Shown here: one piece after another, positions 1 to 64,000 of the stretch
How positions within the stretch are numbered: the first letter of the stretch is position 1
Layout: the number at the start of each line of letters is the position of its first letter
Assembly (NCBI RefSeq): GCF_003149375.1
Contig: NZ_QFWH01000006.1
Location: forward strand, 124,001-188,000
DNA length: 64,000 nt
Direction: 5' to 3'
Source of the DNA: Vampirovibrio chlorellavorus
GTDB lineage: Bacteria; Cyanobacteriota; Vampirovibrionia; Vampirovibrionales; Vampirovibrionaceae
Notes under the pieces: generated by a model
Told to the model about the DNA's origin: nothing
The model's database searches: none
Seen by the model: the letters and a program-made list of their open reading frames with translations, nothing else
Translations under genes and position numbers: made by a program

Positions 1-448
1 CCTGATCTCGCCGGTATTGAACGGCCAAGGGCAGGCTATCGGGCTCCAGATAAACAATGGGGGCAATGCCGGTGGCCTTGTGAAATTGGGCCATGAGGGC
101 CGCGTTTTTCTGATTGTCCGCCCAGTAGTCCTCATAGCTGTCGAAGCCCCCTTCGGAGGCCTGCCCCAGATCCCGCAATGGGATGGCGTAAATGACCAGC
201 TCCGGGATTTGTCGGGCTTTGGCTGCCGCTTGCAACGTTTTTTGCAGCAGGGGCAGGTTGGTGCCTACGGCATCGTAGCGATCCAGCCAGATGGCGTGGG
301 CCCGCCCAAAGCGTTTATAGCTATTGCTCCAGTGGGGAACCAGTTGACCGTTGGGCCGCGGCCATTCCGACCAGGTCCAGCCCAGTACCAGAAAAAGAAA
401 GGCCCCACTCAGAATGAACAGTACTGGCTTCATGGCCCGAACGCTCAT
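1..448 (-). CDS. Glycoside hydrolase family 6 (cellulase-type), partial at the window edge
   Basis: The reading frame starts with ATG at 448 and runs off the window, leaving 149 N-terminal residues. Residues 7-24 form a hydrophobic signal peptide or anchor. Family GH6 (endoglucanases and cellobiohydrolases acting on beta-1,4-glucan) is suggested by VIYAIPLRD at 85-93, which resembles the GH6 signature YxxPxRD, and by IVYLEPDSLP at 131-140, which resembles the EPD(A/S)L motif. The usual Cys after the RD is Leu here. The ATG overlaps the stop of the upstream DUF212 gene in an ATGA, so the two are probably translationally coupled. The protein is probably exported and acts on polysaccharide outside the cell. 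The family call rests on two motifs only; the catalytic half is not visible. Confidence 0.78.
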   Translation of the reverse strand, partial: MSVRAMKPVLFILSGAFLFLVLGWTWSEWPRPNGQLVPHWSNSYKRFGRAHAIWLDRYDAVGTNLPLLQKTLQAAAKARQIPELVIYAIPLRDLGQASEGGFDSYEDYWADNQKNAALMAQFHKATGIAPIVYLEPDSLPLAVQYRRDQ

Positions 449-903
449 GGCCCGCCCAGCTGCATGCGGTAAACATAGGCCACCAAAACCCCATACAGGG
501 CCCCGGCGATGACTTCCACCGGGGTGTGACCCAGCAATTCCCGCAGCCGATCCGGCACCTGATCGGGGCGATGTACATATAGATCTTCGGTAATGCGGTT
601 GAGGATACCGGCCATTTTTCCGGCGGCCCGGCGCAATCCGGCGGCATCGTACATCACAATGGCGGCCAGGGTAAAGGCCACCGCGAAAGTGGTCGAACGA
701 TACCCGTCAATCAGGCCCACGCTGGTGGCCACGCTGGCCACCAGGGCGCTGTGGGAGCTGGGCATGCCGCCGGTGTGAACCAGCAAGCGAAAATCCACCG
801 GTTTGCGACACACAAAGTTGATCAGGCATTTGAGCAGTTGGGCGCTAATGGCTGCGGTGAGGCCCACCAAAATCACTTCCAGACTGGTACCGCCCATGCT
901 CAT
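445..903 (-). CDS. Divergent PAP2 / DUF212 (YuiD-like) membrane protein
   Basis: A 152-residue integral membrane protein of the DUF212 family, which is distantly related to PAP2 acid phosphatases. Visible family marks are TGGMPSSHSA near residues 44-53, followed by a hydrophobic stretch, then YDAAGLRRAAG and near the C-terminus LGHTPVEV with a last membrane helix. The physiological substrate of this family is not established. I chose ATG 903 because GGAAG lies a few bases upstream and because YuiD homologues begin just there; a GTG at 924 would add seven residues. The 3' end overlaps the GH6 start by four bases. Confidence 0.85.
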   Translation of the reverse strand: MSMGGTSLEVILVGLTAAISAQLLKCLINFVCRKPVDFRLLVHTGGMPSSHSALVASVATSVGLIDGYRSTTFAVAFTLAAIVMYDAAGLRRAAGKMAGILNRITEDLYVHRPDQVPDRLRELLGHTPVEVIAGALYGVLVAYVYRMQLGGP

Positions 904-1044
904 GACTGACTTCCAATACGACACTGCATCATCAAATTACTTTTGTGGAACCTCTTTGTGACCAACGGCGTGGTGTTCTGAATCCTGGATAGTTAAGCTG
1001 GAGACTATAGCTGGAGATTTTACTTGAGATTTTAAATTAGCCAA

Positions 1045-2007
1045 TTAGTGCAGCCGGTCGGCAATGAATGCCACCAGCGTTTTAAGATTGGTACTATCAT
1101 ACCCCGGCGGCATGCCTGCTGTCTCCTCCAGCAAGGTCAGGGCGTCCTGAGTGAGTTGGGCTGCCTGCTGACGAGAGGCCTCTATCCCGAAAAAGGCCGG
1201 GTACGTGGCTTTTTGTTGCAGCTGATCCTTTCCCGCCGTCTTGCCCAGGGTTTCGGAACTGGAAGCAATGTCCAGCAGATCGTCCACAATCTGGAAGGCC
1301 AGACCCAGTTTTTCACCCAATTGGGTAAAGCGCGCTACCACGGTGTCGTCGGCCCCGGCCAGTCTGGCTCCGGCCCGCAGACTGAAGCGGAACAGGGCCC
1401 CGGTCTTGAAGGTGTGAATGTACTCCAGAATTTCGGGGGTGAAGGGTTGGCCCTCGTACAGAATATCCACGAATTGCCCGTTGACCAGTCCCTGAACGCT
1501 GGTTACGTCGGAAAAATCGCCGATGACAGACAGGAGTTGCCGGGGTGTGGCTTTTTCATTCAGCCGCGTTTCCTTGGCAATCAGGCCAAAGGCAAGGGCA
1601 ATCAGGGCATCCCCGGCCAGCACGGCGGTGGATTCCCCAAAGGCTTTATGCACACTGGGTTTCCCCCGGCGCATATCATCATTGTCCATGCAGGGCAAAT
1701 CATCATGGATCAGGCTTTGGGCGTGAACCATCTCAATGGCGCATGCCGTGGGCAGAATACTTTCGACATCTCCGCCACAGGCCTTGCAGGCTTCCAAAGC
1801 CAGCACAGAGCGGATGCGTTTCCCTCCGTCCAAGGTGCCGTAGCGCATGGCGTCCCACAAACCGTTGGCCTGTGAGGAACGGTCGTAAGCCCGCTTATCC
1901 AGGGCCCGTTCAAGCGCCTGATTGATTCGTTCTATGCTGTCGCTGAACAGGCTTTCGTAGCTTTGGTTGGCTGGGGGCGTCATGGGCTGAGACGTTTGTG
2001 TGTTCAT
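1045..2007 (-). CDS. ispA: Polyprenyl (farnesyl/geranylgeranyl) diphosphate synthase
   Basis: A 320-residue trans-prenyltransferase that condenses isopentenyl diphosphate with allylic diphosphates in the cytoplasm. The first aspartate-rich motif DDLPCMDNDD is at 102-111 and the second, DDLLD, at 242-246; GGKRIR at 61-66 binds the diphosphate. Its length and the spacing of the motifs fit the short-chain IspA/GGPP synthase group, but chain length cannot be read with certainty. It is the last gene of a run mqnE-mqnA-rsgA-ispA. That suits a role in supplying prenyl chains for menaquinone and undecaprenyl lipids. Start ATG at 2007. Confidence 0.92.
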   Translation of the reverse strand: MNTQTSQPMTPPANQSYESLFSDSIERINQALERALDKRAYDRSSQANGLWDAMRYGTLDGGKRIRSVLALEACKACGGDVESILPTACAIEMVHAQSLIHDDLPCMDNDDMRRGKPSVHKAFGESTAVLAGDALIALAFGLIAKETRLNEKATPRQLLSVIGDFSDVTSVQGLVNGQFVDILYEGQPFTPEILEYIHTFKTGALFRFSLRAGARLAGADDTVVARFTQLGEKLGLAFQIVDDLLDIASSSETLGKTAGKDQLQQKATYPAFFGIEASRQQAAQLTQDALTLLEETAGMPPGYDSTNLKTLVAFIADRLH

Positions 2008-2054
2008 AGGCTCAACATTATACCGGGGGAGACGGGATTCTGTGAATGCTCATT

Positions 2055-3128
2055 CTATTCGGCGTCCACATCGGGGAATCTTAAATCCTCGGACAGGTCG
2101 CCTTCCAGTTGGCTGACCTGCTGACGCACCACCCGACGGGAAGCGTCCCGGTTTTTTTCCTTCAGGCGCAGAATACGCAGGGCGTCTTTGCCCTTGCGAT
2201 CCAGTTGTTTGTAGCCGAACTCGGCTTTTTGGCTGGTGCTATTCACCGCTTCCTTGTGCTGGCGGGCTTCGGCCAGCATGTTCAGGTAGCTCTGATACCG
2301 ACTCTCGGCGATGTCCGCCCGGTGGGCCAGCACGGCGCAGCCTTCCTCATCCACATGCAAGCAGTCGGAGAAGGCACAGGCGCTTTGATAGGGCGCGAAT
2401 TCCCGAAAAGCGTCCCGCAAGCGATCCGGTAGTACGTAATTGAGCTTTAAATTGCTAAAGCCCGGCGTGTCAGCGATTAATGTGTCCGGCTGATCCGCAA
2501 ACAGGGTTAATAACTCCACGTGGCGGGTGGTGTGCTGCCCCCGGGCGATTTTCTCGGAGACTTCTCCCACCCGCAATTGCAGCGCCGGGTTTAAGGCGTT
2601 GAGCAGTGACGATTTTCCGCTACCGCTGGGCCCCGCCAGCACGCTGATTTTACCCTCTGCCAATTTAGAAAGGACCTGCAGGGTTTCTGGCTGTCGCACC
2701 GACGAAAACACCACGGTGTAGCCCAGTTGCTCGCCGTAAAGGGTTTGGATTCGGGACAGATCTGCTTGCGTGGCCGCTAAATCCGTTTTGCTGATGCATA
2801 AAATGGCCTTTAGGCCCGCCAGTTCAATGTGGGTAAGGTAGCGATCCATCTGGTTGGGGTCAAACTCGGGCTCTTTCAGGGAGTAGACCACAAAAACCTG
2901 ATCCACGTTGGCCAGCTTGGGACGGCTAATGGTGTTTTTGCGGGGCAGTACCCGGTGAATGCGGGCCGTTTTGCTTTGGGGCTGTACGCTGTCCAGTTCC
3001 ACAAAGTCGCCCACCAGCGGCTCGGTGCCCTCTTTCTTGATCAAGCCGCGCAAGGCACACTCATACTGCACCCCGTCCGCTTCCACGTAGTAGAAGTTGG
3101 AGTGGTACTTGCGCAAACGCCCGGTCAT
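2055..3128 (-). CDS. rsgA: Ribosome small subunit-dependent GTPase RsgA
   Basis: A 357-residue circularly permuted GTPase that acts in late maturation of the 30S ribosomal subunit. An N-terminal OB-fold (about 1-70) is followed by G4 SKTD (113-116), G1 GPSGSGKS (166-173) and G3 DTPG (220-223), the permuted order typical of RsgA. A C-terminal zinc site is formed by Cys251, Cys256, His258 and Cys264. The open frame extends much further upstream, but that part reads through mqnA in another frame and has no homology, so I start at ATG 3128. This lies ten bases after the mqnA stop, consistent with an operon. Confidence 0.93.
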   Translation of the reverse strand: MTGRLRKYHSNFYYVEADGVQYECALRGLIKKEGTEPLVGDFVELDSVQPQSKTARIHRVLPRKNTISRPKLANVDQVFVVYSLKEPEFDPNQMDRYLTHIELAGLKAILCISKTDLAATQADLSRIQTLYGEQLGYTVVFSSVRQPETLQVLSKLAEGKISVLAGPSGSGKSSLLNALNPALQLRVGEVSEKIARGQHTTRHVELLTLFADQPDTLIADTPGFSNLKLNYVLPDRLRDAFREFAPYQSACAFSDCLHVDEEGCAVLAHRADIAESRYQSYLNMLAEARQHKEAVNSTSQKAEFGYKQLDRKGKDALRILRLKEKNRDASRRVVRQQVSQLEGDLSEDLRFPDVDAE

Positions 3129-3138
3129 CTTGTCACGC

Positions 3139-4008
3139 TCAGCGCTCAATGGGCCTGACCTCCTGTGCGTCCAGCTGCTGCAAAATGCGGGAGAACGCCT
3201 GCAGGCTCTCTTCATGTGAATCATTGAGCCCATAGGTGAGGCAGTGCCGGTAATAGCGTTCCAAGGCAGCTCGGGGGAGCTGGCTGCGGCTTTGGGCCAA
3301 GGCGATTCCGCTTTCAAACAAGTCCTCGACCATGAAAAACTGCTCTCGGGCGCTGCGCAAGGCCTGGTTGATCCCGGCGAGGCGTTCTGCGTTCTGTTCG
3401 GCCCAGGCACGACGGGCCACCCACACGGCAAAGACAAAGGGCAGCCCGGTTTGCGCCTGCCACATGGAGGACAAATCGTGGCAGTGCAGGGGCGATTCAC
3501 TCTGGGCCAGTTGCTCCTTCATCATCAGGGCATTGTCCCCAATGATGAGAGCGTTTCCGCCTGCTTGCAGGATGGTTTGATAATCGCTGGCCTCATAAAT
3601 TTTAAACTTGGGGCGTAAATCCTGCCCGGTGGCCTGTTTCAACAAATGGGCCAGCAAGGCCACCGAAGTTTCCGAGTCGTTGGGCACCCAAAGGGCCGGA
3701 ACGTCCAGTAATTCCGGGCCCAGCGGCACTTTGGATAAAAACAGCACGCTTTCCACGGCTCCGGGGGAACTAACGGAGAGATCCGCCAGTAGAACCAGCT
3801 CTTCCGGGTGGCGCAGGTAGCAAGCGCTGGACACCGGAGACACATCCAGCTCCCCAGCCAGAATGCGCTGATTCAGCCGTGCAGGCACGTCGTACATCAG
3901 TTGGACTTCCGGGGCGGGCTGATAGGCGTGATACACAGGGATGGTGTTGACGAAAGCAATCGCCCCGATTCGGATGGATGGGTGTTGGCTATGCGTTGAC
4001 AGAGTCAT
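3139..4008 (-). CDS. mqnA: Chorismate dehydratase (futalosine pathway)
   Basis: A 289-residue MqnA/MqnD-fold protein. MqnA removes water from chorismate to give 3-enolpyruvoyl-benzoate, the first step of the futalosine route to menaquinone. Supporting features are the N-terminal IRIGAIAFVNTIPVYH, the DVSPVSSACYL segment and the NALIIGDNAL segment that build the ligand cleft. It directly follows mqnE, whose last codons overlap its start, so the two steps are co-transcribed. Either ATG 4008 or GTG 4014 could be the start; neither has a clear ribosome-binding site, which suggests translational coupling to mqnE. Confidence 0.92.
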   Translation of the reverse strand: MTLSTHSQHPSIRIGAIAFVNTIPVYHAYQPAPEVQLMYDVPARLNQRILAGELDVSPVSSACYLRHPEELVLLADLSVSSPGAVESVLFLSKVPLGPELLDVPALWVPNDSETSVALLAHLLKQATGQDLRPKFKIYEASDYQTILQAGGNALIIGDNALMMKEQLAQSESPLHCHDLSSMWQAQTGLPFVFAVWVARRAWAEQNAERLAGINQALRSAREQFFMVEDLFESGIALAQSRSQLPRAALERYYRHCLTYGLNDSHEESLQAFSRILQQLDAQEVRPIER

Positions 4009-5134
4009 AGACACGAATGATGTTGTATACGGTGTCTCGTTCCACCGGGATTTTGCCCGCTTTGTGAATCATGTTGATCAACTCGGCCTTGGTCAGGGCC
4101 TGGGAGGTGTCCGTTCCGGCGGCGTGGGCGATTTTCTCCTGCACCACGGTGCCGTCAATGTCATCCACCCCAAAGCTCAGACTGACCTGAGAGAGTTTTT
4201 CCCCGATGTGAATCCAGAAGGATTTGATGTGGGGCACGTTGTCCAGCAAAATGCGGCTGATGGCGAAGTTCTTCAGGTTTTCCACACCGGTCAGGGCGTT
4301 GGAGGCATCCACGGCATTGTTGTCGTAGTAGCAGTTCAGGGGGATGAAGGTCATAAAGCCGCCGGTTTTGTCCTGCTGCTCCCGAATGGCCAGAATGTGA
4401 TCGATGCGCTCCTCGGGCGTTTCGCCCAGACCGGCCAGCAAGGTGGCGTTGCTTTGCATGCCCATTTGATGGGCCAATCCGTGGATGCGCAGCCACTCGG
4501 CAGCCGGAATTTTATCCACACAGACCAGTTGGCGCACCCGCTCGGCAAAGACTTCCGCCCCGCCGCCGGGCAAGGAGCCCAGACCGGCCTCTTTGAGGAT
4601 GGTTAGCACTTCTTCCACCGGAATGCCTTCCAGCTTGGCGATGTAATCCAGTTCCACGGCGGTCAGGCCCTTGATGTGGACGTGTGGGAAGTTTTTCTTG
4701 AGGGCCACAAACAAATCCCGGTAGTAGGCCAGTCCCTGCTGATCGTAAAGGCCGGAGACCACGTGGAACTCGCTTAACTCGTCCTTCATGGGGTACTTGT
4801 TGACCATTTCCACCACGTCATCCACGCTCATGACATAAGCGAAGGGGGACTTGGGGCCTTTTTTAAAGGAACAGAAGCGGCAGTTGGCCTCGCAAATGTT
4901 GGTGGGGTTGATGTGAAAGTTGTGAACCCAGTACACGTGATTCCGCACGGCTTCCGGGGTGCGCACGATGCGGGCCGTGTCCGCCAGAATGCCGATGGAA
5001 AGCAGGTCATAGGACTGATAAATCTCAACCGCCTCTTCGCGGCTGATGCGTTCCCCTTCCACGATCTTTCGGTAAAAGCGGCTCAGGGGGTTGGAAGGAC
5101 GGGTAATATAATCTTCAACCAATGCTGTTGCCAT
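3989..5134 (-). CDS. mqnE: Aminofutalosine synthase (radical SAM)
   Basis: A 381-residue radical SAM enzyme that joins enolpyruvoyl-benzoate to S-adenosylmethionine to make aminofutalosine, the second step of the alternative menaquinone pathway. The [4Fe-4S] motif CxxxCxxC is in ICEANCRFCSF near residues 70-80. SLPGGGAEVF and the late FGVDDIDGTV segment favour MqnE over the related MqnC. I start at ATG 5134, where AAAGGAA is well spaced; an upstream extension of 26 residues looks non-coding. First gene of the mqnE-mqnA-rsgA-ispA run. Confidence 0.92.
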   Translation of the reverse strand: MATALVEDYITRPSNPLSRFYRKIVEGERISREEAVEIYQSYDLLSIGILADTARIVRTPEAVRNHVYWVHNFHINPTNICEANCRFCSFKKGPKSPFAYVMSVDDVVEMVNKYPMKDELSEFHVVSGLYDQQGLAYYRDLFVALKKNFPHVHIKGLTAVELDYIAKLEGIPVEEVLTILKEAGLGSLPGGGAEVFAERVRQLVCVDKIPAAEWLRIHGLAHQMGMQSNATLLAGLGETPEERIDHILAIREQQDKTGGFMTFIPLNCYYDNNAVDASNALTGVENLKNFAISRILLDNVPHIKSFWIHIGEKLSQVSLSFGVDDIDGTVVQEKIAHAAGTDTSQALTKAELINMIHKAGKIPVERDTVYNIIRVYDSVNA

Positions 5135-5240
5135 GGAAAATTCCTTTACTGTGCGGTGAGAGAAGGGGCCTAGGCCTGACCTTATCTTCCAATAAATCCG
5201 GAATTCTCGCAAGGTGAGGGAGAGGCCTTGTGGGGCGCTT

Positions 5241-6206
5241 TTAAACGGGCGCGGCCTCCATGGTCAGGGCTTGCTGGCGGTACTCATCAAACAGGGCCGA
5301 AGAGAGATAGCGCTCCCCAAAGCTGGGAATGACCACCACGATTAACTTGCCCTCGTTTTCCGGACGCTTGGCGATTTCCACGGCGGCAAACACAGCGGCC
5401 CCCGCCGAGATGCCGGTGAGCAGTCCTTCTTCCTGGGCCAGGCGGCGGGCCATTTCCATGGATTGTTCGCTGCTGACCTGAAAAATTTCATCCAGCAAAT
5501 CGGTTTGCAGAATGGAGGGCACAAAACCGGCCCCGATGCCCTGGATTTTGTGCGGGCCGGGCTGTCCACCCGAGAGGACCGGGCTTTCGGTGGGCTCCAC
5601 GGCCACCATTTTAAGGGTCGGTTTGTGTTGCTTGAGGTAGCTGCCGCACCCGGTGATGGTGCCCCCGGTGCCCACACCAGCCACCAGAATATCAATCTGT
5701 CCATCGGTGTCGTCCCACAGTTCCGGGCCGGTGCTTTCGAAATGCACCTGTGGGTTGTCCGGGTTATCGAATTGCTGCAACATGACGGCGTGGGGCGTTT
5801 TTTCCAACAGCTCGTTGGCCTTGGCGATGGCCCCCTTCATCCCTTGGGCGCCCGGGGTTAGCACCACTTCCGCCCCAAAGGCTTTCAGCAGTACCCGCCG
5901 TTCCAGACTCATGGTGTCCGGCATGGTTAAAATCAGTTTGTAGCCTTTTACGGCGGCCACAAAGGCCAAAGCAATACCGGTATTGCCGCTGGTGGGTTCA
6001 ATGAGGACGGTTTGGCCGGGTGTAATGTCCCCGCGCTGCTCGGCCCCTTCAATCATGCTTTTGCCAATGCGATCTTTCACACTACTGCAAGGTTCCATGC
6101 TTTCCAGCTTGCAGACCACCCGGCCCAGACATCCCTTGGTCACCCGGTTCAGTTGAACCAGCGGGGTTTTTCCAATCAGCTCGGTAACGTCCTTGGCGAT
6201 TTTCAT
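5241..6206 (-). CDS. cysK: Cysteine synthase (O-acetylserine sulfhydrylase)
   Basis: A 321-residue PLP enzyme of the cysteine synthase family that makes cysteine from O-acetylserine and sulfide. The PLP lysine is K44 in SSVKDR, the substrate loop is TSGNTG at 72-77, and the phosphate-binding loop is GVGTGGT at 177-183. Start ATG 6206 has a strong AAGGAG five to six bases upstream. A good vegetative promoter lies at 6250-6278. The partner gene cysE (serine acetyltransferase) is in the window at 37825-38442 but is not linked. Confidence 0.94.
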
Positions 6207-6249
6207 AGGGACTCCTTGTCCGCAAGCGCGCTCAATAAATGACTTTATA

Positions 6250-6278
6250 GTTATAAACTTGCGGCAAGCCGGGGTCAA
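6250..6278 (-). promoter_or_regulatory. Sigma-70-type promoter for cysK
   Basis: Reading the minus strand, TTGACC (6278-6273) is followed by a 17-base spacer and TATAAC (6255-6250). Both hexamers match the consensus at five of six positions. The cysK start is 44 bases downstream of the -10 box. Confidence 0.7.
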
Positions 6279-6482
6279 TGGTTGGTTAAGCCGGATTACG
6301 GGTAAATTTCACCAACCGGATTAAGCCAGCAATCGGATGCGGATAATGATGAGAAGTGTGTATGATGCCAACAGTCTGCGATCTGGACTGAGCCTGAGTC
6401 GCCCGGTTTCGACGCTGGCCGACGTTCACGAACGCGCCTGGTTGACAGGATTGGCTTTTATTACGATGGAGGGCCTGACACG

Positions 6483-7838
6483 GTGAGTATGGAAATGGCA
6501 AACGCGCCCAACCTGACGGAGTCCTCCGGTTTTTACGCACTGCCGGATCGGGAGCGGATTGAGGATACCGGGCTGATTTTGGTACAGACCAACCCCGATA
6601 ACCAGAATATGGTTGATCTCTACGAGCGGGAGTTGGGCAGTTTGATTATTGACTCCCTGCGGACGCTGGTGAAGGGGCTGGGCAACGTGCGGGTGGCCCA
6701 TGTCAACGCCACGGCTTATGGAGGTGGGGTGGCGGAGCTGTTGCATCGCCAGATTCCGCTGATGAACCAGTTGGGGGAGGATGTGGGTTTTCATACCGAC
6801 TGGTTTATTCTCAACGTGGAAAATCCGGCCTTTTACGATATGACCAAGAAATGTCACAATACCCTGCAAGGGGATACCGGGCGGCTCCATCAGGCCGAAA
6901 AAGAGCAGTATTACCGCACCCTGCTCTCCAACTACAGCCGGGGAAAATTGAACGAGTACGATGTGGTGATTATCCACGATCCCCAACCCGCCGGGCTGAT
7001 TGAACTGTACGCCAACCGCACCAACCAGTGGGTGTGGCGCTGCCACATCGACACCACGGCTCCCAACCCGGAGGTGTGGGATTTTATCGGCAAGTTCGCC
7101 AAGCAGCACGACGTGGCCGTGTGGACCCGGGAGTCCTTTGTGCATGACCGCACAGACTTCCGGGAGGTTCGGATTATGCCACCCTCTATTGACCCCATCA
7201 GTCCTAAAAACAGTGGTCTGGAGCAGGATGTCATCGACGGGATGCTGGTGAAATACGGCATTGATCCCCGTCGTCCCCTGATGGTGCAGGTGTCCCGGTT
7301 TGACCCCTGGAAGCAGCCGTTGGAGGTCATTCAGGTTTACAAGGATCTCAAGGCTGAATTCCCGGATTTACAGCTCCTTTTGGCCGGATCGATGGCCACC
7401 GATGACCCGGAGGGCATGCTATTCTGGGAGCGTTCTCTGCGTAAGGCCGGGGAAGACCCTGATATTCACATTCTGAACAACTACCACGGGGTTGGGAATC
7501 TGGAGATTAACGCCTTTCAACGGGCCGCCAGTGTGGTGCTTCAGTATTCCAGCAAGGAGGGGTTCGGTTTGACCGTCTCGGAAGCCATGTGGAAGTTCCA
7601 GCCGGTTATTGGGGGCCGGGTGGGCGGCATTCAGGATCAGATTGTGGATCAGGAAAGCGGATTTCTGGTGCAGACCCTGGATGAGGTGAAGCAGGCCATC
7701 CGTGGGTTACTGAATGACCCGGACAAACGGCGGGAACTGGGAGAGAATGCTCATCATCGCGTGGCCGAGCATTTCCTGATCACTCGGGAAGTGGCGGATT
7801 ACCTGCGGCTGATTCGGGATCTGCGTTCCCCGGGCTGA
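6483..7838 (+). CDS. treT: TreT-like trehalose glycosyltransferring synthase (GT4)
   Basis: A 451-residue GT4 glycosyltransferase. VNATAYGGGVAELLHRQIP near residue 75 is characteristic of the TreT/trehalose phosphorylase group, and the C-terminal KEGFGLTVSEAMW motif binds the sugar nucleotide. TreT joins a nucleotide-activated glucose to glucose to form trehalose, and the reaction can be reversible. I use GTG 6483 because GGAGGG lies nine bases upstream; ATG 6489 would be too distant. The window also holds a complete TreY-TreZ route at 40.7-47.9 kb, so this cell seems able to make or break trehalose in two ways. A retaining GT4 trehalose phosphorylase is the main alternative. Confidence 0.85.
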   Translation: MSMEMANAPNLTESSGFYALPDRERIEDTGLILVQTNPDNQNMVDLYERELGSLIIDSLRTLVKGLGNVRVAHVNATAYGGGVAELLHRQIPLMNQLGEDVGFHTDWFILNVENPAFYDMTKKCHNTLQGDTGRLHQAEKEQYYRTLLSNYSRGKLNEYDVVIIHDPQPAGLIELYANRTNQWVWRCHIDTTAPNPEVWDFIGKFAKQHDVAVWTRESFVHDRTDFREVRIMPPSIDPISPKNSGLEQDVIDGMLVKYGIDPRRPLMVQVSRFDPWKQPLEVIQVYKDLKAEFPDLQLLLAGSMATDDPEGMLFWERSLRKAGEDPDIHILNNYHGVGNLEINAFQRAASVVLQYSSKEGFGLTVSEAMWKFQPVIGGRVGGIQDQIVDQESGFLVQTLDEVKQAIRGLLNDPDKRRELGENAHHRVAEHFLITREVADYLRLIRDLRSPG

Positions 7839-8047
7839 TGTTGTGAGGACTTTCGCTCCTTGAACACGTGAGCTTCAGGCCTGAGGGGATTCACGCTGCT
7901 TGCGGGCTGAACGCTTTGGGAACGCCTTTGGGGCTTTGGTTAACATGTGTAACTAATTGGGCAAGAACCTGTGATTTTCCACTTTTGTTCAAACAGCTTT
8001 AGTATGATATCGTGCAGTACTGAATCCCCTTTTGTAGGTCATTTTGA

Positions 8048-9175
8048 ATGAGCACAACGCACACTGAGATTCCCCCGGTTTCTTCCCTTGGCGTTACCCC
8101 GTCTCTCAAAGAGACTGTTGAACATCCAGCCTTCAGTCAGGGTACCCTGTTTTGCGATAACATGGCCCCCCTGCCCCTACAGGCATTTCAGGTCGCCGAT
8201 CGCCTCCTGGTCGATATGATGGCTGCCCTGAGCAGCGAGTCCGTGGAGGCATTCAACGACAGCAAGCGTCAGCTGATGGCCCTTTTAAAGAAGCACGGAA
8301 TGCCCATTACCCAGTGGAATCCATTGCGTCTGGAATTTACCCATGCCCATTCCCTGCAAGGGAAGCAATTGCCCAACATCAACCTGGCCATGGTGCGCTT
8401 ACATTCCACGGAAGGCCCCCTGTCTCTGGCGGGTGCCTGCCTGCAAGGCGCCTCCCTGCTTTGCGCCAATCTGGAGCATGTGAACTTATCGGAGGCCGAG
8501 CTGAGCAGCGCCGATCTGCGGTTCGCTAACCTGAGCGAAGCCAATCTGGACAAAGCCACTCTTATTGAGGCCAATTTAAGTTACGCGAACCTGCGGGGTG
8601 CGCGTTTATCGGAAGCCAACCTGTACCGGGCCCGCCTGAACGGGGCCGTTGCCAAGGAAGCGCTCTTTCAATCCGCCAACTTGCGGAAGGCCGATTTGCG
8701 CAACGCCGATTGCTATCAGGCCGACTTTCGGGAAACTCGCCTTCAAAACGCTGATTTGCGTGAGGCCAACCTGTTTATGGCCAATCTGGAGTCGGCCCGC
8801 TTGCGTCACTCGGACTTGCGCTATGCCAATCTGGGTTTCTCCCGCCTGTCGGATGCCCGGTTGCAACACGCCCGCCTGTGCGATGCCAATATGAGCAGCG
8901 CGGATTTAAGCCGCGCGGACTTGAGCAACTGTCGGTTGAATGGGGTTGACCTGAGCCGGGCCCTGGTGCAGGATACCAACCTGGCTGCCACCCAGCTGGC
9001 CGAAAGTGATTTAGCCCAGTGTCGGGCCCTGGAAAGTGCCAATTTTCAGAATGCGGTTTTTGATGTGTCCACCCATTTCCCGGATAATTTTGAACCCAAA
9101 AACCACGGCCTGAACCATTTGCAATTTTTAGCATTCCGTCGCTTAAGCCGCCTGATATCCGCCATTTTGAAGTAG
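8048..9175 (+). CDS. Pentapeptide-repeat protein (375 aa)
   Basis: The first 110 residues or so are non-repetitive. From about residue 125 to 340 the chain is made almost entirely of A(N/D)Lxx units (for example LSEANLDKATLIEANLSYANL), which fold as a right-handed quadrilateral beta-helix. More than thirty units can be counted by eye. There is no signal peptide. The C-terminus has no repeats and ends in a short basic helix. Functions of this family are varied and none can be assigned here. Pentapeptide proteins are abundant in Cyanobacteriota. The gene is monocistronic, with about 210 bases free upstream and 135 downstream. Confidence 0.9.
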   Translation: MSTTHTEIPPVSSLGVTPSLKETVEHPAFSQGTLFCDNMAPLPLQAFQVADRLLVDMMAALSSESVEAFNDSKRQLMALLKKHGMPITQWNPLRLEFTHAHSLQGKQLPNINLAMVRLHSTEGPLSLAGACLQGASLLCANLEHVNLSEAELSSADLRFANLSEANLDKATLIEANLSYANLRGARLSEANLYRARLNGAVAKEALFQSANLRKADLRNADCYQADFRETRLQNADLREANLFMANLESARLRHSDLRYANLGFSRLSDARLQHARLCDANMSSADLSRADLSNCRLNGVDLSRALVQDTNLAATQLAESDLAQCRALESANFQNAVFDVSTHFPDNFEPKNHGLNHLQFLAFRRLSRLISAILK

Positions 9176-9250
9176 ATCGCCTTCTGGCATCTGGCGGGAG
9201 AATGGCCCACGGCCTTTTGATGAAGGCGTATTAAGGTTTGTAACAAAGCC

Positions 9251-9277
9251 TTCAGTTTGAACTACCGCTTCCGATAC
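9251..9277 (+). promoter_or_regulatory. Sigma-28-like promoter, pilin gene 1
   Basis: TTCAGTTT (9251-9258), 11-base spacer, TCCGATAC (9270-9277). This resembles the flagellar sigma factor consensus (TAAAGTTT, N11, GCCGATAA). The ATG of the gene lies 33 bases after the -10 element, nearly the same distance as in four sister genes. Confidence 0.6.
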
Positions 9278-9310
9278 TTTCTGCACAGAGCAAGGCAAGA
9301 GCGCTGCTGG

Positions 9311-10189
9311 ATGCTGAAGGATTGTTTCATAACCCGGTGGGTGGATAACGCCCGTATTCACAGGATGGGTTTCAGTAAACGGGCTGCCGGTTTGGGCTCC
9401 ACGGCCACCGAAATGGGGCTGATTGGCGCGGTGGTGCTGGTGGCCAGCCTTGCGTTCCTGTTTTTCCTGGGGGAGGCCTTGCAGTACGCCTTTAGTTTTG
9501 TACGGAAGGATATGGTGACTCAGGTGGCCACTGCCAATGGGTTGTCCCCCGAGGCGTTTGTGGCGCAATGGAAAGGCGGTCAGCCGGGACAAAGCGAGGG
9601 TATTCTGAATCCTGTGCAGCCCACGGCCCCCGTGGTCACTGCGGGGAGTAACGGCAACGAGGCCCACGCGGAGATTTACAAGGCCTTGCAAGAATTAATT
9701 GATCGCTCCCTGCAAAAAGGCACCATGACGGAAGCGCAGGCGGATTTGCTGAGCAAGCTGGTTAAAGAGTTAATAATTAGCTATGGACTGGAATTTGCGA
9801 ATGACAAGGCTTATGATGCTTATGGAGAAGCCTGCATGGAGGTTTATGGGGAGGATTATATGAAGAGGTGGGATGCAGAAGAGGCTTATTGGGAGGCTTA
9901 TGAGCGCTCAGATGGCTCTTTTGAGAGTGCGGAAGCGGCTTATCGAAGTGTGCTGTCTATGGGTAATGATCCTTCTGATGCTGGTTTGGACGAACTGTAT
10001 GCAACGACCGCTAGTAATTATACAGAGTACATAAAGAGCGAGATGGCTATTTATGATCATCCAGATATCATATTGACAGAGCTGCTGTGGGCCGCTGATG
10101 AAATGGGACTTCTGAACAAACCAGACGTGAATGATTTACTTAATAAAGTTTCGCTAGAGGCCTACAAAGATAATAATACAGTGGGATGA
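9311..10189 (+). CDS. Pilin-like protein 1 (prepilin G|STATE, A-type transmembrane segment)
   Basis: A 292-residue protein with a basic leader ending in AAGLG29, a prepilin-peptidase site G|STATE with Glu at +5, and one transmembrane helix. The helix and following stretch are of the FLFFLGEALQYAF type shared with pilin gene 5. A Pro/Gly-rich linker follows, then a conserved helical module (KALQELIDRSL..GTMTEAQADLL) and an acidic, Tyr/Ala-rich C-terminal domain containing SAEAAYRSVL. The class III/Flp-like signal implies assembly or anchoring at the inner membrane, though the mature chain is several times larger than a typical Flp pilin. ATG 9311 matches the start of genes 4-6 and the fixed distance to the promoter. 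Function unknown; secreted fibre subunit is an inference. Confidence 0.8.
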   Translation: MLKDCFITRWVDNARIHRMGFSKRAAGLGSTATEMGLIGAVVLVASLAFLFFLGEALQYAFSFVRKDMVTQVATANGLSPEAFVAQWKGGQPGQSEGILNPVQPTAPVVTAGSNGNEAHAEIYKALQELIDRSLQKGTMTEAQADLLSKLVKELIISYGLEFANDKAYDAYGEACMEVYGEDYMKRWDAEEAYWEAYERSDGSFESAEAAYRSVLSMGNDPSDAGLDELYATTASNYTEYIKSEMAIYDHPDIILTELLWAADEMGLLNKPDVNDLLNKVSLEAYKDNNTVG

Positions 10190-10327
10190 TACTGCCCCCG
10201 GTTGTTGATGCGTGATTCCGGTTGCGTTGGCTATTTGCCACATTGAAGCAGGCGTTCTGTCTCACTCAGTCTGAGCGCCGGTTTAAAGGTGTGGTGAAGC
10301 GGCTTATTAATTTTTTTTAACAGTCGC

Positions 10328-10355
10328 TTCAGTTTTACGGTCCCGCTTCCGATAG
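10328..10355 (+). promoter_or_regulatory. Sigma-28-like promoter, pilin gene 2
   Basis: TTCAGTTT (10328-10335), 12-base spacer, TCCGATAG (10348-10355). ATG 10390 starts 34 bases after the -10 element, which supports that start over the internal ATG at 10414. A T-rich tract lies just upstream at about 10304-10319, as it does upstream of pilin gene 6. Confidence 0.55.
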
Positions 10356-10389
10356 GGGTTTTGTTGAGTTCTCCAGTTGCGCTGGCTGA

Positions 10390-11172
10390 ATGCGGACGGA
10401 TTTTTATAAATTGATGGGTGGGTATAGTTTGACAGACCAGACAGTTTTCAGGAGACGAATTCCGGGCTCTACCACCACTGAAATGGGTCTAATTGCCTCG
10501 GTGGTGCTGGTGACCACCATTGGGTTGTGGTTTTTGCTGGGCAACGGATTGAAACAGGCAATGGGCATGGTCAAGTCGGATATGTTGGCGCAAGTCTCAA
10601 ACGCCAATGGCACGACCGCGGCGGTGTACGAGCCACCCCCGCCGCTGCCTCCACCCGTTCTGGATGATCCCCTCCCTGAGCCCGTTGAACCGACCCCAAC
10701 CGTGGTCACTGTCGGGAGTAACGGGAACGAATGGCACCCGGAGACTTATAAAGCCCTGGAGGCCTTGATTAATCGTGCCCTGCAGAAGGGAACCATGAAG
10801 GAAGCGCAAGCGGATTTACTGCGTCAGCTCATCGCTCAGATTCTACTTTTTAACGATTTGCATAATGTTTTCGTTGATTCCTATGTTGAATGTGACTATG
10901 TGGTCTGTGATTTCGATGTACTTTCCACAAAGCAAGTTGAGTTCAGAGGGGAAACCTTTATGCTCACGGATTTGATGAAACGACTGGGTAAAACCCTCAC
11001 CCCATCGGAATATCCGGAATTGGAGGGGCCATATGGCTTTTATGATTCCGATGCTTTATATGAAAAGTCTGAGGGGACGATCGCAGAAAAATTATTTAGT
11101 GAAGCAGAGACCAAGGGGGTTTTGGACGATCCAGAGATTTTTGACTTTGTTATGACCGTAAAGTCGCAATAA
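10390..11172 (+). CDS. Pilin-like protein 2 (G|STTTE, Pro-rich linker)
   Basis: 260 residues. The leader ends at Gly26, followed by STTTE and a GLWFLLG-type membrane helix. The linker is the most proline-rich of the array (PPPPLPPP, PEPVEPTPT). The conserved module KALEALINRAL..GTMKEAQADLL is present. The C-terminal domain carries VEFRGETFMLTDLMKRLG, akin to the EFEGKNYLVPELAAKAG segment of genes 3 and 4, and ends in GVLDDPEIFDF. It is the most divergent of the six close copies. Gene 3 starts 84 bases downstream without a recognisable promoter of its own, so the two may be co-transcribed. Confidence 0.8.
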   Translation: MRTDFYKLMGGYSLTDQTVFRRRIPGSTTTEMGLIASVVLVTTIGLWFLLGNGLKQAMGMVKSDMLAQVSNANGTTAAVYEPPPPLPPPVLDDPLPEPVEPTPTVVTVGSNGNEWHPETYKALEALINRALQKGTMKEAQADLLRQLIAQILLFNDLHNVFVDSYVECDYVVCDFDVLSTKQVEFRGETFMLTDLMKRLGKTLTPSEYPELEGPYGFYDSDALYEKSEGTIAEKLFSEAETKGVLDDPEIFDFVMTVKSQ

Positions 11173-11255
11173 ATGCAGGTCACGCATGACTGACAGGTTA
11201 GGCATTACTGAATGGAATACTGGCGGATTGTTTCCAAGTCACCAGCAATCAATGA

Positions 11256-11990
11256 ATGGGTGGGTACAGTGTGATACAAAAGACGGATTTCAGGAAACGA
11301 GTACCGGGCTCCACAGCCACTGAAATGGGGCTGATTGGGGCGGTGGTGCTGGTGGCTACCATTGGGTTGTGGTTTTTGCTGGGCAGCGGGCTGAAACAGG
11401 CATTGGTGATGGTCAAGTCGGACATGTTGGCGCAGGTCTCCAAGACCAACGCTACACCTTTGGGGCAGCAAGAACCGCCCAGTGTATTGCCCCCACCAGC
11501 CCTGGATGCCTCCGTCCCTGAGCCCGTTGAACCGACGCCAACCGTTATTACAGCCGGGAGTAACGGGAACGAGACCTATGCTAAGACTGATAAGGCCTTG
11601 CAGGCCTTGATTGAGCGCGCTCTGAAAAATGGTACCATGACGGAAGCGCAGGCGGACTTGCTCAAGGCCTTTGTCAAGCAACATACCCGAATGATGATCA
11701 TGGAAAAACTCATTCATGATGCAGTGATCGAGGCTCAAGAGGATTTTGAGGTAATTTCCAGAATGGAAGTTCAGTTTGAGGGGAAAAATTATCTGGTCCC
11801 TGAATTGGCGGCGAAAGCAGGTCTGGAATGGGATACGGAGTTTTCTATATTTTTTATGGTGACAGATGACTATGAACAATCGGAGGGGGGTGTTTACGAT
11901 GCTTTATGGGATCAACTCGATGAAAGTGGACTTTTGGATGATCCGGAAGTAGGCGAATTCCTGACGGAATTTTATCAATCTTTTCGGTAG
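11256..11990 (+). CDS. Pilin-like protein 3
   Basis: 244 residues with a short leader (cleavage after Gly18, then STATE), the GLWFLLGSGLKQAL membrane segment, a PxPEPVEPTPT linker and the conserved GTMTEAQADLL module. The C-terminal domain contains EVQFEGKNYLVPELAAKAGLEWDTE split over two stretches, nearly identical to gene 4, and closes with SGLLDDPEVGEFL. The leader resembles gene 2 (MGGYS) whereas the body resembles gene 4, one of several mosaic patterns in the array. No sigma-28-like box was found in front of it. Confidence 0.8.
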   Translation: MGGYSVIQKTDFRKRVPGSTATEMGLIGAVVLVATIGLWFLLGSGLKQALVMVKSDMLAQVSKTNATPLGQQEPPSVLPPPALDASVPEPVEPTPTVITAGSNGNETYAKTDKALQALIERALKNGTMTEAQADLLKAFVKQHTRMMIMEKLIHDAVIEAQEDFEVISRMEVQFEGKNYLVPELAAKAGLEWDTEFSIFFMVTDDYEQSEGGVYDALWDQLDESGLLDDPEVGEFLTEFYQSFR

Positions 11991-12330
11991 TTTCAGGTGA
12001 ATTGGCGCCACAGGGTTGCTGATTTTCTGAACGCGTTCTGACGGTCTACCGGGCTTTGCCATCTGTCTCCGGATTTTCCCGGCATTGATGGCTGAATGAG
12101 TGATAATAGGATGTTAATTTTACGTAATGGTTACTTCAGTCTGGCCTGTCCCTTCCGATAACTTTTGCATGAGGCAAGGCAAGAGCGCAGCCTGAATGCT
12201 AAAGGATTGTTTCACAACCCGGTGGGTGGGTAATGCCCGGATTCACAGGGCGGTTTTTAGGAAACGAGGTGCCGGTTTGGGCTCTACGGCCACTGAAATG
12301 GGGCTGATTGGGGCGGTGGTGCTGGTGGCC
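11988..12330 (+). repeat. Long direct repeat, copy 1 (promoter plus pilin leader)
   Basis: About 343 bases spanning the 3' end of pilin gene 3, the intergenic promoter region and the leader plus first membrane residues of gene 4. The copy at 12961-13303, offset by 973 bases, differs at about six positions counted by eye. Such repeats allow deletion, duplication or gene conversion of a whole cassette. Confidence 0.9.
12135..12161 (+). promoter_or_regulatory. Sigma-28-like promoter, pilin gene 4
   Basis: TTCAGTCT (12135-12142), 11-base spacer, TCCGATAA (12154-12161). The gene's ATG is 34 bases after the -10 element. The -10 matches seven of eight positions of GCCGATAA. Confidence 0.62.
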
Positions 12331-12963
12331 ACCATTGGGTTGTGGTTTTTGCTGGGCAACGGGTTGAAACAGGCATTGGTGATGGTCAAGTCGGACATGT
12401 TGGCGCAGGTCTCCAAGACCAACGCTACACCTGTGGGGCAGCAAGAACCGCCCAGTGTGCTGCCCCCAGCAGCCCTGGATGCTCCCGTCCCTGAGCCCGT
12501 TGAACCGACGCCAACCGTTATTACAGCCGGGAGTAACGGGAACGAGACCTATGCTAAGACTGATAAGGCCTTGCAGGCCTTGATTGAGCGCTCTTTGCAA
12601 GAAGGCACCATGACGGAAGCCCAGGCGGATTTGTTCAAGGCCTATGTCAAACAAGTAACCCGAGTGATGAATATAGAAAAACTCCTCGATGATACAGCGA
12701 CCAAGGCTCAAAAGGATTTTGAGGTAATTTCCAGAATGGAAGTTCAGTTTGAGGGGAAAAATTATCTGGTTCCTGAATTGGCGGCGAAAGCCGGTTTGGA
12801 ATGGGATACTGAGTATTCTGGTTTTTATGCTGCTACATATGACGATGAACAATCGGAGTGGGCTGTTTGCAATGCTATGTTCGAACAGCTCGAGGAAAGT
12901 GGGATCCTGGATGAGCCGAAAGTAGACGAATTCATGATGACATTTTGGAGATCTCTTTGGTAG
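12196..12963 (+). CDS. Pilin-like protein 4
   Basis: 255 residues. The 29-residue leader ends in RGAGLG, followed by STATE and the GLWFLLGNGLKQAL membrane segment. The linker, the GTMTEAQADL module and the EGKNYLVPELAAKAG domain are close to gene 3, differing mainly in the last 40 residues, which end SGILDEPKVDEFM. Upstream DNA and leader are almost identical to gene 5, although the gene 5 product has a different membrane segment and C-terminus. This places a recombination breakpoint just after the prepilin cleavage site. Confidence 0.8.
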   Translation: MLKDCFTTRWVGNARIHRAVFRKRGAGLGSTATEMGLIGAVVLVATIGLWFLLGNGLKQALVMVKSDMLAQVSKTNATPVGQQEPPSVLPPAALDAPVPEPVEPTPTVITAGSNGNETYAKTDKALQALIERSLQEGTMTEAQADLFKAYVKQVTRVMNIEKLLDDTATKAQKDFEVISRMEVQFEGKNYLVPELAAKAGLEWDTEYSGFYAATYDDEQSEWAVCNAMFEQLEESGILDEPKVDEFMMTFWRSLW

Positions 12964-13303
12964 TTTCAGGTGAATTGGCGCTACAGGGTTGCTGATTTTC
13001 TGAATGCGTTCTGACGGCCTACCGGGCTTTGCCATCTGTCTCCGGATTTTCCCGGCATTGATGGCTGAATGAGTGATAATAGGATGTTAATTTTACGTAA
13101 TGGTTACTTCAGTCTGGCCTGTTCCTTCCGATAACTTTTGCATGAGGCAAGGCAAGAGCGCAGCCTGAATGCTAAAGGATTGTTTCACAACCCGGTGGGT
13201 GGGTAATGCCTGGATTCACAGGGCGGTTTTTAGGAAACGAGGTGCCGGTTTGGGCTCTACGGCCACTGAAATGGGGCTGATTGGAGCGGTGGTGCTGGTG
13301 GCC
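12961..13303 (+). repeat. Long direct repeat, copy 2
   Basis: Second copy of the repeat at 11988-12330. Identity is lost after GGTGCTGGTGGCC within the codons for the membrane helix, where gene 5 switches to an A-type sequence. Confidence 0.9.
13108..13134 (+). promoter_or_regulatory. Sigma-28-like promoter, pilin gene 5
   Basis: TTCAGTCT (13108-13115), 11-base spacer, TCCGATAA (13127-13134), with the ATG 34 bases downstream of the -10. It lies inside the long direct repeat shared with gene 4. Confidence 0.62.
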
Positions 13304-14056
13304 AGTCTTACGTTCCTGTTTTTCCTGGGGGAGGCCTTGCAGTATGCCTTTAGTTTTGTACGGAAGGATATGGTGACTCAGGTGGCCACTGCCAATGGGC
13401 TATCCCCCGATGCGTTTGTAGCGCAATGGAAAGGCGGTCAGCCGGGACAGAGCGAGGGTATTCTAAATCCTGTACAGCCCACGGCCCCCGTGGTCACTGC
13501 GGGGAGTAACGGCAACGAGGCCCATGCGGAAATTTACAAAGCCTTGCAGGAATTAATCGATCGCTCTCTGAAAAAAGGCACCATGACGGAAGCGCAGGCG
13601 GATTTGCTGAGCAAGTATATTAAGGCAGCTCAGCATTACTTCGAATCACTAAGTGCCTGGGATAAAGCATACTCTGTTTATTTTTTTCCTTTTTATTTTG
13701 AAGGGTCTATTGAAACAGAGGGGTTTACGGCCATTTACGAAGCCGAATCTGCTTATGAGGAAGTTTACCAAAAAACAGGGTCTTATGAGGAAGCTGAAGC
13801 GGCATATCGGAACGTATTGGACGATTATTCTGCTGTTTTTGATGAATCGCCTGAATCTCTTTCTAAAAAATATACAACTCTTCAAGAAGCCCTGCAGCGT
13901 ACACATGAAACCTTGATAATTTTTAGTGGATTGGAGGCAGCGGCTGTGGAAAACGGACTTTTAGATGATCCCGAGGTGGTTTATTTTATTGATACACTCT
14001 GGTTTGAATCTTACGAGAAAATCGATCTTTGGGGTGCTGATACTACAGAGGGATGA
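13169..14056 (+). CDS. Pilin-like protein 5 (hybrid: gene 4 leader, gene 1 body)
   Basis: 295 residues. The leader and cleavage site match gene 4. From the membrane helix on (FLFFLGEALQYAF, VRKDMVTQVATANGL, AQWKGGQPGQSEG) it matches gene 1, and the C-terminal domain is also of the gene 1 type (YEEAEAAYRNVL, ENGLLDDPEV). The variable part is more A+T-rich than the conserved part. It is an evident mosaic, best explained by recombination between cassettes. Confidence 0.8.
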   Translation: MLKDCFTTRWVGNAWIHRAVFRKRGAGLGSTATEMGLIGAVVLVASLTFLFFLGEALQYAFSFVRKDMVTQVATANGLSPDAFVAQWKGGQPGQSEGILNPVQPTAPVVTAGSNGNEAHAEIYKALQELIDRSLKKGTMTEAQADLLSKYIKAAQHYFESLSAWDKAYSVYFFPFYFEGSIETEGFTAIYEAESAYEEVYQKTGSYEEAEAAYRNVLDDYSAVFDESPESLSKKYTTLQEALQRTHETLIIFSGLEAAAVENGLLDDPEVVYFIDTLWFESYEKIDLWGADTTEG

Positions 14057-14251
14057 GACTGCCCTGTGTAGTGATGCGTGATTTCGGTAGCGCTGGCTGG
14101 CTTGGTCCAGAGAATTGAAGGCTGCCGTATTTGCAAGTGAAAAAAACGGGTGGCGACAGAGTGCTACTTTTGACAGGCGTTCTGTCTCACTCAGCCTGAG
14201 CGCCGGTTTGAAGGCATTGTGAAGCGGCTTATTAATTTTTTTAACATTTGC

Positions 14252-14279
14252 TTCAGTTTTAGGGTGCCGCTTCCGATAA
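14252..14279 (+). promoter_or_regulatory. Sigma-28-like promoter, pilin gene 6, with adjacent palindrome
   Basis: TTCAGTTT (14252-14259), 12-base spacer, TCCGATAA (14272-14279), ATG 34 bases downstream. Immediately downstream at about 14283-14295 is the perfect palindrome TTGCATAATGCAA, which is degenerate in front of genes 4 and 5; it could be an operator in the initially transcribed region. Confidence 0.6.
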
Positions 14280-14313
14280 CTTTTGCATAATGCAAGGCAA
14301 GAGCGCAGCCTGA

Positions 14314-15210
14314 ATGCTAAAGGATTGTTTCACAACCCGGTGGGTGGGTAATGCCCGGATTCACAGGGTGGGTTTCAGTAAACGGGCTGCCGGTTTGGGC
14401 TCTACGGCCACTGAAATGGGGCTGATTGGGGCGGTGGTGCTGGTGGCTACCATTGGGTTGTGGTTTTTGCTGGGCAACGGGTTGAAACAGGCATTGGTGA
14501 TGGTCAAGTCGGACATGTTGGCGCAGGTCTCCATGGCCAACGCTTCACCTTTGGGGCAGCAAGAACCGCCCAGTGTGCTGCCCCCAGCAGCCCTGGATGT
14601 TCTCGTCCCTGAGCCCGTTGAACCGACGCCAACCGTGATGACTGCGGGGGGAAACGGCAACGAGGCCCATGCGGAAATTTACAAAGCCTTGCAGGAATTA
14701 ATCGATCGCTCTCTGAAAAAAGGCACCATGACGGAAGCACAGGCTGATTTGTTGCGTCAACTGGTCAAGCAGATGCTTTATTCCGCAGAATGCGCTTTTG
14801 CTGCTAAGGAGGCATTTGATGCTTATATGAAGTCTTATGGGGAACTTTATGAATTGAATTTTTACAGCGGCCCTGGTGGGGGGATTGACCAATATAAGTT
14901 AGAGCAGGTTTATGGGGAGGCTTATAAAGACTCGAATGGTTCTTATGAGAGTGCGGAAGCGGCTTACGCAAGCTTATTGTTAAACACCTACAAGCCTTAT
15001 AAACCGGATACAGGTAAACTGTACGCGGATCTGGCTAAAAAATATACCAATACCCTTAAAAGTCAGGCCGTCTCGGATAAAAACGCCAATATTAACAAAG
15101 AACTGGATGCGGCCGTCCAGGAAAGCGGCATTCTGAACGATCCTGAGGTGTCTGACTTTATCGCTCAAGTGGGGCAGCAAGCATTCGAGATTTTTATGAT
15201 GGGCCGCTGA
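14314..15210 (+). CDS. Pilin-like protein 6 (hybrid: gene 4 membrane segment, gene 1/5 module)
   Basis: 298 residues. The leader resembles gene 1 (GFSKRAAGLG), the membrane segment and linker resemble genes 3 and 4 (GLWFLLGNGLKQAL), and from the NGNEAHAEIYKALQEL module onward it resembles gene 5. An 86-base stretch at 14653-14738 is identical to 13508-13593 in gene 5. The C-terminal domain is Tyr/Ala-rich (SAEAAYASLL) and ends SGILNDPEVSDFI. It is the clearest three-way mosaic in the array. Confidence 0.8.
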   Translation: MLKDCFTTRWVGNARIHRVGFSKRAAGLGSTATEMGLIGAVVLVATIGLWFLLGNGLKQALVMVKSDMLAQVSMANASPLGQQEPPSVLPPAALDVLVPEPVEPTPTVMTAGGNGNEAHAEIYKALQELIDRSLKKGTMTEAQADLLRQLVKQMLYSAECAFAAKEAFDAYMKSYGELYELNFYSGPGGGIDQYKLEQVYGEAYKDSNGSYESAEAAYASLLLNTYKPYKPDTGKLYADLAKKYTNTLKSQAVSDKNANINKELDAAVQESGILNDPEVSDFIAQVGQQAFEIFMMGR

Positions 15211-15463
15211 TGCTGTGTGTGACCATGATGATTGAGTCTGGGGGCGCTGGCTGGGAAGGCCTGACAATTTGAGATTGCCAGAGTTTGAGCGGAATAAAAA
15301 CAGATTCAGGACAGGTTGTTAACACACTTTAGTTGCCTGCTCTCCTGTTTTGTCTGAGTCTTTTTTGCAGGCTGATTGTATAAAATTTGTAACGAAGCAC
15401 TCAAGAGAATGTTTAAAGGGGCCGATACCATTCAGAGTCGGTAAGAAACGAGTGAACGCCTTG

Positions 15464-16402
15464 ATGATAGCGCCCGATCCCAGGAAACCGCATGGCTCGG
15501 CTCAACCCGTGACCGTTCACCGGGCGACGGCCCGGCGGGGGAACACATCCATGGAGTACACGCTGGTGGGTGCTTCCGTTCTGGTGGCCACGGTTGGTCT
15601 GTGGTTCTTACTGGGTGGGTATTTAAAAGATATTTTTTTGGTTATCAAAGCCGACATGGGCGTCCGGGGAGTGGTTTCCAGCTTATCAGGCATGGTCCAA
15701 GGGCTTGACCAACTTATGGATGTGAAAAGCACGGATGGGCGAACCATTGACACCGGATTGGAATTCGGGGCGCCCACTACGCAAACGGTTGGCACCAGCG
15801 GCAACACCGCCGAGGCCTACAAGAATTTGAGAAAACTATCGGAAAAGGCCGTGGGGGAAGGTAAAATGACCCAGGAAGAAGCGGCCAATCTGGATGCTTT
15901 GGCCCAGCAGGCGCTGAAGTTGGCAGGCATCCAAAAGGCCATAGAGACCGCTATGGCTCAAGTCGGTCTTGATAATAAGGCGCTACTGGCCATGCAGGTG
16001 CAACTGGAAGGTGAAAGTTACACGGTGGCTGAGTTGGCGGAAATGATTGGCTGGAAGGAGAACACCAGCGGGGATGGAAACCCATTGGTTCCGGATGCGA
16101 ACGCCAACGGGGCCGAGTTGAATATCCTGAAAGAATTGTATCAGGAGGCTTTGGCCAGTGGGGCCCTCAAAGACGCCGGAGTGAAGGATCTGGTGAGCCA
16201 ACTGACCGGACAGGTAGCCAATTTCAGCGATGTTTCCCAAAACGCCAGTGACGGGGTTGTTATCGAGGCCCCCCAAGCGGCTCAGGAGCAATACGAAGAA
16301 GGGGTGGCTGACCAGTTGGGCGATGGTACCACCAGTACGTCCGGTCCTTCACAGCAGGCTGGTTCTGGCATTGCAGGCGCAAATTCAGGTCGCGGACAGT
16401 AA
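15464..16402 (+). CDS. Pilin-like protein 7 (divergent, canonical Flp-type G|NTSMEY site)
   Basis: About 312 residues if ATG 15464 is used; GTG 15452 and TTG 15350 are alternatives. The cleavage site RRG26|NTSMEY has the Flp hallmark Glu-Tyr, followed by a GLWFLLGGYLKD helix related to the six upstream genes. The conserved module appears as KAVGEGKMTQEEAANLDAL, and QLEGESYTVAELAEMIGW corresponds to the EGKNYLVPELAAKAG segment of genes 3 and 4. The C-terminal 60 residues are Gln/Ser/Gly-rich. No sigma-28-like box is seen upstream. The 3' end overlaps the convergent lpxB by 18 bases. Probably the older, non-amplified member of the family. Confidence 0.78.
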   Translation: MIAPDPRKPHGSAQPVTVHRATARRGNTSMEYTLVGASVLVATVGLWFLLGGYLKDIFLVIKADMGVRGVVSSLSGMVQGLDQLMDVKSTDGRTIDTGLEFGAPTTQTVGTSGNTAEAYKNLRKLSEKAVGEGKMTQEEAANLDALAQQALKLAGIQKAIETAMAQVGLDNKALLAMQVQLEGESYTVAELAEMIGWKENTSGDGNPLVPDANANGAELNILKELYQEALASGALKDAGVKDLVSQLTGQVANFSDVSQNASDGVVIEAPQAAQEQYEEGVADQLGDGTTSTSGPSQQAGSGIAGANSGRGQ

Positions 16403-17599
16403 GGGGTTCTCCTTTGCCTGCGGATGGGGCTGCTGTTGCAGCAATTTCAGAATGCCTTGGGCCACGTTCCGGGGCGTACCGCCGGTACTCAGGGATTGGC
16501 GGATGTGGGCAAAGCCTGCCAGTTGCCGCTGCACTTGCTCCGACTGCGGATCAAACAAGGGTAAGGCGGCCTGACTGATGCGGTCTGGATTGGCCTGATC
16601 CTGCCAAAGCTCCGGCACCATGGGGCGTTCCATATCGGTGAGGATATTGGGCAATCCCATACAGGGCAACTGCATTAACCGGATGGCGATTTGATAAATC
16701 AGGGGGTGCAGCTTGTACATCAAAATCATGGGGGTGTTGTATAAAGCCCCTTCCAGGGTGACCGTGCCGGAGGCGGCAATCATCAGGTCGGCTACCCCCA
16801 GCAGGGCGTGATTCTGGTTTTTCAGCAGGGTGACCGGGGGAAGGCCCTGGCCGCCCGCTTTGCGCCAGGCGGCTTCCAGGCGGGGGATAAAAAAGTCGTC
16901 ACTCAGGGAACCCGCCTGAGCCATTACAAATTGCGCCTTGGGCTGTTCCCGCCGCAGACGAGGCAGACTGCCGATGATGGCGGGCAGCAGGTAGTCGATT
17001 TCCAGTTTGCGAGAGCCGGGCATGAGGGCCACAATGGGGTCTTCCGGCCTCAGTCCCTGAGTCTGGCAAAAAGCGGTTCTGTCCGGCGGAGGGGGCAGTT
17101 CGCCTATTAACGGGTGACCCACATAGGTGACCGGAATGTCGTGCGACTCGTACAGGTCTTTCTCAAAGGGAAAAATGCAGAACACGTGGTCGACAGACGC
17201 CTTGATTTTTTTGATGCGTCCCGGGCGGGTGGCCCACACTTGCGGGGGGATGAAGTAAAACACCCGGTATCCCCGTTTTTTGAGCCTGGCGGCCATGTAC
17301 AGGTTGAAGCCCCCGTAATCAATCAGCAGAACGGCGTCCGGTTGAAAGTCCTGCAAGCGCCCAAGAATTTTTTGCCCCAGCCAGAAATGATAGGGCGCCC
17401 CCAGCACCGCTCCAAACCCCACCCGGCCCATTTTGGATTGATCGCTGAGAAGGGGAACGCCCAGCGCTTTCAGGTGCGGCCCTCCTACGGCTTCGATGAC
17501 CACATCCGGCTGTTCGGCCTGCAAGGCCTGGACCACCTTGGCGGCGTGAATATCGCCGGAATAGTCCCCGGCAATCAGGAAGAGGCGATTACCTGTCAT
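16385..17599 (-). CDS. lpxB: Lipid-A-disaccharide synthase
   Basis: A 404-residue GT19 enzyme that joins UDP-diacylglucosamine and lipid X into the lipid A disaccharide at the inner membrane. Family marks are the N-terminal LIAGDYSGDIHAAKVV, the AVGGPHLKALG segment, IDYGGFNLYMAARLKKRG near residue 95, the LMPGSRKLEI motif near 190 and the ASGTVTLEGAL donor-binding motif near 280. It overlaps the upstream lpxI by 11 bases, giving an lpxI-lpxB operon, and is direct evidence for a lipopolysaccharide outer membrane. Confidence 0.93.
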   Translation of the reverse strand: MTGNRLFLIAGDYSGDIHAAKVVQALQAEQPDVVIEAVGGPHLKALGVPLLSDQSKMGRVGFGAVLGAPYHFWLGQKILGRLQDFQPDAVLLIDYGGFNLYMAARLKKRGYRVFYFIPPQVWATRPGRIKKIKASVDHVFCIFPFEKDLYESHDIPVTYVGHPLIGELPPPPDRTAFCQTQGLRPEDPIVALMPGSRKLEIDYLLPAIIGSLPRLRREQPKAQFVMAQAGSLSDDFFIPRLEAAWRKAGGQGLPPVTLLKNQNHALLGVADLMIAASGTVTLEGALYNTPMILMYKLHPLIYQIAIRLMQLPCMGLPNILTDMERPMVPELWQDQANPDRISQAALPLFDPQSEQVQRQLAGFAHIRQSLSTGGTPRNVAQGILKLLQQQPHPQAKENPLLSAT

Positions 17600-18470
17600 G
17601 GCGTGGATCTTGCGTGGAAAGGATGATCATGTTGTGGCGATTGGCGTAGGTTTCCATCTCCTCAGGCTCCAGATAGAGGGTCTGGTTGGCTTCGGTGACC
17701 AGCATGTGCAGGCCCGCCTTGCGCATGGTCTTCAGGGTGCGCAGCCCCACGGTGGGTATGTCAAAGCGTTGATCCTGATCGGGCTTGGCCACTTTAATGA
17801 CCACCCCGCCTTTTTTGCCGGAGAGCTTACCGGCCCGTTTCAGGCACTCGTCAGTCCCTTCAATGGCCTCCACGGCCAGAATCATGCCCGAGTGGACCAC
17901 GATGCTTTGCCCGATGTCCAGACGCCCCATTTCCTTGGCCATTTCAAAGCCGTAACGGGCGTCTCTCAAATCGGCTTCGGTGGGTTGCCGTTCGGTCAGG
18001 ATTTTTTCCGGCAGGAACAGTTCCCTTAAAAAATCGGCCTGGGGTAGAACCTGTATGCCGCGCTGTTCCAACTGTTCGATAATCCACAGCATCACGGCGT
18101 CATCGTTCAGCCGGGCGTACTGGCGGATGGCTTCCACTGCAATGTCATCAATCCGGGGATCCTTGAGCAGCACCCACTTGTCCACTTTTCCGGCAAATAC
18201 CAGGTGGGTAATGCGTTCCTGGGTAATTAAATCGAGGGTTCGCCTGACCAGACCGGGCACAATGCGGTGCCCCTTGTGCTTGCAGAGATCCCGGAGTTTG
18301 GGATTGTCCTTGCCCACAATAAAGGGAACCACCTCGATGCCCTGAATGCGGGCATTTTTAGCGACGTAACGAGGCAGCAGGCCCTCACCGGCAATCAGGC
18401 CGATGCGGGTGACGTTGCCGAATTCAACTGATTTTCGGGTTTCCATAATGTTGCGAGACGCGCCGATCAT
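17589..18470 (-). CDS. lpxI: UDP-2,3-diacylglucosamine pyrophosphatase LpxI
   Basis: A 293-residue LpxI (DUF1009) protein that hydrolyses UDP-2,3-diacylglucosamine to lipid X, the substrate of LpxB. Recognisable segments are IGLIAGEGLLPRYVAKNA near residue 22, the THLVFAGKVDKW segment near 95 and the C-terminal GKKGGVVIKVAKPDQDQRFDIPTVG. LpxI replaces LpxH in many non-gammaproteobacterial lineages. Start ATG 18470; ATG 18446 is an alternative. A promoter with a perfect TATAAT lies about 80 bases upstream. Confidence 0.92.
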   Translation of the reverse strand: MIGASRNIMETRKSVEFGNVTRIGLIAGEGLLPRYVAKNARIQGIEVVPFIVGKDNPKLRDLCKHKGHRIVPGLVRRTLDLITQERITHLVFAGKVDKWVLLKDPRIDDIAVEAIRQYARLNDDAVMLWIIEQLEQRGIQVLPQADFLRELFLPEKILTERQPTEADLRDARYGFEMAKEMGRLDIGQSIVVHSGMILAVEAIEGTDECLKRAGKLSGKKGGVVIKVAKPDQDQRFDIPTVGLRTLKTMRKAGLHMLVTEANQTLYLEPEEMETYANRHNMIILSTQDPRHDR

Positions 18471-18547
18471 GCCTGGACTCGATATTCTGTCAGGGGGGAG
18501 AACTCTCGGGAGCCGGTGACGGTGACACAGGAGTCGAAAGTGGTTTT

Positions 18548-18575
18548 ATTATACCCCATCCGCTCTCAGGGCCAA
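18548..18575 (-). promoter_or_regulatory. Sigma-70-type promoter for lpxI-lpxB
   Basis: On the minus strand TTGGCC (18575-18570), a 16-base spacer and TATAAT (18553-18548). The leader to lpxI would be about 70 bases. Confidence 0.6.
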
Positions 18576-18868
18576 GGGCGGAATCTGCCTGAAGGGGGTA
18601 TAAATCCGGTGTGGCAACGGGCTGCGGATGGCTGAGGGCAGGCGATGCGTTTTGAAAGGCCTGTTCTGCAACTTGTGCTGGCACTTGTTCTAGTAGGGGA
18701 TTTGCAATTACTATTAGAGGGTGGAAATTCGCGAGCGCGTTTTTTGTGCAAACGCCAGGTCGAATTGCGTGTGGCGCAGGTCAGGCTTTTTCAACCTCAC
18801 TGGTCTTTGGCTTGGCTTCGTCAACCGTTTCCCTGTATTAACCCTGAGATCAGCCCGATATCAGTAAG
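18576..18868. other. Divergent intergenic region without a gene
   Basis: Between the lpxI promoter and the DnaQ-type gene on the plus strand (the full gene-free stretch is 18471-18868). Short open frames here have no ribosome-binding site or recognisable sequence. No terminator, tRNA or repeat was seen. It presumably holds the promoter of the exonuclease gene, but no convincing -35/-10 pair was found. Confidence 0.5.
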
Positions 18869-19864
18869 ATGAAATTTGAAAAGGATCTTACCTTGACCGA
18901 AGCCATGCTGGAAGCCGTAAAGCCGGATGACACCATTATTATTCTGGATACCGAGACCACCGGTCTGGATCACAAGTGCGAAAAGCTGATTGAGATTGCC
19001 GCCGTCAAAATGCAGGGTACGGAAATCGTTGAAACCTTTTCCAGTCTGGTCAATCCGCAGAAGCCCATTCGGCATTCCAGCTTCCTCATTCACAATATTT
19101 CCGAGGAAATGGTGCAGGACGCCCCCAACATTGAGGAGGTGTTGCCCCGGTTTCTGGAATTTGTGGGGGATCACGCCTTTGTGGCCCACAACGCCATTTT
19201 TGACTACAGCTTTATCAACGAGGCCATGAAGGCCACTTACGGCAAGCGCTTCGTCAATCACCGGATTGATACTTTTGAAATGTACCGCTCCGTCTTCCCC
19301 GATGAACAGTCTCATGGCCTGAACGCCTTGCTGCGCCGCTTTGGCTACAACGAAGATGTGGTACACCGGGCCCTGGATGATGCCATGTGCCTGGCCAAGG
19401 TCTACCCCAGATTGCGGGCCCTGTACGAGCAGAAGTTCAGTTGGCAGTTGTCCCAACTGAAAAACGTGCCCTACCTGATGGAGCGTTACATCCGCATGCA
19501 AAAGGCCAGCCAGTCCCTGCAGGCGGAAATGAGCGATTTGAAAGACATTTTCAAGATGTACTTCCAGAACGGCGGGGCCCCCGTGGAAGCCTCCACCGGT
19601 GAGGTGATGGTGTTCAACTACCGGCGTTCCTACAGTTACAACGAGAAACAGATTTGGGAAATCGCCACCGAAGCGGGTGTATGCGAGCGCATTTTCAAGC
19701 TGAACCCCCGGGCCCTGGACAAGTTGGTGGAACGCTCCGACATCGATGAGCGCTTCAAGGAAGCCTTTCGGGAGGCTCGTTTATCCATGCACGAGGCCCG
19801 CAATATCAACTTCCTGAAGCCCCAGATTGTTACAGAGAGCCCTGAAGATTCTGAAGAATCATAG
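18869..19864 (+). CDS. DnaQ-family 3'-5' exonuclease with C-terminal extension
   Basis: 331 residues. The DEDDh exonuclease core is complete: DTETTG at 27-32 (Asp, Glu), HNAIFDYSFI near 107-116 (Asp) and HRALDD at 166-171 (His, Asp). This core resembles the DNA polymerase III epsilon subunit and PolC proofreading domains. A helical, charged C-terminal part of about 140 residues follows, which I do not recognise. Proofreading or repair exonuclease is likely; whether it is the replicative epsilon subunit cannot be told. Its 3' end overlaps the convergent thioredoxin-like gene by 35 bases. Confidence 0.85.
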   Translation: MKFEKDLTLTEAMLEAVKPDDTIIILDTETTGLDHKCEKLIEIAAVKMQGTEIVETFSSLVNPQKPIRHSSFLIHNISEEMVQDAPNIEEVLPRFLEFVGDHAFVAHNAIFDYSFINEAMKATYGKRFVNHRIDTFEMYRSVFPDEQSHGLNALLRRFGYNEDVVHRALDDAMCLAKVYPRLRALYEQKFSWQLSQLKNVPYLMERYIRMQKASQSLQAEMSDLKDIFKMYFQNGGAPVEASTGEVMVFNYRRSYSYNEKQIWEIATEAGVCERIFKLNPRALDKLVERSDIDERFKEAFREARLSMHEARNINFLKPQIVTESPEDSEES

Positions 19865-20225
19865 AGCGGGCGGCGTCCTGATAGCCAAATTTGTAGGCTT
19901 TGCCGTTATAAATTAACGAGGCACGCCCTTTGTTCACCAGAAACACCTGAGGCGGCTCATCGTGCGGCATGCTGAGGCCCAACCCCTCGGCTTGCTTGGG
20001 CGCGGTGGCGGAATCGACGTCAATTTCAGTGATGGACAGATTGTTTTGGGAGGCAATATCCCGGGTGATGGGAACCACTTCCCGGCAGCTGGCGCACCAG
20101 TTGGCGGTAAACACAACCAGAGTCGGTTTACTGGCGGCCCAGGCGCTTAAAAAGCCTTTACTCACGCTAAGCCCGACAACCGTGAGGACGAGGAGGGCGA
20201 TACCCAGTTTCTTTTGCATTTTCAT
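19830..20225 (-). CDS. Exported thioredoxin-like protein (WCASC)
   Basis: 131 residues. A signal peptide or anchor of about 25 residues ends near AWAASK, followed by a thioredoxin fold with VVFTANWCASCREVVP; the active-site pair is CxxC in WCASC. The later PPQVFLVNKG segment supplies the cis-proline region. It probably acts in the periplasm on disulfides of exported proteins. ATG 20225 is preceded by CAGGA; a frame extension of nine residues upstream is possible. Confidence 0.85.
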   Translation of the reverse strand: MKMQKKLGIALLVLTVVGLSVSKGFLSAWAASKPTLVVFTANWCASCREVVPITRDIASQNNLSITEIDVDSATAPKQAEGLGLSMPHDEPPQVFLVNKGRASLIYNGKAYKFGYQDAARSMILQNLQGSL

Positions 20226-20391
20226 GGTCCTGTTACTTCCCGCACAATTCATTCCATAAAACAGTAGAGACGAGCCCCCATCATAAAAGTTTCTCTGGCG
20301 TTTTGTCGAGCCTTAGGGCGCTGGCTTTCCCGAGCGCAGGCTTTTCAGGGGCTGGGCCGAGCCTGCCCCGGGCCGTCTTTGCAAGGAACCC

Positions 20392-20419
20392 TTGAGTGGC
20401 GGCGGGCTTGCGCTAAAAT
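20392..20419 (+). promoter_or_regulatory. Promoter for leuCD-bolA
   Basis: TTGAGT (20392-20397), 16-base spacer, TAAAAT (20414-20419). The leuC start lies 67 bases after the -10. No leader peptide or attenuator was recognised. Confidence 0.5.
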
Positions 20420-20485
20420 AAAAGCATTCAGCGAGGCCCCATCTCCCGTGTTGTTTTCTAACTGGTTCAATCAGGAGTTTTACTT

Positions 20486-21901
20486 GTGTCCAATTCGCCC
20501 AAAACCCTGTACCAAAAAATCTGGGACACCCATGTGGTTCATCAGGCCGAAGGCTTTCCCACCCTGTTGTACATCGATCGTCACCTGATTCATGAGGTGA
20601 CCTCCCCTCAGGCGTTTCAGGGCCTCCGGGATCGCAATCTGAAACTGCGCAGGCCCGATAAAACCTTTGGCACCGTGGATCACAGCATTCCCACCACCGA
20701 TCGCAAACTACCCATTGCCGATCCTGAAGCCGCCGGGCAAATCGCCACCTTTGAGCAAAACTGCCGGGAACAGGGCATTACCTTCTTTGGGCTGGACAGC
20801 GATCAGCAGGGCATTATCCACGTGATTGGCCCGGAACAGGGCTTGACCCTTCCGGGCATGACCATTGTCTGCGGGGATAGCCATACCTCTACTCACGGGG
20901 CCTTTGGAGCCTTGGCCTTTGGCATTGGCACCAGTGAGATTGAACAAGTTTTTGCCACCCAATGTTTGCTGCAACAACCTTCTAAAACCATGGAAATCCG
21001 GGTAGAGGGCACGCTGGCGTCGCACATTACGGCCAAGGATATTATTCTGGCCATTATCGCCAAAATCGGGGTGGGTGGTGGAACCGGCTATGTGCTGGAG
21101 TACACCGGCAGCGCCATTCGCAACCTTTCGATGGAAGGCCGTATGACCCTGTGCAATATGTCCATTGAAGCGGGAGCCCGGGCTGGGCTGGTGGCGCCGG
21201 ATGAGGTGACTTTTGAGTACCTCAAAGGGCGGCCTTACGCCCCGCAAGGCGCCGAGTTTGATGCGGCGGTATCCCGCTGGCAGTCCTTGCGTACGGATGA
21301 AGGCGCTTCCTATGACGCTGTGGTCACTCTGCGGGCCGAAGACATTGAGCCCATGGTCACTTACGGCACCAATCCGGGGATGGCCTTAGGGATTTCCCAG
21401 TCGGTACCGGAACTTTCCCAGTGTGCCAGCGAGGAAGACAAACTGGAACTTGAAGAAAGCCTGGCATACATGGCCCTGCAGGCGGGGCAACCCATTGCCG
21501 GAACGCCCATTGATGTGGTGTTCATCGGCAGCTGTACCAATTCCCGTATCGAGGACCTGCGGGATGCCGCCAAAACTGCTCAGGGGCGCAAGGTGGCCGC
21601 GGGGGTTCGTGCTTTGGTGGTCCCTGGCTCTTACCCGGTCAAGCGACAGGCCGAAGCGGAAGGACTGCACCGCATATTTCTGGAGGCGGGGTTTGAGTGG
21701 CGAGAACCCGGTTGCAGCATGTGCATTGCCATGAACGGGGATCAGATTGAAGCCGGTCAGGCCTGCGCCAGCACCAGTAACCGCAACTTCAAGGGGCGTC
21801 AGGGCAAAGGCGGACGAACCTTTCTGCTCAGTCCCCCCATGGCCGCCGCCGCCGCCATTACGGGCAAACTGACGGATGTTCGTCAACTGAGTCAAAATTA
21901 A
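20486..21901 (+). CDS. leuC: 3-isopropylmalate dehydratase large subunit
   Basis: A 471-residue aconitase-family protein that, with LeuD, isomerises 2-isopropylmalate to 3-isopropylmalate in leucine synthesis. The [4Fe-4S] ligands are in GSCTNSR near residue 350 and CSMCIAMN near 412. The N-terminus [12 protein letters not shown] is typical of LeuC. GTG start with AGGAG eight bases upstream. Followed after 22 bases by leuD. Confidence 0.95.
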
Positions 21902-21923
21902 CGCAGAGACAGGATTGAACCCC

Positions 21924-22511
21924 ATGAGCAAGCAACTGACTCGTATTGAAAGCACTTGTGTGCCCCTGAACCAGAACAATGTAGACACTGATCAGGTCAT
22001 TCCGGCCCGATTTTTGAAAGGCACCACCAAGGTGGGCTTGGGCGAAAAACTCTTCTATGACTTGCGTTACCTTTCCAACGGCCAACCCAACCCGGATTTT
22101 GTGCTGAACAACCCCAAATTTGGCGGACAGATTCTGGTGGCGGCCCACAACTTTGGCTGTGGCAGTTCCCGGGAGCATGCGCCCTGGGCCCTGAAAGACT
22201 ATGGTTTTCAGGCCATTCTGGCGGTTTCCTTTGCCGATATCTTCCGCAATAACAGCCTCAAAAACCAGTTGTTGGCCATTGCCTTGCCCGAGCCCGTCAT
22301 CTTGTCTCTGCTGGCTGCCGTGGAAGCCAACCCTGCTTTGGCGGTTTCCATTGATTTGCCCCGCCAGGTGGTGGCTATTCCGGGACAGCCGGATCAGCCG
22401 TTTGAGATTGACCCCTATCGCAAGCAGTGCCTAATGGAGGGGCTGGATGACATTGGCTACGCCCTGTCCCATTTAAGTTGGATTGAACAGTTTGAAGCGG
22501 CCCACGCCTAG
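21924..22511 (+). CDS. leuD: 3-isopropylmalate dehydratase small subunit
   Basis: 195 residues forming the swivel domain of isopropylmalate isomerase. NVDTDQVIPARFL near residue 21 and GCGSSREHAPWAL near 75 are the family motifs. ATG 21924 has AGGA at a suitable distance. It pairs with leuC directly upstream; no leuA or leuB is in the window. Confidence 0.95.
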   Translation: MSKQLTRIESTCVPLNQNNVDTDQVIPARFLKGTTKVGLGEKLFYDLRYLSNGQPNPDFVLNNPKFGGQILVAAHNFGCGSSREHAPWALKDYGFQAILAVSFADIFRNNSLKNQLLAIALPEPVILSLLAAVEANPALAVSIDLPRQVVAIPGQPDQPFEIDPYRKQCLMEGLDDIGYALSHLSWIEQFEAAHA

Positions 22512-22523
22512 GAGATGATGACC

Positions 22524-22754
22524 ATGATTACCCCGCAAGAGATTACTACGCTGATTCAGGCGGAATATCCCAACGCCAAAGTGGATCTGTTGGATAAGAC
22601 CGGGATGAGCGATCACTTTATCATTCGGGTGGTTACCCCGGCCTTTGACGGGGTGGGCATTATGGATCGCCATCGGGCGGTCATGAAGTGCCTGGAACCA
22701 GCCATGCAGGACGGTCGTTTGCACGCCGTGGAGCTTCAGACGGCTACTGCCTAA
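22524..22754 (+). CDS. BolA/IbaG family protein
   Basis: 76 residues with the BolA fold: an N-terminal helix, SDHFIIRVVTPAFDG and the C-terminal helix MDRHRAVMKCLEPAM followed by LHAVELQT. BolA-type proteins work with monothiol glutaredoxins in iron-sulfur handling, which fits its position behind the Fe-S enzyme LeuCD. GGAG precedes a cluster of three ATGs (22515, 22518, 22524); the last has the best spacing. Confidence 0.85.
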   Translation: MITPQEITTLIQAEYPNAKVDLLDKTGMSDHFIIRVVTPAFDGVGIMDRHRAVMKCLEPAMQDGRLHAVELQTATA

Positions 22755-22775
22755 TTTTTCACTCTGCTTTGATCG

Positions 22776-22877
22776 GTCATTCCCGCGCAGGCGGGAATCC
22801 AGAAAAACCTTGCCTTGAGGGCGTTTGATAGCAAATGTCAGTTCTGCAAGCTGGATTCCTACCTGCGCGGGAATGAC
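22776..22877. repeat. Inverted repeat built of dRS3-like ATTCCC-N8-GGGAAT units
   Basis: Two 27-base arms (22776-22802 and 22851-22877) are inverted copies with two differences, separated by 48 bases. Each arm begins with GTCATTCCC; the left arm is itself the palindrome ATTCCC-N8-GGGAAT, which is the consensus of the neisserial dRS3 repeat. It sits in the intergenic space between bolA and the convergent mtnA. Confidence 0.85.
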
Positions 22878-23016
22878 AAATGACCTCGTTTGAGATCATT
22901 CCGAAGAGGGATGGCAAAGCTGCCCTCACAACACACTTCTGATGGTTTGAATAAAACTTTTAGCAGGCGCCATAGTTTGTCAGCCAAAACCAGACTTAAC
23001 CCTTAGTCTTAGCCTG

Positions 23017-24096
23017 TTATGCTTTGAATAGTTGGGCCAAACTGTCTTGAAAAGGGGGTCGGGCTATGCCTTTTTCCGTGATAATGCCCGCAATGTAGGA
23101 TGCGGGGGTGACATCGAAGGAGGGGTTGTAAAAATTCACACCTTTGGCGCAAATCAGTTCGTTGTTGATGGTAGAAATTTCGCTGGCGTCCCGTTCTTCA
23201 ATGGGAATTTCCTGGCCGGTGGCAAGGCTGAGATCAATGGTGGAAAGCGGCGCTGCCACATAGAATGGTACCTGATGGGCCTGAGCGATAATGGCCAGAT
23301 TGTAGGTGCCAATTTTGTTGGCCGTATCGCCGTTGGCGGTAATGCGATCGGCGCCAACCACCACAAACTGAATTTTTCCATCCCGCATCAGGCTGCCGGA
23401 CATGTTGTCTGAAATCAGGGTGACCGGGATGCCATCTTCCACCAGTTCCCAAGTGGTCAGGCGGGCCCCTTGCAGGCGTGGACGGGTTTCATCGGCATAG
23501 ACCCGGATGGTGGGATCGTTGGCATAGGCGGAACGAATAACCCCCAAGGCGGTGCCATAGCCCCCGGTAGCCAATGCCCCCGCGTTGCAGTGGGTGAGAA
23601 TGCCCGCTCCTTTGGGCACCAGGGCGGCCCCATATTGGCCCATGGCCTGACAGGCTTGCCAATCCTCCTGATGAATTTGCAGCGCTTTGGCCGTTAACCG
23701 CTCCAGCACTTCAGTGGCAATGTCGGCGGGTTCGTCAATCACCGCCTGCATAGCGTTTAAGGCCCAAAACAAATTGACCGCCGTGGGTCGGGTTTTGGAC
23801 AAACGATCCACATCGACCAGCAATTGACGCTTGAAGTCACTGAAAGATAAACTCTTCTGAATCGATTCCCGAGCGCTGAGTACCACCCCGTAAGCCCCGG
23901 CGATGCCGATGGCAGGGGCCCCTCGCACCAGCATGGTGACAATGGCGTCTGCCATGTCTCCGGCGGTACGAATGGTGAGATAGCGCACTTCGTTGGGCAG
24001 GGCCGTTTGATCCAGCAGCCGAACGCCGTCAGGCATCAGCTCCAGGGCCTGAACCCTGGAGCTGAGATTTTTCAATGCGGGGGAAAGTGTATCCAC
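23017..24096 (-). CDS. mtnA: Methylthioribose-1-phosphate isomerase
   Basis: A 359-residue eIF2B-like sugar isomerase that converts 5-methylthioribose-1-phosphate to methylthioribulose-1-phosphate in methionine salvage. Catalytic features are the Cys in LTHCNAGALATGGYGT near residue 169 and the Asp in VVGADRITANGD near 250; RGAPAIGIAGAYG near 60 is also typical. It starts only eight bases after ftsZ, so the two are probably co-transcribed, which is an uncommon pairing. No other mtn gene is in the window. Confidence 0.94.
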   Translation of the reverse strand: MDTLSPALKNLSSRVQALELMPDGVRLLDQTALPNEVRYLTIRTAGDMADAIVTMLVRGAPAIGIAGAYGVVLSARESIQKSLSFSDFKRQLLVDVDRLSKTRPTAVNLFWALNAMQAVIDEPADIATEVLERLTAKALQIHQEDWQACQAMGQYGAALVPKGAGILTHCNAGALATGGYGTALGVIRSAYANDPTIRVYADETRPRLQGARLTTWELVEDGIPVTLISDNMSGSLMRDGKIQFVVVGADRITANGDTANKIGTYNLAIIAQAHQVPFYVAAPLSTIDLSLATGQEIPIEERDASEISTINNELICAKGVNFYNPSFDVTPASYIAGIITEKGIARPPFQDSLAQLFKA

Positions 24097-24103
24097 GTTT
24101 AAC

Positions 24104-25390
24104 CTATTTCTTAGGACGCAGGAAATCCGGCAAATCCAGCAAGCGACGAGCTGCTTCCGTCATGGAGCTACTGGGCTTGGGGGCACTGCTTTTCCAGCCG
24201 GGCGTTTCTTCCAGCTTAGGAGGCATTAACGAGCCGGGTGCCTGAGCGCCAGGCACGCTGGGTGCCACTGCTTTAGAGGCACTGGCGGGCTGTCCAACGT
24301 TTAAACCGGGAGACATGGTCCGGCTCAGGCTTTCCAGCGGGTTTTTAATGGCGCTGTCGCCGTATTGTTGGCCCAATTGGTGCGCTTTCAGTTCAAAGCC
24401 GGTGGCGATCACCGTGATCTGGATTTCACCCTGAATGCGCTCATCAATCACCGAACCGAAGATGATGTTGGCATCTTTGTCCACGGCCTGATAAATAATC
24501 TCGGCGGCTTCATTGACTTCATGCAGGGTCATGTCCGGCCCCCCGGTGACGTTGAAGATAACCCCGCTGGCCCCTTCGATGGAGGTTTCCAGCAGTGGGG
24601 AGTTGACGGCCATGCGGGCGGCTTCCAGAGCCCGACCTTCGCCGGAGCCTTTGCCGATACCCATAATGGCGGAACCAGAGAGGCTCATAATGGCTTTGAC
24701 ATCGGCAAAGTCCACGTTGATCAAGCCGGGTACGGTAATGATGTCGGAAATACCCTGCACGCCTCGCAGCAGGACTTCATCGGCAATGCGGAAGGCTTCC
24801 TGCATGGAGGTGCGGCGCTCCACCACTTCCAGCAACTTGTCGTTGGGGATGACAATCAGGGTGTCCACGTTTTCCCGCAGGCTTTCCAATCCCTGAATGG
24901 CCTGCTGCTGACGACGACGTCCCTCAAAGGTAAACGGACGGGTGACCACGGCCACGGTCAGGGCGCCAATTTCCCGGGCAATACCCGCCACCACGGCAGC
25001 GGCGCCGGTTCCGGTTCCACCGCCCATACCAGCGGTAATGAAGACCATGTCAGCGCCTTCCAGCGCGGAAATAATATCGTCACGGCTTTCTTCAGCCGCT
25101 TTCATACCGATGGCAGGGTTACCACCTGCACCCAGTCCACGGGTGATTTTTTGGCCCAACTGCAGGCGTTTGTCGGTGCCGGCCATTTCCACGACCTGGG
25201 CGTCCGTGTTCATCACCCAGAATTCAACGCCGCTCATGCCGCTTTGAATCATACGGTTGACCGCGTTGCTACCGCCGCCGCCAACCCCGATGACCTTGAT
25301 AGAGGCCTTCAACCTGGGCGGGGGGGTGTGGGCGGAGAACAGGCTGGGTTCCCCTTGTTGATGATGATGTCCGTGATCCATAAATTCCAT
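24104..25390 (-). CDS. ftsZ: Cell division protein FtsZ
   Basis: A 428-residue tubulin-like GTPase that forms the cytokinetic ring. [12 protein letters not shown] near residue 38, the tubulin signature GGGTGTGAA near 124 and the synergy-loop [12 protein letters not shown] near 226 are intact. A disordered Pro/Ser-rich linker (about 340-415) leads to the C-terminal LPDFLRPKK peptide that binds FtsA/ZipA-type anchors. The N-terminus is His-rich (HGHHHQQ). No ftsA or ftsQ precedes it; the 5' side is a long divergent intergenic region. Confidence 0.97.
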
Positions 25391-25819
25391 AAACCTGTCC
25401 CCTAAGTAAAAAACTAAAATCTAACTCGGTTGAGAGCTACCTCTAAACACGTGGGCGTCGACTTGCTGGTGGCGTCGGGATGGGGGGCGTACCACAAGTT
25501 CGCTGCTACCTATTATTTATGAACCGGTCGGATTTGGAAAGAAACTTATAGAAGTATTACGAGATCAGTAGATAAAAGGGTTCTCAGGCTTACCGCGCAA
25601 GCGACAGAAAACTTTGACCGGCTCAAACACAGGACTGGGCAGGCTTTTTATTATATCGGGTTTGGGATTGTTTGTATACTGTATGGCAACGGACGGTGGT
25701 TCACCCAGTGGGGTGATTTTTTATAGCCCTCTACCCCACAAAGTTTAAATTCAGCGATACACTATTTATTAACAGATACAAAAGTTTAATCCCCAAGTGA
25801 GGTATCCAAAAGGCTACCC
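25391..25819. other. Divergent ftsZ / HDOD-protein intergenic region
   Basis: 429 bases without a gene. A minus-strand TATAAT at about 25651-25656 and a plus-strand TATACT at about 25675 are possible -10 elements for ftsZ and the HDOD gene respectively, but neither has a clear -35. The segment is more A+T-rich than the flanking genes. No terminator or structured RNA was seen. Confidence 0.4.
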
Positions 25820-26713
25820 ATGCCCAAAGTCTCTTTGCAAGAAATCATCGGCAAGGTAGAGCAGCTTCCGCAGTTACCCCAGGTGGCCTTGCGGGTGAGT
25901 CGGATGATGGAGGAAAGCGCGACCAACGCGGAGAAACTTTCCGATGTGATTCGTCTCGATCCCAGCTTTACCAGCCAGGTTTTAAGGCTCTGCAATTCGG
26001 CGGCCTACGGGTTTTCCCGTCGTATTTCCACGGTCAAGGAAGCAGTGGCCATTCTGGGCCATTCCACCCTGAAGAGCATGGTCTACACCATTATCGCCAA
26101 GGTGGCTCTGGATCGCCCGGTGCCGGGTTACTCCCTTTCTGAAGGGGACTTGTGGTTCAACTCCCTGACCTGTGCGGTGTACGCCAAACATATTGGCCAG
26201 CGGGAGCGCCTGCCCGACCCGGAAGTGGCCTTTACCGGCGGGCTGTTGCGTGATATCGGGAAAATTGTGCTGGGCGATTTTGTGGGAGCCAATTACGCCG
26301 AAATCGAAGCCCTGACCACCCGGGAGCGGATCGATTTTCTGGATGCCGAGGAGCGGGTGATTGGTTTTAACCACAGTATCGTGGGCACTCGGGTGGCCGA
26401 GAAGTGGAATTTGCCGCCGGTTTTGGTCAATGTCATCCGCCATCACCACAAACCGGTCAAGTTGCCGCCCACTTTGCAACCCGCTGAGGCCAAGATGATC
26501 ACCATCGTGCATCTGGCGGACGCCTTGACCAGTATGGTGGGCAAGGGCGCGGGCAATGACGGCCTGATGTATTGCCTGGACGCCGATGCCCTGATGCGGG
26601 TGGGAATCAATGTTCAGGGGGATTATCTGGAAAAGCTGATCGGTGAACTGGTTGATTTGAATCCCATTATCAAGGATTTGGCAGAGTCGATGAGTATTGC
26701 AGGGGACAACTAG
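25820..26713 (+). CDS. HDOD-domain signalling protein
   Basis: 297 residues. The HDOD domain covers about residues 10-210, beginning with a LPQLPQVALRV motif and containing LDPSFTSQVLRLCNSAAYGFSRRISTVKEAVAILG split over two stretches. HDOD proteins are HD-domain relatives used as phosphorelay outputs and motility or chemotaxis regulators. The GLLRDIGKIVLGDF and HHHKPVK segments keep some HD-like residues. The CheD-like gene follows after six bases, so both are likely to work in a taxis or surface-sensing pathway. Confidence 0.88.
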   Translation: MPKVSLQEIIGKVEQLPQLPQVALRVSRMMEESATNAEKLSDVIRLDPSFTSQVLRLCNSAAYGFSRRISTVKEAVAILGHSTLKSMVYTIIAKVALDRPVPGYSLSEGDLWFNSLTCAVYAKHIGQRERLPDPEVAFTGGLLRDIGKIVLGDFVGANYAEIEALTTRERIDFLDAEERVIGFNHSIVGTRVAEKWNLPPVLVNVIRHHHKPVKLPPTLQPAEAKMITIVHLADALTSMVGKGAGNDGLMYCLDADALMRVGINVQGDYLEKLIGELVDLNPIIKDLAESMSIAGDN

Positions 26714-26719
26714 GCGACG

Positions 26720-27223
26720 ATGTCTATGCAACGTACAGAACAGGTCGAGCTGGGCGAAATTAAAGCCAGTAGCGAGAAGAGTTTGATCTTTGTGTTGCCC
26801 GGCATTGGGACGGGTATTGTGGTCGCTGTTTACGATGTGCAGAATAAAGTGGGCGCGGTGGCCCATGTGGTGCTGCCGGAGAGTTCTTTGGCCGGGCCCG
26901 GAAACGACTTGCTGCCAGCCAAGTATGCCAATCTGGCCGTACCTGCCCTGTTAAACGCCTTTTCAGAGGCCGGGGGGGACAAGCAGTCCAGTGTGGTCCG
27001 CATGGTGGGCGGGGCGCAGTTGTTCAACTTCGGGGGCGGGGGCGGCAATATGCTGAATATTGGGGCCCGCAACGCCACGGCCATTCGGGCGGCCATGTCC
27101 AAGCAGGGATTTGCCATTGAGAAAGCGGATACCGGTGGAAACAAAGGGAAAGCGGTCCGCTTTGTGCTGGCCACGGGGCAAATGGTGATCTGCCCCATTG
27201 GTGGTACTGAGTATAGTATTTAA
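26720..27223 (+). CDS. CheD-like protein lacking the catalytic cysteine
   Basis: 167 residues aligning over the whole of CheD, the chemoreceptor glutamine deamidase. KVGAVAHVVLPES, NIGARNATAI and ADTGGNKGKAV are well kept. In true CheD the segment TLGLGSCV holds the catalytic Thr and Cys; here it reads VLPGIGTGIV, so Cys is Gly and the Thr is not in place, while the catalytic His in AHVVLP remains. Deamidase activity is therefore unlikely. A binding role, for example towards receptors or a CheC-type phosphatase, is the natural inference. Overall fold assignment is firm. Confidence 0.85.
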   Translation: MSMQRTEQVELGEIKASSEKSLIFVLPGIGTGIVVAVYDVQNKVGAVAHVVLPESSLAGPGNDLLPAKYANLAVPALLNAFSEAGGDKQSSVVRMVGGAQLFNFGGGGGNMLNIGARNATAIRAAMSKQGFAIEKADTGGNKGKAVRFVLATGQMVICPIGGTEYSI

Positions 27224-27315
27224 AAACAATCAATAGCTGTGAAGCTGTTATAATAGCTGGGAGTGGTCAGAACAATCTGTGGTGGTGGCGACGGGTGAGG
27301 CAAGGAAGGTTGGAA

Positions 27316-29187
27316 ATGCGGATTTTGGAGAGCGGATTAATGAATGAGATGAGTCCATTGTTGGGTGTTGAGCTTACACAGGAAAAACGGACTTTTACGC
27401 CGTGGTCGGTTTGTTACCTGGTGACTGTCTTGGGCCTGGTGCTGGGGGGGCTTCAGCCATCGTTCGCTGAGCCTGCTCCGACCGCCGTCAATCCGTCGGC
27501 TTTTCCGGTGGAAAGTAAAGCAGTTGCCGTAAACAGTGCTTTGTCCGAGGGGAGCGAGTCCACGGGCACTGCGGACTCTGGCGAGCGAAATCTCAAAAAC
27601 GCTCCCTTGACCATCCCCGGCATTCAGTCGGCCATTTTAACCGTGAGCAAGGAAATCAGAACCACCGCTCCCATTGCCAATCTGTCGGCCCGACCGGCCA
27701 ATGCAACGTCGAACAGCAAGTCAGCCAGCGATAACTCTGCCCTCAAGTCCGCTGTGACAGCGGCGTCCACCACCGGCAAAGGGAAAGAGGGCTACTACCT
27801 GGAACTCCCCACTTCTCGCACTTCCCCGGAGGGTGCCATGGAGGGGGCGAACGTCAGGGAACTCAGCGGAGCCGGTGGTCCGCAACCCGCGGCCAGCGTG
27901 CCCGTATCGCCTGTCCCTGCCGGTTGGCTGAATGCCGATTCGCAGCAATCGGGCTCCGTACCGGCTGACTCCCGGGCTGAGGCGTTGACGCTGGATCCTG
28001 AATCCCAGCCGCTGGATTTCTCATCGACCCCCGCCTTGTCCGGGGCGGCAACAGAGGCGCTGGTGCGGGTCACTGTGGGCCTGTTGGCGGTTTTGGGCTT
28101 GTTGCTGGGCTTTTCAAGGGTTGTTTTGCCCCGCCTGATGGCTCGGTATCCGGCCTTTTTCGAGAATTTAAAACGCAAGGACGCCAAAATCCAGAATCCA
28201 TTCCCCGCCTCTTCTCTGTCGGAGCTTTCGGAGCCCGCAGCCGAGTTCCCTCCCGATTTGTATGCCGAGTTGGGCGGAACGGTGACACTTCCCGGGGGAT
28301 CACTGCCGCAAGTGGCAGAGACTGTCCAGCGTACCGGCGCTAAAGCCCGTCTGAACAGCCGGCGGGCCATCCCGTCCGGTTCCTGGTTGCGGAATTTGCG
28401 CCGCCAGCAAAAAGAGGCGGTTTTACCGGCCCTTGAGGAGACGCCGCCGTTTAACGTGCTGTTTACCTCCTCGCTGGGGAAAGACAAAGAGCTTCATCTG
28501 GTGGAAATTCGGGGTCGGCAGATGGTTCTGGCCAGTACGCCCTACCACATTACCCTGATTGGTGACGTGAGCGATTCGGTGCAGTCCCAGCCCGCTACAG
28601 CGCTTGCTGCCAATGGATTGTCGGCCAGTGAGGCCGGAGACCATGCCGACTTGAGCCGCCCGGCTGAGCAGGATACACATGAGCCGGACACGCACGAGCC
28701 AGAATCGGTTGAGCCAAAGACGTATGAGCCCTACACGCAACTGGCGGAAACGGAGTCAGAGGTGGTCATTGTGCCGGAGGGTCTGACGCTTCGCCGGTTA
28801 ACGGGAATCGAACTTTTCCCGGCGCTGGTATCTGAGGTCGAAGACCTGTCATCGGAGTCGGACGAATCATCCGAATCGGACGAATCATCTGAATCGGGCG
28901 AATCATTCGAGTCGACTGTTCTGGCCCAGGAGTTTGAGTTCCTGGTCGATCCGCAGGCGGATGAGGTGGCGGGGGACGTGCCGGTCTTTATGAGTCCCAA
29001 AAGCAACGCTTACGCCACTCGCCCACAGCGGTTGATTCCCCTGACTGAAGCGGATCGCCTGTATCAGCGCTATCTGGAAATTGTGACGCCCAACGCCGAA
29101 CTGGAGGCCGAGGAGACCGTATTGCCCTCGCCCTCTCTGCAAAGTGTGGTCATTCTCAATGAATATGACGACACTTACGGCTATTAA
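27316..29187 (+). CDS. FliO-like membrane protein with long disordered regions
   Basis: About 623 residues. A hydrophobic N-terminal segment near residues 30-50 ends in SFAEPAP, like a signal peptide. A long Ser/Ala/Pro-rich stretch follows, then a transmembrane helix (VTVGLLAVLGLLLGF) and a cytoplasmic FliO-like module with KELHLVEIRGRQMVLASTP and HITLIGD. FliO helps assemble the flagellar type III export gate. The C-terminal part is acidic with ESDESSESDESSESG repeats. FliO proteins are usually near 100-150 residues, so this one is greatly extended. ATG 27316 has AAGGAAGG upstream; GTG 27295 is less likely. No other flagellar genes are in the window. Confidence 0.65.
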   Translation: MRILESGLMNEMSPLLGVELTQEKRTFTPWSVCYLVTVLGLVLGGLQPSFAEPAPTAVNPSAFPVESKAVAVNSALSEGSESTGTADSGERNLKNAPLTIPGIQSAILTVSKEIRTTAPIANLSARPANATSNSKSASDNSALKSAVTAASTTGKGKEGYYLELPTSRTSPEGAMEGANVRELSGAGGPQPAASVPVSPVPAGWLNADSQQSGSVPADSRAEALTLDPESQPLDFSSTPALSGAATEALVRVTVGLLAVLGLLLGFSRVVLPRLMARYPAFFENLKRKDAKIQNPFPASSLSELSEPAAEFPPDLYAELGGTVTLPGGSLPQVAETVQRTGAKARLNSRRAIPSGSWLRNLRRQQKEAVLPALEETPPFNVLFTSSLGKDKELHLVEIRGRQMVLASTPYHITLIGDVSDSVQSQPATALAANGLSASEAGDHADLSRPAEQDTHEPDTHEPESVEPKTYEPYTQLAETESEVVIVPEGLTLRRLTGIELFPALVSEVEDLSSESDESSESDESSESGESFESTVLAQEFEFLVDPQADEVAGDVPVFMSPKSNAYATRPQRLIPLTEADRLYQRYLEIVTPNAELEAEETVLPSPSLQSVVILNEYDDTYGY

Positions 29188-29308
29188 AGCGGTCATGGGC
29201 GCAACGCTTCGTTCCGGCGCTGTTCGATTCTGACCACCCTAGCCTTCGCTCGGCCATTTTACACCGAGTGGTTCCTGTAATGGGTCGGCCCGTATTACAA
29301 TAGGGAGC

Positions 29309-30814
29309 ATGGCCAAGAACAAGACCAGTTATCTGTGTAACGAGTGCGGGGCTTCGGCGCCTTCCTATCTGGGGCGTTGCCCGGAGTGTCAGGCATGGGG
29401 CTCCTTTCAGGAGCAGGTCAGCCTGGTGAAACCGAAGACTGATACCCTGCGTACCCGCACCCTGGTGGGTGGCGGCGCTGAAACAGCCACGCCCCGCATT
29501 GTGCGTTTGGCCGATGTGGCGCTGGAAAACGCCGAGGTCTATTCCTCCGGCTTCCCGGAGCTGGATCGGGTGCTGGGCGGCGGCATTATGCCCGGCGGTT
29601 ATGTGCTGGTGGGTGGCGACCCGGGTATTGGTAAATCCACGTTGATGCTGCAAATGGCCTCTCACGTGGGGCTGCAGGGCAAGTTTGTGCTGTACGTGGC
29701 CGGTGAGGAATCGCCTTACCAGATTAAAACCCGGGCGGAACGGCTGGCCGTGGCGACTGAGGCCATTTCCATTCTGGCCCTCACCAACATTCAGCAGGTG
29801 CTGGAATCCATTCGTCAGGCCCGCCCGGACTTGGTGATCATCGACAGCATTCAGTCCATGTACTGCGCCGATGTCAGTGGTACGCCGGGCAGCGTGAGTC
29901 AGATCAAGGAATGCGCGGCCATCCTCATGGAAGCGGCCAAGTCGCTGAACATTCCCATCTTCCTGATTGGGCATGTGACCAAGGAAGGCACGGTGTCCGG
30001 CCCCAAGTTGCTGGAGCATACCGTGGATGCCGTTTTGTATTTTGAGGGCGATAAATATCAGAACCTGCGCATTTTACGCACGGTGAAAAACCGCTTTGGC
30101 AGCACCCAGGAAATCGGGGTGTTTGAAATGGCCGAGCAGGGCTTGCGGGAAATCGCCAACCCCAGCGAATTGTTCTTGTCCCAGAGTATGCTGGGTGCTG
30201 CCGGTAATCAGCCGGGCAGCGTGGTAGCCGCTACCATTGAAGGCAGTCGCCCCATTCTGGTGGAGATTCAGGCGCTGGTAGGGCAATCCGCTTACGCTAC
30301 GCCAAGGCGGGTGGGCAATGGCATTGAATATAACCGGCTGCACCAGATTGTGGCCGTGCTGGAGCGTCGGCTGGGACTGGATTTTTCCCGGCAGGATGTG
30401 TACGTGAACGTGGTGGGCGGCATGCGTATTGATGAACCGGCGGCGGATTTGGCCGTGGCCGTAGCCATTATCAGCAGCGCCCGTAATTTATCCGTGATTG
30501 GGGGGACGGTGGTCACCGGGGAAATCGGCCTGACCGGGGAGATTCGCCCGGTGCGCCAGTGCCAGAACCGCTTGCAGGAAGTGGCCCGCATTGGCTTTGA
30601 GCGCATGTTAATTCCCCGTATGGAATTGCCCCCCACCGGCATTCCCCAGGATCTGCAAATTCTGCCGGTGGCCACTCTGGCCGATGCGGTCAAGGCCTGT
30701 TTCGCCCCGCGCGGCGCTGGCGCCTCTGGCTCCCGGTCGCCGTCTGGCCATCATATTGATGAGAGTACCGGCGAAGTCTGGATGGATAGTTTGATGGAGG
30801 AAGTTTCCCCGTGA
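29309..30814 (+). CDS. radA: DNA repair ATPase RadA
   Basis: A 501-residue RadA/Sms protein that aids branch migration in recombination. The N-terminal zinc finger is CNECGASAPSYLGRCPEC near residues 9-26, Walker A is GGDPGIGKST near 106, the RadA-specific KNRFGS follows near 260, and the C-terminal Lon-like domain (EPAADLAVAVAIISS) is complete. Start ATG 29309. The small DUF1858-like gene overlaps its stop codon. Confidence 0.96.
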   Translation: MAKNKTSYLCNECGASAPSYLGRCPECQAWGSFQEQVSLVKPKTDTLRTRTLVGGGAETATPRIVRLADVALENAEVYSSGFPELDRVLGGGIMPGGYVLVGGDPGIGKSTLMLQMASHVGLQGKFVLYVAGEESPYQIKTRAERLAVATEAISILALTNIQQVLESIRQARPDLVIIDSIQSMYCADVSGTPGSVSQIKECAAILMEAAKSLNIPIFLIGHVTKEGTVSGPKLLEHTVDAVLYFEGDKYQNLRILRTVKNRFGSTQEIGVFEMAEQGLREIANPSELFLSQSMLGAAGNQPGSVVAATIEGSRPILVEIQALVGQSAYATPRRVGNGIEYNRLHQIVAVLERRLGLDFSRQDVYVNVVGGMRIDEPAADLAVAVAIISSARNLSVIGGTVVTGEIGLTGEIRPVRQCQNRLQEVARIGFERMLIPRMELPPTGIPQDLQILPVATLADAVKACFAPRGAGASGSRSPSGHHIDESTGEVWMDSLMEEVSP

Positions 30815-31017
30815 GCCCCAAAGCGCCCATAACCGACAGTATGAGTATCCCCGAGATTCTGGCCCAGTACCCTCAAACCCAGTCCGTGTTTGCCAAGTAC
30901 GGCTTGCACGTGGCAGGCTACAAGGCCCTGGAGCATGAGAACCTGTTTGCCACCAGCCGGGTGCATCAGATTGATTTGCAGGCCATTTTGAGCGATTTAA
31001 ACCAGGCCGTGAATTAG
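30811..31017 (+). CDS. DUF1858-like small protein without the usual cysteines
   Basis: 68 residues. SIPEILAQYPQTQSVFAKYGLHVAGYKALEHENL, read in parts, follows the DUF1858 pattern, in which a conserved CxxC normally follows the GLH; here the positions are Val and Tyr, so no redox disulfide or metal site can form. GTG start overlaps the radA stop (GTGA) with GGAGGAAG nine bases upstream, so it is translated with radA. Function unknown. Confidence 0.7.
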   Translation: MSPKAPITDSMSIPEILAQYPQTQSVFAKYGLHVAGYKALEHENLFATSRVHQIDLQAILSDLNQAVN

Positions 31018-31021
31018 CCCC

Positions 31022-31954
31022 ATGCCCAGCCATCCTCCGGTTTACATTCTGCTGTTGAATTATCGGGGAACCGATGACACGCTGGCCTGTCTGGATTCGC
31101 TTCAGAGGTTGGAGTACCCCCATTACCGCATTATCGTGGTGGATAACGCCTCGCCCGATGATTCCGTGATTCGCCTGAAGGCCCGCTTGTCGGCGATGCC
31201 GGGGAGTTTTCACTTGATCGAATCACCCCAGAACGGCGGCTTCAGCGCGGGCAACAATCTGGGGATTCAGGCCGCCTTGGCGGAAGTGGGGGAGGGGCAG
31301 CCGGGTTTTGTGTGGCTGCTGAACAACGATACCACCGTGGCTCCAGACGCCTTGACCACGCTGGTGGAAGAGGCCCAAACAACCGGCGGCATTGCCGGTT
31401 CGCTGTTGCTGTATCCCGATGGGCGGTATCAACAGGCTGGAACCCGTTTTCAGTGGTGGACCGGTAGCACCCGGGGGTATGCGGAAAGTGTGGTTTCCGA
31501 TGGCATGCGGGTGGAGACCCTGAGCGGGGCCAGCATGTTGATTCCGCTCGAAGCCTTTCGGGTGGCCGGTTTGCTGGATGAATCCTACTTCTTGTACTTT
31601 GAGGACGGAGAGGCTTCTCTGCGCTTTGCCCGGCGGGGTTTTCCGCTGACGCTTTGCACCCGCTCCCGGGTCTATCACAAGGAAGGGGCCACCACCGGGC
31701 GTAAAAGCCTGATGACCCAGTATTATTTTCACCGCAACCGCTTGTGGGTGCTGTTTCAGTTCGCCTCGCCTCTGCAAAAAATTTCCATTGGATGGTACAC
31801 CGCTTTCCGCTTGCTGCGTTCTGTTGTAAAATCCGCCCTAAGTCGTAATCCCGAGCGAACAATTTCCACCCGTGTCGAATGGCTGGCGGTCTCGGATTTT
31901 TGGAAAGGAATCAGTGGCCCATGTCCGCACAACCTCAACCCGCTTCGTCCATGA
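31022..31954 (+). CDS. Family 2 glycosyltransferase (rhamnosyltransferase-like)
   Basis: 310 residues with a GT-A fold. YILLLNYRGTDDTLACLDSL starts the nucleotide-binding domain, VVDNASPDDS carries the first Asp motif, WLLNNDTTV the DxD-like metal site and FLYFEDGEASLRFARRG the acceptor-side ED motif. It probably adds a sugar to a surface polysaccharide from the cytoplasmic face of the membrane. Its end overlaps the pyrophosphorylase gene by 34 bases, which suggests one polysaccharide operon. Confidence 0.9.
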   Translation: MPSHPPVYILLLNYRGTDDTLACLDSLQRLEYPHYRIIVVDNASPDDSVIRLKARLSAMPGSFHLIESPQNGGFSAGNNLGIQAALAEVGEGQPGFVWLLNNDTTVAPDALTTLVEEAQTTGGIAGSLLLYPDGRYQQAGTRFQWWTGSTRGYAESVVSDGMRVETLSGASMLIPLEAFRVAGLLDESYFLYFEDGEASLRFARRGFPLTLCTRSRVYHKEGATTGRKSLMTQYYFHRNRLWVLFQFASPLQKISIGWYTAFRLLRSVVKSALSRNPERTISTRVEWLAVSDFWKGISGPCPHNLNPLRP

Positions 31955-33024
31955 AGGCCCTGATTCTGGCCGGGGGCAAGGGCACCCGGCTGCGTCCCCT
32001 GACTTACGCTATGGCCAAGCAGTTGGTACCGGTGGCCAACAAGCCCATTCTGCACTACGCCATGGATGGCTTGTATCAGGCGGGTATTCGGGATTTTGGG
32101 GTGATCATCAGCCCGGAAACCGGCGCGGATATTCAAGCCTCCCTGCAAGGCTGGCTGAAGCCGGACGCCCGTACTACCTATATTTTGCAGGATGAACCGG
32201 CGGGGCTGGCCCATGCGGTCAAAATCGCCCAACCCTATCTGGGGAACGATGATTTTATTATGTACCTGGGCGACAACCTGATTAACGCCGATCTGGGCAG
32301 TCACATCGCCGAGTTTAAGCAGGCTGGCTATCACGCCTCCATCTTACTGAAGCAGGTGCCCAACCCTTCCGCTTTTGGGGTGGCCGAACTGGATGCGGAT
32401 GGGCAGGTGCTTCGGCTGGTGGAAAAGCCGAAAGCGCCCCAATCGGATCTGGCGCTGGTGGGGGTTTATCTGTTTACGGCCTCCATTTTTGAGGCCATCG
32501 CCAAGATTCAGCCCAGTTGGCGGGGGGAGCTGGAAATTACCGATGCCATCCAGCAGCTCATTGACGATCGGCGCACGGTGCATTCCCGGGTGCATGCGGG
32601 CTGGTGGCTGGACACCGGCAAGAAAGACGATTTATTGGCGGCCAACACCGTGGTGCTGGGCGAATACGCCCAAGCCGCTATTCAGGGCATTACCGACGCC
32701 GCTTGTCGGTTCTCCGGTGCGGTGCAGGTGGGGGCGGGAGCGGTGCTGAAGAACGTGCAAGTGACCGGGCCCGCCATCATTGGGGAAAATTGCGCGCTGG
32801 AGAATGTGACCATTGGCCCTTATACCAGTGTGGGGGCTGGGTGTCGGTTGAGCGATTGTCATCTGGAAAACAGCGTGGTGCTGGAGGAATGCGTGATCCA
32901 GGGGGTCCCCGGGAAGATTGAGCAGAGCCTGCTAGGCAAGGGGTGCCGCATCCTCAAGTCCGCTCAACCGCAGCAAAGCCATAAATACATGCTGGCCGAT
33001 CACTCCGAAGTGGAAGTATTTTAA
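31921..33024 (+). CDS. Glucose-1-phosphate thymidylyltransferase, long form
   Basis: A 367-residue sugar-nucleotide pyrophosphorylase. The N-terminal half has LAGGKGTRLRPLTYAMAKQLVPV near residue 17, with the signature GxGTRLxPLT. The C-terminal half has hexapeptide-type beta-helix repeats (ENCALENVTIGPYTSVG). This layout is that of long RmlA/StrD-type enzymes that make dTDP-glucose. ATG 31921 follows GGAAAGGAA; the frame runs further up but that part is the GT2 gene. No other dTDP-rhamnose genes are in the window. Confidence 0.88.
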   Translation: MSAQPQPASSMKALILAGGKGTRLRPLTYAMAKQLVPVANKPILHYAMDGLYQAGIRDFGVIISPETGADIQASLQGWLKPDARTTYILQDEPAGLAHAVKIAQPYLGNDDFIMYLGDNLINADLGSHIAEFKQAGYHASILLKQVPNPSAFGVAELDADGQVLRLVEKPKAPQSDLALVGVYLFTASIFEAIAKIQPSWRGELEITDAIQQLIDDRRTVHSRVHAGWWLDTGKKDDLLAANTVVLGEYAQAAIQGITDAACRFSGAVQVGAGAVLKNVQVTGPAIIGENCALENVTIGPYTSVGAGCRLSDCHLENSVVLEECVIQGVPGKIEQSLLGKGCRILKSAQPQQSHKYMLADHSEVEVF

Positions 33025-33249
33025 GGTCAGAGTTCGAGTGTTCTTTCAACGGGTTTTGTAAAGAGTTATTTATATTTTCAAATAAAAAGCTTTTTGATTG
33101 TTTTTAAGCAATCAGAACAGTAGGGATTGTCAAATGGGGATGGTATTAGGGCTGGCGTCAGTCAATCTTCGGGCTTTGGAAGTTTCGGATAGACGGACAT
33201 CACAATAGTGGGATATCGATGAATTTAATGACAGATGGGGGAAATGTAT
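33025..33249 (+). other. A+T-rich intergenic leader of the small-protein cluster
   Basis: About 225 bases, markedly richer in A+T than the flanks. It includes the hairpin TGATTG-N8-CAATCA near 33090-33112. No firm terminator or promoter pair was seen. Confidence 0.4.
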
Positions 33250-33465
33250 ATGCTGGGAGCTATTGGACGACTTTTCGGTGGTGCCGCAAAAACGGCTGGC
33301 AAAGTGGCAGATCCTGTCAACAAAGCGGCTGGCGCTGCCACTAAAGGTGGATTTTTTTCCAAAGCCAAGAAATTAATGGGGTCAGAGTTTGGACAGGCCG
33401 TGTTGTGGTCGGTGGGCCCTACGTTGGTCACCGGGCTGTTCGATGGGTTTTCCAAAAAGGCTTAA
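33250..33465 (+). CDS. Small Gly/Ala/Lys-rich protein 1 of an unrecognised cluster
   Basis: 71 residues from ATG 33250, preceded by GGGGGAA; ATG 33244 and 33235 are alternatives. The sequence begins MLGAIGRLFGGAAKTAGKVADP, an amphipathic, glycine-spaced stretch, followed by KGGFFSKAKKLMG and a hydrophobic end with VGPTLVTGLFDGF. The KGGFFS...GxTLVxxL pattern recurs in the next gene. I do not recognise the family. Membrane association is likely from composition. Confidence 0.65.
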   Translation: MLGAIGRLFGGAAKTAGKVADPVNKAAGAATKGGFFSKAKKLMGSEFGQAVLWSVGPTLVTGLFDGFSKKA

Positions 33466-33532
33466 ACCAATACGCCAAGGTGATTTAAGACATTGGGTAA
33501 TTAAGATTTATTCGAAATGGGGGTATTTTTTT

Positions 33533-34351
33533 ATGGCATTTGCTGCAATCAAAGGGTTTGGTCGAGGACTTTTCAGTAAAGCGGGCGCTGATGGCGTCGC
33601 CAAAGCTGCCGGTAAAAGTGGCGGGGTTTTATCAGGCCTCAAAGGACTAGGGTCTTCGGTCAAAAGTGGTTTTTTAGGGCTATGGGGTAAAGGCAAAAAT
33701 ACAGGAATCACTACAGGAAGCTCTATTAAGCCCCAGAGTCACTTAAAGGCCGAGCTTGTACGTGAGGATAAGGCGCTCTTGGATCAAATTTCTACCAAGC
33801 AGGATTTATCCCGGTTAGGTAAGTCTCAAAGGAAAGTGGCTTCCAATACTGAACCAATCGTAAAGCCCGTTGATATGCCTCAAGCTGCAAAGCCTAAATC
33901 ACAATTATCCAGACAAGATGCCATGCGGCCCCAACGGGCCAGCCAAACACCAGTGGGATCTGCTACCGCAAAGCCGAAGGCTGAATTGAAACCTGAAGAT
34001 AAAGCCCTATTGGATAAAATGGACCATAAACAGGATTTGTCCAAGCTGGGTAAAGCCAAGGATGATATTACGGTCGGCACCAAGGCGTCCGCAGTGGCTG
34101 ATACTGCCCCGGAAGCGGCAGAACCCAAAAAGGGCGGATTTTTCTCGAATGGGTTGGTGCAAACCATTGGCGGCACCCTGGTGGGCACCCTGGGCCTCAA
34201 TGCGCTCACCAGCATGTTCTCCGGGGGTGGTGGTTCCGCGGAAGCGGCACCCGCGCCAGCACCGGCCCCTGCGCCGGCGGCCAGCCCATACGATCCCTAC
34301 GCCGCCTCCGGCAGTTTCGGGGTGCCCGGCTCCCTCCCCAACTATATCTAA
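33533..34351 (+). CDS. Gly/Ala/Lys-rich protein 2 with an internal duplication
   Basis: 272 residues from ATG 33533, preceded by GGGGG at a fair distance. The N-terminal 60 residues are rich in Gly, Ala and Lys. Two copies of a charged unit follow, about 80 residues apart, with the shared pattern KAELxxEDKALLDxxxxKQDLSxLGK. Then comes KKGGFFSNGLVQTIGGTLVGTL, alike to the end of protein 1 when the two are aligned around GGFFS and GxTLV, and a tail rich in Ala/Pro. No known domain. The first half is more A+T-rich than typical genes here. Confidence 0.7.
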   Translation: MAFAAIKGFGRGLFSKAGADGVAKAAGKSGGVLSGLKGLGSSVKSGFLGLWGKGKNTGITTGSSIKPQSHLKAELVREDKALLDQISTKQDLSRLGKSQRKVASNTEPIVKPVDMPQAAKPKSQLSRQDAMRPQRASQTPVGSATAKPKAELKPEDKALLDKMDHKQDLSKLGKAKDDITVGTKASAVADTAPEAAEPKKGGFFSNGLVQTIGGTLVGTLGLNALTSMFSGGGGSAEAAPAPAPAPAPAASPYDPYAASGSFGVPGSLPNYI

Positions 34352-34392
34352 CGGCATAGCCAACGGATAAATCGCTTGGGATAACGCTCTTG

Positions 34393-34445
34393 CCCAAAAG
34401 CCTCTCGACCCTTACATTGAGCGGCTTTTGGGAGCGGCTTTTGGG
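34393..34445. repeat. Inverted repeat with a duplicated right arm
   Basis: CCCAAAAGCC (34393-34402) can pair with either of two GGCTTTTGGG copies (about 34422-34431 and 34436-34445). It follows small protein 2 by about 40 bases. There is no T run after it, so a classical terminator is not supported. Confidence 0.6.
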
Positions 34446-34601
34446 TCTCGCGAAAAGTGGGTACTGTCTGCAGACCGTTGTCCAACTCGCCCGGGTGCTT
34501 TACCCAGAGACGGAGCGGGGACACGCTGAATTCCTCAGTCAATATTGAATCAGTCGAAAGGGTTAAATCAAGTCAGGTCAGGTTGAACGGGGATTGATAA
34601 A

Positions 34602-34931
34602 ATGCTATCGCTGAATGTATCCGGCTTATTGAGAAAAGCTGGGGAAGGACTGAAAAAGAAGGCCAGTGGCGGATGGGCAGCCACCAGTGAAGCCCTGAAA
34701 AAAGCCAGCGCCCGAACCAAGGAGGCCTTCACCAGCTCCCCGGCGGTGACCGGGGCGGCCCTGACCATTGGGCTCGCCGGGATTGGCGGTGTGGCCTACG
34801 CCGGGTATCAGTGGACCAAACCTGAGGGACAGTGGGGCCTGGATGCTACACTCCCTAAGGGGGCTTCTCCCACCATGGGCTCTGGAGGAAGCTATTGGAG
34901 TCCTCAGGGCTTTAGGCCGCCGTACTATTAA
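34602..34931 (+). CDS. Small Lys/Ala-rich membrane-associated protein 3
   Basis: 109 residues. A Lys/Ala-rich amphipathic N-terminal half (RKAGEGLKKKASGGW, EALKKASARTKEAF) is followed by one membrane helix with glycine spacing (ALTIGLAGIGGVAYAG) and a short Gly/Pro/Tyr-rich tail ending in YY. GGGGA lies upstream of ATG 34602. It resembles small proteins 1 and 2 in composition but not in the GGFFS motif. Family not recognised. Confidence 0.68.
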   Translation: MLSLNVSGLLRKAGEGLKKKASGGWAATSEALKKASARTKEAFTSSPAVTGAALTIGLAGIGGVAYAGYQWTKPEGQWGLDATLPKGASPTMGSGGSYWSPQGFRPPYY

Positions 34932-35006
34932 AGAGAGAATACCGACTCTGCGGCTTTCCGGTACGGGGCTTGGGAAGCCACTCGCTTCAGGCCTCGATAT
35001 TTGTTC

Positions 35007-35151
35007 CGGTGAGGCTGCCCTCCCAACCCGTTTGTAAAACTCCGTGCAGCTCAAACAAAATACAGAGCGCTGACGGCCAGTGTGCCCGGCATTCTTTTTG
35101 AACTCGCTGTACTCAAACAGTTACAAACGGGTTGGGAGGGCTGCCTCACCG
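35007..35151. repeat. Long inverted repeat between convergent genes
   Basis: Two 31-base arms (35007-35037 and 35121-35151) match as inverted copies at 30 of 31 positions, around an 83-base centre. The arms contain CCTCCCAACCCGTTTGTAA. It lies between the 3' ends of small protein 3 and the 615-residue protein. There is no U-tract next to the arms, so it is not a standard terminator; a MITE-like element or a large hairpin at transcript ends is possible. Confidence 0.88.
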
Positions 35152-35181
35152 AATGTTTTCACAGCGCTGAGGGGTGCGGGT

Positions 35182-37029
35182 TCAGGCGTTTTTTTCCACG
35201 CCGGGGAAGTAGTTTTTACCGGTCATCCGGTAGGTCATGTAGTGCTGGGCCTTGGGAATAATGTAAGACAAGAGCAGGGTGCAAACGGCGTTGGAGGCCA
35301 ACCAGGCACCGGCCCGACCCCGAATGGATTTCTGCAGGACTTTTTCCAGTTTTTGGGGCGCTTGTTCCAGCCCTTCGGAGACAAAGGCCTTCTCCATGCT
35401 CTGAATAAATCCGAACATGGCCTCTGAGTTGATTTTCTTGGTCAAGTCCAGAAATTTTCCGGCTTGGGGGGCGTATTGCTCCGGTGCTTTGCTGAATACG
35501 GTTTTGACATTCTGGCCCGCGTCTTGCACCCATTTTTTAACGGCGTTTTGCCTTCTGGCGCTGCTGGAAGCCTGACCGTCAAAGGTGGGAATCCAGTGGC
35601 ATTCCTTGGCCAAATCCAAAAATAAATTGGGGGTCGGTTTTTTCTGCTCGAAGTGCTTCAACACGGCTTCGGTGAACTGTTGATCCAGTTGGTATTGCGC
35701 CTGCGGATTGCTGGCGTTCTTCAGGGTATTCAGTAATGTTTTATGGTCGCCCAGATCCATGGCCTTGGCCAGGTCATCCAGATGATTGCGGTATTGATCC
35801 GCAAAGTGCTGAGCGGTCAATGGGCCGTTGGGCAGCAAAAACTTGTCCCGCAGGTGCTTGGTGACGTCAAAACTCAGTTGGCTGTGGCTGTTTTTACCCA
35901 GCTTGTTGATAAAGAAACTTTGCAAGGCCTGCTGTCCCCAGTACAGGCAAGCAATGATACTCACTTCCCGGAAGGCGATTTCGAGCCGCTCCTGCCAATT
36001 CCGGGCCTTAATCACCCGTCCGCCGCTGATGGTTTGATCCACCAGCAAGGTGTTGGCCCGTTCGTTTTGCAAGAGGGCGGCGGCCAGATTGCCAGGCGCA
36101 TCCAGCAGTCCGCCAAAGCGAACCGCCGTGGGGGCAGTGCCAGATAGACCCGGACGGGCAGGGGGCAGCTGGCCAAAGGCCGTAGTGGCGGAAGCCGTGG
36201 CTAGACCAAAGGGGTTGTTTACGGGGGCTGGGCCATTGAAGGCTGCCCCACTTGGCCCGTTGGCGCTCAGTGGGGCGCTAAAGGTTCCGGCGGCCATAGG
36301 GTAGGGGGCAGCGACGGCGGCTGGCTGAACCGGACTACGGTTGAAGCCAGGAGCTGCGTTTTTATGCGTGTTCCAGCCCTGGAGTGGCTGAGGGGTCTGC
36401 TGAGGGGTTTGTTGTGGCCTGGCCTGCCCCGTTTTTTCCAGTTTTTTCCGGGTAAGCCACTGGTTAAAGGTGGGAATGCCCACGGCGATACCCACCACCG
36501 GAATCAGGGTGGCAAAGCCAAACTTCAGCAGGTTGGAGCGGTTGTAGCGGGCTTTTTTGCTCTGGTTGCCAATAACATCCAGCAAGTTGTCGTAAATCCG
36601 TTGGCCGGAGTGCTTGTGAACGGCCTCGGTAAACTTGCCGATCCGGTCGCTGAGGTGGCCTTTGGTATTGACCAGACTTTGGGCCGAAGGCGGGTTGAAG
36701 TGGGTTTTGAGCCATGATTGATTGGCCGGGGGCGCTTCGGTCTTTTTCAGCAAGGCGATGTCCATATCCGGCAGCGCAATAGCCTTCATGACATCTTTGG
36801 CCAGGTAGTCGTAAAACTTTTTCATCCAGTTGATGCCAAAGCCCCAGATGACCGTGGTGGCCACTTCTTCAATCAGCCGCTCCCGGCCGCCGTGCGGGTC
36901 CCGTTTGTACTCCATGTAAGTCCGGCCGCTGCTCTCCACGCTGTCCCGCAAGGCCAGGGACACCATGGAGGTGCTGTCGTCCATCTTGGTCAGGAAACCG
37001 TTGATCCGCTTGTCGAAGAGGTTGATCAT
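35182..37029 (-). CDS. Unrecognised 615-residue membrane protein
   Basis: The N-terminal 60 residues are charged (SGRTYMEYKRDPHGGRERLIEE) and lead into a hydrophobic segment (VATTVIWGFGINWM). A second hydrophobic segment is at about residues 190-210 (FATLIPVVGIAVGIPTF), then a Pro/Ala/Gly-rich linker of about 120 residues, further hydrophobic stretches and a C-terminal helix (ASNAVCTLLLSYIIP). No enzyme motif was found. ATG 37029 overlaps the stop of the upstream repeat-protein gene as ATGA and has AGAGGTGG upstream. Coupling to the repeat protein suggests a joint function. Function unknown. Confidence 0.75.
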   Translation of the reverse strand: MINLFDKRINGFLTKMDDSTSMVSLALRDSVESSGRTYMEYKRDPHGGRERLIEEVATTVIWGFGINWMKKFYDYLAKDVMKAIALPDMDIALLKKTEAPPANQSWLKTHFNPPSAQSLVNTKGHLSDRIGKFTEAVHKHSGQRIYDNLLDVIGNQSKKARYNRSNLLKFGFATLIPVVGIAVGIPTFNQWLTRKKLEKTGQARPQQTPQQTPQPLQGWNTHKNAAPGFNRSPVQPAAVAAPYPMAAGTFSAPLSANGPSGAAFNGPAPVNNPFGLATASATTAFGQLPPARPGLSGTAPTAVRFGGLLDAPGNLAAALLQNERANTLLVDQTISGGRVIKARNWQERLEIAFREVSIIACLYWGQQALQSFFINKLGKNSHSQLSFDVTKHLRDKFLLPNGPLTAQHFADQYRNHLDDLAKAMDLGDHKTLLNTLKNASNPQAQYQLDQQFTEAVLKHFEQKKPTPNLFLDLAKECHWIPTFDGQASSSARRQNAVKKWVQDAGQNVKTVFSKAPEQYAPQAGKFLDLTKKINSEAMFGFIQSMEKAFVSEGLEQAPQKLEKVLQKSIRGRAGAWLASNAVCTLLLSYIIPKAQHYMTYRMTGKNYFPGVEKNA

Positions 37030-37412
37030 GCCGCCACCTCTTCTGGCTCGATCCGTGCAGCCCGCATCCCCATTCCAAAAACAACTGGTGCCAAGCAACG
37101 CTCAGCACCAGTGTTTAACTGTTCAATTGTGGCAATCCCGAAGCTGATACCCCCTTGCAGGGAGATCGCACCGGAGAAAGAACCGGATTTCAGAGCGGCA
37201 GTGTATGCCACATCGTGCCGGTAGTTCCCCAGGGCTTGCTTTTGGCTTGACTTCAAGGCGGCAGTGTATGCCACGTCGTGCCGGTAGCTGCCCAAGGGCA
37301 GAACCTGACATGATTTCAAAGCGCCCGTGTAAGCCACATCATGCCGATAGGTTCCCAGGGGCAATGCCCGGGGCTCCTGCGGAATCGGTTGTGGGTACAG
37401 GGTGGGTGTCAT
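37026..37412 (-). CDS. Protein with three 21-residue YRHDVAYTAALKS repeats
   Basis: 128 residues. Residues 17-79 are three tandem units of 21 residues with the core LGxYRHDVAYTxALKS. The non-repeated tail contains a glycine-rich hydrophobic stretch (GAISLQGGISFGIA) and an acidic end. Codon differences between units, with most changes silent, indicate selection on the protein. It overlaps the start of the 615-residue gene by four bases. The family is not recognised; the repeats could be metal- or peptide-binding because each has an invariant His-Asp. Confidence 0.72.
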   Translation of the reverse strand: MTPTLYPQPIPQEPRALPLGTYRHDVAYTGALKSCQVLPLGSYRHDVAYTAALKSSQKQALGNYRHDVAYTAALKSGSFSGAISLQGGISFGIATIEQLNTGAERCLAPVVFGMGMRAARIEPEEVAA

Positions 37413-37824
37413 TGGATGACGGGTGTCCTTGATGGCGTGTGTGCTTATTAAGTCAAAAGACGCTGATTTTGTGCGTTATTTTGCGATTGTTTTTCGGGTT
37501 GATACAAGAAATCCCCGTTACGGGCTTTGGCAAGTGGGTGACGGGGATTCAATCTGAAGACTGGTTATTTTTTATGTTTCCAACTCAGCTTGAGCGCTCG
37601 CCACGCACTGATGATCGGCGCTGGCGTCGGGTGTGATTCAAAGCGTTCAGCTGGATAAATAACATGCTGTAAATCCTGGTAACTGTTTGAACTAAACAGA
37701 CTGGCTCAGTGTACATCGAGCTTGAATTGATGTCGTACTAGTAGACAAAAAGCATCCCCTTTTGTCAATCGCCAAATCTTGGCATAATAGAGTCTAGCGC
37801 ACGCAAGCGGACTTCAGGGGTTTT
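37413..37824. other. Divergent intergenic region upstream of cysE
   Basis: 412 bases. An open frame of 65 codons at 37439-37636 lacks a ribosome-binding site and homology and is not called. The cysE promoter is at its right end; no promoter was recognised for the repeat-protein gene on the minus strand. Confidence 0.4.
37762..37790 (+). promoter_or_regulatory. Promoter for cysE
   Basis: TTGTCA (37762-37767), 17-base spacer and TAATAG (37785-37790); CATAAT two bases earlier is an alternative -10 with a 15-base spacer. The cysE start is 34 bases further on. Confidence 0.5.
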
Positions 37825-38442
37825 ATGGTTCTATCCGACTTGATGATGAAAGGCCCTATGTTTATTCTTGAAGACATTGAGACGGTTTTGCAGCGAGATC
37901 CGGCGGCTCGCACCCGTCTGGAAGTGTTTCTGTGCTATCCGGGCTTGCATGCCATCTGGCTGCACCGCTTGAATCATGGCTTATGGGGCTGGGGCCTGAC
38001 CACGCTGGCACGGTTGGGGTCTCATGTGGCCCGTTTTCTGACCGGTATTGAGATACACCCCGCCGCCCGCATCGGAAGGCGCTTTTTTATTGATCACGGG
38101 CTGGGGGTGGTCATTGGGGAAACCACCGTGATTGGCGATGATGTGACCCTGTATCAGCAGGTGACCCTGGGGGGCACCGGTAGGGAGCGGGGCAAACGCC
38201 ATCCGACTCTGGAAAATGGCGTGGTGATCGGGGCGGGAGCAAAAGTGCTGGGCAATATCACCGTGGGCCAGGGGGCCCAGGTCGGTTCTGGTTCGGTGGT
38301 GATTAAAGACGTTCCCGCTGAGGCCACTGTGGTTGGGATTCCCGCTCGGGTCATTGCCCTGAACGGTAAACGGGTCACGGCATCTGTCCATGAGGCGGCT
38401 TTGGCCGGGGAAGGGCGTTCAGCCGAAGGGTTGGATCCCTGA
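37825..38442 (+). CDS. cysE: Serine O-acetyltransferase
   Basis: 205 residues. An N-terminal helical part with [21 protein letters not shown] is followed by a left-handed beta-helix with [21 protein letters not shown] (in parts) and [22 protein letters not shown]. It acetylates serine for CysK. ATG 37825 follows AGGGG. The short form without an extended N-terminal domain is common in Gram-positives and Cyanobacteria. cysK is at 5241-6206. Confidence 0.94.
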
Positions 38443-38600
38443 GGAATTCTCAATATAGCTTTTGGGTAGGGGCTTTTTTGGAAAACCGAAGATAGTACGG
38501 TTTACTGAAGGGGGCAATTTGGATAAAGTCAATTGATGAAATTAATCGTCGTTTTCTAAGATAAATTGGGTCAGTTAGAAATTTGATTGCGTGGAAACCT

Positions 38601-40034
38601 GTGACCTTGAATCGTTCTCGTTTGGTATTAATGGCGTTGCTCTACCTTTGGGGTTGGCTATGTGCGTGGGCTTGTCCCGGGGCTTGGGCCGAAGGGGAGG
38701 AAGATCCCTTATGGAATCGGCCCTCGTTTGAGAAAAAGGTGTTTCGGGTCGGTCAGCGCATTTTAAGCGCCAACGGCATTCCCGATCGCATTGAATTCCT
38801 GGCCAGTCGGCTGGATATCCGAAACGCCTCTGCCAGCCGGTTCGGCGGCCCCAATACAGTGATTATTTACAAGGACATGCTGGATGTCATGGAGAGCGAT
38901 GATGAACTGGCCGCCGTGCTGTCTCATGAGATCGCCCATATCACCAAGCGGCATACCGGTAAAATCGTGCCTAAGCGATGGGCGGCCAAAACGGCTTTAT
39001 GGACGGCCTATACGGTGGGCGGAACGGCAGCTTCCGTTGCCACGGCGGGGCTGGCCGCGCCGGTGTTCATCGTGGGCGCTGCGGGGATTAAAAAAATGCA
39101 TCGAAATGGCATTGCCTTGACCGATCCCATCTCCCGGCCCTATGAGAAAGAGGCGGATTTGGTGGGCCTGGAGTATATGACCAAAGCCGGGTACAACCCC
39201 CTGGCTATGGAGTCTCTACTTCTGAAAGGGGCCGCCGATTCTGGGCCCGTGGCCAATTTCTTTTCCAGCCATCCCGGCGGCAGTGAGCGACTGGCTTATA
39301 TCCATGAAGCCATTCAGAGCCACTACCCTCAATATCTAGCGGATGCCAATGAATCGGCTGCCGATGCGAAAAATGCCGCCTTGCCCAAGGCAGGGGCAGT
39401 GTCTCCGGCTGACCCTGTGAAGATGGCTGCTCAGTTCTCGGCATTGGCAGAGGGGAAAGACAATCCGAATCACCAGCACGAGGGTTCAGTGCCCTCGTCG
39501 CAGGCTGCCCTGAACCCGTCTTCTCTGCCCGCCCGATCAAAGGCCCCTAGGCAGCAATCGGCATCTGCTCCGCAATCGGTGCCCGCTTCGCAATCGGTAT
39601 CCACGGGGGGAAGCCAGTCGGGGCCGGAAAAGTCTGTTCAATCCCCAGCGAAGAGTCCCGCAGCGCAACCGGTCGCTGCCTCCACAGCCTCTGCCTCTGT
39701 GGCTTCTTCTTCCCCCTCTAACGCCAAGGCCTTGTTTGCCAAGCCAGCCGCCCCGTCTGCTGGGCCCGGCCCCCATGAGCGTTCCGTGGCACAGGTTTTA
39801 TTGGGCTTGCAGCCGGATCAGCTTCGCATTTTGCGCATGCTGAGTCAGCACGGCTACCTGTCCCGGCAAGAGTTGGTAAACCAGATGGAATACGTGCCAG
39901 CCGATAGTTTGACCCAGCAGATCAATGCGCTGATTCAAAAGCGTCTGGTTCGTCTGCTGGGGGCGGAACCGGACGAGGTGATTGTGCTGACCGATTGGGC
40001 TGCCGAGGCCTTTCAACCCGCTTCAGCCCGATAA
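38601..40034 (+). CDS. Exported M48-family metalloprotease with C-terminal winged-helix-like domain
   Basis: About 477 residues. A signal peptide ends near GAWAEG. The zinc protease core has HEIAH in LSHEIAHITKRH and the third ligand in YEKEADLVGLEYM, as in BepA/HtpX-like M48 peptidases. A Ser/Ala/Gln-rich linker of about 130 residues follows. The last 80 residues (LRILRMLSQHGYLSRQELV in parts, then a LVRLLGAEPDEVIVLTD wing) look like a winged helix, odd in an exported protein. GTG 38601 has GGAAA upstream; TTG 38583 is possible. Confidence 0.82.
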   Translation: MTLNRSRLVLMALLYLWGWLCAWACPGAWAEGEEDPLWNRPSFEKKVFRVGQRILSANGIPDRIEFLASRLDIRNASASRFGGPNTVIIYKDMLDVMESDDELAAVLSHEIAHITKRHTGKIVPKRWAAKTALWTAYTVGGTAASVATAGLAAPVFIVGAAGIKKMHRNGIALTDPISRPYEKEADLVGLEYMTKAGYNPLAMESLLLKGAADSGPVANFFSSHPGGSERLAYIHEAIQSHYPQYLADANESAADAKNAALPKAGAVSPADPVKMAAQFSALAEGKDNPNHQHEGSVPSSQAALNPSSLPARSKAPRQQSASAPQSVPASQSVSTGGSQSGPEKSVQSPAKSPAAQPVAASTASASVASSSPSNAKALFAKPAAPSAGPGPHERSVAQVLLGLQPDQLRILRMLSQHGYLSRQELVNQMEYVPADSLTQQINALIQKRLVRLLGAEPDEVIVLTDWAAEAFQPASAR

Positions 40035-40179
40035 GGGACAGGCAGATGGTTTTGATGGGGGCGTTTGGGGCCTCTGTTATAAATCTTAACTTTTAGCAGG
40101 GTAAGTGCTGGCTAGATAGTCGCTTCATGATTTAAAATAGCTTTACTTAAGTTCAGGTTCTGAATGGAAGGGGTGACCT

Positions 40180-40665
40180 TTGGGACTCTCGGTTTGTCAT
40201 CAATCGCTTTGGGCCCGGCCAGTGCCGCATGCCGCCGCGCAATCACCGGGTCAGCAATCCCCAGGGAAGGATAGTGCCCAGTCGATCCAGCCCAAGGGAA
40301 AGGATTCTGCTGCCTTTGAGCAATTCAAGGCCCAGCGCTACGCGGAGATTCTCTCCCATGAACAAGCGCATCAGTCCGCCGCAGGGAGCTTGGGCGGTGG
40401 TATTCACATCGATTTTGACAGCAATGGGGTGGCTGTGGGTGGCCATGTGCCCATAAAAATTCCACCCCTGGATCCCAGCAATCCGGAAGCCTCTTACCAA
40501 AGCTATTGTCAGGTGCGGAACGCCGCCCTGGCTCCGGGGGATCCGTCCGGACAAGATTGCGCGGTGGCCTCCAAAGCACAGGCGCTGATGGGGCAGGCGC
40601 AGGTCCTGATGGCCCGCAAAAAGCAGAAGGCTCAAAAAATCGCCGAAGCCGGAACGCAGGATTGA
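40180..40665 (+). CDS. SprA-related putative metalloprotease (HEQAH)
   Basis: 161 residues of the SprA-related family (CJM1_0395-like). ILSHEQAHQSAAGSLGGGIH in parts, and VGGHVPIKIPPLDPSNPE carry the family pattern; HEQAH is a HEXXH-type site. Two Cys near the C-terminus (SYCQVRNAAL, QDCAVASKA) may form a disulfide. The start is TTG 40180 with AAGGGGTG upstream. The N-terminus is weakly signal-like. Activity has not been shown for this family to my knowledge. It lies 145 bases behind the M48 gene. Confidence 0.8.
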   Translation: MGLSVCHQSLWARPVPHAAAQSPGQQSPGKDSAQSIQPKGKDSAAFEQFKAQRYAEILSHEQAHQSAAGSLGGGIHIDFDSNGVAVGGHVPIKIPPLDPSNPEASYQSYCQVRNAALAPGDPSGQDCAVASKAQALMGQAQVLMARKKQKAQKIAEAGTQD

Positions 40666-40680
40666 TTTGCCAGAGCTGCT

Positions 40681-43668
40681 TTAACCCAATCTCAAAAAGC
40701 CCACCGGTAAGTCCTTAAAGACGTCCGACAGATTGAGGGCCTTTTGAGCATCATGGTTCACCGGTGCCAATGGCTCCAGGGTCAGCAGGTTGGTAACGGG
40801 TCGGTTCTGCAGAAAGTCCGGCAACAAGAGCTGAGTATTCTTCCAGACCCGCTTTCCGCAGGGCTGTCCGCTTTTGCGCAGGCCCAGCCAGGTATTTAAT
40901 CTAGGCACAGCCACAATGACGGCCTCCCCTTCCAGCCAGCGTACGAATGCCACCACGTGATCGCTGTAAATGCCACTGACCTCCAGAGGCAGGTAATGAC
41001 CTTGCTGAAATAAGGCTGGATGGGCCTGACGGTACCCCAGGACCTTGGCGATGAGATACTGTTTAATGCGCCCATCGCTCATGTCCCGGACGATTTCATC
41101 CAGCGGCTTTTGCAGGGTATGGGCATCCGGGGCCTCCAGAAGTGGGCGGAGCTGTGCCAGTTGGGCCTGACGCACGGCATAATCCACCGGGCGGCGATTG
41201 TCCGGGTCCACCAGACTTAAATCCCACAGTTCGCAACCCTGATACAGATCTGGCACGCCGGGGCAGGTCAGTTTCAGTAGGGTTTGAGAGAGGGCGTTAA
41301 ATTGCCCCAGCCGGGCGATTTGCCGCTGAAAAGGCAGAAAGCTGCGCATAAACAGCGGTGAGGGTTTTAATACCACGCCCCGAATAAAGGCTTGTAGCCC
41401 CGTTTCATAGGTATGGTTTGGGTTGATCCAGCTGGTATGGCGCTTGGCTTCGCGGGCCGCTTTTAACATGTATTGCTCCAGGCGTTCCGCCAACTGGGCC
41501 CTTTCCTCTTCTTTGGGGTTTTCAAAAGGCCAAATGCCAAGCAGGGTTTGGTAAAACAGATACTCATCGTTGGGACAGGGGGCCACCACATCATCTCCCG
41601 GCCTTTGCAGTAAATGCCGATGGATGCGACGCCAGGAGGTGAGATGCTTTTGCCACTCTTCCGGCATTTCCGACAACACGCTGATGCGGGCCCGCACATC
41701 TTCTGAGCGCTTGGTATCGTGCGTGGTGGTGCTTAGCAGGGTATGCGGCGTGCGTTGCAATCGCTGCTGATTGCGATAGTGGAAAGTAGCTGCCGAAATG
41801 CCAAAAACCGTGGGCTCCCCACCCACCTCATTGAGAGAAACGAGGCGATTGTAGCGGTAAAACGAGGTATCCTCAAGCCCCTTGGCCATTACCGGGCCGC
41901 TGTACTGCTGAAATTTCATGGCGAAATGGCAAACCGCAGCCCGAAATCGGGAGGCCTCGGTGACTTCCGGGGTAGTGGTGGACGAGACCCTGCGCGCATC
42001 TGCTGCACCTGGGGGCTGCGTCTCCGTGAGATGCTCCAGTTGGGCTTCCAGCAGCAGGATGGAGTGCAGAAAATCGTAAATGCTGGAGTCTATGGCCGTA
42101 CTGTGGCGTTTGGCCAGATTGATGGCCCAGTCAATGTATTCGCCGTCCTTCTTGCTGAGAGTCTCGTGGGTTACATAGGTTCGGTAGACCGGGAAGCAGG
42201 CCACCACTTCCATCAAGGCGCTGCGCAGGTTGTGCAGGGTAAAGTCTCGGGAACGCCAGTTCTGTTTACACAGCCGGTACAACTGCTGGGTCAGCACCCC
42301 CAGTTCACTGTTCAGGGTGGTGCGCATAATCAGTTTCTTGCACTCGTGGACCAGTGATTCAAAGTGGATGGGATGCCCCAGCGTTTTTTCATAAATGCGG
42401 GTCATTTCCTTTTCATGCTCTTGTTGTACGAACAAGCCATTGACGGTGTTGGCAAACTCGTATCCGGTGGTACCCTGTACCAGCCAGTTTTGAGGCAATC
42501 GCTCATAGGGGGCCAGAATTTTCTCAATGGCTACGTACAAGGGCAACCGTGGATCGCCCAGTTGCAAATCCGGTTCCAGGGACACATTCAGACGTTTGGC
42601 GGCCTCTATTTGCAATTGGTGAAAATAGGCGGCCGGGTCATACAGTCCATCGGGATGATCAATGCGCAGGCCGCTGATCCAGCCTTCTTCAATCAGTCGC
42701 AGGATGAGAGCGTGGGTTTCCGCAAACACCCGGGGATCTTCCACCCGCAGGGCGACCAGGTCATTGATATCAAAAAAACGCCGATAATTGATTTCATCGC
42801 TGGCCACCCGCCAGTTGGAGAGGCGGTAAACCTGCATTTCCAGCAGACGGTGCAATCGGTTCTGGTTGGTGATGTCTGGCAGGCGGGTTTGAAAGTCCTG
42901 CAAGGTTTCCTGAATGAAATTGAATATGTCAGGCGTGCTGTTGCCCAGGGCCAGCAAACGCCCCAGGCTGATATTCTTTTCCCGGATGCGCTCTTCTTTC
43001 TTTTCCCAGCAGCCTTCGGTTTCTATGGGCAAGCGCTCAAAGGCGGTCATAATGCTCTGATATTCCAGAAAGGCAGGGTTAGATTGCCCCAGTCGGGCCT
43101 CCAGCACCTCCAGGCGTTGCCCCAGAATGAGAGGATATGACACCGGGTTTACCGGAATGGTGTGTTCGTAATAGTCCAGCCAGAAGCGGGCGGTAGAGGG
43201 GTCAAACCGCAGCTGCAGCTCGCCGTTCTTCAGGACCTGACCATAGGAATCTCCCAGAATGGGCAGCAAAATCTTGTGTTTCAGGTCTTCCGTAAGCGGA
43301 TGCCAGTCGATGTCAAAATAATCGGCGTACAGGGAGGAAGTGCCGTTTTCCAGCAAATCCATCCACCACGGATTGTTTTGGGCAGCCCCCATGTGGTTGG
43401 GCACAATGTCCAGAATCAGGGACATCCCCTCCGCCTTCAGCGTTGAAGCCAGCTGGATAAATTCCTCGTAGCTTCCGATCTCCGAGCTAAGTTGCTGGTG
43501 ATTGCTGATATCGTAGCCGTGAGGACTGTTCTCCCGGGCTTGCAGCAGCGGAGAGGCATAGCAATGGCTGATGCCCAGTTGCTTGAGATAGGGAATGAGG
43601 GCAATGGCGTCCTGAAACCGGAACTCCCGGTTAAACTGGAACCGGTAAGTCGCCGTGGGAATACTTAC
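40681..43668 (-). CDS. treY: Malto-oligosyltrehalose synthase, with a non-standard start
   Basis: A GH13 enzyme that turns the reducing-end bond of malto-oligosaccharides into a trehalose linkage. DIVPNHMGA, LRIDHPDGLYDP and the C-terminal LTCPGVPDLYQG are intact. The first in-frame ATG (43425) would delete about 80 conserved residues that are clearly present in the DNA (IPTATYRFQFNREFRF, then SHCYASPLLQAR, HGYDI). No ATG, GTG, TTG or CTG occurs in that stretch. At 43668, where homologues have their Met, the codon is GTA, seven bases after AGGAAG; ATT 43662 is another option. A nine-A run near the end of malQ could also permit frameshifting into this frame. 995 residues from 43668. Confidence 0.88.
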   Translation of the reverse strand, partial: VSIPTATYRFQFNREFRFQDAIALIPYLKQLGISHCYASPLLQARENSPHGYDISNHQQLSSEIGSYEEFIQLASTLKAEGMSLILDIVPNHMGAAQNNPWWMDLLENGTSSLYADYFDIDWHPLTEDLKHKILLPILGDSYGQVLKNGELQLRFDPSTARFWLDYYEHTIPVNPVSYPLILGQRLEVLEARLGQSNPAFLEYQSIMTAFERLPIETEGCWEKKEERIREKNISLGRLLALGNSTPDIFNFIQETLQDFQTRLPDITNQNRLHRLLEMQVYRLSNWRVASDEINYRRFFDINDLVALRVEDPRVFAETHALILRLIEEGWISGLRIDHPDGLYDPAAYFHQLQIEAAKRLNVSLEPDLQLGDPRLPLYVAIEKILAPYERLPQNWLVQGTTGYEFANTVNGLFVQQEHEKEMTRIYEKTLGHPIHFESLVHECKKLIMRTTLNSELGVLTQQLYRLCKQNWRSRDFTLHNLRSALMEVVACFPVYRTYVTHETLSKKDGEYIDWAINLAKRHSTAIDSSIYDFLHSILLLEAQLEHLTETQPPGAADARRVSSTTTPEVTEASRFRAAVCHFAMKFQQYSGPVMAKGLEDTSFYRYNRLVSLNEVGGEPTVFGISAATFHYRNQQRLQRTPHTLLSTTTHDTKRSEDVRARISVLSEMPEEWQKHLTSWRRIHRHLLQRPGDDVVAPCPNDEYLFYQTLLGIWPFENPKEEERAQLAERLEQYMLKAAREAKRHTSWINPNHTYETGLQAFIRGVVLKPSPLFMRSFLPFQRQIARLGQFNALSQTLLKLTCPGVPDLYQGCELWDLSLVDPDNRRPVDYAVRQAQLAQLRPLLEAPDAHTLQKPLDEIVRDMSDGRIKQYLIAKVLGYRQAHPALFQQGHYLPLEVSGIYSDHVVAFVRWLEGEAVIVAVPRLNTWLGLRKSGQPCGKRVWKNTQLLLPDFLQNRPVTNLLTLEPLAPVNHDAQKALNLSDVFKDLPVGFLRLG

Positions 43669-43679
43669 GGCAGAGCTTC

Positions 43680-45956
43680 CTAGGCTTTTTTTTTGCGCTC
43701 CGCCTCAGGAATATCGCCCTTCCAGGTTTTGGGTCGTTCGGTGGCAATGGCCTGACAGACGCTTAAAATCCGGTGGTCCGTTCCATACTCTTCCAGCGGA
43801 AGCGTAATTTTACGCTTCCAGCAAGGATAGACCGGATCGGTGGTGCCGGGCAGGTTGATTTGATCAATCTGCTGCAACATGTCCTCAAACTGCACCATAA
43901 ACAGCTTGGAATTGGTCTGGGAAACCAGCCGGTGGATGGCCGCCGACAGCTCCGGGGTCATCATGGGGGCGGACAGGGGGCCCGCATTAATGCCTTCCGG
44001 CAGCAAGCCGCGCTGTTCCAGCAAATTCAGAATGGCCATGCGTTCCATGACCCGGTCTTTAATTTGCCGCTCCCGCAATTCCGGGTTGGGGTATAAATCC
44101 AGCGCCGTGCGAACGGTAATGTCCTGACCTTGCCAAAAACCACTCAGAGTGGGCAAGTCGTGGGTGCTGACGGCCACAGCGGCGTTGGACTGGTACTCTT
44201 CCGGCGCTTTGTAGTGATCATGATTCTTTTCAAAGTAAAACACCTTGTAGGAGAACACACCCCAGCGATCCATGCGATCCCGCACCACTTCCGGCACGGT
44301 GCCCATGTCTTCGCCAATGACCATGCAGCGATTGCGTTGGCTTTCCAGGGCCAGAATGCCGAACAGTTCATCCACCGGGTAATGAATGTAAGCCCCTTGG
44401 GATGGTGGCAGGCCCGGCGGAATCAGGAACAGGCGCATCAGGCCCATCACGTGATCGATGCGCAGCGCCCCGGCGTGTTTCATGTTCTGGCGCAGCATGC
44501 CAATGAACGATTCGTAGGCTTCTTCCCGCATTTTCTCGGGGATCATGGGGGGCAGGCCCCAGTCCTGACCCTTCTGGTTGTACTCATCCGGCGGAGCGCC
44601 CACGGCACTGGATTGGGCGAATAGGTGCTGGTTGGCCCACACATCCGCGCCACCGCGATCCACGCCCACGGCCATGTCCATATACAAGCCTACGCCCAGT
44701 TGCTTTTCCAGGCAACGCTGACCCGCCTGCTGCAGTTGGAGATCAATTTGCCATTGCAGATACTGGTAAAAAGCGACCTGCTCGCCGTTGGATTTCAGGT
44801 ATTCCTGAACTGCGGGGCTTTCCGGGCTGCGGTAGGCTTCCGGCCAGACCGGCCATCCCCAGATGCTGGCGTCTTCCTTGTGGAAGCGCTCTTGCAGGGC
44901 GTGGAAGAGCGCGAAACGCTCCAGCAGTTTTCCCTGCGCCTGAATATACTGAGCAAAGGCCTTGGCCCGTTCGGTATTTTGGGCCCAATGATTTTCCCGG
45001 AAGTTCTGGTAAAGCAGTTTCAGGACATCCAGCTTGCGCTGTCCCACTTCGGCGTAAGGCACCATGGATTCTTCACGCAGACGCTCCAAGGCGGCCTGAA
45101 AATCCGGGCTGAGAACCAGTTGCCGTGCCGGGGCGGATTCCTCAAAATCGGCAATACCGGTTACATCCAGCAGGGTCACATTGAAAAACAGTCGGCTGGA
45201 AGGGGAGTAGGGGCTGGCATGAGACGGGTTGTGAGGGTACAGGGCATGCAGCGGGTTCAGGCCCACAATGGCCGCCCCTTGTTCGGCGCACCAGTCTACA
45301 ATCCGGGTTAAGTCCCCAAAGTCTCCCACGCCCCAGTTGCGTTTGGAGTGAATGGCGTACAGCTGCACAGCCGGGCCCCAGATTTTTTTCAGCGGTTGAT
45401 TGGGTTCGTCCTGCAGGATGGGCGGCAGGTAGCAACGGCTGGGAGTGACCACCAGCAGCATTTCCACGGCGGGTTCACCCGAGGCTTTGCTTAAACCGAA
45501 GCGGTGATAGCCCATGGGCAGATCGCCGGTCAGCATGAACTTGTAACGCACCACCTTGTCGTGTTGCACGGCCAATTCTACATCGCCCAGGTGGGGCAGA
45601 TGAATGGGCACCACCTCACCTTGCTGCACCTGACCATCTTCCCGGGTCAGGGTCCAGTGGAAGGTGTGTTCCGTCTGGGTGTGGGGAATGTTCAATACAA
45701 TGGCAATGGCCGCCTCTGTTTCGGAAACCACCTGCACGGGCTCCAGCCAGCGGGCCACGGTGGCGTATTGCAGGCGTTCAAAAGCGGCGTCAATATTTTC
45801 CTGGGTGTTGGTATGGACTTCCATGGCCGAAAGGATGGCCTTGCACATATCGTCCGTGACCGGATGGGTGTTGCCCCAGATGTCCTGCCACTCCAACTGG
45901 ATGCCGTAGGCTTGCGCCAGGCTGCGGACGTTGTTTTGATGAATCATGGTTTCCAT
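43680..45956 (-). CDS. malQ: 4-alpha-glucanotransferase
   Basis: A 758-residue GH77 amylomaltase that transfers alpha-1,4-glucan segments in the cytoplasm. The first 180 residues are a beta-rich N-terminal domain. The barrel has LHALYPHNPSHASPYSPSSR in parts, LRIDHVMGLMRLF with the nucleophile Asp, IGEDMGTVP with the acid Glu and STHDLPTLSGFW. Between treZ and treY it can rebuild maltodextrins left by these enzymes. The end is a nine-A run coding KKK, then Ala and TAG. Start ATG 45956 or 45947. Confidence 0.95.
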   Translation of the reverse strand: METMIHQNNVRSLAQAYGIQLEWQDIWGNTHPVTDDMCKAILSAMEVHTNTQENIDAAFERLQYATVARWLEPVQVVSETEAAIAIVLNIPHTQTEHTFHWTLTREDGQVQQGEVVPIHLPHLGDVELAVQHDKVVRYKFMLTGDLPMGYHRFGLSKASGEPAVEMLLVVTPSRCYLPPILQDEPNQPLKKIWGPAVQLYAIHSKRNWGVGDFGDLTRIVDWCAEQGAAIVGLNPLHALYPHNPSHASPYSPSSRLFFNVTLLDVTGIADFEESAPARQLVLSPDFQAALERLREESMVPYAEVGQRKLDVLKLLYQNFRENHWAQNTERAKAFAQYIQAQGKLLERFALFHALQERFHKEDASIWGWPVWPEAYRSPESPAVQEYLKSNGEQVAFYQYLQWQIDLQLQQAGQRCLEKQLGVGLYMDMAVGVDRGGADVWANQHLFAQSSAVGAPPDEYNQKGQDWGLPPMIPEKMREEAYESFIGMLRQNMKHAGALRIDHVMGLMRLFLIPPGLPPSQGAYIHYPVDELFGILALESQRNRCMVIGEDMGTVPEVVRDRMDRWGVFSYKVFYFEKNHDHYKAPEEYQSNAAVAVSTHDLPTLSGFWQGQDITVRTALDLYPNPELRERQIKDRVMERMAILNLLEQRGLLPEGINAGPLSAPMMTPELSAAIHRLVSQTNSKLFMVQFEDMLQQIDQINLPGTTDPVYPCWKRKITLPLEEYGTDHRILSVCQAIATERPKTWKGDIPEAERKKKA

Positions 45957-45962
45957 TACTGC

Positions 45963-47903
45963 CTATCCTGTTTGCCAAATCACGAACCACGCCGGCATCT
46001 GGCCAGTTTCTAAAACGCTTGCGGCATTGGCCTCGGAGTGATAAACGCAGTCAAGCCCTGCCGTTACTAGATTATGGAAAATGTTTGGCGGGACTGTCAA
46101 CGTCCGGCTTCCCAGATTGGCCGTTAACTGCCAGCATTGACCGCCGGAAAGCGCCCAGCGCACCTGAAGGCCGCATGTTTCAAAAACTTCATAGCCATGG
46201 GGTGTCGGTGCCCCCTTCCGAAAATCCGGCAGGCGGGGAACCAGTCTCTCCTGCCGCAGCGTGAGCAACCGGGTATAGTGTTTCAGCCAAAACAGGTGCG
46301 GCTCTTGCTCCGTCTCGGACCAGTTCAGGCAAGAATTCTGAAAGGTTTGCAGATCGTTGGGATCGGGAATGCCCTCTCGCAGGGCTGGATCGGCAAAAGC
46401 CGGGAAGCGGGCAAACTCCTGACGGCGTCCTTCCCGCACCTGTTGGGCCAGATCGCCCTCAAAGTCGCAAAAATAGAGGAAGGGCTGCTCGGTTCCCCAT
46501 TCCTCTCCCATAAAGAGCAAGGGAGGGGCGGGGGCCAGCAGCAGGCATTCCAGAAGGGCTAACCGGGCTGCGGGGGGAGCCAATTGGGCGAGGCGTTCCC
46601 CAAAGGCCCGATTGCCGATTTGATCGTGGTTCTGTAAAAAATTGACAAACGCGGTGGGCGGCAGATGGCTGCTGTTCTCTCCCCGTGTCTCATGACGGCG
46701 ATAGGCAGAGGGTTCCCCCTGATAGGCAAAGCCTTCCGCCAAACAACGACCCAGGTGGGCAATGGCGGAGCGTCCGCTACCGGCAGTGTCATAATCCTGG
46801 TAGTAGCCGCCGGTTTCACCAGTGGCAATCACGTGGGCGGCATGGTGGAAATCATCGTTCCATTGGGCCTGATACCCGGTTTCCAGCAGACGGGAACGGT
46901 TATCATCATTTTCCAGAATCAGGTGAATGGGTCGGGGTAGGGTCTCTTGAACGCTATCGCTCAGCGCTTCCAGAAAGGGGTGGGGGGAGCTGTCCTGAAT
47001 GGCATGCACCGCGTCCAGTCGCAGGCCATCAAAGCCGTATTCCTTCAGCCAGAACAGGGCGTTTTCAATAAAAAATTGCCGGACTTCGGGGGGGCCTTCA
47101 AAGTGGATGGCCGCTCCCCACGGCGTTTGGTATTTGTCGGTAAAAAACGGTTGGGCATAAGTGTGCAAGTAATTGCCATCCGGCCCAAAGTGATTGTAAA
47201 CCACGTCCAGAATGATCATCAGTCCCCGGCAATGAGCCTCGTTGATTAGCGCTTTTAAGTCAGAGGGCGTTCCATACGCGCTATCCGGGGCATAGGGTAA
47301 TACCCCGTCATACCCCCAGTTTCGTTGTCCCGGAAATTCGGCGATGGGCATCAGTTCAATCGCCGTGATGCCCAGATTTTTGAGGTAATCCAGTTTTTCT
47401 ATGACTCCCTGAAATGTGCCCTTGGGGGTAAATGTGCCCACGTGCAGCTCATAGACAACGGCCTCTTCCCAGGGACGATTTTTCCATTCCGAATGCAAGC
47501 GCGGCAGATTGGTGAAATCAATCACCTGACTGGGCCCATGCACGTCGGCAGGTTGATAGCGAGAGGCCGGGTCCGGCACCAGCCAGTGATCGTCAATCTG
47601 GAACTGGTACAAGGTACCGTGGCCGGTATTGGGGACTTCCAGCGTGTACCAGCCGCCTGATTGGCGTTGCATGGGCAAGCGGGGGGAGTCGTTTTGTGAG
47701 GCGGGCAATTCCCGGGATGTGGGCAGTACCAGCGCGACGCTTTGGGCCGAGGGCGCCCACAATTTAAACTCAACGCAATTGCGACTTGCATGGACCCTGG
47801 GGCCAAAGGCATACCTGGACGGGGCGGCTTTGTTTGTTAAACGGGCGTGAAGCGCCGGTTTTGCCGAAGCCTGCAGGGAGGAGGGGAGATTTTGAAATCG
47901 CAT
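45963..47903 (-). CDS. treZ: Malto-oligosyltrehalose trehalohydrolase
   Basis: A 646-residue GH13 enzyme that releases trehalose from maltooligosyl trehalose. An N-terminal CBM48-like domain (VEFKLWAPSAQSVALVLP) precedes the barrel with VYELHVGTFT, WGYDGVLPYAPDSAYG, FDGLRLDAVHAI and NFLQNHDQIGNRAFGERL. The frame is open up to 47999, but a -10 element lies inside that extension, so I start at ATG 47903 (GGA upstream); ATG 47915 is close behind. First gene of treZ-malQ-treY. Confidence 0.93.
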   Translation of the reverse strand: MRFQNLPSSLQASAKPALHARLTNKAAPSRYAFGPRVHASRNCVEFKLWAPSAQSVALVLPTSRELPASQNDSPRLPMQRQSGGWYTLEVPNTGHGTLYQFQIDDHWLVPDPASRYQPADVHGPSQVIDFTNLPRLHSEWKNRPWEEAVVYELHVGTFTPKGTFQGVIEKLDYLKNLGITAIELMPIAEFPGQRNWGYDGVLPYAPDSAYGTPSDLKALINEAHCRGLMIILDVVYNHFGPDGNYLHTYAQPFFTDKYQTPWGAAIHFEGPPEVRQFFIENALFWLKEYGFDGLRLDAVHAIQDSSPHPFLEALSDSVQETLPRPIHLILENDDNRSRLLETGYQAQWNDDFHHAAHVIATGETGGYYQDYDTAGSGRSAIAHLGRCLAEGFAYQGEPSAYRRHETRGENSSHLPPTAFVNFLQNHDQIGNRAFGERLAQLAPPAARLALLECLLLAPAPPLLFMGEEWGTEQPFLYFCDFEGDLAQQVREGRRQEFARFPAFADPALREGIPDPNDLQTFQNSCLNWSETEQEPHLFWLKHYTRLLTLRQERLVPRLPDFRKGAPTPHGYEVFETCGLQVRWALSGGQCWQLTANLGSRTLTVPPNIFHNLVTAGLDCVYHSEANAASVLETGQMPAWFVIWQTG

Positions 47904-47933
47904 GCCGTGTTCCATTTGGTGACAGTGTTGTTT

Positions 47934-47939
47934 ATTATA
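47934..47939 (-). promoter_or_regulatory. Likely -10 element of the treZ-malQ-treY operon
   Basis: TATAAT on the minus strand (47939-47934) in an A/T-rich tract, about 30 bases from the treZ ATG at 47903. No good -35 lies at the usual distance, so an activator may be needed. Confidence 0.45.
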
Positions 47940-48056
47940 AAAAAATTCCTGGCTGGGCCCTATTACTCTACTGACTGATTGTTCAGGTTTGACTTGCATG
48001 CGGCAGGGGCGGTTTTGCTTAAAATGCGCCTGGAGTGCGTATCGTCAACACAGGCC

Positions 48057-48081
48057 AAAAAAAAGAGCCGGAAACCGGCTC
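48057..48081 (-). terminator. Intrinsic terminator, minus strand
   Basis: On the minus strand GAGCCGG-TTT-CCGGCTC is followed by eight T (plus-strand A run 48057-48064, stem 48065-48071 and 48075-48081). The nearest annotated gene reading into it ends 410 bases upstream, which is part of the reason for calling a small RNA here. Confidence 0.88.
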
Positions 48082-48245
48082 GATAAGATCCCCAAAAGAA
48101 ATCTGTGGCCAAGCATCACGGGGTTGATGGATTTCGCCTCAGGTCAACGGGATTGCGAAAGTCCTCATCATGGCCGTTGCTTGCCAATTCAATTTTGTTT
48201 GTTTGACCAGAATGGTGTTTGAATCAAACGGTCAAAATGGCCCTG
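48057..48245 (-). ncRNA. Candidate structured small RNA or 3' UTR element
   Basis: Directly before the terminator lies a long imperfect hairpin, 48107-48185. Pairs include GGC/GCC and AAGCA/TGCTT at the base, ACGG/CCGT, TGATG/CATCA and GGATTTCGC/GCGAAAGTCC at the tip, with small bulges. Upstream at about 48200-48240 there are further inverted repeats (TTTGACC/GGTCAAA and GTTTGATTCAAAC). No protein is encoded. Long hairpin plus terminator is the layout of many small RNAs, but no clear promoter was found and the 5' end is a guess. It may also be the 3' UTR of the 157-residue gene. Confidence 0.35.
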
Positions 48246-48492
48246 GATAATTGCGTGTAGTCACTGTTAACCGGGTCACTGTTAACTGGCGCGTTCGCTG
48301 CCTGTCATTCCTGATACATCCCCCAAACCATCTTTGGTTTTCGATTGGTATGTTTCTATTGAAAAATTTTTGGCCCTGAATTTCAATTAGTCGAGTGTCT
48401 AGCGATGGGTTACCCGTCGGGCTGTGTTTGACAACGGGGTGGATTAGCATAAGGACGGTGAGCCGGAAAAAAGAGGGGTGTCCGCTGACGGA
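48246..48492. other. Intergenic stretch with a short direct repeat
   Basis: Contains two adjacent copies of GTCACTGTTAAC at about 48257-48292. The only frame (72 codons, minus) has no support. With the candidate RNA and the treZ leader it makes up the gene-free stretch 47904-48492. Confidence 0.4.
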
Positions 48493-48966
48493 TCAGTAGA
48501 TGGTCATGCCCGAAGAGGACACAGACTCGTGCGTCATCTGGTTTTTAAGGTGGCTGGTAATGTAATACTGATCCTCTTCCGTGAGGTATTCCCGAATCCA
48601 GGCGAAAACGCTCTCACCATCCACACGCTCAACCTTTTCCAGTAAATCGCGCAAGGTGATCATGTTGTGATAATATTCCCCGCTGGGTTCATCCACGTGC
48701 ATCATAATGGACAGCTCGATAATGCGATTAATATCCTGATCCACCGCTGCGGAGCGGGCAATTAAATCGTTGTACAGTCCTTTTTCCTGGATAAAGGGGA
48801 ACAGTAAATTTTCCTTGATTTGCACATAGCTGTAAATTTCATCCATGATGGTATTGGATTTCTCCATGCGCTGGGTGTCATCCAGCCTGGAATAATCCTG
48901 AATCAGTTCACTCAAAACCCGATGGGCAATGTTCAGTTTTGAATTCAAGACGCTGGTAATTTCCAT
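48493..48966 (-). CDS. Helical protein, possibly hemerythrin-like
   Basis: 157 residues, all-helical by composition. MDEIYSYVQIKENLLFPFI resembles the second helix of HHE-type hemerythrins, with Glu where a metal ligand would stand, and His occur in the first helix (IAHRVL) and later (YYHNMITLRDLL, YITSHL). The usual full set of ligands (HxxxE, HxxxH, HxxxxD) is not clearly met, so metal binding is uncertain. ATG 48966 has GGGGAGGG upstream. It stands alone, divergent from nothing close. Confidence 0.6.
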   Translation of the reverse strand: MEITSVLNSKLNIAHRVLSELIQDYSRLDDTQRMEKSNTIMDEIYSYVQIKENLLFPFIQEKGLYNDLIARSAAVDQDINRIIELSIMMHVDEPSGEYYHNMITLRDLLEKVERVDGESVFAWIREYLTEEDQYYITSHLKNQMTHESVSSSGMTIY

Positions 48967-49086
48967 GATACCCTCCCCCTGTGGCCGGTTCCTCAATTCT
49001 AGCCTTGGGCAGCCGAAGATTGAATTCCCCGGCAGGCTAAATCGCCCAACGGCAGGGCTGAATGCCCGACGAAGCGGGGGGATGGA

Positions 49087-50118
49087 TTAATCGTCGGAGC
49101 CGGGGCTGATGGGCAGGGGGACCGTCACCTGATTTTCGGGCTCTTCCTGTAGCTCCAGACGGCGTTTTTTGGCCTCTTCTTCCGCTTTTTTCTCGGCGGC
49201 GGATTTGGGCACCACCGGGCGTTGATCCACTACGGCGCCAGCCCCGGCGGGACGGGCGTTCAAGGGGGCCTTTTTAATTTCTGCGGGTCTCATGGGCTGA
49301 ACGGACGGGGTATTAACTGGGCTGGGCGTGGCGGCCGGTACTGGGCCCCCTGCACCGGTCTGGGCCGAAGCGGGTTTGCTTTCCGAAACGGCTGGGCTGT
49401 TGACTTGGGCGTTGGTGGACGCTTGCTGGCTGTCTGTGGCTGGGGCCCCATTGGTGGATGCGGTGGGTTGTGTTCCGGCCGTCTCCGTTTGCGTTTGTGT
49501 TACAGCCTCCGCGGTCGGTTCCGGCTTGGGGGCGGTGGCGGCATCCAGGGCCCTGCTTTGGGCCATGCACTGTAAAAAGGCCTTGTCCTTGGCGATCCAG
49601 TACAGGCCGTTGAGTTGAAAGCTCAGCCCATTGGGCACAAATACCAGCTGCTCTTCCATACTCCCCAACCCACGCTGTACTTTTCGGTTCAGTACATCCA
49701 GGAAACGCTGAGGGTCTGCCTTGCCGGATTTATCTTTCAAAAACTCCCGGCGAAAACCGATTTCATTGCGGTCGTACTCTTCCAAATCCCCCAGAAAACT
49801 CTCCACGCAGTTGGTCATAATCATAAACTGGCGGCGACCCACGCCCTTTTTAAACGCTTCACTGGCGTAGTCGTCGTAAATAACGCCGTACCGCTTGTTT
49901 CGCTCCAGTTCCTGAATGTCATCGGCGGCCATTTGCAACAGGGCCAGTTCGTCCTTGCGGTAGGCGTACTGCGGCGCGTTAGGGTCTTTGGGATCGACAC
50001 TGACCCGATCGCTGCGACATCCGGCCAGACACAGCACCGAGAGCAAGCCCAGAAAGAGAACAGCGCTTACTTTTTTAGCGGACAGTGGATTTAACTCCTG
50101 TAGTACTAGGAACGCCAT
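49087..50118 (-). CDS. Lipoprotein with conserved N-terminal domain and Pro/Ala/Thr-rich tail
   Basis: 343 residues. A signal sequence ends in a lipobox LAGC near residue 33. The next 170 residues are a mixed charged domain with no motif I recognise (YGVIYDDYASEAFKKGVGRRQF). The rest is a Thr/Ala/Gln/Pro-rich disordered tail with an EKKAEEEAKKRR stretch. Probably outer-membrane or inner-membrane anchored with the tail extending into the periplasm. Start ATG 50118. Confidence 0.75.
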   Translation of the reverse strand: MAFLVLQELNPLSAKKVSAVLFLGLLSVLCLAGCRSDRVSVDPKDPNAPQYAYRKDELALLQMAADDIQELERNKRYGVIYDDYASEAFKKGVGRRQFMIMTNCVESFLGDLEEYDRNEIGFRREFLKDKSGKADPQRFLDVLNRKVQRGLGSMEEQLVFVPNGLSFQLNGLYWIAKDKAFLQCMAQSRALDAATAPKPEPTAEAVTQTQTETAGTQPTASTNGAPATDSQQASTNAQVNSPAVSESKPASAQTGAGGPVPAATPSPVNTPSVQPMRPAEIKKAPLNARPAGAGAVVDQRPVVPKSAAEKKAEEEAKKRRLELQEEPENQVTVPLPISPGSDD

Positions 50119-50367
50119 GCGCCTGAACCAAGCCTCATCCGATTCTTATTCGCACTGATTATGCTTTGATCTCATCTTGATCTTGCCGGGAGCTGAATAC
50201 GCTCTACCAAACAGCGAGCAACAGCTCTGGTATTGTACTTTTCCATTGTAACGCAAATTGAGCCCTGATGACTGTCTCTGTTCCGGGTCTTTTTATTCAG
50301 GTTTTCCAGGAATTTCGCAGGAAAGGGAATACAGGGGGCCAGCCGGTGTGGGCCAGTCCCTCCTGAC

Positions 50368-51135
50368 CTAATCGATTTTCTGGAACATGTAGCCGATACC
50401 GCGCGCGGTCAGAATCAGCTCCGGGTTGCTGATATCGGTTTCCAGCTTGGAGCGCAGGCGGCTGATATGCACATCCACGACCCGGGTATCAATGCGATGA
50501 TCCGGCGGGTAGGACCAGACGTGCTGCAAAATTTCCCCGCGAGAGAAAGGCTTGCCGGAGTTGTTGACCAACAGTTCCAGCAGGCTGAATTCCATACCGG
50601 TCAAGCGAACCCGCTCATTTTTCTTGAAAACCTGGCGCTTGTTCAAATCCACCTTCAGGTGACCAATGGCCACCACGTTGTTGGTTTCCTTGCTGGCTGC
50701 GGGCGTTCCGCCGCTTTTGCTGGTCGTCCGCCGCAGGATGCACTTGACCCGGGCTTCCAGTTCCTTGGGGCTGAAGGGTTTGACCACGTAATCATCGGCG
50801 CCCAGTTCCAGACCGGTAATGCGCTCGGCCACATCGCCCAGGGCGGTCAGAATGATGACCGGGGTGTCGGCCTGTTTTCGAATTTCCTTGGTGACCCCAT
50901 AGCCGTCCATTTTGGGCATCATAATGTCCAGCACCACAATATCGGGCAGGAATTTGTTGAAAACGTCCATGGCCTCTTCACCATCAGCGGCGGTAGCGGT
51001 GTCAAAGCCCAGCATCTTGAAGCGGGTCTCCAGAATCCTGCGAATGCTGGCTTCATCATCGACGATTAAAATTTTGTCAGCACGCCCGGTCGATTTTTGG
51101 CCGCTTGCGGATTCTTTTTCAGATGTAGCACTCAA
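50368..51135 (-). CDS. rpaB: OmpR-family response regulator, RpaB/Ycf27-like
   Basis: 255 residues. The receiver domain (about 20-140) has DDEAS, the phospho-acceptor in VVLDIMMPKMDGYGV and ITALGD-type Thr followed by KPFSPKELEARV. The winged-helix DNA-binding domain ends in DTRVVDVHISRLRSKLE and ELILTARGIGYMFQ. Segments such as ASIRRILETR, TAADGEEA, GLELGADDYVVKPFSPKELEARV and RLTGMEFSLLELLV are those of cyanobacterial RpaB, a global regulator of stress and light responses. No partner histidine kinase is adjacent. This is the best lineage marker in the window. GTG or ATG choice does not matter much; ATG-type start 51135 used. Confidence 0.9.
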   Translation of the reverse strand: MSATSEKESASGQKSTGRADKILIVDDEASIRRILETRFKMLGFDTATAADGEEAMDVFNKFLPDIVVLDIMMPKMDGYGVTKEIRKQADTPVIILTALGDVAERITGLELGADDYVVKPFSPKELEARVKCILRRTTSKSGGTPAASKETNNVVAIGHLKVDLNKRQVFKKNERVRLTGMEFSLLELLVNNSGKPFSRGEILQHVWSYPPDHRIDTRVVDVHISRLRSKLETDISNPELILTARGIGYMFQKID

Positions 51136-51438
51136 TGGGGTAAACCTCTCTCGCCATTTCTGATGATTTTAATAAAAACTGTGGTGTTTCAGGGAAGCCA
51201 CGGTCTGTGCTGGGGATTTGGCGTGGATGACGCAGAACATGTGTGCCGTCTGGCATCCATACAATGTAAACACCCTGTCCACAGCTCAAAATTGACTCTC
51301 TTTTATAACGTTTGCCTGATCGCACTCCCTTAATCATACTAGAGACCGAAAGCACAGTAAAGTCACAATCCGCTGGTTGGATGGCACCGCCCGCTTCGGA
51401 GCGGCAGGCTGGAAACCGCCGCTTCACAGCGGGCAGAC
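51136..51438. other. Intergenic region upstream of rpaB
   Basis: About 300 bases without a supported gene. It should contain the rpaB promoter on the minus strand; only partial -10 matches (TATGAT, TTATAA) at about 51307-51343 were seen. Confidence 0.35.
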
Positions 51439-51469
51439 AAAAAGCCCGAGTCCGTGAACCGGGCTTTTT
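51439..51469. terminator. Bidirectional intrinsic terminator
   Basis: AAAAAGCCCG (51439-51448) and CGGGCTTTTT (51460-51469) are perfect inverted copies around 11 bases. Read on the minus strand it ends the 134-residue gene, whose stop is 20 bases away. Confidence 0.88.
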
Positions 51470-51488
51470 GGGCTATTGGACTGTGGCT

Positions 51489-51893
51489 TCAGCTATTTTG
51501 AATGACGGGCTGACCAACCAGATAATTGTCCAGAATTTCCTGGAGCATGGCCGGGGATGGCTTTTTTCCGAATTCCTGCAGGAACGTTTGCTCCAGCATG
51601 CGGCTCATCAGGCTGTGGCCTTCCGGGCTGATGGTGCCCATAAAGCTGTCCATGGCGCGCTCAACACTGGACGGGCTGCCCCCCAGCCGGGCGTGCATAT
51701 GTTGAGATTTGCCCTGTGCGGCCAAAAGATCGAGCATTCGGTCGGGCGTGATTTTGAGATCGGCGTACGGATCGCCCGGCTCACCGGCTGCGGACGTGCC
51801 GGTTTCAGGGGCTTCCTGTTTTTTTTGTTTGCTACCGGGCGTAAAATGAGCGCCCAGTTTCTTATCGGGGTTAAAACCGTTCATGTCAGTCAT
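51489..51893 (-). CDS. Unrecognised 134-residue soluble protein
   Basis: The first 45 residues are polar and disordered (KLGAHFTPGSKQKKQEAPE). The rest is helical with DRMLDLLAAQGKS, a SHMHARLGG-like stretch and FGKKPSPAMLQEILDNYL. There is no signal peptide or known motif. A terminator follows 20 bases after the stop, and a palindrome TTACAA-ATC-TTGTAA lies about 85 bases upstream, so it is a single-gene unit. Function unknown. Confidence 0.7.
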   Translation of the reverse strand: MTDMNGFNPDKKLGAHFTPGSKQKKQEAPETGTSAAGEPGDPYADLKITPDRMLDLLAAQGKSQHMHARLGGSPSSVERAMDSFMGTISPEGHSLMSRMLEQTFLQEFGKKPSPAMLQEILDNYLVGQPVIQNS

Positions 51894-51977
51894 TGGGTCT
51901 TGTTCCCTCGTTGTTTAAGTTCACTCAATCGGCTTCGGCAGGACGATGAAAATCTTGAGGCCCGGGTGTTGAAAGAT

Positions 51978-51992
51978 TTACAAATCTTGTAA
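51978..51992. promoter_or_regulatory. Operator-like palindrome
   Basis: TTACAA-ATC-TTGTAA, a perfect 6-base inverted repeat with a 3-base centre, 85 bases upstream of the 134-residue gene on the minus strand. An A/T-rich tract with a possible -35 (TTGTCA, minus strand, about 52029-52034) lies behind it. Confidence 0.35.
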
Positions 51993-51993
51993 C

Positions 51994-52411
51994 GGGTTAT
52001 TTGTCTGTATTTATTATTTTATCAAACTATTGACAATCGGCATGGCCCGATGGTGGCCCAGGCTTCATGGTGCTGGGTGGACCATCCACAGCAGGGCGGC
52101 CCGAATGGCTGCCGGATGTTTTATGGCGTCTCCCCTGAAAGTCCGATCCCGGCAGGGGGCATGTCCATTATACGTCGGGACGCTCCGGCATGGTCTGATT
52201 TTGGGCCTCGGGGGGCGCAATCTCCTTCATGTGGAGTAGGCTGTGATTCCGGAAGCCGCCCTGTCCCGGAAAATCCCGGCTGCTCGTGCTGCCCGGCCTG
52301 CGCTTTCGTCCGGCTGGGTCAATCCGGATTGATTTTTTGTTTTTATTGTATATAGAAAGCGCAAATTTGAAAAAAGAAAAACCTGCTAATGGCATTGAGA
52401 GGTGTCCTGTT
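51994..52411. other. Intergenic region, no gene seen
   Basis: Part of a 518-base gap (51894-52411). Open frames at 52030-52239 and 52050-52355 lack ribosome-binding sites and homology. An A+T-rich stretch at 52325-52380 with TATATA probably carries the promoter of the following gene. Confidence 0.35.
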
Positions 52412-52774
52412 ATGCCCAGAAAGAAAGCTGGCAAGGTGGCTGCCACCAAAACCGCCGCCACGTCCGAAAAAAAAACGCCGCTGACCCAACCCCACGCTAA
52501 AACCCGGTCTAAAACCCTGAAAGACAGGGAAAACAGACTGGCCCTGATGGGATACGTGCGGGGCAAAGACTGGTCCACGGAACAGATACGCAATTTGCAG
52601 GCCATTGAACAGGCTCTGGAAGAGTGTTCTGTTGTCCTGAAGGCCCTGCCGGAACAGTCCACGGAAGAGGCTGGAATCATTGAGCGACTGCAAGCCCTGG
52701 AAATGGAACGTTTCCAGTTGCTGGGCCAACTCCACGGCAACCGGGTGAACGATTACCACCTGCTCATTTCATAA
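52412..52774 (+). CDS. Unrecognised 120-residue protein with basic N-terminus
   Basis: The first 45 residues are Lys/Ala/Thr-rich (PRKKAGKVAATKTAATSEKK), like a histone-type tail. The rest is a helical region with LMGYVRGKDWSTEQIRNL and LEMERFQLLGQLHGNR that could form a helical hairpin. GAGAGG lies upstream of ATG 52412. A nucleic-acid-binding role could be guessed from the tail, but nothing shows it. Confidence 0.65.
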   Translation: MPRKKAGKVAATKTAATSEKKTPLTQPHAKTRSKTLKDRENRLALMGYVRGKDWSTEQIRNLQAIEQALEECSVVLKALPEQSTEEAGIIERLQALEMERFQLLGQLHGNRVNDYHLLIS

Positions 52775-53033
52775 CGCCCGCCACTAACCGGCATTAATGC
52801 CAACGGGTCTTGAAATTATTGAAATTATTGGGCATTCCCCCCCCCCGGCGGGAGGAGAAACGTCCGTTCGCCCTCATCTCAAGTCGATCTCAACTTAATC
52901 TCAAAGTGACCGGAGCGCCCCTTTGCCCCGGACTTCTGGCCCATTCGCAGGATGACGGAGCCAGGAATATCCACCATACTGAAGGCTAGAGCAAAAAACG
53001 GAGTGGTGGGCCCTCTGGCCCCTGTATCGATCA

Positions 53034-53735
53034 ATGACCAATGTTTTCGCTCAGGAATTGGGAATCCCCCTGCCCCGATGCTGCAATCTGGGTTCCTGCT
53101 GTAAAGGGGCCTCTCCCAGCACACCTTACCATCAGCTACTGCCCCGGGCGGTGGCTGGCGATGATTTCGCCCGTGGGTTTTTCTCCATTATGGTGCCGTA
53201 TGCCACCCATGCGGAAGCGGAACAAGTGGTTCCGGGCATTGTGGAACGCACCCTGAAAGCGGCGGAAAAACAGGAGGCCTTCGCTTCCCCGGCGGATGTG
53301 GTGTTTTACCGTTGCCGCTACCAAACCGAAGATAACCGCTGCGGGGTGTGGGAAGATCGTCCCCAGTTCTGCCGGGATTACCCGGACACCCCCTTTGTGG
53401 TGATGGCCCCCGGCTGCGCCTTTGAAGGGTGGGGCAAGGCTTGCAAGGAAAAATTTTACGCCCTGAAAGCGGAAGTTTCCCGCCTGAAAGAACTAAAAAC
53501 CGAACTGGACGTTTTGAAAAAAGCCCAGTCCCTGGGCTTATCCGCAGAGGCCAGTGCTATCTCCGATTCTGAAGTCCTTGCGCCGGAGACTGCTTACAGT
53601 CATCCGTACACGAAGATTGACGAGTTATTACGGGCTGTCCATAATACAGAAAACTTGAGTTTGATCTTGTCCTTAACCCGTTTGTATGTGGCTTCGCCAC
53701 TGCCATCGGTTTATTTTATTCGCTTTGGGTTTTAA
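53034..53735 (+). CDS. YkgJ-family cysteine-cluster protein
   Basis: 233 residues with a cysteine-rich metal-binding core: CCNLGSCCKG near residue 16-25, then FYRCRYQTEDNRCGVWEDRPQFCRDYP in parts and APGCAFEGWGKAC. This is the YkgJ/CxxCxxCC pattern, thought to bind zinc or an iron-sulfur cluster. A coiled-coil segment (EVSRLKELKTELDVLKKA) and a poorly conserved C-terminus follow. Start ATG 53034; no clear ribosome-binding site. Function of the family is unknown. Confidence 0.82.
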   Translation: MTNVFAQELGIPLPRCCNLGSCCKGASPSTPYHQLLPRAVAGDDFARGFFSIMVPYATHAEAEQVVPGIVERTLKAAEKQEAFASPADVVFYRCRYQTEDNRCGVWEDRPQFCRDYPDTPFVVMAPGCAFEGWGKACKEKFYALKAEVSRLKELKTELDVLKKAQSLGLSAEASAISDSEVLAPETAYSHPYTKIDELLRAVHNTENLSLILSLTRLYVASPLPSVYFIRFGF

Positions 53736-53742
53736 TTTTTCC

Positions 53743-53776
53743 AAAAAATTGCTATATCCAAAAATTGCTATACGCA
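53743..53776 (+). repeat. Short direct repeat upstream of the amino acid dehydrogenase gene
   Basis: Two adjacent copies of CCAAAAA(A)TTGCTATA, 18 bases apart, directly before the ribosome-binding region of the next gene. They may be binding sites or part of its promoter. Confidence 0.5.
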
Positions 53777-53789
53777 GGGGGTCTTCATT

Positions 53790-54890
53790 ATGTCTTATTT
53801 TGAGATGTTGCAAACACGCGGGCACGAAGGCGTGGTCTTCTGCTCGGATGCTCAGACCGGGCTAAAGGCCATCATCGCCATTCACGATACCACCTTGGGG
53901 CCCGCGCTGGGGGGATGTCGCATGAAAAGCTACGCCTCCGAAGCCGAGGCCCTGACCGATGTATTGCGCCTGTCCCGGGCCATGACCTACAAATCCGCCA
54001 TGGCCGGGTTGAATCTGGGTGGCGGGAAGTCGGTGGTCATTCTGGAGCGGCCGGAGCATAAAACCCCGGCGTTGCTGAAAGCCTTTGCCGAGCGCATTAA
54101 CCTGTTGAAAGGGAATTACATCGGGGCGGGCGATGTGGGCTCCAATACCGACGATTTGAAAATCCTGCGCCAGCATTCTCCTTACATTACCGGTCTGGCG
54201 GAAGCCGATGGGGGGCTGGGCGATTCTTCCATCCTGACCGCCCTGGGGGTCTTTCGGGGGATTCAGGCTGCTGTGTTTCAAAAACTGGGCCGCAGCGATC
54301 TGGATGGGGTCAAAGTGGCCATTCAGGGGGCCGGGAAAGTGGGCTTTCACTTGCTGGAGCATCTCCTGAAGGCGGGCTGCACCGTCTTTATTTCGGATCT
54401 CAACGACGCGGCCCTGGCGCAGGTGCGAGAATGCTACCCCACGGTTAAAACCTGCGACATTTTGCGCCTTTACGAGCAGGAGGTAGACGTCTTCTCTCCC
54501 AATGCCATTGGTGGCGCCATTACCGAGGATATCGCCCACGCCCTGAAGGCCCGCATTGTGGCCGGTGGGGCCAATAATCCCCTTTCCAGCGAGAAGGCGG
54601 CCAAAATCCTGCATCAGCGAGGCATTTTATACGCCCCGGATTTTGTGATCAACGCCGGTGGGGTGATTATGGTGGCCTGCGAGGTGGAGCATCTTTCCTT
54701 TGAAGCGGCCCGGGAGAAAACCATGGGCATCTACGAAACCACCCTGCGGGTGTTTGAGTATGCCCAGCAATCACATCTGCTGCCTTGGAACGCCGCCCAA
54801 AAGCTGGCCCTCAATCGCATTGAGGAGGCCCAGGCACGAGGGTATCATTACGGGCGGGGACAGCACACCGAACGGGCCGCCCTGGTCTGA
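53790..54890 (+). CDS. Leucine/valine-type amino acid dehydrogenase
   Basis: A 366-residue Glu/Leu/Phe/Val dehydrogenase family enzyme that interconverts branched-chain amino acids and their 2-oxo acids with NAD. GPALGGCRM and MAGLNLGGGKSVV hold the substrate-binding lysines, GAGDVGS the catalytic region and IQGAGKVGFHLLEHL the nucleotide-binding turn. Length and the LSRAMTYKSAM segment fit leucine dehydrogenase best; valine or phenylalanine cannot be excluded. Start ATG 53790. Confidence 0.9.
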   Translation: MSYFEMLQTRGHEGVVFCSDAQTGLKAIIAIHDTTLGPALGGCRMKSYASEAEALTDVLRLSRAMTYKSAMAGLNLGGGKSVVILERPEHKTPALLKAFAERINLLKGNYIGAGDVGSNTDDLKILRQHSPYITGLAEADGGLGDSSILTALGVFRGIQAAVFQKLGRSDLDGVKVAIQGAGKVGFHLLEHLLKAGCTVFISDLNDAALAQVRECYPTVKTCDILRLYEQEVDVFSPNAIGGAITEDIAHALKARIVAGGANNPLSSEKAAKILHQRGILYAPDFVINAGGVIMVACEVEHLSFEAAREKTMGIYETTLRVFEYAQQSHLLPWNAAQKLALNRIEEAQARGYHYGRGQHTERAALV

Positions 54891-54944
54891 TTGCAGACTT
54901 TCAGCCCGGTCCAGACGCCAAGGGGCACAGTCTGAACTATACCC

Positions 54945-55487
54945 TTAGGGGCCAAAGCCGCTGAAGGTGCTTTTGACACTGGCATTGGCCTCGCTGAGGG
55001 GCATGACGGTCAGCCCGAACTTGCGCAGCTTACCATCCCGCAAGATGGTCAGGGTCACCACATCGCCCGGCACGTCGGAAATCATGGCGTCCAGTTCCCA
55101 CAGGCTTTGGTGCAGGGTGCGAACGCCGTTAATGGCCAGGATGGTATCCCCAATTCGCAACCCCTGGGTTTGGGCAGGCGTCCCCCGGAACACCCGCTGC
55201 ACCACCGGGTAGCGATCGGGCTCCACCAGCATGTCCAATCCCACGATTCCCTTGTTGTCCAACGGGTTGTTGGCCGCTTGGCTGTTCTCCCGGTAGGTCT
55301 CCCGGATCACAAAGGGCTTGCCCGCATCCTTGCTTGTGGCGGCGGGGGGCTTTTTTGTGGATGCAATCTGTCCGGCCTGCTGTCTGGCCTGCGGGGCGGG
55401 GGAGGCGGTCCATCCCGAAAGGTGCGTGGACAGGACCATGAGGACTGCCAAAATCCCCAGTGGTATTGCCTTATCAGATTGACGCAT
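54945..55487 (-). CDS. Exported PDZ-domain protein
   Basis: 180 residues. A signal peptide of about 28 residues is followed by a Pro/Ala/Lys-rich spacer and one PDZ domain from about residue 85, with PVVQRVFRGTPAQTQGLRIGDTILAINGV in parts and DVVTLTILRDGK. There is no protease domain, so it is not a DegP or CtpA enzyme; it may present peptides or bind C-terminal tails in the periplasm. ATG 55487 has AAGGAG seven bases upstream. Convergent with the dehydrogenase gene. Confidence 0.85.
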   Translation of the reverse strand: MRQSDKAIPLGILAVLMVLSTHLSGWTASPAPQARQQAGQIASTKKPPAATSKDAGKPFVIRETYRENSQAANNPLDNKGIVGLDMLVEPDRYPVVQRVFRGTPAQTQGLRIGDTILAINGVRTLHQSLWELDAMISDVPGDVVTLTILRDGKLRKFGLTVMPLSEANASVKSTFSGFGP

Positions 55488-55772
55488 GCACACACTCCTT
55501 CCGCTGGGAATGGTTTTCTGAGGGCCTTTTCAGAACTGTATACAAATCCTTCGAAAAATCAGTGGATAGCCGCGCGCAGGTTTGCCCTTCGAGTCCAATC
55601 TTTACAAGAGACGGCTAACATCCTTACAATAGAGTGCCACCGAACACTGTGAATGACATCCTCTCCGCAAGGGAGACCCGGTTTGAGGAGACGCCGTTCG
55701 AGCCCTTCCGTTCCTGTGGCTGAGGCCGAGTTGAACCCACTGCCCGCGTGGTGAGTCAGGTTCAGGAATAAG

Positions 55773-55820
55773 CCAGTCAGGTGACAACCCAGTCAGGTGA
55801 AACCCCAGTTAGGTGATAAT
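55773..55820 (+). repeat. Triplicated ribosome-binding-site-like unit
   Basis: Three tandem units of about 16 bases with the core CAG(T)(C/T)AGGTGA lie immediately before the acylphosphatase ATG. Only the last AGGTGA is properly spaced from the start. Confidence 0.7.
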
Positions 55821-55821
55821 A

Positions 55822-56136
55822 ATGTCTTCAAAAAACGCAACTGACATGCTGGTGGCCAAGCGAATCATCGTGTCCGGCAAAGTGCAAGGGGTGGGGTTTC
55901 GGTACGGCTTGGCCGAGGTGGCCCGGGGCCTGCATATTTGGGGTTGGTGCCGTAATGTGCCCGATGGCACCGTAGAAGCCTTTTTGCAGGGAGAGGCCGG
56001 ACGGATGGCTCAGGTTCTGGAATGGATCCGGCAAGGTCCCCCCGGGGCTCGGGTGCAACAGGTGCGGATCGAGGATCAGGCGGTGTTGGAGCCCATGCTG
56101 GAAGAGACCATTCAAGTTTTTGAGATTCGGCGATGA
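55822..56136 (+). CDS. acyP: Acylphosphatase
   Basis: 104 residues. KVQGVGFRYGLAEVA holds the phosphate-binding loop with its catalytic Arg, and RNVPDGTVEAFLQG the catalytic Asn. It hydrolyses acyl phosphates in the cytoplasm. ATG 55822 uses AGGTGA; GTG 55813 is less likely. The stop overlaps the next start as ATGA, so the two are coupled. Confidence 0.92.
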   Translation: MSSKNATDMLVAKRIIVSGKVQGVGFRYGLAEVARGLHIWGWCRNVPDGTVEAFLQGEAGRMAQVLEWIRQGPPGARVQQVRIEDQAVLEPMLEETIQVFEIRR

Positions 56137-56876
56137 CCGGCTGGCCTTGGCGAATGAGGGGGCCTCGGGTCGCAGGGGGCACGGGACGGATTTTGACGGT
56201 GCTTGCACCCTCAGCGCTGCTTGCAATCTTGACGCTGGTGCCGGTCAGTGTGGCCCAGCAGTTGGATCTGGAGTTCCTGAAACCTTCCCCGCCTGCCAAA
56301 ACAAGAAGCATCCCCATGCCGCAGCGCCCGGAGTCCATGGCCGAGCCTGCCGCACTGCCAACCATGCTGGATGCCCCCGGCGGGGGGAGTCTGGGAAAGC
56401 CTTTGACCGTGACGGTTTCCAAAACCCTGTATTTGCCCCCGGCCATGTACGGGCAGTGGTCGGTGACCGGCATAGTGAAAGAGACCAATATTACGGGGCT
56501 GGTGCCGGTGGCCAATGACCTTTGGGTGCTGCAACGGCAAGGCGATGAGGTGACCATTACAAACCCGGTCAACGGTGCTTCTGCCTCCATTCAGGTGGAT
56601 GCGGTGGAAGGAAACACGGCTACTTTTCACCGTTCTGGACAGTCTAACCGGATCAATCGCTCGGAAACGGTGACCCTGACGGTGAACGGAGATACCCTGT
56701 ACGGACGCAATATGCGCCGGGAAGAGGTTATGCGCAAGGGGCAGGTGGTTAAGGTCAATTATGCCCTGTTTGAGTTGCAGGGCACCCGCATCGGGGGAGC
56801 CCGGGCCGTCTTTCGACCTGAAGCCCTGCAAGAGGGGCCGGATCTTCAGATTGATGAAGTGAAACGTTTTCCCTGA
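56133..56876 (+). CDS. Exported protein of unknown function
   Basis: 247 residues. A long N-terminal signal or anchor (APSALLAILTLVPVSVAQQ) is followed by a Pro-rich spacer and a beta-rich domain of about 160 residues. Segments such as GKPLTVTVSKTLYLPPAMYGQWSVTG and ETVTLTVNGDTLYGRNM, quoted in parts, recall carbohydrate- or lipid-binding beta sandwiches, but no family is recognised. Coupled to the acylphosphatase gene and followed after 198 bases by the Flp-TadE-TadG locus. Confidence 0.7.
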   Translation: MTGWPWRMRGPRVAGGTGRILTVLAPSALLAILTLVPVSVAQQLDLEFLKPSPPAKTRSIPMPQRPESMAEPAALPTMLDAPGGGSLGKPLTVTVSKTLYLPPAMYGQWSVTGIVKETNITGLVPVANDLWVLQRQGDEVTITNPVNGASASIQVDAVEGNTATFHRSGQSNRINRSETVTLTVNGDTLYGRNMRREEVMRKGQVVKVNYALFELQGTRIGGARAVFRPEALQEGPDLQIDEVKRFP

Positions 56877-56882
56877 GCCTTT

Positions 56883-56907
56883 GGGCACGGGCCTGCCGCT
56901 TTTTTTG
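56883..56907 (+). terminator. Weak intrinsic terminator
   Basis: A short G/C hairpin (GGCA-CGGGCC-TGCC) is followed by C and seven T, seven bases after the stop of the exported protein gene. The stem is short. Confidence 0.5.
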
Positions 56908-57074
56908 TAAATTTTATTTAAAGTTTGCCGGTTTTGGGTTTCAGATTTTTGCAACCGTGCCGATGACTCTAAAAATGAGTCTTTTTCTCATCCCATGATT
57001 TCCTGAACTCAGGGGCCATTTTGTCATGACCCCAGTATTCAGGACCCAGGCGCTGGAAGACGAAAGGGTGTTTT

Positions 57075-57470
57075 ATGCGTTTTCAATCACGGTTAAAACG
57101 ATCCCTGCGGGCAAACAAGGTATCGGGCAACGCCCTGATGGAATATGCGGTTCCGGCCAGCATTATTCTGCTGTCCACGGGCTTGTTGGTCACACTGGCC
57201 GATTCCTCTTCGCTGATGGCCGGTTATTTCCTGTCGGCCAGCGGCAGAAGCACCGCCAGTCTGAAGGGAACAACGCTTGAAACCCAGGGTCTGGCTGAGC
57301 GTGCCACTGGCGATAACGGGATGGGGTATGAAGGCTTTTCGGGCGCTTCTTTTGCCAGTGTGTCCGGGGCTTCCGCCGGAGCGGGGGCTTCTCCTGTCTT
57401 TTATTCGGGCACGGTCACCCGGAAAGGCGGGCGTACTCAATCCCCTTCTCCTGAATATCTCTACAAATGA
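57075..57470 (+). CDS. Flp-type pilin
   Basis: 131 residues. A basic leader of 18 residues ends in VSG|NALMEY, the canonical Flp prepilin cleavage site with Glu-Tyr at +5/+6. One membrane helix follows (AVPASIILLSTGLLV). The C-terminal 90 residues are Gly/Ser/Ala-rich, longer than in classical Flp pilins. AAAGGG lies upstream of ATG 57075. The next two genes are TadE- and TadG-like, giving a minimal tight-adherence structural locus; the assembly ATPase TadA and membrane proteins TadB/C are not in the window. Confidence 0.82.
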   Translation: MRFQSRLKRSLRANKVSGNALMEYAVPASIILLSTGLLVTLADSSSLMAGYFLSASGRSTASLKGTTLETQGLAERATGDNGMGYEGFSGASFASVSGASAGAGASPVFYSGTVTRKGGRTQSPSPEYLYK

Positions 57471-57493
57471 GTCATTCAAGTCAAAGGTTCTGT

Positions 57494-58051
57494 ATGATTC
57501 GGAAATATCAATCGTTTACCACACCCTTGCAAGGCCAGTCGCTGGTTGAATTTGTGCTGGTGATGCCCATCATGATCATCATCCTGCTGGGCGCCTTTTG
57601 CTTTGGCTTGGGAACCTATCAGGCGCACATGACCTCGGACGCCATTCAGTTGCCCCTGCTGAGAAGCATGGATATGGCAAACCTGCCGGGGGCCGTCAGT
57701 GGCGGACAACTACAGGGCTATATTACCAGTGGGGGACTCCGTGGCAGTCTGATGGCCGGAAATCTGGTTGACAGCATTCAGGTCAACCCAGCCACCGGCA
57801 TCCTGATCGCCAAGAAAAACTACATTCCGCTGGTGGACATCATCCCGGGTTTTACCATTACGGTGGGACAGTCTGTCAACCCCAGTCTTCTGAAAGCGAC
57901 CGCTACCGGCGGGACTGCCCGCCCCCTGGCGACCCCTTGGGTACCGGGTGGTGTGATGCAGCCCCCACCCTGGGCTGCAGGGGCAGCGGCACCGGCACCG
58001 GGTACAGCGACCCCGGATGCAGCGGCTGCGGACACGACGGCCCCTCCCTAG
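57494..58051 (+). CDS. TadE-like pseudopilin
   Basis: 185 residues. The leader ends at G14|QSLVEFVLVMP, the TadE pattern with Glu at +5 followed by Phe and Pro, then one membrane helix. The C-terminal 50 residues are Pro/Ala/Gly-rich. I use ATG 57494 (AAAGG upstream); ATG 57467 overlaps the flp stop and would add nine residues. It is likely a minor subunit of the Flp pilus machine. Confidence 0.82.
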   Translation: MIRKYQSFTTPLQGQSLVEFVLVMPIMIIILLGAFCFGLGTYQAHMTSDAIQLPLLRSMDMANLPGAVSGGQLQGYITSGGLRGSLMAGNLVDSIQVNPATGILIAKKNYIPLVDIIPGFTITVGQSVNPSLLKATATGGTARPLATPWVPGGVMQPPPWAAGAAAPAPGTATPDAAAADTTAPP

Positions 58052-58127
58052 ACAGTGGCCGTTCCGGACAGCGCCTGTCGCTATATTTCTCCGTGTTTAG
58101 CAATTCTCAACCCTTAGGAGCCGATTC

Positions 58128-59261
58128 GTGTCCCCAAGAAGCAGAGGCCCTATCTCCCGAAAACGCTGTATGGGCGCCAATCTGGCCCTGTTTTGCGGCG
58201 TAGCCCTTTTATTGATTGGCTTTATGGGAATTTGCATTTACACGGGCCTGCAAGCCTTTGTGGAAGGAGACTTGCAACGGGTGACCATGAACGCGGCAAT
58301 GGCTGGGGCCTCCCGCTTTTACAGTGAGACGGGCAATTTTGGGAAGCCCATGCCCAGCCCCGGAAATGCCACGGCCTATGCCCAGCAAACCTTCAACCAG
58401 ATTATTCAGGGCTCCTCCCTGAAAGGGTTTGACGCAAAAATCACGGGGGTGTCCGCTACGGACGCCAGTGACAGCGTGACGGTGACTTCGACCGCCCTCA
58501 TCCAGACCGCTTTGCTCAGCGCGGTGGGCATTAAGAATATCAAGTTCAACGCCACAGCCACGGCCAGGGCCATCAAGTACGAGCCCACCCTTTTTACCGG
58601 GCCCATCCAGATTTTACCCGATGGCCAGAATCTGGAGAGCTATTCCAAAACACTGACCCTGAGCTTCCCCCTGCTGGATGGAGAGGGTACCGACCTGTAC
58701 GTGGAGCAGCCCGCGGAAGCCCAGCAGGGCTATGTGGTGGAGGCGTGCAATCCGACATCCTGCTACAACATTGTGGAGGCCGCCACGCCGGTGGGTACCA
58801 GCCAGATTTTGACGGCAACCAATGGGGAGCGCCTGATTTACGGCACGGCCACTTTTGACCTGAAAAAAGTGGGTGTGAACAAAGTGACCCGGTTGCGTTT
58901 CACTCACGGTAACGATTTTGAGGGCGGCTACTACAATGCCGGGGTAAAAATGGACTATACCACCAATCAACCCGCCGCCGCACCTGCGGCTGATCCCGCC
59001 GCACCTGCGGCTGATCCCGCCGCACCTGCGGCTGATCCTGCCGCACCTGCGGCTGATCCTGCCGCGCCTCCGGCTGATCCTGCCGCACCTCCGACGGATC
59101 CCGCCGCGCCTCCGGCTGATCCTGCCGCGCCTCCGGCAGCCGCGCCAACCGGGGCGGGAATGCCGTTGACCCTTCAAAAAGTTATGATTTTCGGCCACGC
59201 CAGTACCTGTTCAGCACCTGCGCAATGCGCCATACCGGCAGGGTTTACCCCGGTGGAATAA
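58128..59261 (+). CDS. TadG-like protein with Ala/Pro/Asp minisatellite
   Basis: 377 residues. An N-terminal helix (ALFCGVALLLIGFMGICIYTG) and the following VEGDLQRVTMNAAMAGA region resemble TadG/TadE-type Flp pilus accessory proteins with an extracytoplasmic domain. The middle is beta-rich. Residues about 282-345 consist of seven-residue units PA(A/P)(A/T)DPA, encoded by a 21-base minisatellite. The last 35 residues return to non-repeated sequence with two Cys. GTG 58128 with AGGAG eight bases upstream. Confidence 0.75.
   Translation: MSPRSRGPISRKRCMGANLALFCGVALLLIGFMGICIYTGLQAFVEGDLQRVTMNAAMAGASRFYSETGNFGKPMPSPGNATAYAQQTFNQIIQGSSLKGFDAKITGVSATDASDSVTVTSTALIQTALLSAVGIKNIKFNATATARAIKYEPTLFTGPIQILPDGQNLESYSKTLTLSFPLLDGEGTDLYVEQPAEAQQGYVVEACNPTSCYNIVEAATPVGTSQILTATNGERLIYGTATFDLKKVGVNKVTRLRFTHGNDFEGGYYNAGVKMDYTTNQPAAAPAADPAAPAADPAAPAADPAAPAADPAAPPADPAAPPTDPAAPPADPAAPPAAAPTGAGMPLTLQKVMIFGHASTCSAPAQCAIPAGFTPVE
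58972..59143 (+). repeat. 21-base minisatellite in the TadG-like gene
   Basis: About eight tandem units of 21 bases (core GCTGATCCTGCCGCACCTGC) encoding Ala/Pro/Asp heptads. Adjacent units are near-identical, so unit number could vary between strains without shifting the frame. Confidence 0.88.
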
Positions 59262-59276
59262 ATGCGATGACTGAAG

Positions 59277-59453
59277 CTAGCGGCTAATATCGATGTAAAA
59301 AATCTCGGAGGACAGGATGTAGTCCTTAAAGACGGATCGATCCTGGTTTTGCCGGGCCGCAAATTGCTGATTGGCCCGAATCACTTCATTTTCATCAATT
59401 TGGGCCATTTTTTTACGTTCATCAATGACAACGCTGAGAATGCCGGAAGCCAT
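59277..59453 (-). CDS. Small 58-residue ORF, conserved-looking
   Basis: From ATG 59453 to TAG 59277: MASGILSVVIDERKK at the start, then MAQIDENEVIRANQQF and a C-terminal VFKDYILSSEIFYIDI, hydrophilic and helical. AAAGGAT lies about ten bases before the ATG. The composition (many charged residues, no long rare-codon run) is that of a real protein. It lies between the TadG-like gene (convergent) and miaA. No known family. Confidence 0.55.
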   Translation of the reverse strand: MASGILSVVIDERKKMAQIDENEVIRANQQFAARQNQDRSVFKDYILSSEIFYIDISR

Positions 59454-59639
59454 GGGTGGGGTATCCTTTACTCGGGGCGGCTTGAAGCCCTGTTAAACTA
59501 TTTGTGCCAGAACACCAGTGTGTCTCAACAGGTTCTATGTTTTACCAAGCAGAGAAACGAAAAACATATCGGAAAAGTGCGGGCCTGTTGCGGCTTGTTT
59601 CAAAAAACCACGAAAAAATTCATAATGGAGGCCAACACC

Positions 59640-60590
59640 TTAGGTAGTGAGCCATTGGGAGATGCGGGCTTTGGCCCATTCCAGCCGTTCGTCTAAATTC
59701 AGCGTGTCGCAGGCCAGCCAGTGAATCTCCGGGTTTCGTCGGAACCAGGTCATTTGCCGACGGGAGTACTGGTGAATATTCAGGCGCACCCGCTCCAGCG
59801 CCTCCGGCAAAGTACATTCCCCCAGCGCCACGCTCATCAGTTCCGGGTAGCCGTGGGCCACATGCAGGGCGTGGGCCTGTGGGCCGTATCGCCGAACCAG
59901 CGATTCCACTTCCGCCAGCCATCCCGCCTGCATCATGGCTTCAATGCGCTGATCAATGCGAGCCCTGAGCAAATCCCGATCCTGATACATCAATCCCAAC
60001 CACAACACGTCCAGCGATTTCTGAACGGGCGCGTTGGGGACGGGCAAGCCGGTGGCCTCAATAATTTCCAGGGCCCGGATAATGCGAACGGTATCGTTCG
60101 GGTGTAACGCTGCTGCCCGAATGGGGTCCAGGGCCTTGAGCCTGTCATGCAGATGGGCAGAGCCGTGCTGTTGGGCCAACCGGTGCATGGCCTCCCGAAA
60201 GTCCGCATTGGGTGGCACGCCGGGGATAAAATCGGCTTGCAACAGTGCCTTTAGATAAAATCCGGTGCCGCCGGTGACCACAGGTATCTTTCCGGCCTGT
60301 TGAAGGATTTTCAGTATGGCGCTGGCTTCTGTCTGGTAGTTGGCGGCGCTATAGGCCTCGGTGGGCTCGGCCACGTCAATCAGGTGGTGAGGAATGCCCC
60401 CTCGCTCTTCCGGGCTGGGCTTTGCGGTGCCAATGGTCAGCTCCCGGTAAATCAGTTGAGAGTCCGCGGAAATGATTTCCGTGCCCAGCCATTGGGCAAT
60501 TTCAACGGACAAGGCGGTTTTGCCGGTGGCGGTGGGGCCCAATATGGCAATGACCCTGGGAAGGCTGAGCGTTCTGGCGGAGGCTGACAT
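59640..60590 (-). CDS. miaA: tRNA dimethylallyltransferase
   Basis: A 316-residue enzyme that attaches a dimethylallyl group to A37 of tRNAs reading codons that start with U. The P-loop GPTATGKTALS is near residue 18, then ISADSQLIYRELTIGTAKP with the catalytic Asp, and GGTGFYLKALL. The C-terminal part (TWFRRNPEIHWL) is complete. Start ATG 60590. The 299-residue membrane protein gene ends four bases before it, suggesting co-transcription. Confidence 0.94.
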   Translation of the reverse strand: MSASARTLSLPRVIAILGPTATGKTALSVEIAQWLGTEIISADSQLIYRELTIGTAKPSPEERGGIPHHLIDVAEPTEAYSAANYQTEASAILKILQQAGKIPVVTGGTGFYLKALLQADFIPGVPPNADFREAMHRLAQQHGSAHLHDRLKALDPIRAAALHPNDTVRIIRALEIIEATGLPVPNAPVQKSLDVLWLGLMYQDRDLLRARIDQRIEAMMQAGWLAEVESLVRRYGPQAHALHVAHGYPELMSVALGECTLPEALERVRLNIHQYSRRQMTWFRRNPEIHWLACDTLNLDERLEWAKARISQWLTT

Positions 60591-60594
60591 GTCG

Positions 60595-61494
60595 CTAGGG
60601 GGCAGGCGGGGTGTTCAGGAACTCATCCGGTTTGTCGGCTTCCTCCGCTTCCGGTGGCAGTGGCTTGCCGATTACTTGATAGCCATACAGGAATATGAGG
60701 ACGGCAAAGAACACCTGAAGCAACAGGTTTAAAAATTGCAGGGCAATGGCCAGAAACAGGTTGCTGGGCCCTGCCAGGCCGGAAACCAGAAACAAGGGGA
60801 TACCCAGCAAGGCCAGAATGAGAATCAGCGCCACGTAGCGCAGGGGGTCCCGTAGAAACTGCCCCATACTGCTAAAGCATGCCTTGATCCCACCCTGCCG
60901 ATAGAAGATGACATAGACTGGCCACAGCAGGGTTAAGGCCCATAAAACGCCGTAGATGAGGGCCCCTATCATAAACAGGAGCGAGAATTCACCTACCGCC
61001 AATTTTTGGGCGATGCTGAGGCTGTTAATAAAGGCTTCTCGTTGGGCGATGGGGAGCGTGGCCGCTTTTATAAGCAAGGGGTTTGCCTTGAGCCAGCTGG
61101 GTCGAATCCAGTAACCCAGCCCGCTCAGGATCAGGGCGTTCAGGCCAAAGACCAGGGAGAAGGAATTAAAAAATCGGCCCACGCCAGGAAAAAAGCTCTG
61201 AAACAACCGCATGGATTCCAGCACGTAATTCTGCTGCAAGGCTTCTGTTCTGGGGACACTTAGAAACCGGATACAGGCCTGGGCCACCATGTTGAACCAG
61301 CCTGCCATGATGGCGGCAAACAGCAAAAGCAGAATAAGCCCGTAACCGAGCCACTGAACGCTCAAATCGGGCCATTGGTTTACATTGAGCAGGCTTCCGA
61401 ACAGGAGCAGGCTGAAAAGCAGAATGTAAACAAGCGTAAAGTTCCGTGCGCTGATCACGAAGCTGTCTGTCAAAAGGGTAAAAAGCAATCGCAT
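60595..61494 (-). CDS. Polytopic membrane protein, unknown
   Basis: 299 residues with about six hydrophobic segments (for example YILLFSLLLFGSLL, YGLILLLLFAAIMAGWF, LLFMIGALIYGVLWALTLLWP, YVALILILALLGIPLFLVSG, all quoted in part). There is no transporter signature. The topology is like DUF975/glycerophosphoryl-diester-associated membrane domains, but I do not claim a family. Located upstream of miaA with four bases between. Confidence 0.75.
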   Translation of the reverse strand: MRLLFTLLTDSFVISARNFTLVYILLFSLLLFGSLLNVNQWPDLSVQWLGYGLILLLLFAAIMAGWFNMVAQACIRFLSVPRTEALQQNYVLESMRLFQSFFPGVGRFFNSFSLVFGLNALILSGLGYWIRPSWLKANPLLIKAATLPIAQREAFINSLSIAQKLAVGEFSLLFMIGALIYGVLWALTLLWPVYVIFYRQGGIKACFSSMGQFLRDPLRYVALILILALLGIPLFLVSGLAGPSNLFLAIALQFLNLLLQVFFAVLIFLYGYQVIGKPLPPEAEEADKPDEFLNTPPAP

Positions 61495-61559
61495 GGCTGG
61501 AAGTTTAGCATCAACATCCCCAAGCTAAAAGCTGTAAAATAGAATTAGCCGAATGGGGA

Positions 61560-61588
61560 ATGACATTTTCCTTTTTTGAAAATATAAT
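61560..61588 (+). promoter_or_regulatory. Sigma-70 promoter for the short pentapeptide gene
   Basis: ATGACA (61560-61565), 17-base spacer, TATAAT (61583-61588): five and six of six matches. The pentapeptide gene starts 165 bases on, leaving a long leader. In it a GTG-initiated 26-codon frame (61655-61735, GAGGGAG upstream) could be a leader peptide. Confidence 0.75.
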
Positions 61589-61752
61589 GATTGCTATCTT
61601 TGCGATAGCGCTTGGCTATCATTTCTTTCGATACGGTGAGGGAGTCCGGTTTCAGTGAGCTTATTGAATTTCGCTTTCATCCGGTGGGCCGGTTCCCGGA
61701 ATCCTGAATTTTTTAACGAGGCACCAATGACATAAACTGAGGGACTATAGGC

Positions 61753-62238
61753 ATGTTACAAACGCCAACGCCACCCAGGAAATACCGTCCGCTGCGAGGA
61801 AGACACCCGGAATCAGGGTACTTTGCCGCCAAAGTCGGGCAATATGGGAGCTACATGAAGTCAGGGACTACCTACGGCGGTAATCCCAGTTTTATGCAGT
61901 ATCGTCTGGGTCCTGGCTCCGACTTGCCTCAGGCATCCCTGTCCAACGCCGATTTGCGCTGGAGTAATTTTCGGGGCGCCAATCTGTCCGGCGTTCAACT
62001 GTCAGGCTCCATTTTGTGGGGGGCCATCCTCACCAACGCCAACCTGCGGGGCGCTGATCTGACCAACGCCGACTTTACCGGGGCGGACATCATGGGCGCG
62101 GATTTAACCAGCGCCAAGACCCAGGGCACCTGCTTTGTGGGAGCCCGCTACAGTCCGGAAACCCGATTCCCCAAAGGCTTTGGAGATCCGGAGAAAAAGG
62201 GCATGCTCAGCCTGCGGGAGTCCATGCAGATCAGCTAG
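61753..62238 (+). CDS. Short pentapeptide-repeat protein (161 aa)
   Basis: The first 60 residues are basic and disordered (PRKYRPLRGRHPESG). Residues about 62-130 are A(N/D)LxG pentapeptide repeats (NADLRWSNFRGANLSGVQL, GADLTNADFTGADIMGADL). After that a short C-terminal cap with Cys. It is the second pentapeptide protein of the window, unrelated outside the repeats. No signal peptide. Followed by a terminator. Function unknown. Confidence 0.88.
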   Translation: MLQTPTPPRKYRPLRGRHPESGYFAAKVGQYGSYMKSGTTYGGNPSFMQYRLGPGSDLPQASLSNADLRWSNFRGANLSGVQLSGSILWGAILTNANLRGADLTNADFTGADIMGADLTSAKTQGTCFVGARYSPETRFPKGFGDPEKKGMLSLRESMQIS

Positions 62239-62294
62239 CCAGGATGGCAGGTACAAAAGCCCGGCACCCGGTTCGCACCGGGTCTTCAAGATAC

Positions 62295-62332
62295 GGAGGG
62301 AGTCCTTTGGGGGCTCCCTTCCCGTTTTTTCA
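62295..62332 (+). terminator. Intrinsic terminator after the short pentapeptide gene
   Basis: GGGAGTCC...GGGGGCTCCC hairpin followed by TTCCCG and six T. It separates this gene from frr. Confidence 0.75.
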
Positions 62333-62420
62333 AATATTGGGACGGGCTGTTATTGATTGCCGGGGTTACTTAACGGTAAGATGTCAGCAACGTTTATTGA
62401 TTGATTTAGGAATTGGAAAA

Positions 62421-62981
62421 ATGTCTGCTGACGAGATTCATGCCCTGGCTGAAGAGAAAATGAAAAAGGCCATTGCCTCGGCTCAGTATGAAATGGCTGC
62501 CATTCGTACTGGACGTGCCAACCCGCTGATTCTGGATCGGGTGACCGTGGATTATTACGGCTCTCCCACCGCCATTCGGCAAATGGCCAATGTGTCTGTT
62601 CAGGAAGGGCAAACGCTGGTCATTCAGCCCTACGACAAGACCGCGCTGGTGGAAATCGAGAAGGCGCTCTCCAAATCGGACATTAATTTGCCAGTGAACA
62701 ACGATGGGCAGGTACTGCGCCTGAATGTTCCACCCTTGACCGAAGAACGCCGTCGGGAACTGGTGAAAGTGGTCAAAAAAATCGGCGAAGAAGGTAAAGT
62801 GGCCATTCGGAACATCCGTCGGGACGCCACCGGGGATTTGGAAAAACTGAAAAAGACCGAAAACCTGCCCGAGGACGAGTTGAAAACCCGTCTGGACAAA
62901 ATTCAGAAACTGACCGATAAATACACCCAACAACTGGATCAACAGGTTGGGGAAAAAGAAAAAGAGGTCATGGAGGTATAG
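62421..62981 (+). CDS. frr: Ribosome recycling factor
   Basis: A 186-residue protein that with EF-G splits post-termination ribosomes. The helical domain starts with MKKAIASAQYEMAAIRTGRANP and the beta domain contains VQEGQTLVIQPYDK, both split here over several motifs; the final RRDATGDLEKLKK and DDE-type helix complete it. ATG 62421 with GGAATTGGA upstream; the frame extends further up without support. The cdsA GTG directly follows its stop, so they are one operon. pyrH, tsf and rpsB, often upstream of frr, are absent. Confidence 0.95.
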   Translation: MSADEIHALAEEKMKKAIASAQYEMAAIRTGRANPLILDRVTVDYYGSPTAIRQMANVSVQEGQTLVIQPYDKTALVEIEKALSKSDINLPVNNDGQVLRLNVPPLTEERRRELVKVVKKIGEEGKVAIRNIRRDATGDLEKLKKTENLPEDELKTRLDKIQKLTDKYTQQLDQQVGEKEKEVMEV

Positions 62982-63938
62982 GTGACTGTTCCCGGTCAGC
63001 CCCCTGCGGTTGAAAAAGCGCCATCCACGGCTTCTGCTGAACCCGGTGTCCCGCCCAAAAAACTGGGGCTTTCACGGGTACAAATGGGGCTGATTATTGC
63101 CCTGATTTTTTTTGGCTGCGCTTTTCTGGGGGGCTGGTGGTGGTCGGCGCTGGTAATGGCCTCCATCTACTTCGGTCAAAAGGAGCTGGAAGCGCTGCTG
63201 GGTAATATTGGCGTGAAACCGTCTCGTCTCATTATTTTTTCCGCGGCCTTGCTCATGGTGGCCGCGGCCAGTGTGGACAAGCCCCAGTTTATTTCCCCCA
63301 TTCTCACTCTGGCCATCATCGCCAGCTTTTTTCGCCTGTTGTTCCGCAGCCCCCGGGCCAAGATTGGCGATATCGGCGGCACCTTGATCGTGGTTTTTTA
63401 TATGGTGTATCTGCCGGTGCATTTCATCCTGATTCGGCATGTGGGTGCTGCGGATTCCCTGCCCGCCTGGCAGCAGCCGGGTTTGCACTACCTGTGCTTT
63501 TTGCTGTCAGTCATCAGCGCTTCAGACATCGCCGCCTATTATGTCGGCAAACGCTTTGGCAAGCACCTGCTGTACCCGGAAATCAGCCCCAAGAAAACCC
63601 GGGAAGGGGCCATTGGCGGCCTGTTGGGCGGTATTTTTCTGGGTTTTCTCAACGCCTGGCTGTGGGGTTTTGACCTGTTTCAGACCCTGGTTTTAAGCGT
63701 GCTGCTGGTGATTGTGGGGCAGTTGGGTGACTTGACCGAATCCATGATGAAGCGGGAAGTGGGACTGAAAGACTCCGGGGCTTTATTGGCCAGTCACGGC
63801 GGATTTCTGGATCGGGCGGATAGCTATATTTTTTCAGGGGTGGTTTGCTACTATTATATCCACTGGATTGTGCTGCAACAGGGCCTGGCCCCTGAGGTCA
63901 TGCACTGGTTCCATCAATTCACCCGGGGAGCGTCCTGA
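62982..63938 (+). CDS. cdsA: Phosphatidate cytidylyltransferase
   Basis: A 318-residue polytopic membrane enzyme that makes CDP-diacylglycerol for phospholipid synthesis. The signature SDIAAYYVGKRFGKHLLYPEISPKKTREGA is present in parts, and GQLGDLTESMMKREVGLKDSG and HGGFLDRADSYIF complete the CdsA pattern. The first 30 residues are polar. GTG 62982 follows the frr stop without a gap. Confidence 0.94.
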   Translation: MTVPGQPPAVEKAPSTASAEPGVPPKKLGLSRVQMGLIIALIFFGCAFLGGWWWSALVMASIYFGQKELEALLGNIGVKPSRLIIFSAALLMVAAASVDKPQFISPILTLAIIASFFRLLFRSPRAKIGDIGGTLIVVFYMVYLPVHFILIRHVGAADSLPAWQQPGLHYLCFLLSVISASDIAAYYVGKRFGKHLLYPEISPKKTREGAIGGLLGGIFLGFLNAWLWGFDLFQTLVLSVLLVIVGQLGDLTESMMKREVGLKDSGALLASHGGFLDRADSYIFSGVVCYYYIHWIVLQQGLAPEVMHWFHQFTRGAS

Positions 63939-64000
63939 AACCCGCCTATGATCTCAGGGCGGAGGATGTGGATTCCCTGATGGCCGCTCGCTACTCTCAC
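63935..64000 (+). CDS. Start of an unidentified ORF, truncated by the window end
   Basis: A frame with LKPAYDLRAEDVDSLMAARYSH continues to the window edge and overlaps the cdsA stop. No ATG exists before 63980 in frame; CTG 63935 and GTG 63968 (GGAGG close by) are the candidates. The pattern VDSLMAARYSH faintly resembles the N-terminus of glycogen branching enzymes, but 22 residues are too few to name it. Confidence 0.35.
   Translation, partial: MKPAYDLRAEDVDSLMAARYSH

What the first reader, a model, noticed from the sequence alone, without database searches (positions are those of the whole stretch)
9251..16402. Tandem array of seven large pilin-like genes with cassette shuffling
Six neighbouring genes and a seventh divergent one all encode a basic leader, a prepilin-peptidase site G|xxxxE, one membrane helix, a Pro/Gly linker, a conserved GTMTEAQADLL-type module and a variable C-terminal domain of 80-150 residues. 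Two types of membrane segment and two types of C-terminal domain are combined differently. Gene 5 has the gene 4 leader on a gene 1 body. Gene 6 has a gene 1-like leader, a gene 4 membrane segment and a gene 5 module. Flp pilins are usually 50-80 residues, so 220-290-residue versions in a tandem family are unusual. In a host-attacking or surface-attached bacterium such an array could diversify adhesins in the way pilin antigenic variation does.
Basis: partly seen in the sequence, partly recalled or inferred. Interest (0 to 1): 0.88.

Follow-up and report, generated by a model that had tools for sequence, protein, structure and literature searches.

The report
Mosaic array of giant Flp-like pilins
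A bacterium of the genus Vampirovibrio, whose best-known species kills green algae, carries a row of seven unusually large pilus-subunit genes whose front and back halves have been repeatedly swapped between copies and between species, and most are controlled by flagellum-type promoters, which suggests an evolving set of surface fibres for contact with prey.

Summary
Seven tandem genes (9311-16402) encode 244-312-residue proteins: basic leader, G|xxxxE prepilin site, an Flp (type IVb, Tad) pilin helix, linker, and a C-terminal domain found only in this lineage. The genome is a Vampirovibrio species. The mosaic structure is confirmed at DNA level: MaxChi tests reach the permutation floor, and trees of the N- and C-terminal parts reject each other (AU test). 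In a related species the gene-4 C-terminal cassette sits on a gene-2-type body; the V. chlorellavorus type strain has one gene where this genome has six. Swapping at the linker also occurs at an unrelated locus in another genus. A complete Tad machine is encoded elsewhere. Best explanation: Tad-assembled, motile-phase pilins for prey contact, diversified by recombination between copies and lineages. Programmed antigenic variation is not supported: no silent cassettes, every copy intact, no population data. Closest precedents: the FliA-controlled Flp pilins of Bdellovibrio and the interchangeable Tad tips of Myxococcus. New variant of a known kind.

The parts
9251..9276 (+). sigma-28 (FliA) type promoter of gene 1, TTCAGTTT-N11-TCCGATA
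   Evidence: 34 nt before ATG; PWM trained on non-array sites scores 20.65, no equal among 88 kb of background strand-bases
9311..10189 (+). gene 1, 292 aa, large Flp-like pilin; long C-terminal type
10328..10354 (+). sigma-28 type promoter of gene 2
10390..11172 (+). gene 2, 260 aa, large Flp-like pilin
11256..11990 (+). gene 3, 244 aa, large Flp-like pilin; only 83 nt behind gene 2 and no promoter of its own found, so probably co-transcribed with gene 2
12135..12160 (+). sigma-28 type promoter of gene 4 (one mismatch in the -35 block)
12196..12963 (+). gene 4, 255 aa, large Flp-like pilin
   Evidence: AF2 model
12532..12963 (+). C-terminal cassette of gene 4; 97-100% identical in nucleotide blocks to gene b of G002, where it sits on a gene-2-type N-terminus (left edge approximate)
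   Evidence: breakpoint at aa column 113-133; 1 of 41 fourfold sites differ, against 14 of 34 in linker and module
13108..13133 (+). sigma-28 type promoter of gene 5 (one mismatch in the -35 block)
13169..14056 (+). gene 5, 295 aa; gene-4 leader and upstream region on a gene-1 body; breakpoint near aa 46 (about 13304)
   Evidence: MaxChi 54.3, P=0.0002
14252..14278 (+). sigma-28 type promoter of gene 6
14314..15210 (+). gene 6, 298 aa; gene-4 membrane segment and linker, gene-5 module, own C-terminus; breakpoint near aa 108 (about 14635)
   Evidence: MaxChi 102.5, P=0.0002
15401..15427 (+). possible sigma-28 type promoter of gene 7 (good -10, weak -35), in a matching position in V. chlorellavorus
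   Evidence: score 9.45 here and 10.88 in G004, 36-37 nt before ATG
15464..16402 (+). gene 7, 312 aa, divergent member closest to the dispersed family; orthologs at the same place in G002 and G004

Best explanation
The array encodes large pilins derived from Flp (type IVb) pilins. SHOWN by sequence: an N-terminal leader and helix homologous to Tad pilins; a linker; a C-terminal domain found only in this lineage; sigma-28 type promoters upstream of five genes (a sixth weak); a complete Tad assembly locus elsewhere in the genome; and repeated exchange of N- and C-terminal parts between copies and between species. INFERRED: the leader is removed by the single prepilin peptidase found, the helix packs into a Tad pilus, and the C-terminal domain is exposed outside as a contact or adhesion surface. 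FliA would switch the genes on together with flagellins in the swimming, prey-seeking phase. Homologous recombination (gene conversion and unequal crossing-over) at the conserved promoter-leader-helix block and at the linker and module then gives new pairings of pilus-packing part and exposed part, so the repertoire of exposed domains turns over quickly between lineages.
For: Flp homology: a profile of the family finds the PDB sequences of PilA (8u1k, E 1.9e-4) and an Flp family type IVb pilin (8u2b, E 0.003) over the helix only. In other families of the phylum the same kind of profile finds almost only the ~50-residue helix, mostly in short (about 60-170 aa) Flp-like ORFs, best E 2e-9. Tad locus at G000:C2:228-238 kb: two T2SSF proteins, TadA-type ATPase, TadZ-like ATPase, secretin, RcpC, TadE; one prepilin peptidase. 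Promoters: CTTCAG-N8..14-CTTCCGATA occurs five times in the whole genome, all upstream of array genes. TTCAGTTT-N11/12-NCCGATA occurs four times, at three array genes and one flagellin. TNNAGTTT-N11/12-NCCGATA occurs 21 times against 0 for the reversed pattern; the genes behind include three flagellins, fliS and three type IV pilins with an N-methylation motif. FliA is present. The promoter is kept in G002 and G004. Exchange. Precedent: in Bdellovibrio the Tad operon with flp1 and flp2 is driven by FliA and is needed for predation (PMC5430801); in Myxococcus four interchangeable Tad minor-pilin tips with variable domains decide which prey is killed (PMC12075869).
Against: No expression, processing or surface data. 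The array is not linked to the tad locus, and no sigma-28 site was found before the three tad genes scanned, unlike in Bdellovibrio. Pfam Flp_Fap matches are far below the gathering score (14.1 against 32.2 bits), although the genome's short Flp-like genes also miss it. A 150-200-residue domain on every subunit may not fit a thin Tad filament, so these may be minor or tip subunits. In Bdellovibrio, flp mutants still bound prey (PMC5430801). The C-terminal domain has no clear structural match. That this particular species is a predator is inferred from its genus.
Confidence: 0.66

Rival explanations
1. Programmed antigenic or phase variation: within one population the array is actively rewritten, as with Neisseria pilE and pilS, to change the exposed pilin during contact with the host.
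For: Strong mosaicism, nearly identical shared blocks (up to 100%), a C-terminal cassette that is much less diverged between species than the flanking genes.
Against: No silent or partial cassettes in the genome; all copies intact, most with their own promoter; no single expression site; prey algae have no adaptive immunity (general knowledge). No population data.
Confidence: 0.12
2. Ordinary gene-family turnover: tandem duplication, loss and passive gene conversion homogenise the conserved N-terminal block, while the C-terminal domains diverge under weak constraint; no selection for diversity or prey specificity.
For: Gene conversion is common in tandem arrays (general knowledge); the number of array genes differs between relatives (1, 4, 6).
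Against: Conversion within one array alone does not explain a C-terminal cassette moving onto a different N-terminus between species while being less diverged than the flanks, nor swapping at the linker in an unrelated locus of another genus, between two contigs (G007). Most promoters and all prepilin sites are kept.
Confidence: 0.3
3. The proteins are not Tad pilus subunits but membrane-anchored, or pseudopilin-like, components used by the type IVa pilus or another secretion machine of the cell.
For: The genome also has further T2SSE-family ATPases of the size of PilB and PilT, and the only A24 peptidase found lies in a 346-codon open frame, long and PilD-like by eye; sigma-28 type promoters also precede type IV pilins.
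Against: The helix belongs to the Flp class, not the GFTLxE class, and a full Tad locus exists.
Confidence: 0.15

Closest known systems
FliA-controlled type IVb (Flp) pilins of Bdellovibrio bacteriovorus (flp1, flp2; PMC5430801)
   Same: Flp pilins co-regulated with flagellins by FliA in a predator; several flp genes per genome
   Different: Bdellovibrio has four flp genes, two of them in the tad operon, which itself is FliA-driven; the passages read report no tandem mosaic array and no large C-terminal domain. Here pilins are 244-312 aa, in an array away from the tad locus
Interchangeable minor-pilin tips (KilL/M/N) of the Kil Tad pilus of Myxococcus xanthus (PMC12075869)
   Same: Several alternative large pilins with variable exposed domains on a Tad pilus in a predator
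   Different: Kil tips are heterotrimers with beta-stranded globular domains; here the parent is an Flp helix, the C-terminal domain is mainly helical in the model, and parts are swapped between tandem copies
Flp/PilA major pilins of Tad pili (PDB 8u1k, 8u2b)
   Same: Homologous helix and G|xxxxE site
   Different: 45-residue chains in the PDB entries against 244-312-residue precursors; extra linker and lineage-specific C-terminal domain
Pilin antigenic variation (Neisseria pilE/pilS)
   Same: Recombination shuffles parts of a pilin family
   Different: No silent cassettes and no single expression locus; type IVb not IVa; change seen only between paralogs and species

Membership tests
Flp (type IVb, Tad) pilins | Basic leader and G|xxxxE prepilin cleavage motif before a hydrophobic helix | tested here: met
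   G and E invariant in all seven and in the 19-sequence alignment A4
Flp (type IVb, Tad) pilins | Helix homologous to known Flp pilins | tested here: met
   PDB PilA and Flp chains E 1.9e-4 and 0.003; short Flp-like ORFs of other families down to E 2e-9
Flp (type IVb, Tad) pilins | Score above the Pfam Flp_Fap gathering cut-off | tested here: inconclusive
   Best 14.1 bits against 32.2; the short Flp-like genes of this genome also miss it, best 31.7
Flp (type IVb, Tad) pilins | Low molecular weight (about 50-80 residues) | tested here: not met
   244-312 residues. Hence filed as Flp-derived large pilins, not as ordinary Flp pilins
Flp (type IVb, Tad) pilins | Tad assembly genes in the same genome | tested here: met
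   (C2:228-238 kb), prepilin peptidase
Flp (type IVb, Tad) pilins | Cleavage by prepilin peptidase and presence in a filament | not testable with these tools
   needs protein work
TadE/F/G or Kil tip minor pilins | TadE-type N-terminal domain with beta-stranded globular part | tested here: not met
   No TadE match in any of the seven; models mainly helical with short hairpins
Sigma-28 (FliA) regulon | TAAAGTTT-N11-GCCGATAA-like promoter close to the start, FliA present | tested here: met
   five of seven genes, a sixth weak
Sigma-28 (FliA) regulon | Transcription depends on FliA | not testable with these tools
   needs reporter or RNA data
Pilin antigenic variation (pilE/pilS type) | Silent partial donor copies | tested here: not met
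   Whole-genome searches find intact ORFs, no partial array-type copies
Pilin antigenic variation (pilE/pilS type) | Variation within a clone | not testable with these tools
   one genome per species held

The most novel reading that the evidence does not exclude
An algal predator keeps a recombining repertoire of exposed pilin domains, switched on with the flagellum, that decides which prey cell it recognises; domain swapping at the linker is an evolved, ongoing way of changing prey range, reached independently of Bdellovibrio and Myxococcus.
Probability: 0.25. Interest if true: 0.88.

Novelty: new variant of a known kind. Interest (0 to 1): 0.68.

Why it matters
How Vampirovibrio attaches to and selects algal cells is unknown; Soo et al. 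2015 proposed type IV pili and a type IV secretion system and do not mention Flp or Tad (terms absent from the text). The array and the sigma-28 promoters give a defined, testable set of candidates. They also suggest that FliA-linked Flp pilins were recruited in predators of unrelated phyla (Cyanobacteriota here, Bdellovibrionota), and that Tad pili can be diversified by swapping domains of Flp pilins, not only by exchanging tip complexes. The Flp-like repertoire in this family (11 to 33 matches in six of ten genomes, including short Flp genes) exceeds the four genes that were called the largest type IVb complement in 2017 (PMC5430801).

Tried and rejected
Pfam and NCBIfam scans of the seven proteins gave only sub-threshold or chance matches. 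Fold comparison: Foldseek against the PDB with the gene 7 model gave nothing at E 0.001 or better; VIA-align with the gene 4 model gave at best Z 7.2, to a designed helical protein, within the range expected for helical models without true relatives, so the fold is left unassigned. Parts of the models outside about residues 110-255 are of low confidence. A sigma-70 scan of the array found fewer sites than shuffles. A first alignment was too diverse for the genome-collection scan; a narrower one worked. Considered and rejected: assembly artefact, since the array lies inside a 215-kb contig and an array with different pairings is found in an independent assembly (G002), though that one is fragmented and the identity of its first array gene is uncertain. 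Rate variation along the gene as the cause of the MaxChi signal was rejected because the nearest partner changes at 97-100% identity.
Full report
1. What is there. Seven ORFs on the + strand between 9311 and 16402 encode proteins of 292, 260, 244, 255, 295, 298 and 312 residues. All have a basic leader, glycine followed by a glutamate at the fifth place after it, a hydrophobic helix, a linker (Pro-rich in genes 2, 3, 4 and 6) and a C-terminal domain. Gene 1 starts at 9311 and gene 7 most likely at 15464. These starts stand 34-36 nt behind promoter-like sites, as in the other genes except gene 3, which has no site of its own.

2. Organism and wider family. The window is contig C6 of a 2.79-Mb genome. 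A scan of 84,980 species genomes with a family alignment returned relatives only from Vampirovibrio and Vampirovibrionales, among them V. chlorellavorus NCIMB 11383. The scan uses one conserved peptide pattern, so distant relatives could be missed. The array genes belong to a larger family whose typical member has the same Flp-like helix, a linker and a ~200-residue domain with the signature GANGTT...LANQGHR.A...F.G..Y...SGAL.DP and a final pair of cysteines. The array genes lack the final cysteine pair. Full-length members were found only in the own family f1; in the rest of 386 genomes of the phylum the profile matches almost only the helix, mostly in short Flp-like ORFs. Counts of Flp-like matches per genome, short Flp genes included: 14 here, 33 in G003, 11 in V. 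chlorellavorus, 14 in G002, 16 in G006, 11 in G007. So the seven genes are Flp pilins with an added domain. The PDB sequence comparison agrees: PilA (8u1k) and an Flp type IVb pilin (8u2b) over the helix.

3. Mosaic structure. In 60-nt blocks the closest partner of a gene changes along its length. Gene 4 is closest to gene 5 in the upstream region and leader (98%), to genes 6 and 3 through helix and linker (97-100%), and to gene b of the relative G002 in the C-terminal domain (97-100%). Gene b of G002 has a gene-2-type linker; gene c of G002 has the gene-3 C-terminal domain behind a MLKDCF leader of the other type. Ten MaxChi triplets all reached the floor of 5,000 permutations (P=0.0002), with breakpoints at the leader-helix border, the linker-module border and the start of the C-terminal domain. 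N-terminal and C-terminal trees reject each other in AU tests (log-likelihood differences 365 and 212). At fourfold-degenerate sites the C-terminal cassettes of gene 4 and G002 gene b differ at 1 of 41 sites, against 14 of 34 in the linker and module of the same pair and 0.23-0.25 in the flanking genes. This suggests exchange between the lineages after they separated; one inherited pairing does not explain it.

4. The same happens elsewhere. In G007 (another genus) the third gene of a tandem trio has the N-terminal part of its neighbour (87-89%, against 37-38% for the other) and the C-terminal part of a gene on a different contig (83-93%, against 35-57%), with a breakpoint in the linker (MaxChi 307, P=0.0002). 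Trios in V. chlorellavorus and in G002 show the same tendency.

5. Locus history. Flanks are conserved: cysteine genes, glycosyltransferase, pentapeptide protein on one side, lpxB on the other (names of flanking genes by eye). Between them V. chlorellavorus has one array gene and gene 7; G002 has four array genes and gene 7 (the first split between two contigs); this genome has six and gene 7. The array has therefore expanded or contracted within the genus.

6. Promoters. An element CTTCAG-N-CTTCCGATA stands before genes 1, 2, 4, 5 and 6 and nowhere else in the genome. It fits the sigma-28 (FliA) consensus TAAAGTTT-N11-GCCGATAA (established knowledge). Flagellin genes of this genome have the same type of site at spacing 11-12. 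The exact form TTCAGTTT-N11/12-NCCGATA gives four genome hits: three array genes and one flagellin. A looser form gives 21 sites against none for the reversed pattern. The genes behind those sites include flagellins, fliS and type IV pilins with an N-methylation motif. A matrix trained only on non-array sites scores the five array sites 15-21 bits; only two positions in 88 kb of background strand-bases reach 15.07. Sites of this type stand before all four array genes of G002 and the single array gene of V. chlorellavorus. A weaker site precedes gene 7 here and in V. chlorellavorus. Two dispersed family members (C5:188, C9:76551) also have strong sites, though the start of the second is uncertain. 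FliA itself is encoded. No site was found before the tad genes scanned.

7. Machinery. A complete Tad set lies at C2:228-238 kb, one A24 prepilin peptidase at C2:217 kb, and short Flp-like genes at C4:214 kb and C6:82 kb.

8. Structure. AF2 models: gene 7 mean pLDDT 63 (about 80-94 over residues 120-250); gene 4 mean 73 (about 90 over most of 120-255). The C-terminal domain is mostly helical with short hairpins. No solved structure matches clearly.

9. Mechanism. Shown: Flp descent, machinery present, sigma-28 type promoters, and domain exchange between copies and lineages. Inferred: Tad assembly, surface exposure, expression with the flagellum in the prey-seeking phase, role in prey contact. 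Two published predators make this plausible: Bdellovibrio, where FliA drives the tad operon with flp1 and flp2, which are required for predation although not for binding (PMC5430801); and Myxococcus, where interchangeable Tad tips decide prey (PMC12075869). V. chlorellavorus swims to its prey, attaches by a pad of unknown composition and has visible pili bundles near the flagellum (PMC4451040). Programmed antigenic variation is not supported.

10. Novelty. Literature searches found no report of large Flp pilins with C-terminal domains or of gene conversion in type IVb pilins, and none on Tad pili in Vampirovibrio among the papers listed; only open-licence full text was searched. Filed as a new variant of a known kind.

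Noticed in passing
G000:C3:345115-355318 (loci L124, L125, L127-L131): Seven flagellin genes in a row on one contig (ten in the genome); several have sigma-28 sites about 220-235 nt upstream of the matched domain. A second tandem surface-filament array.
   Followed up: partly
L143:1501-3025 (G000:C2:150561): A protein with TPR repeats and a matrixin-type metalloprotease domain directly behind a sigma-28 type site: a candidate motile-phase protease.
   Followed up: partly
L065:5696-8304 (G000:C6:81.7-84.3 kb): Three short Flp-like pilin genes (126-182 aa) next to a gene for a matrixin-type protease (PF00413).
   Followed up: no
L075:8324-9922 (G006:C87): A 532-aa relative with two copies of the C-terminal domain in one protein and a degenerate prepilin site.
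   Followed up: no
L141, L142, L157 (G000:C2:47980, C2:100746, C11:819): Three type IVa-like pilins (GFTLAELL) with sigma-28 type promoters 40-50 nt before the start, so both pilin classes may follow the flagellar sigma factor.
   Followed up: partly
window 16385-18470, - strand: Two genes judged by eye to be lpxB and lpxI (lipid A) directly behind the array, convergent with gene 7; the end of the first overlaps the end of gene 7 by 18 nt.
   Followed up: no
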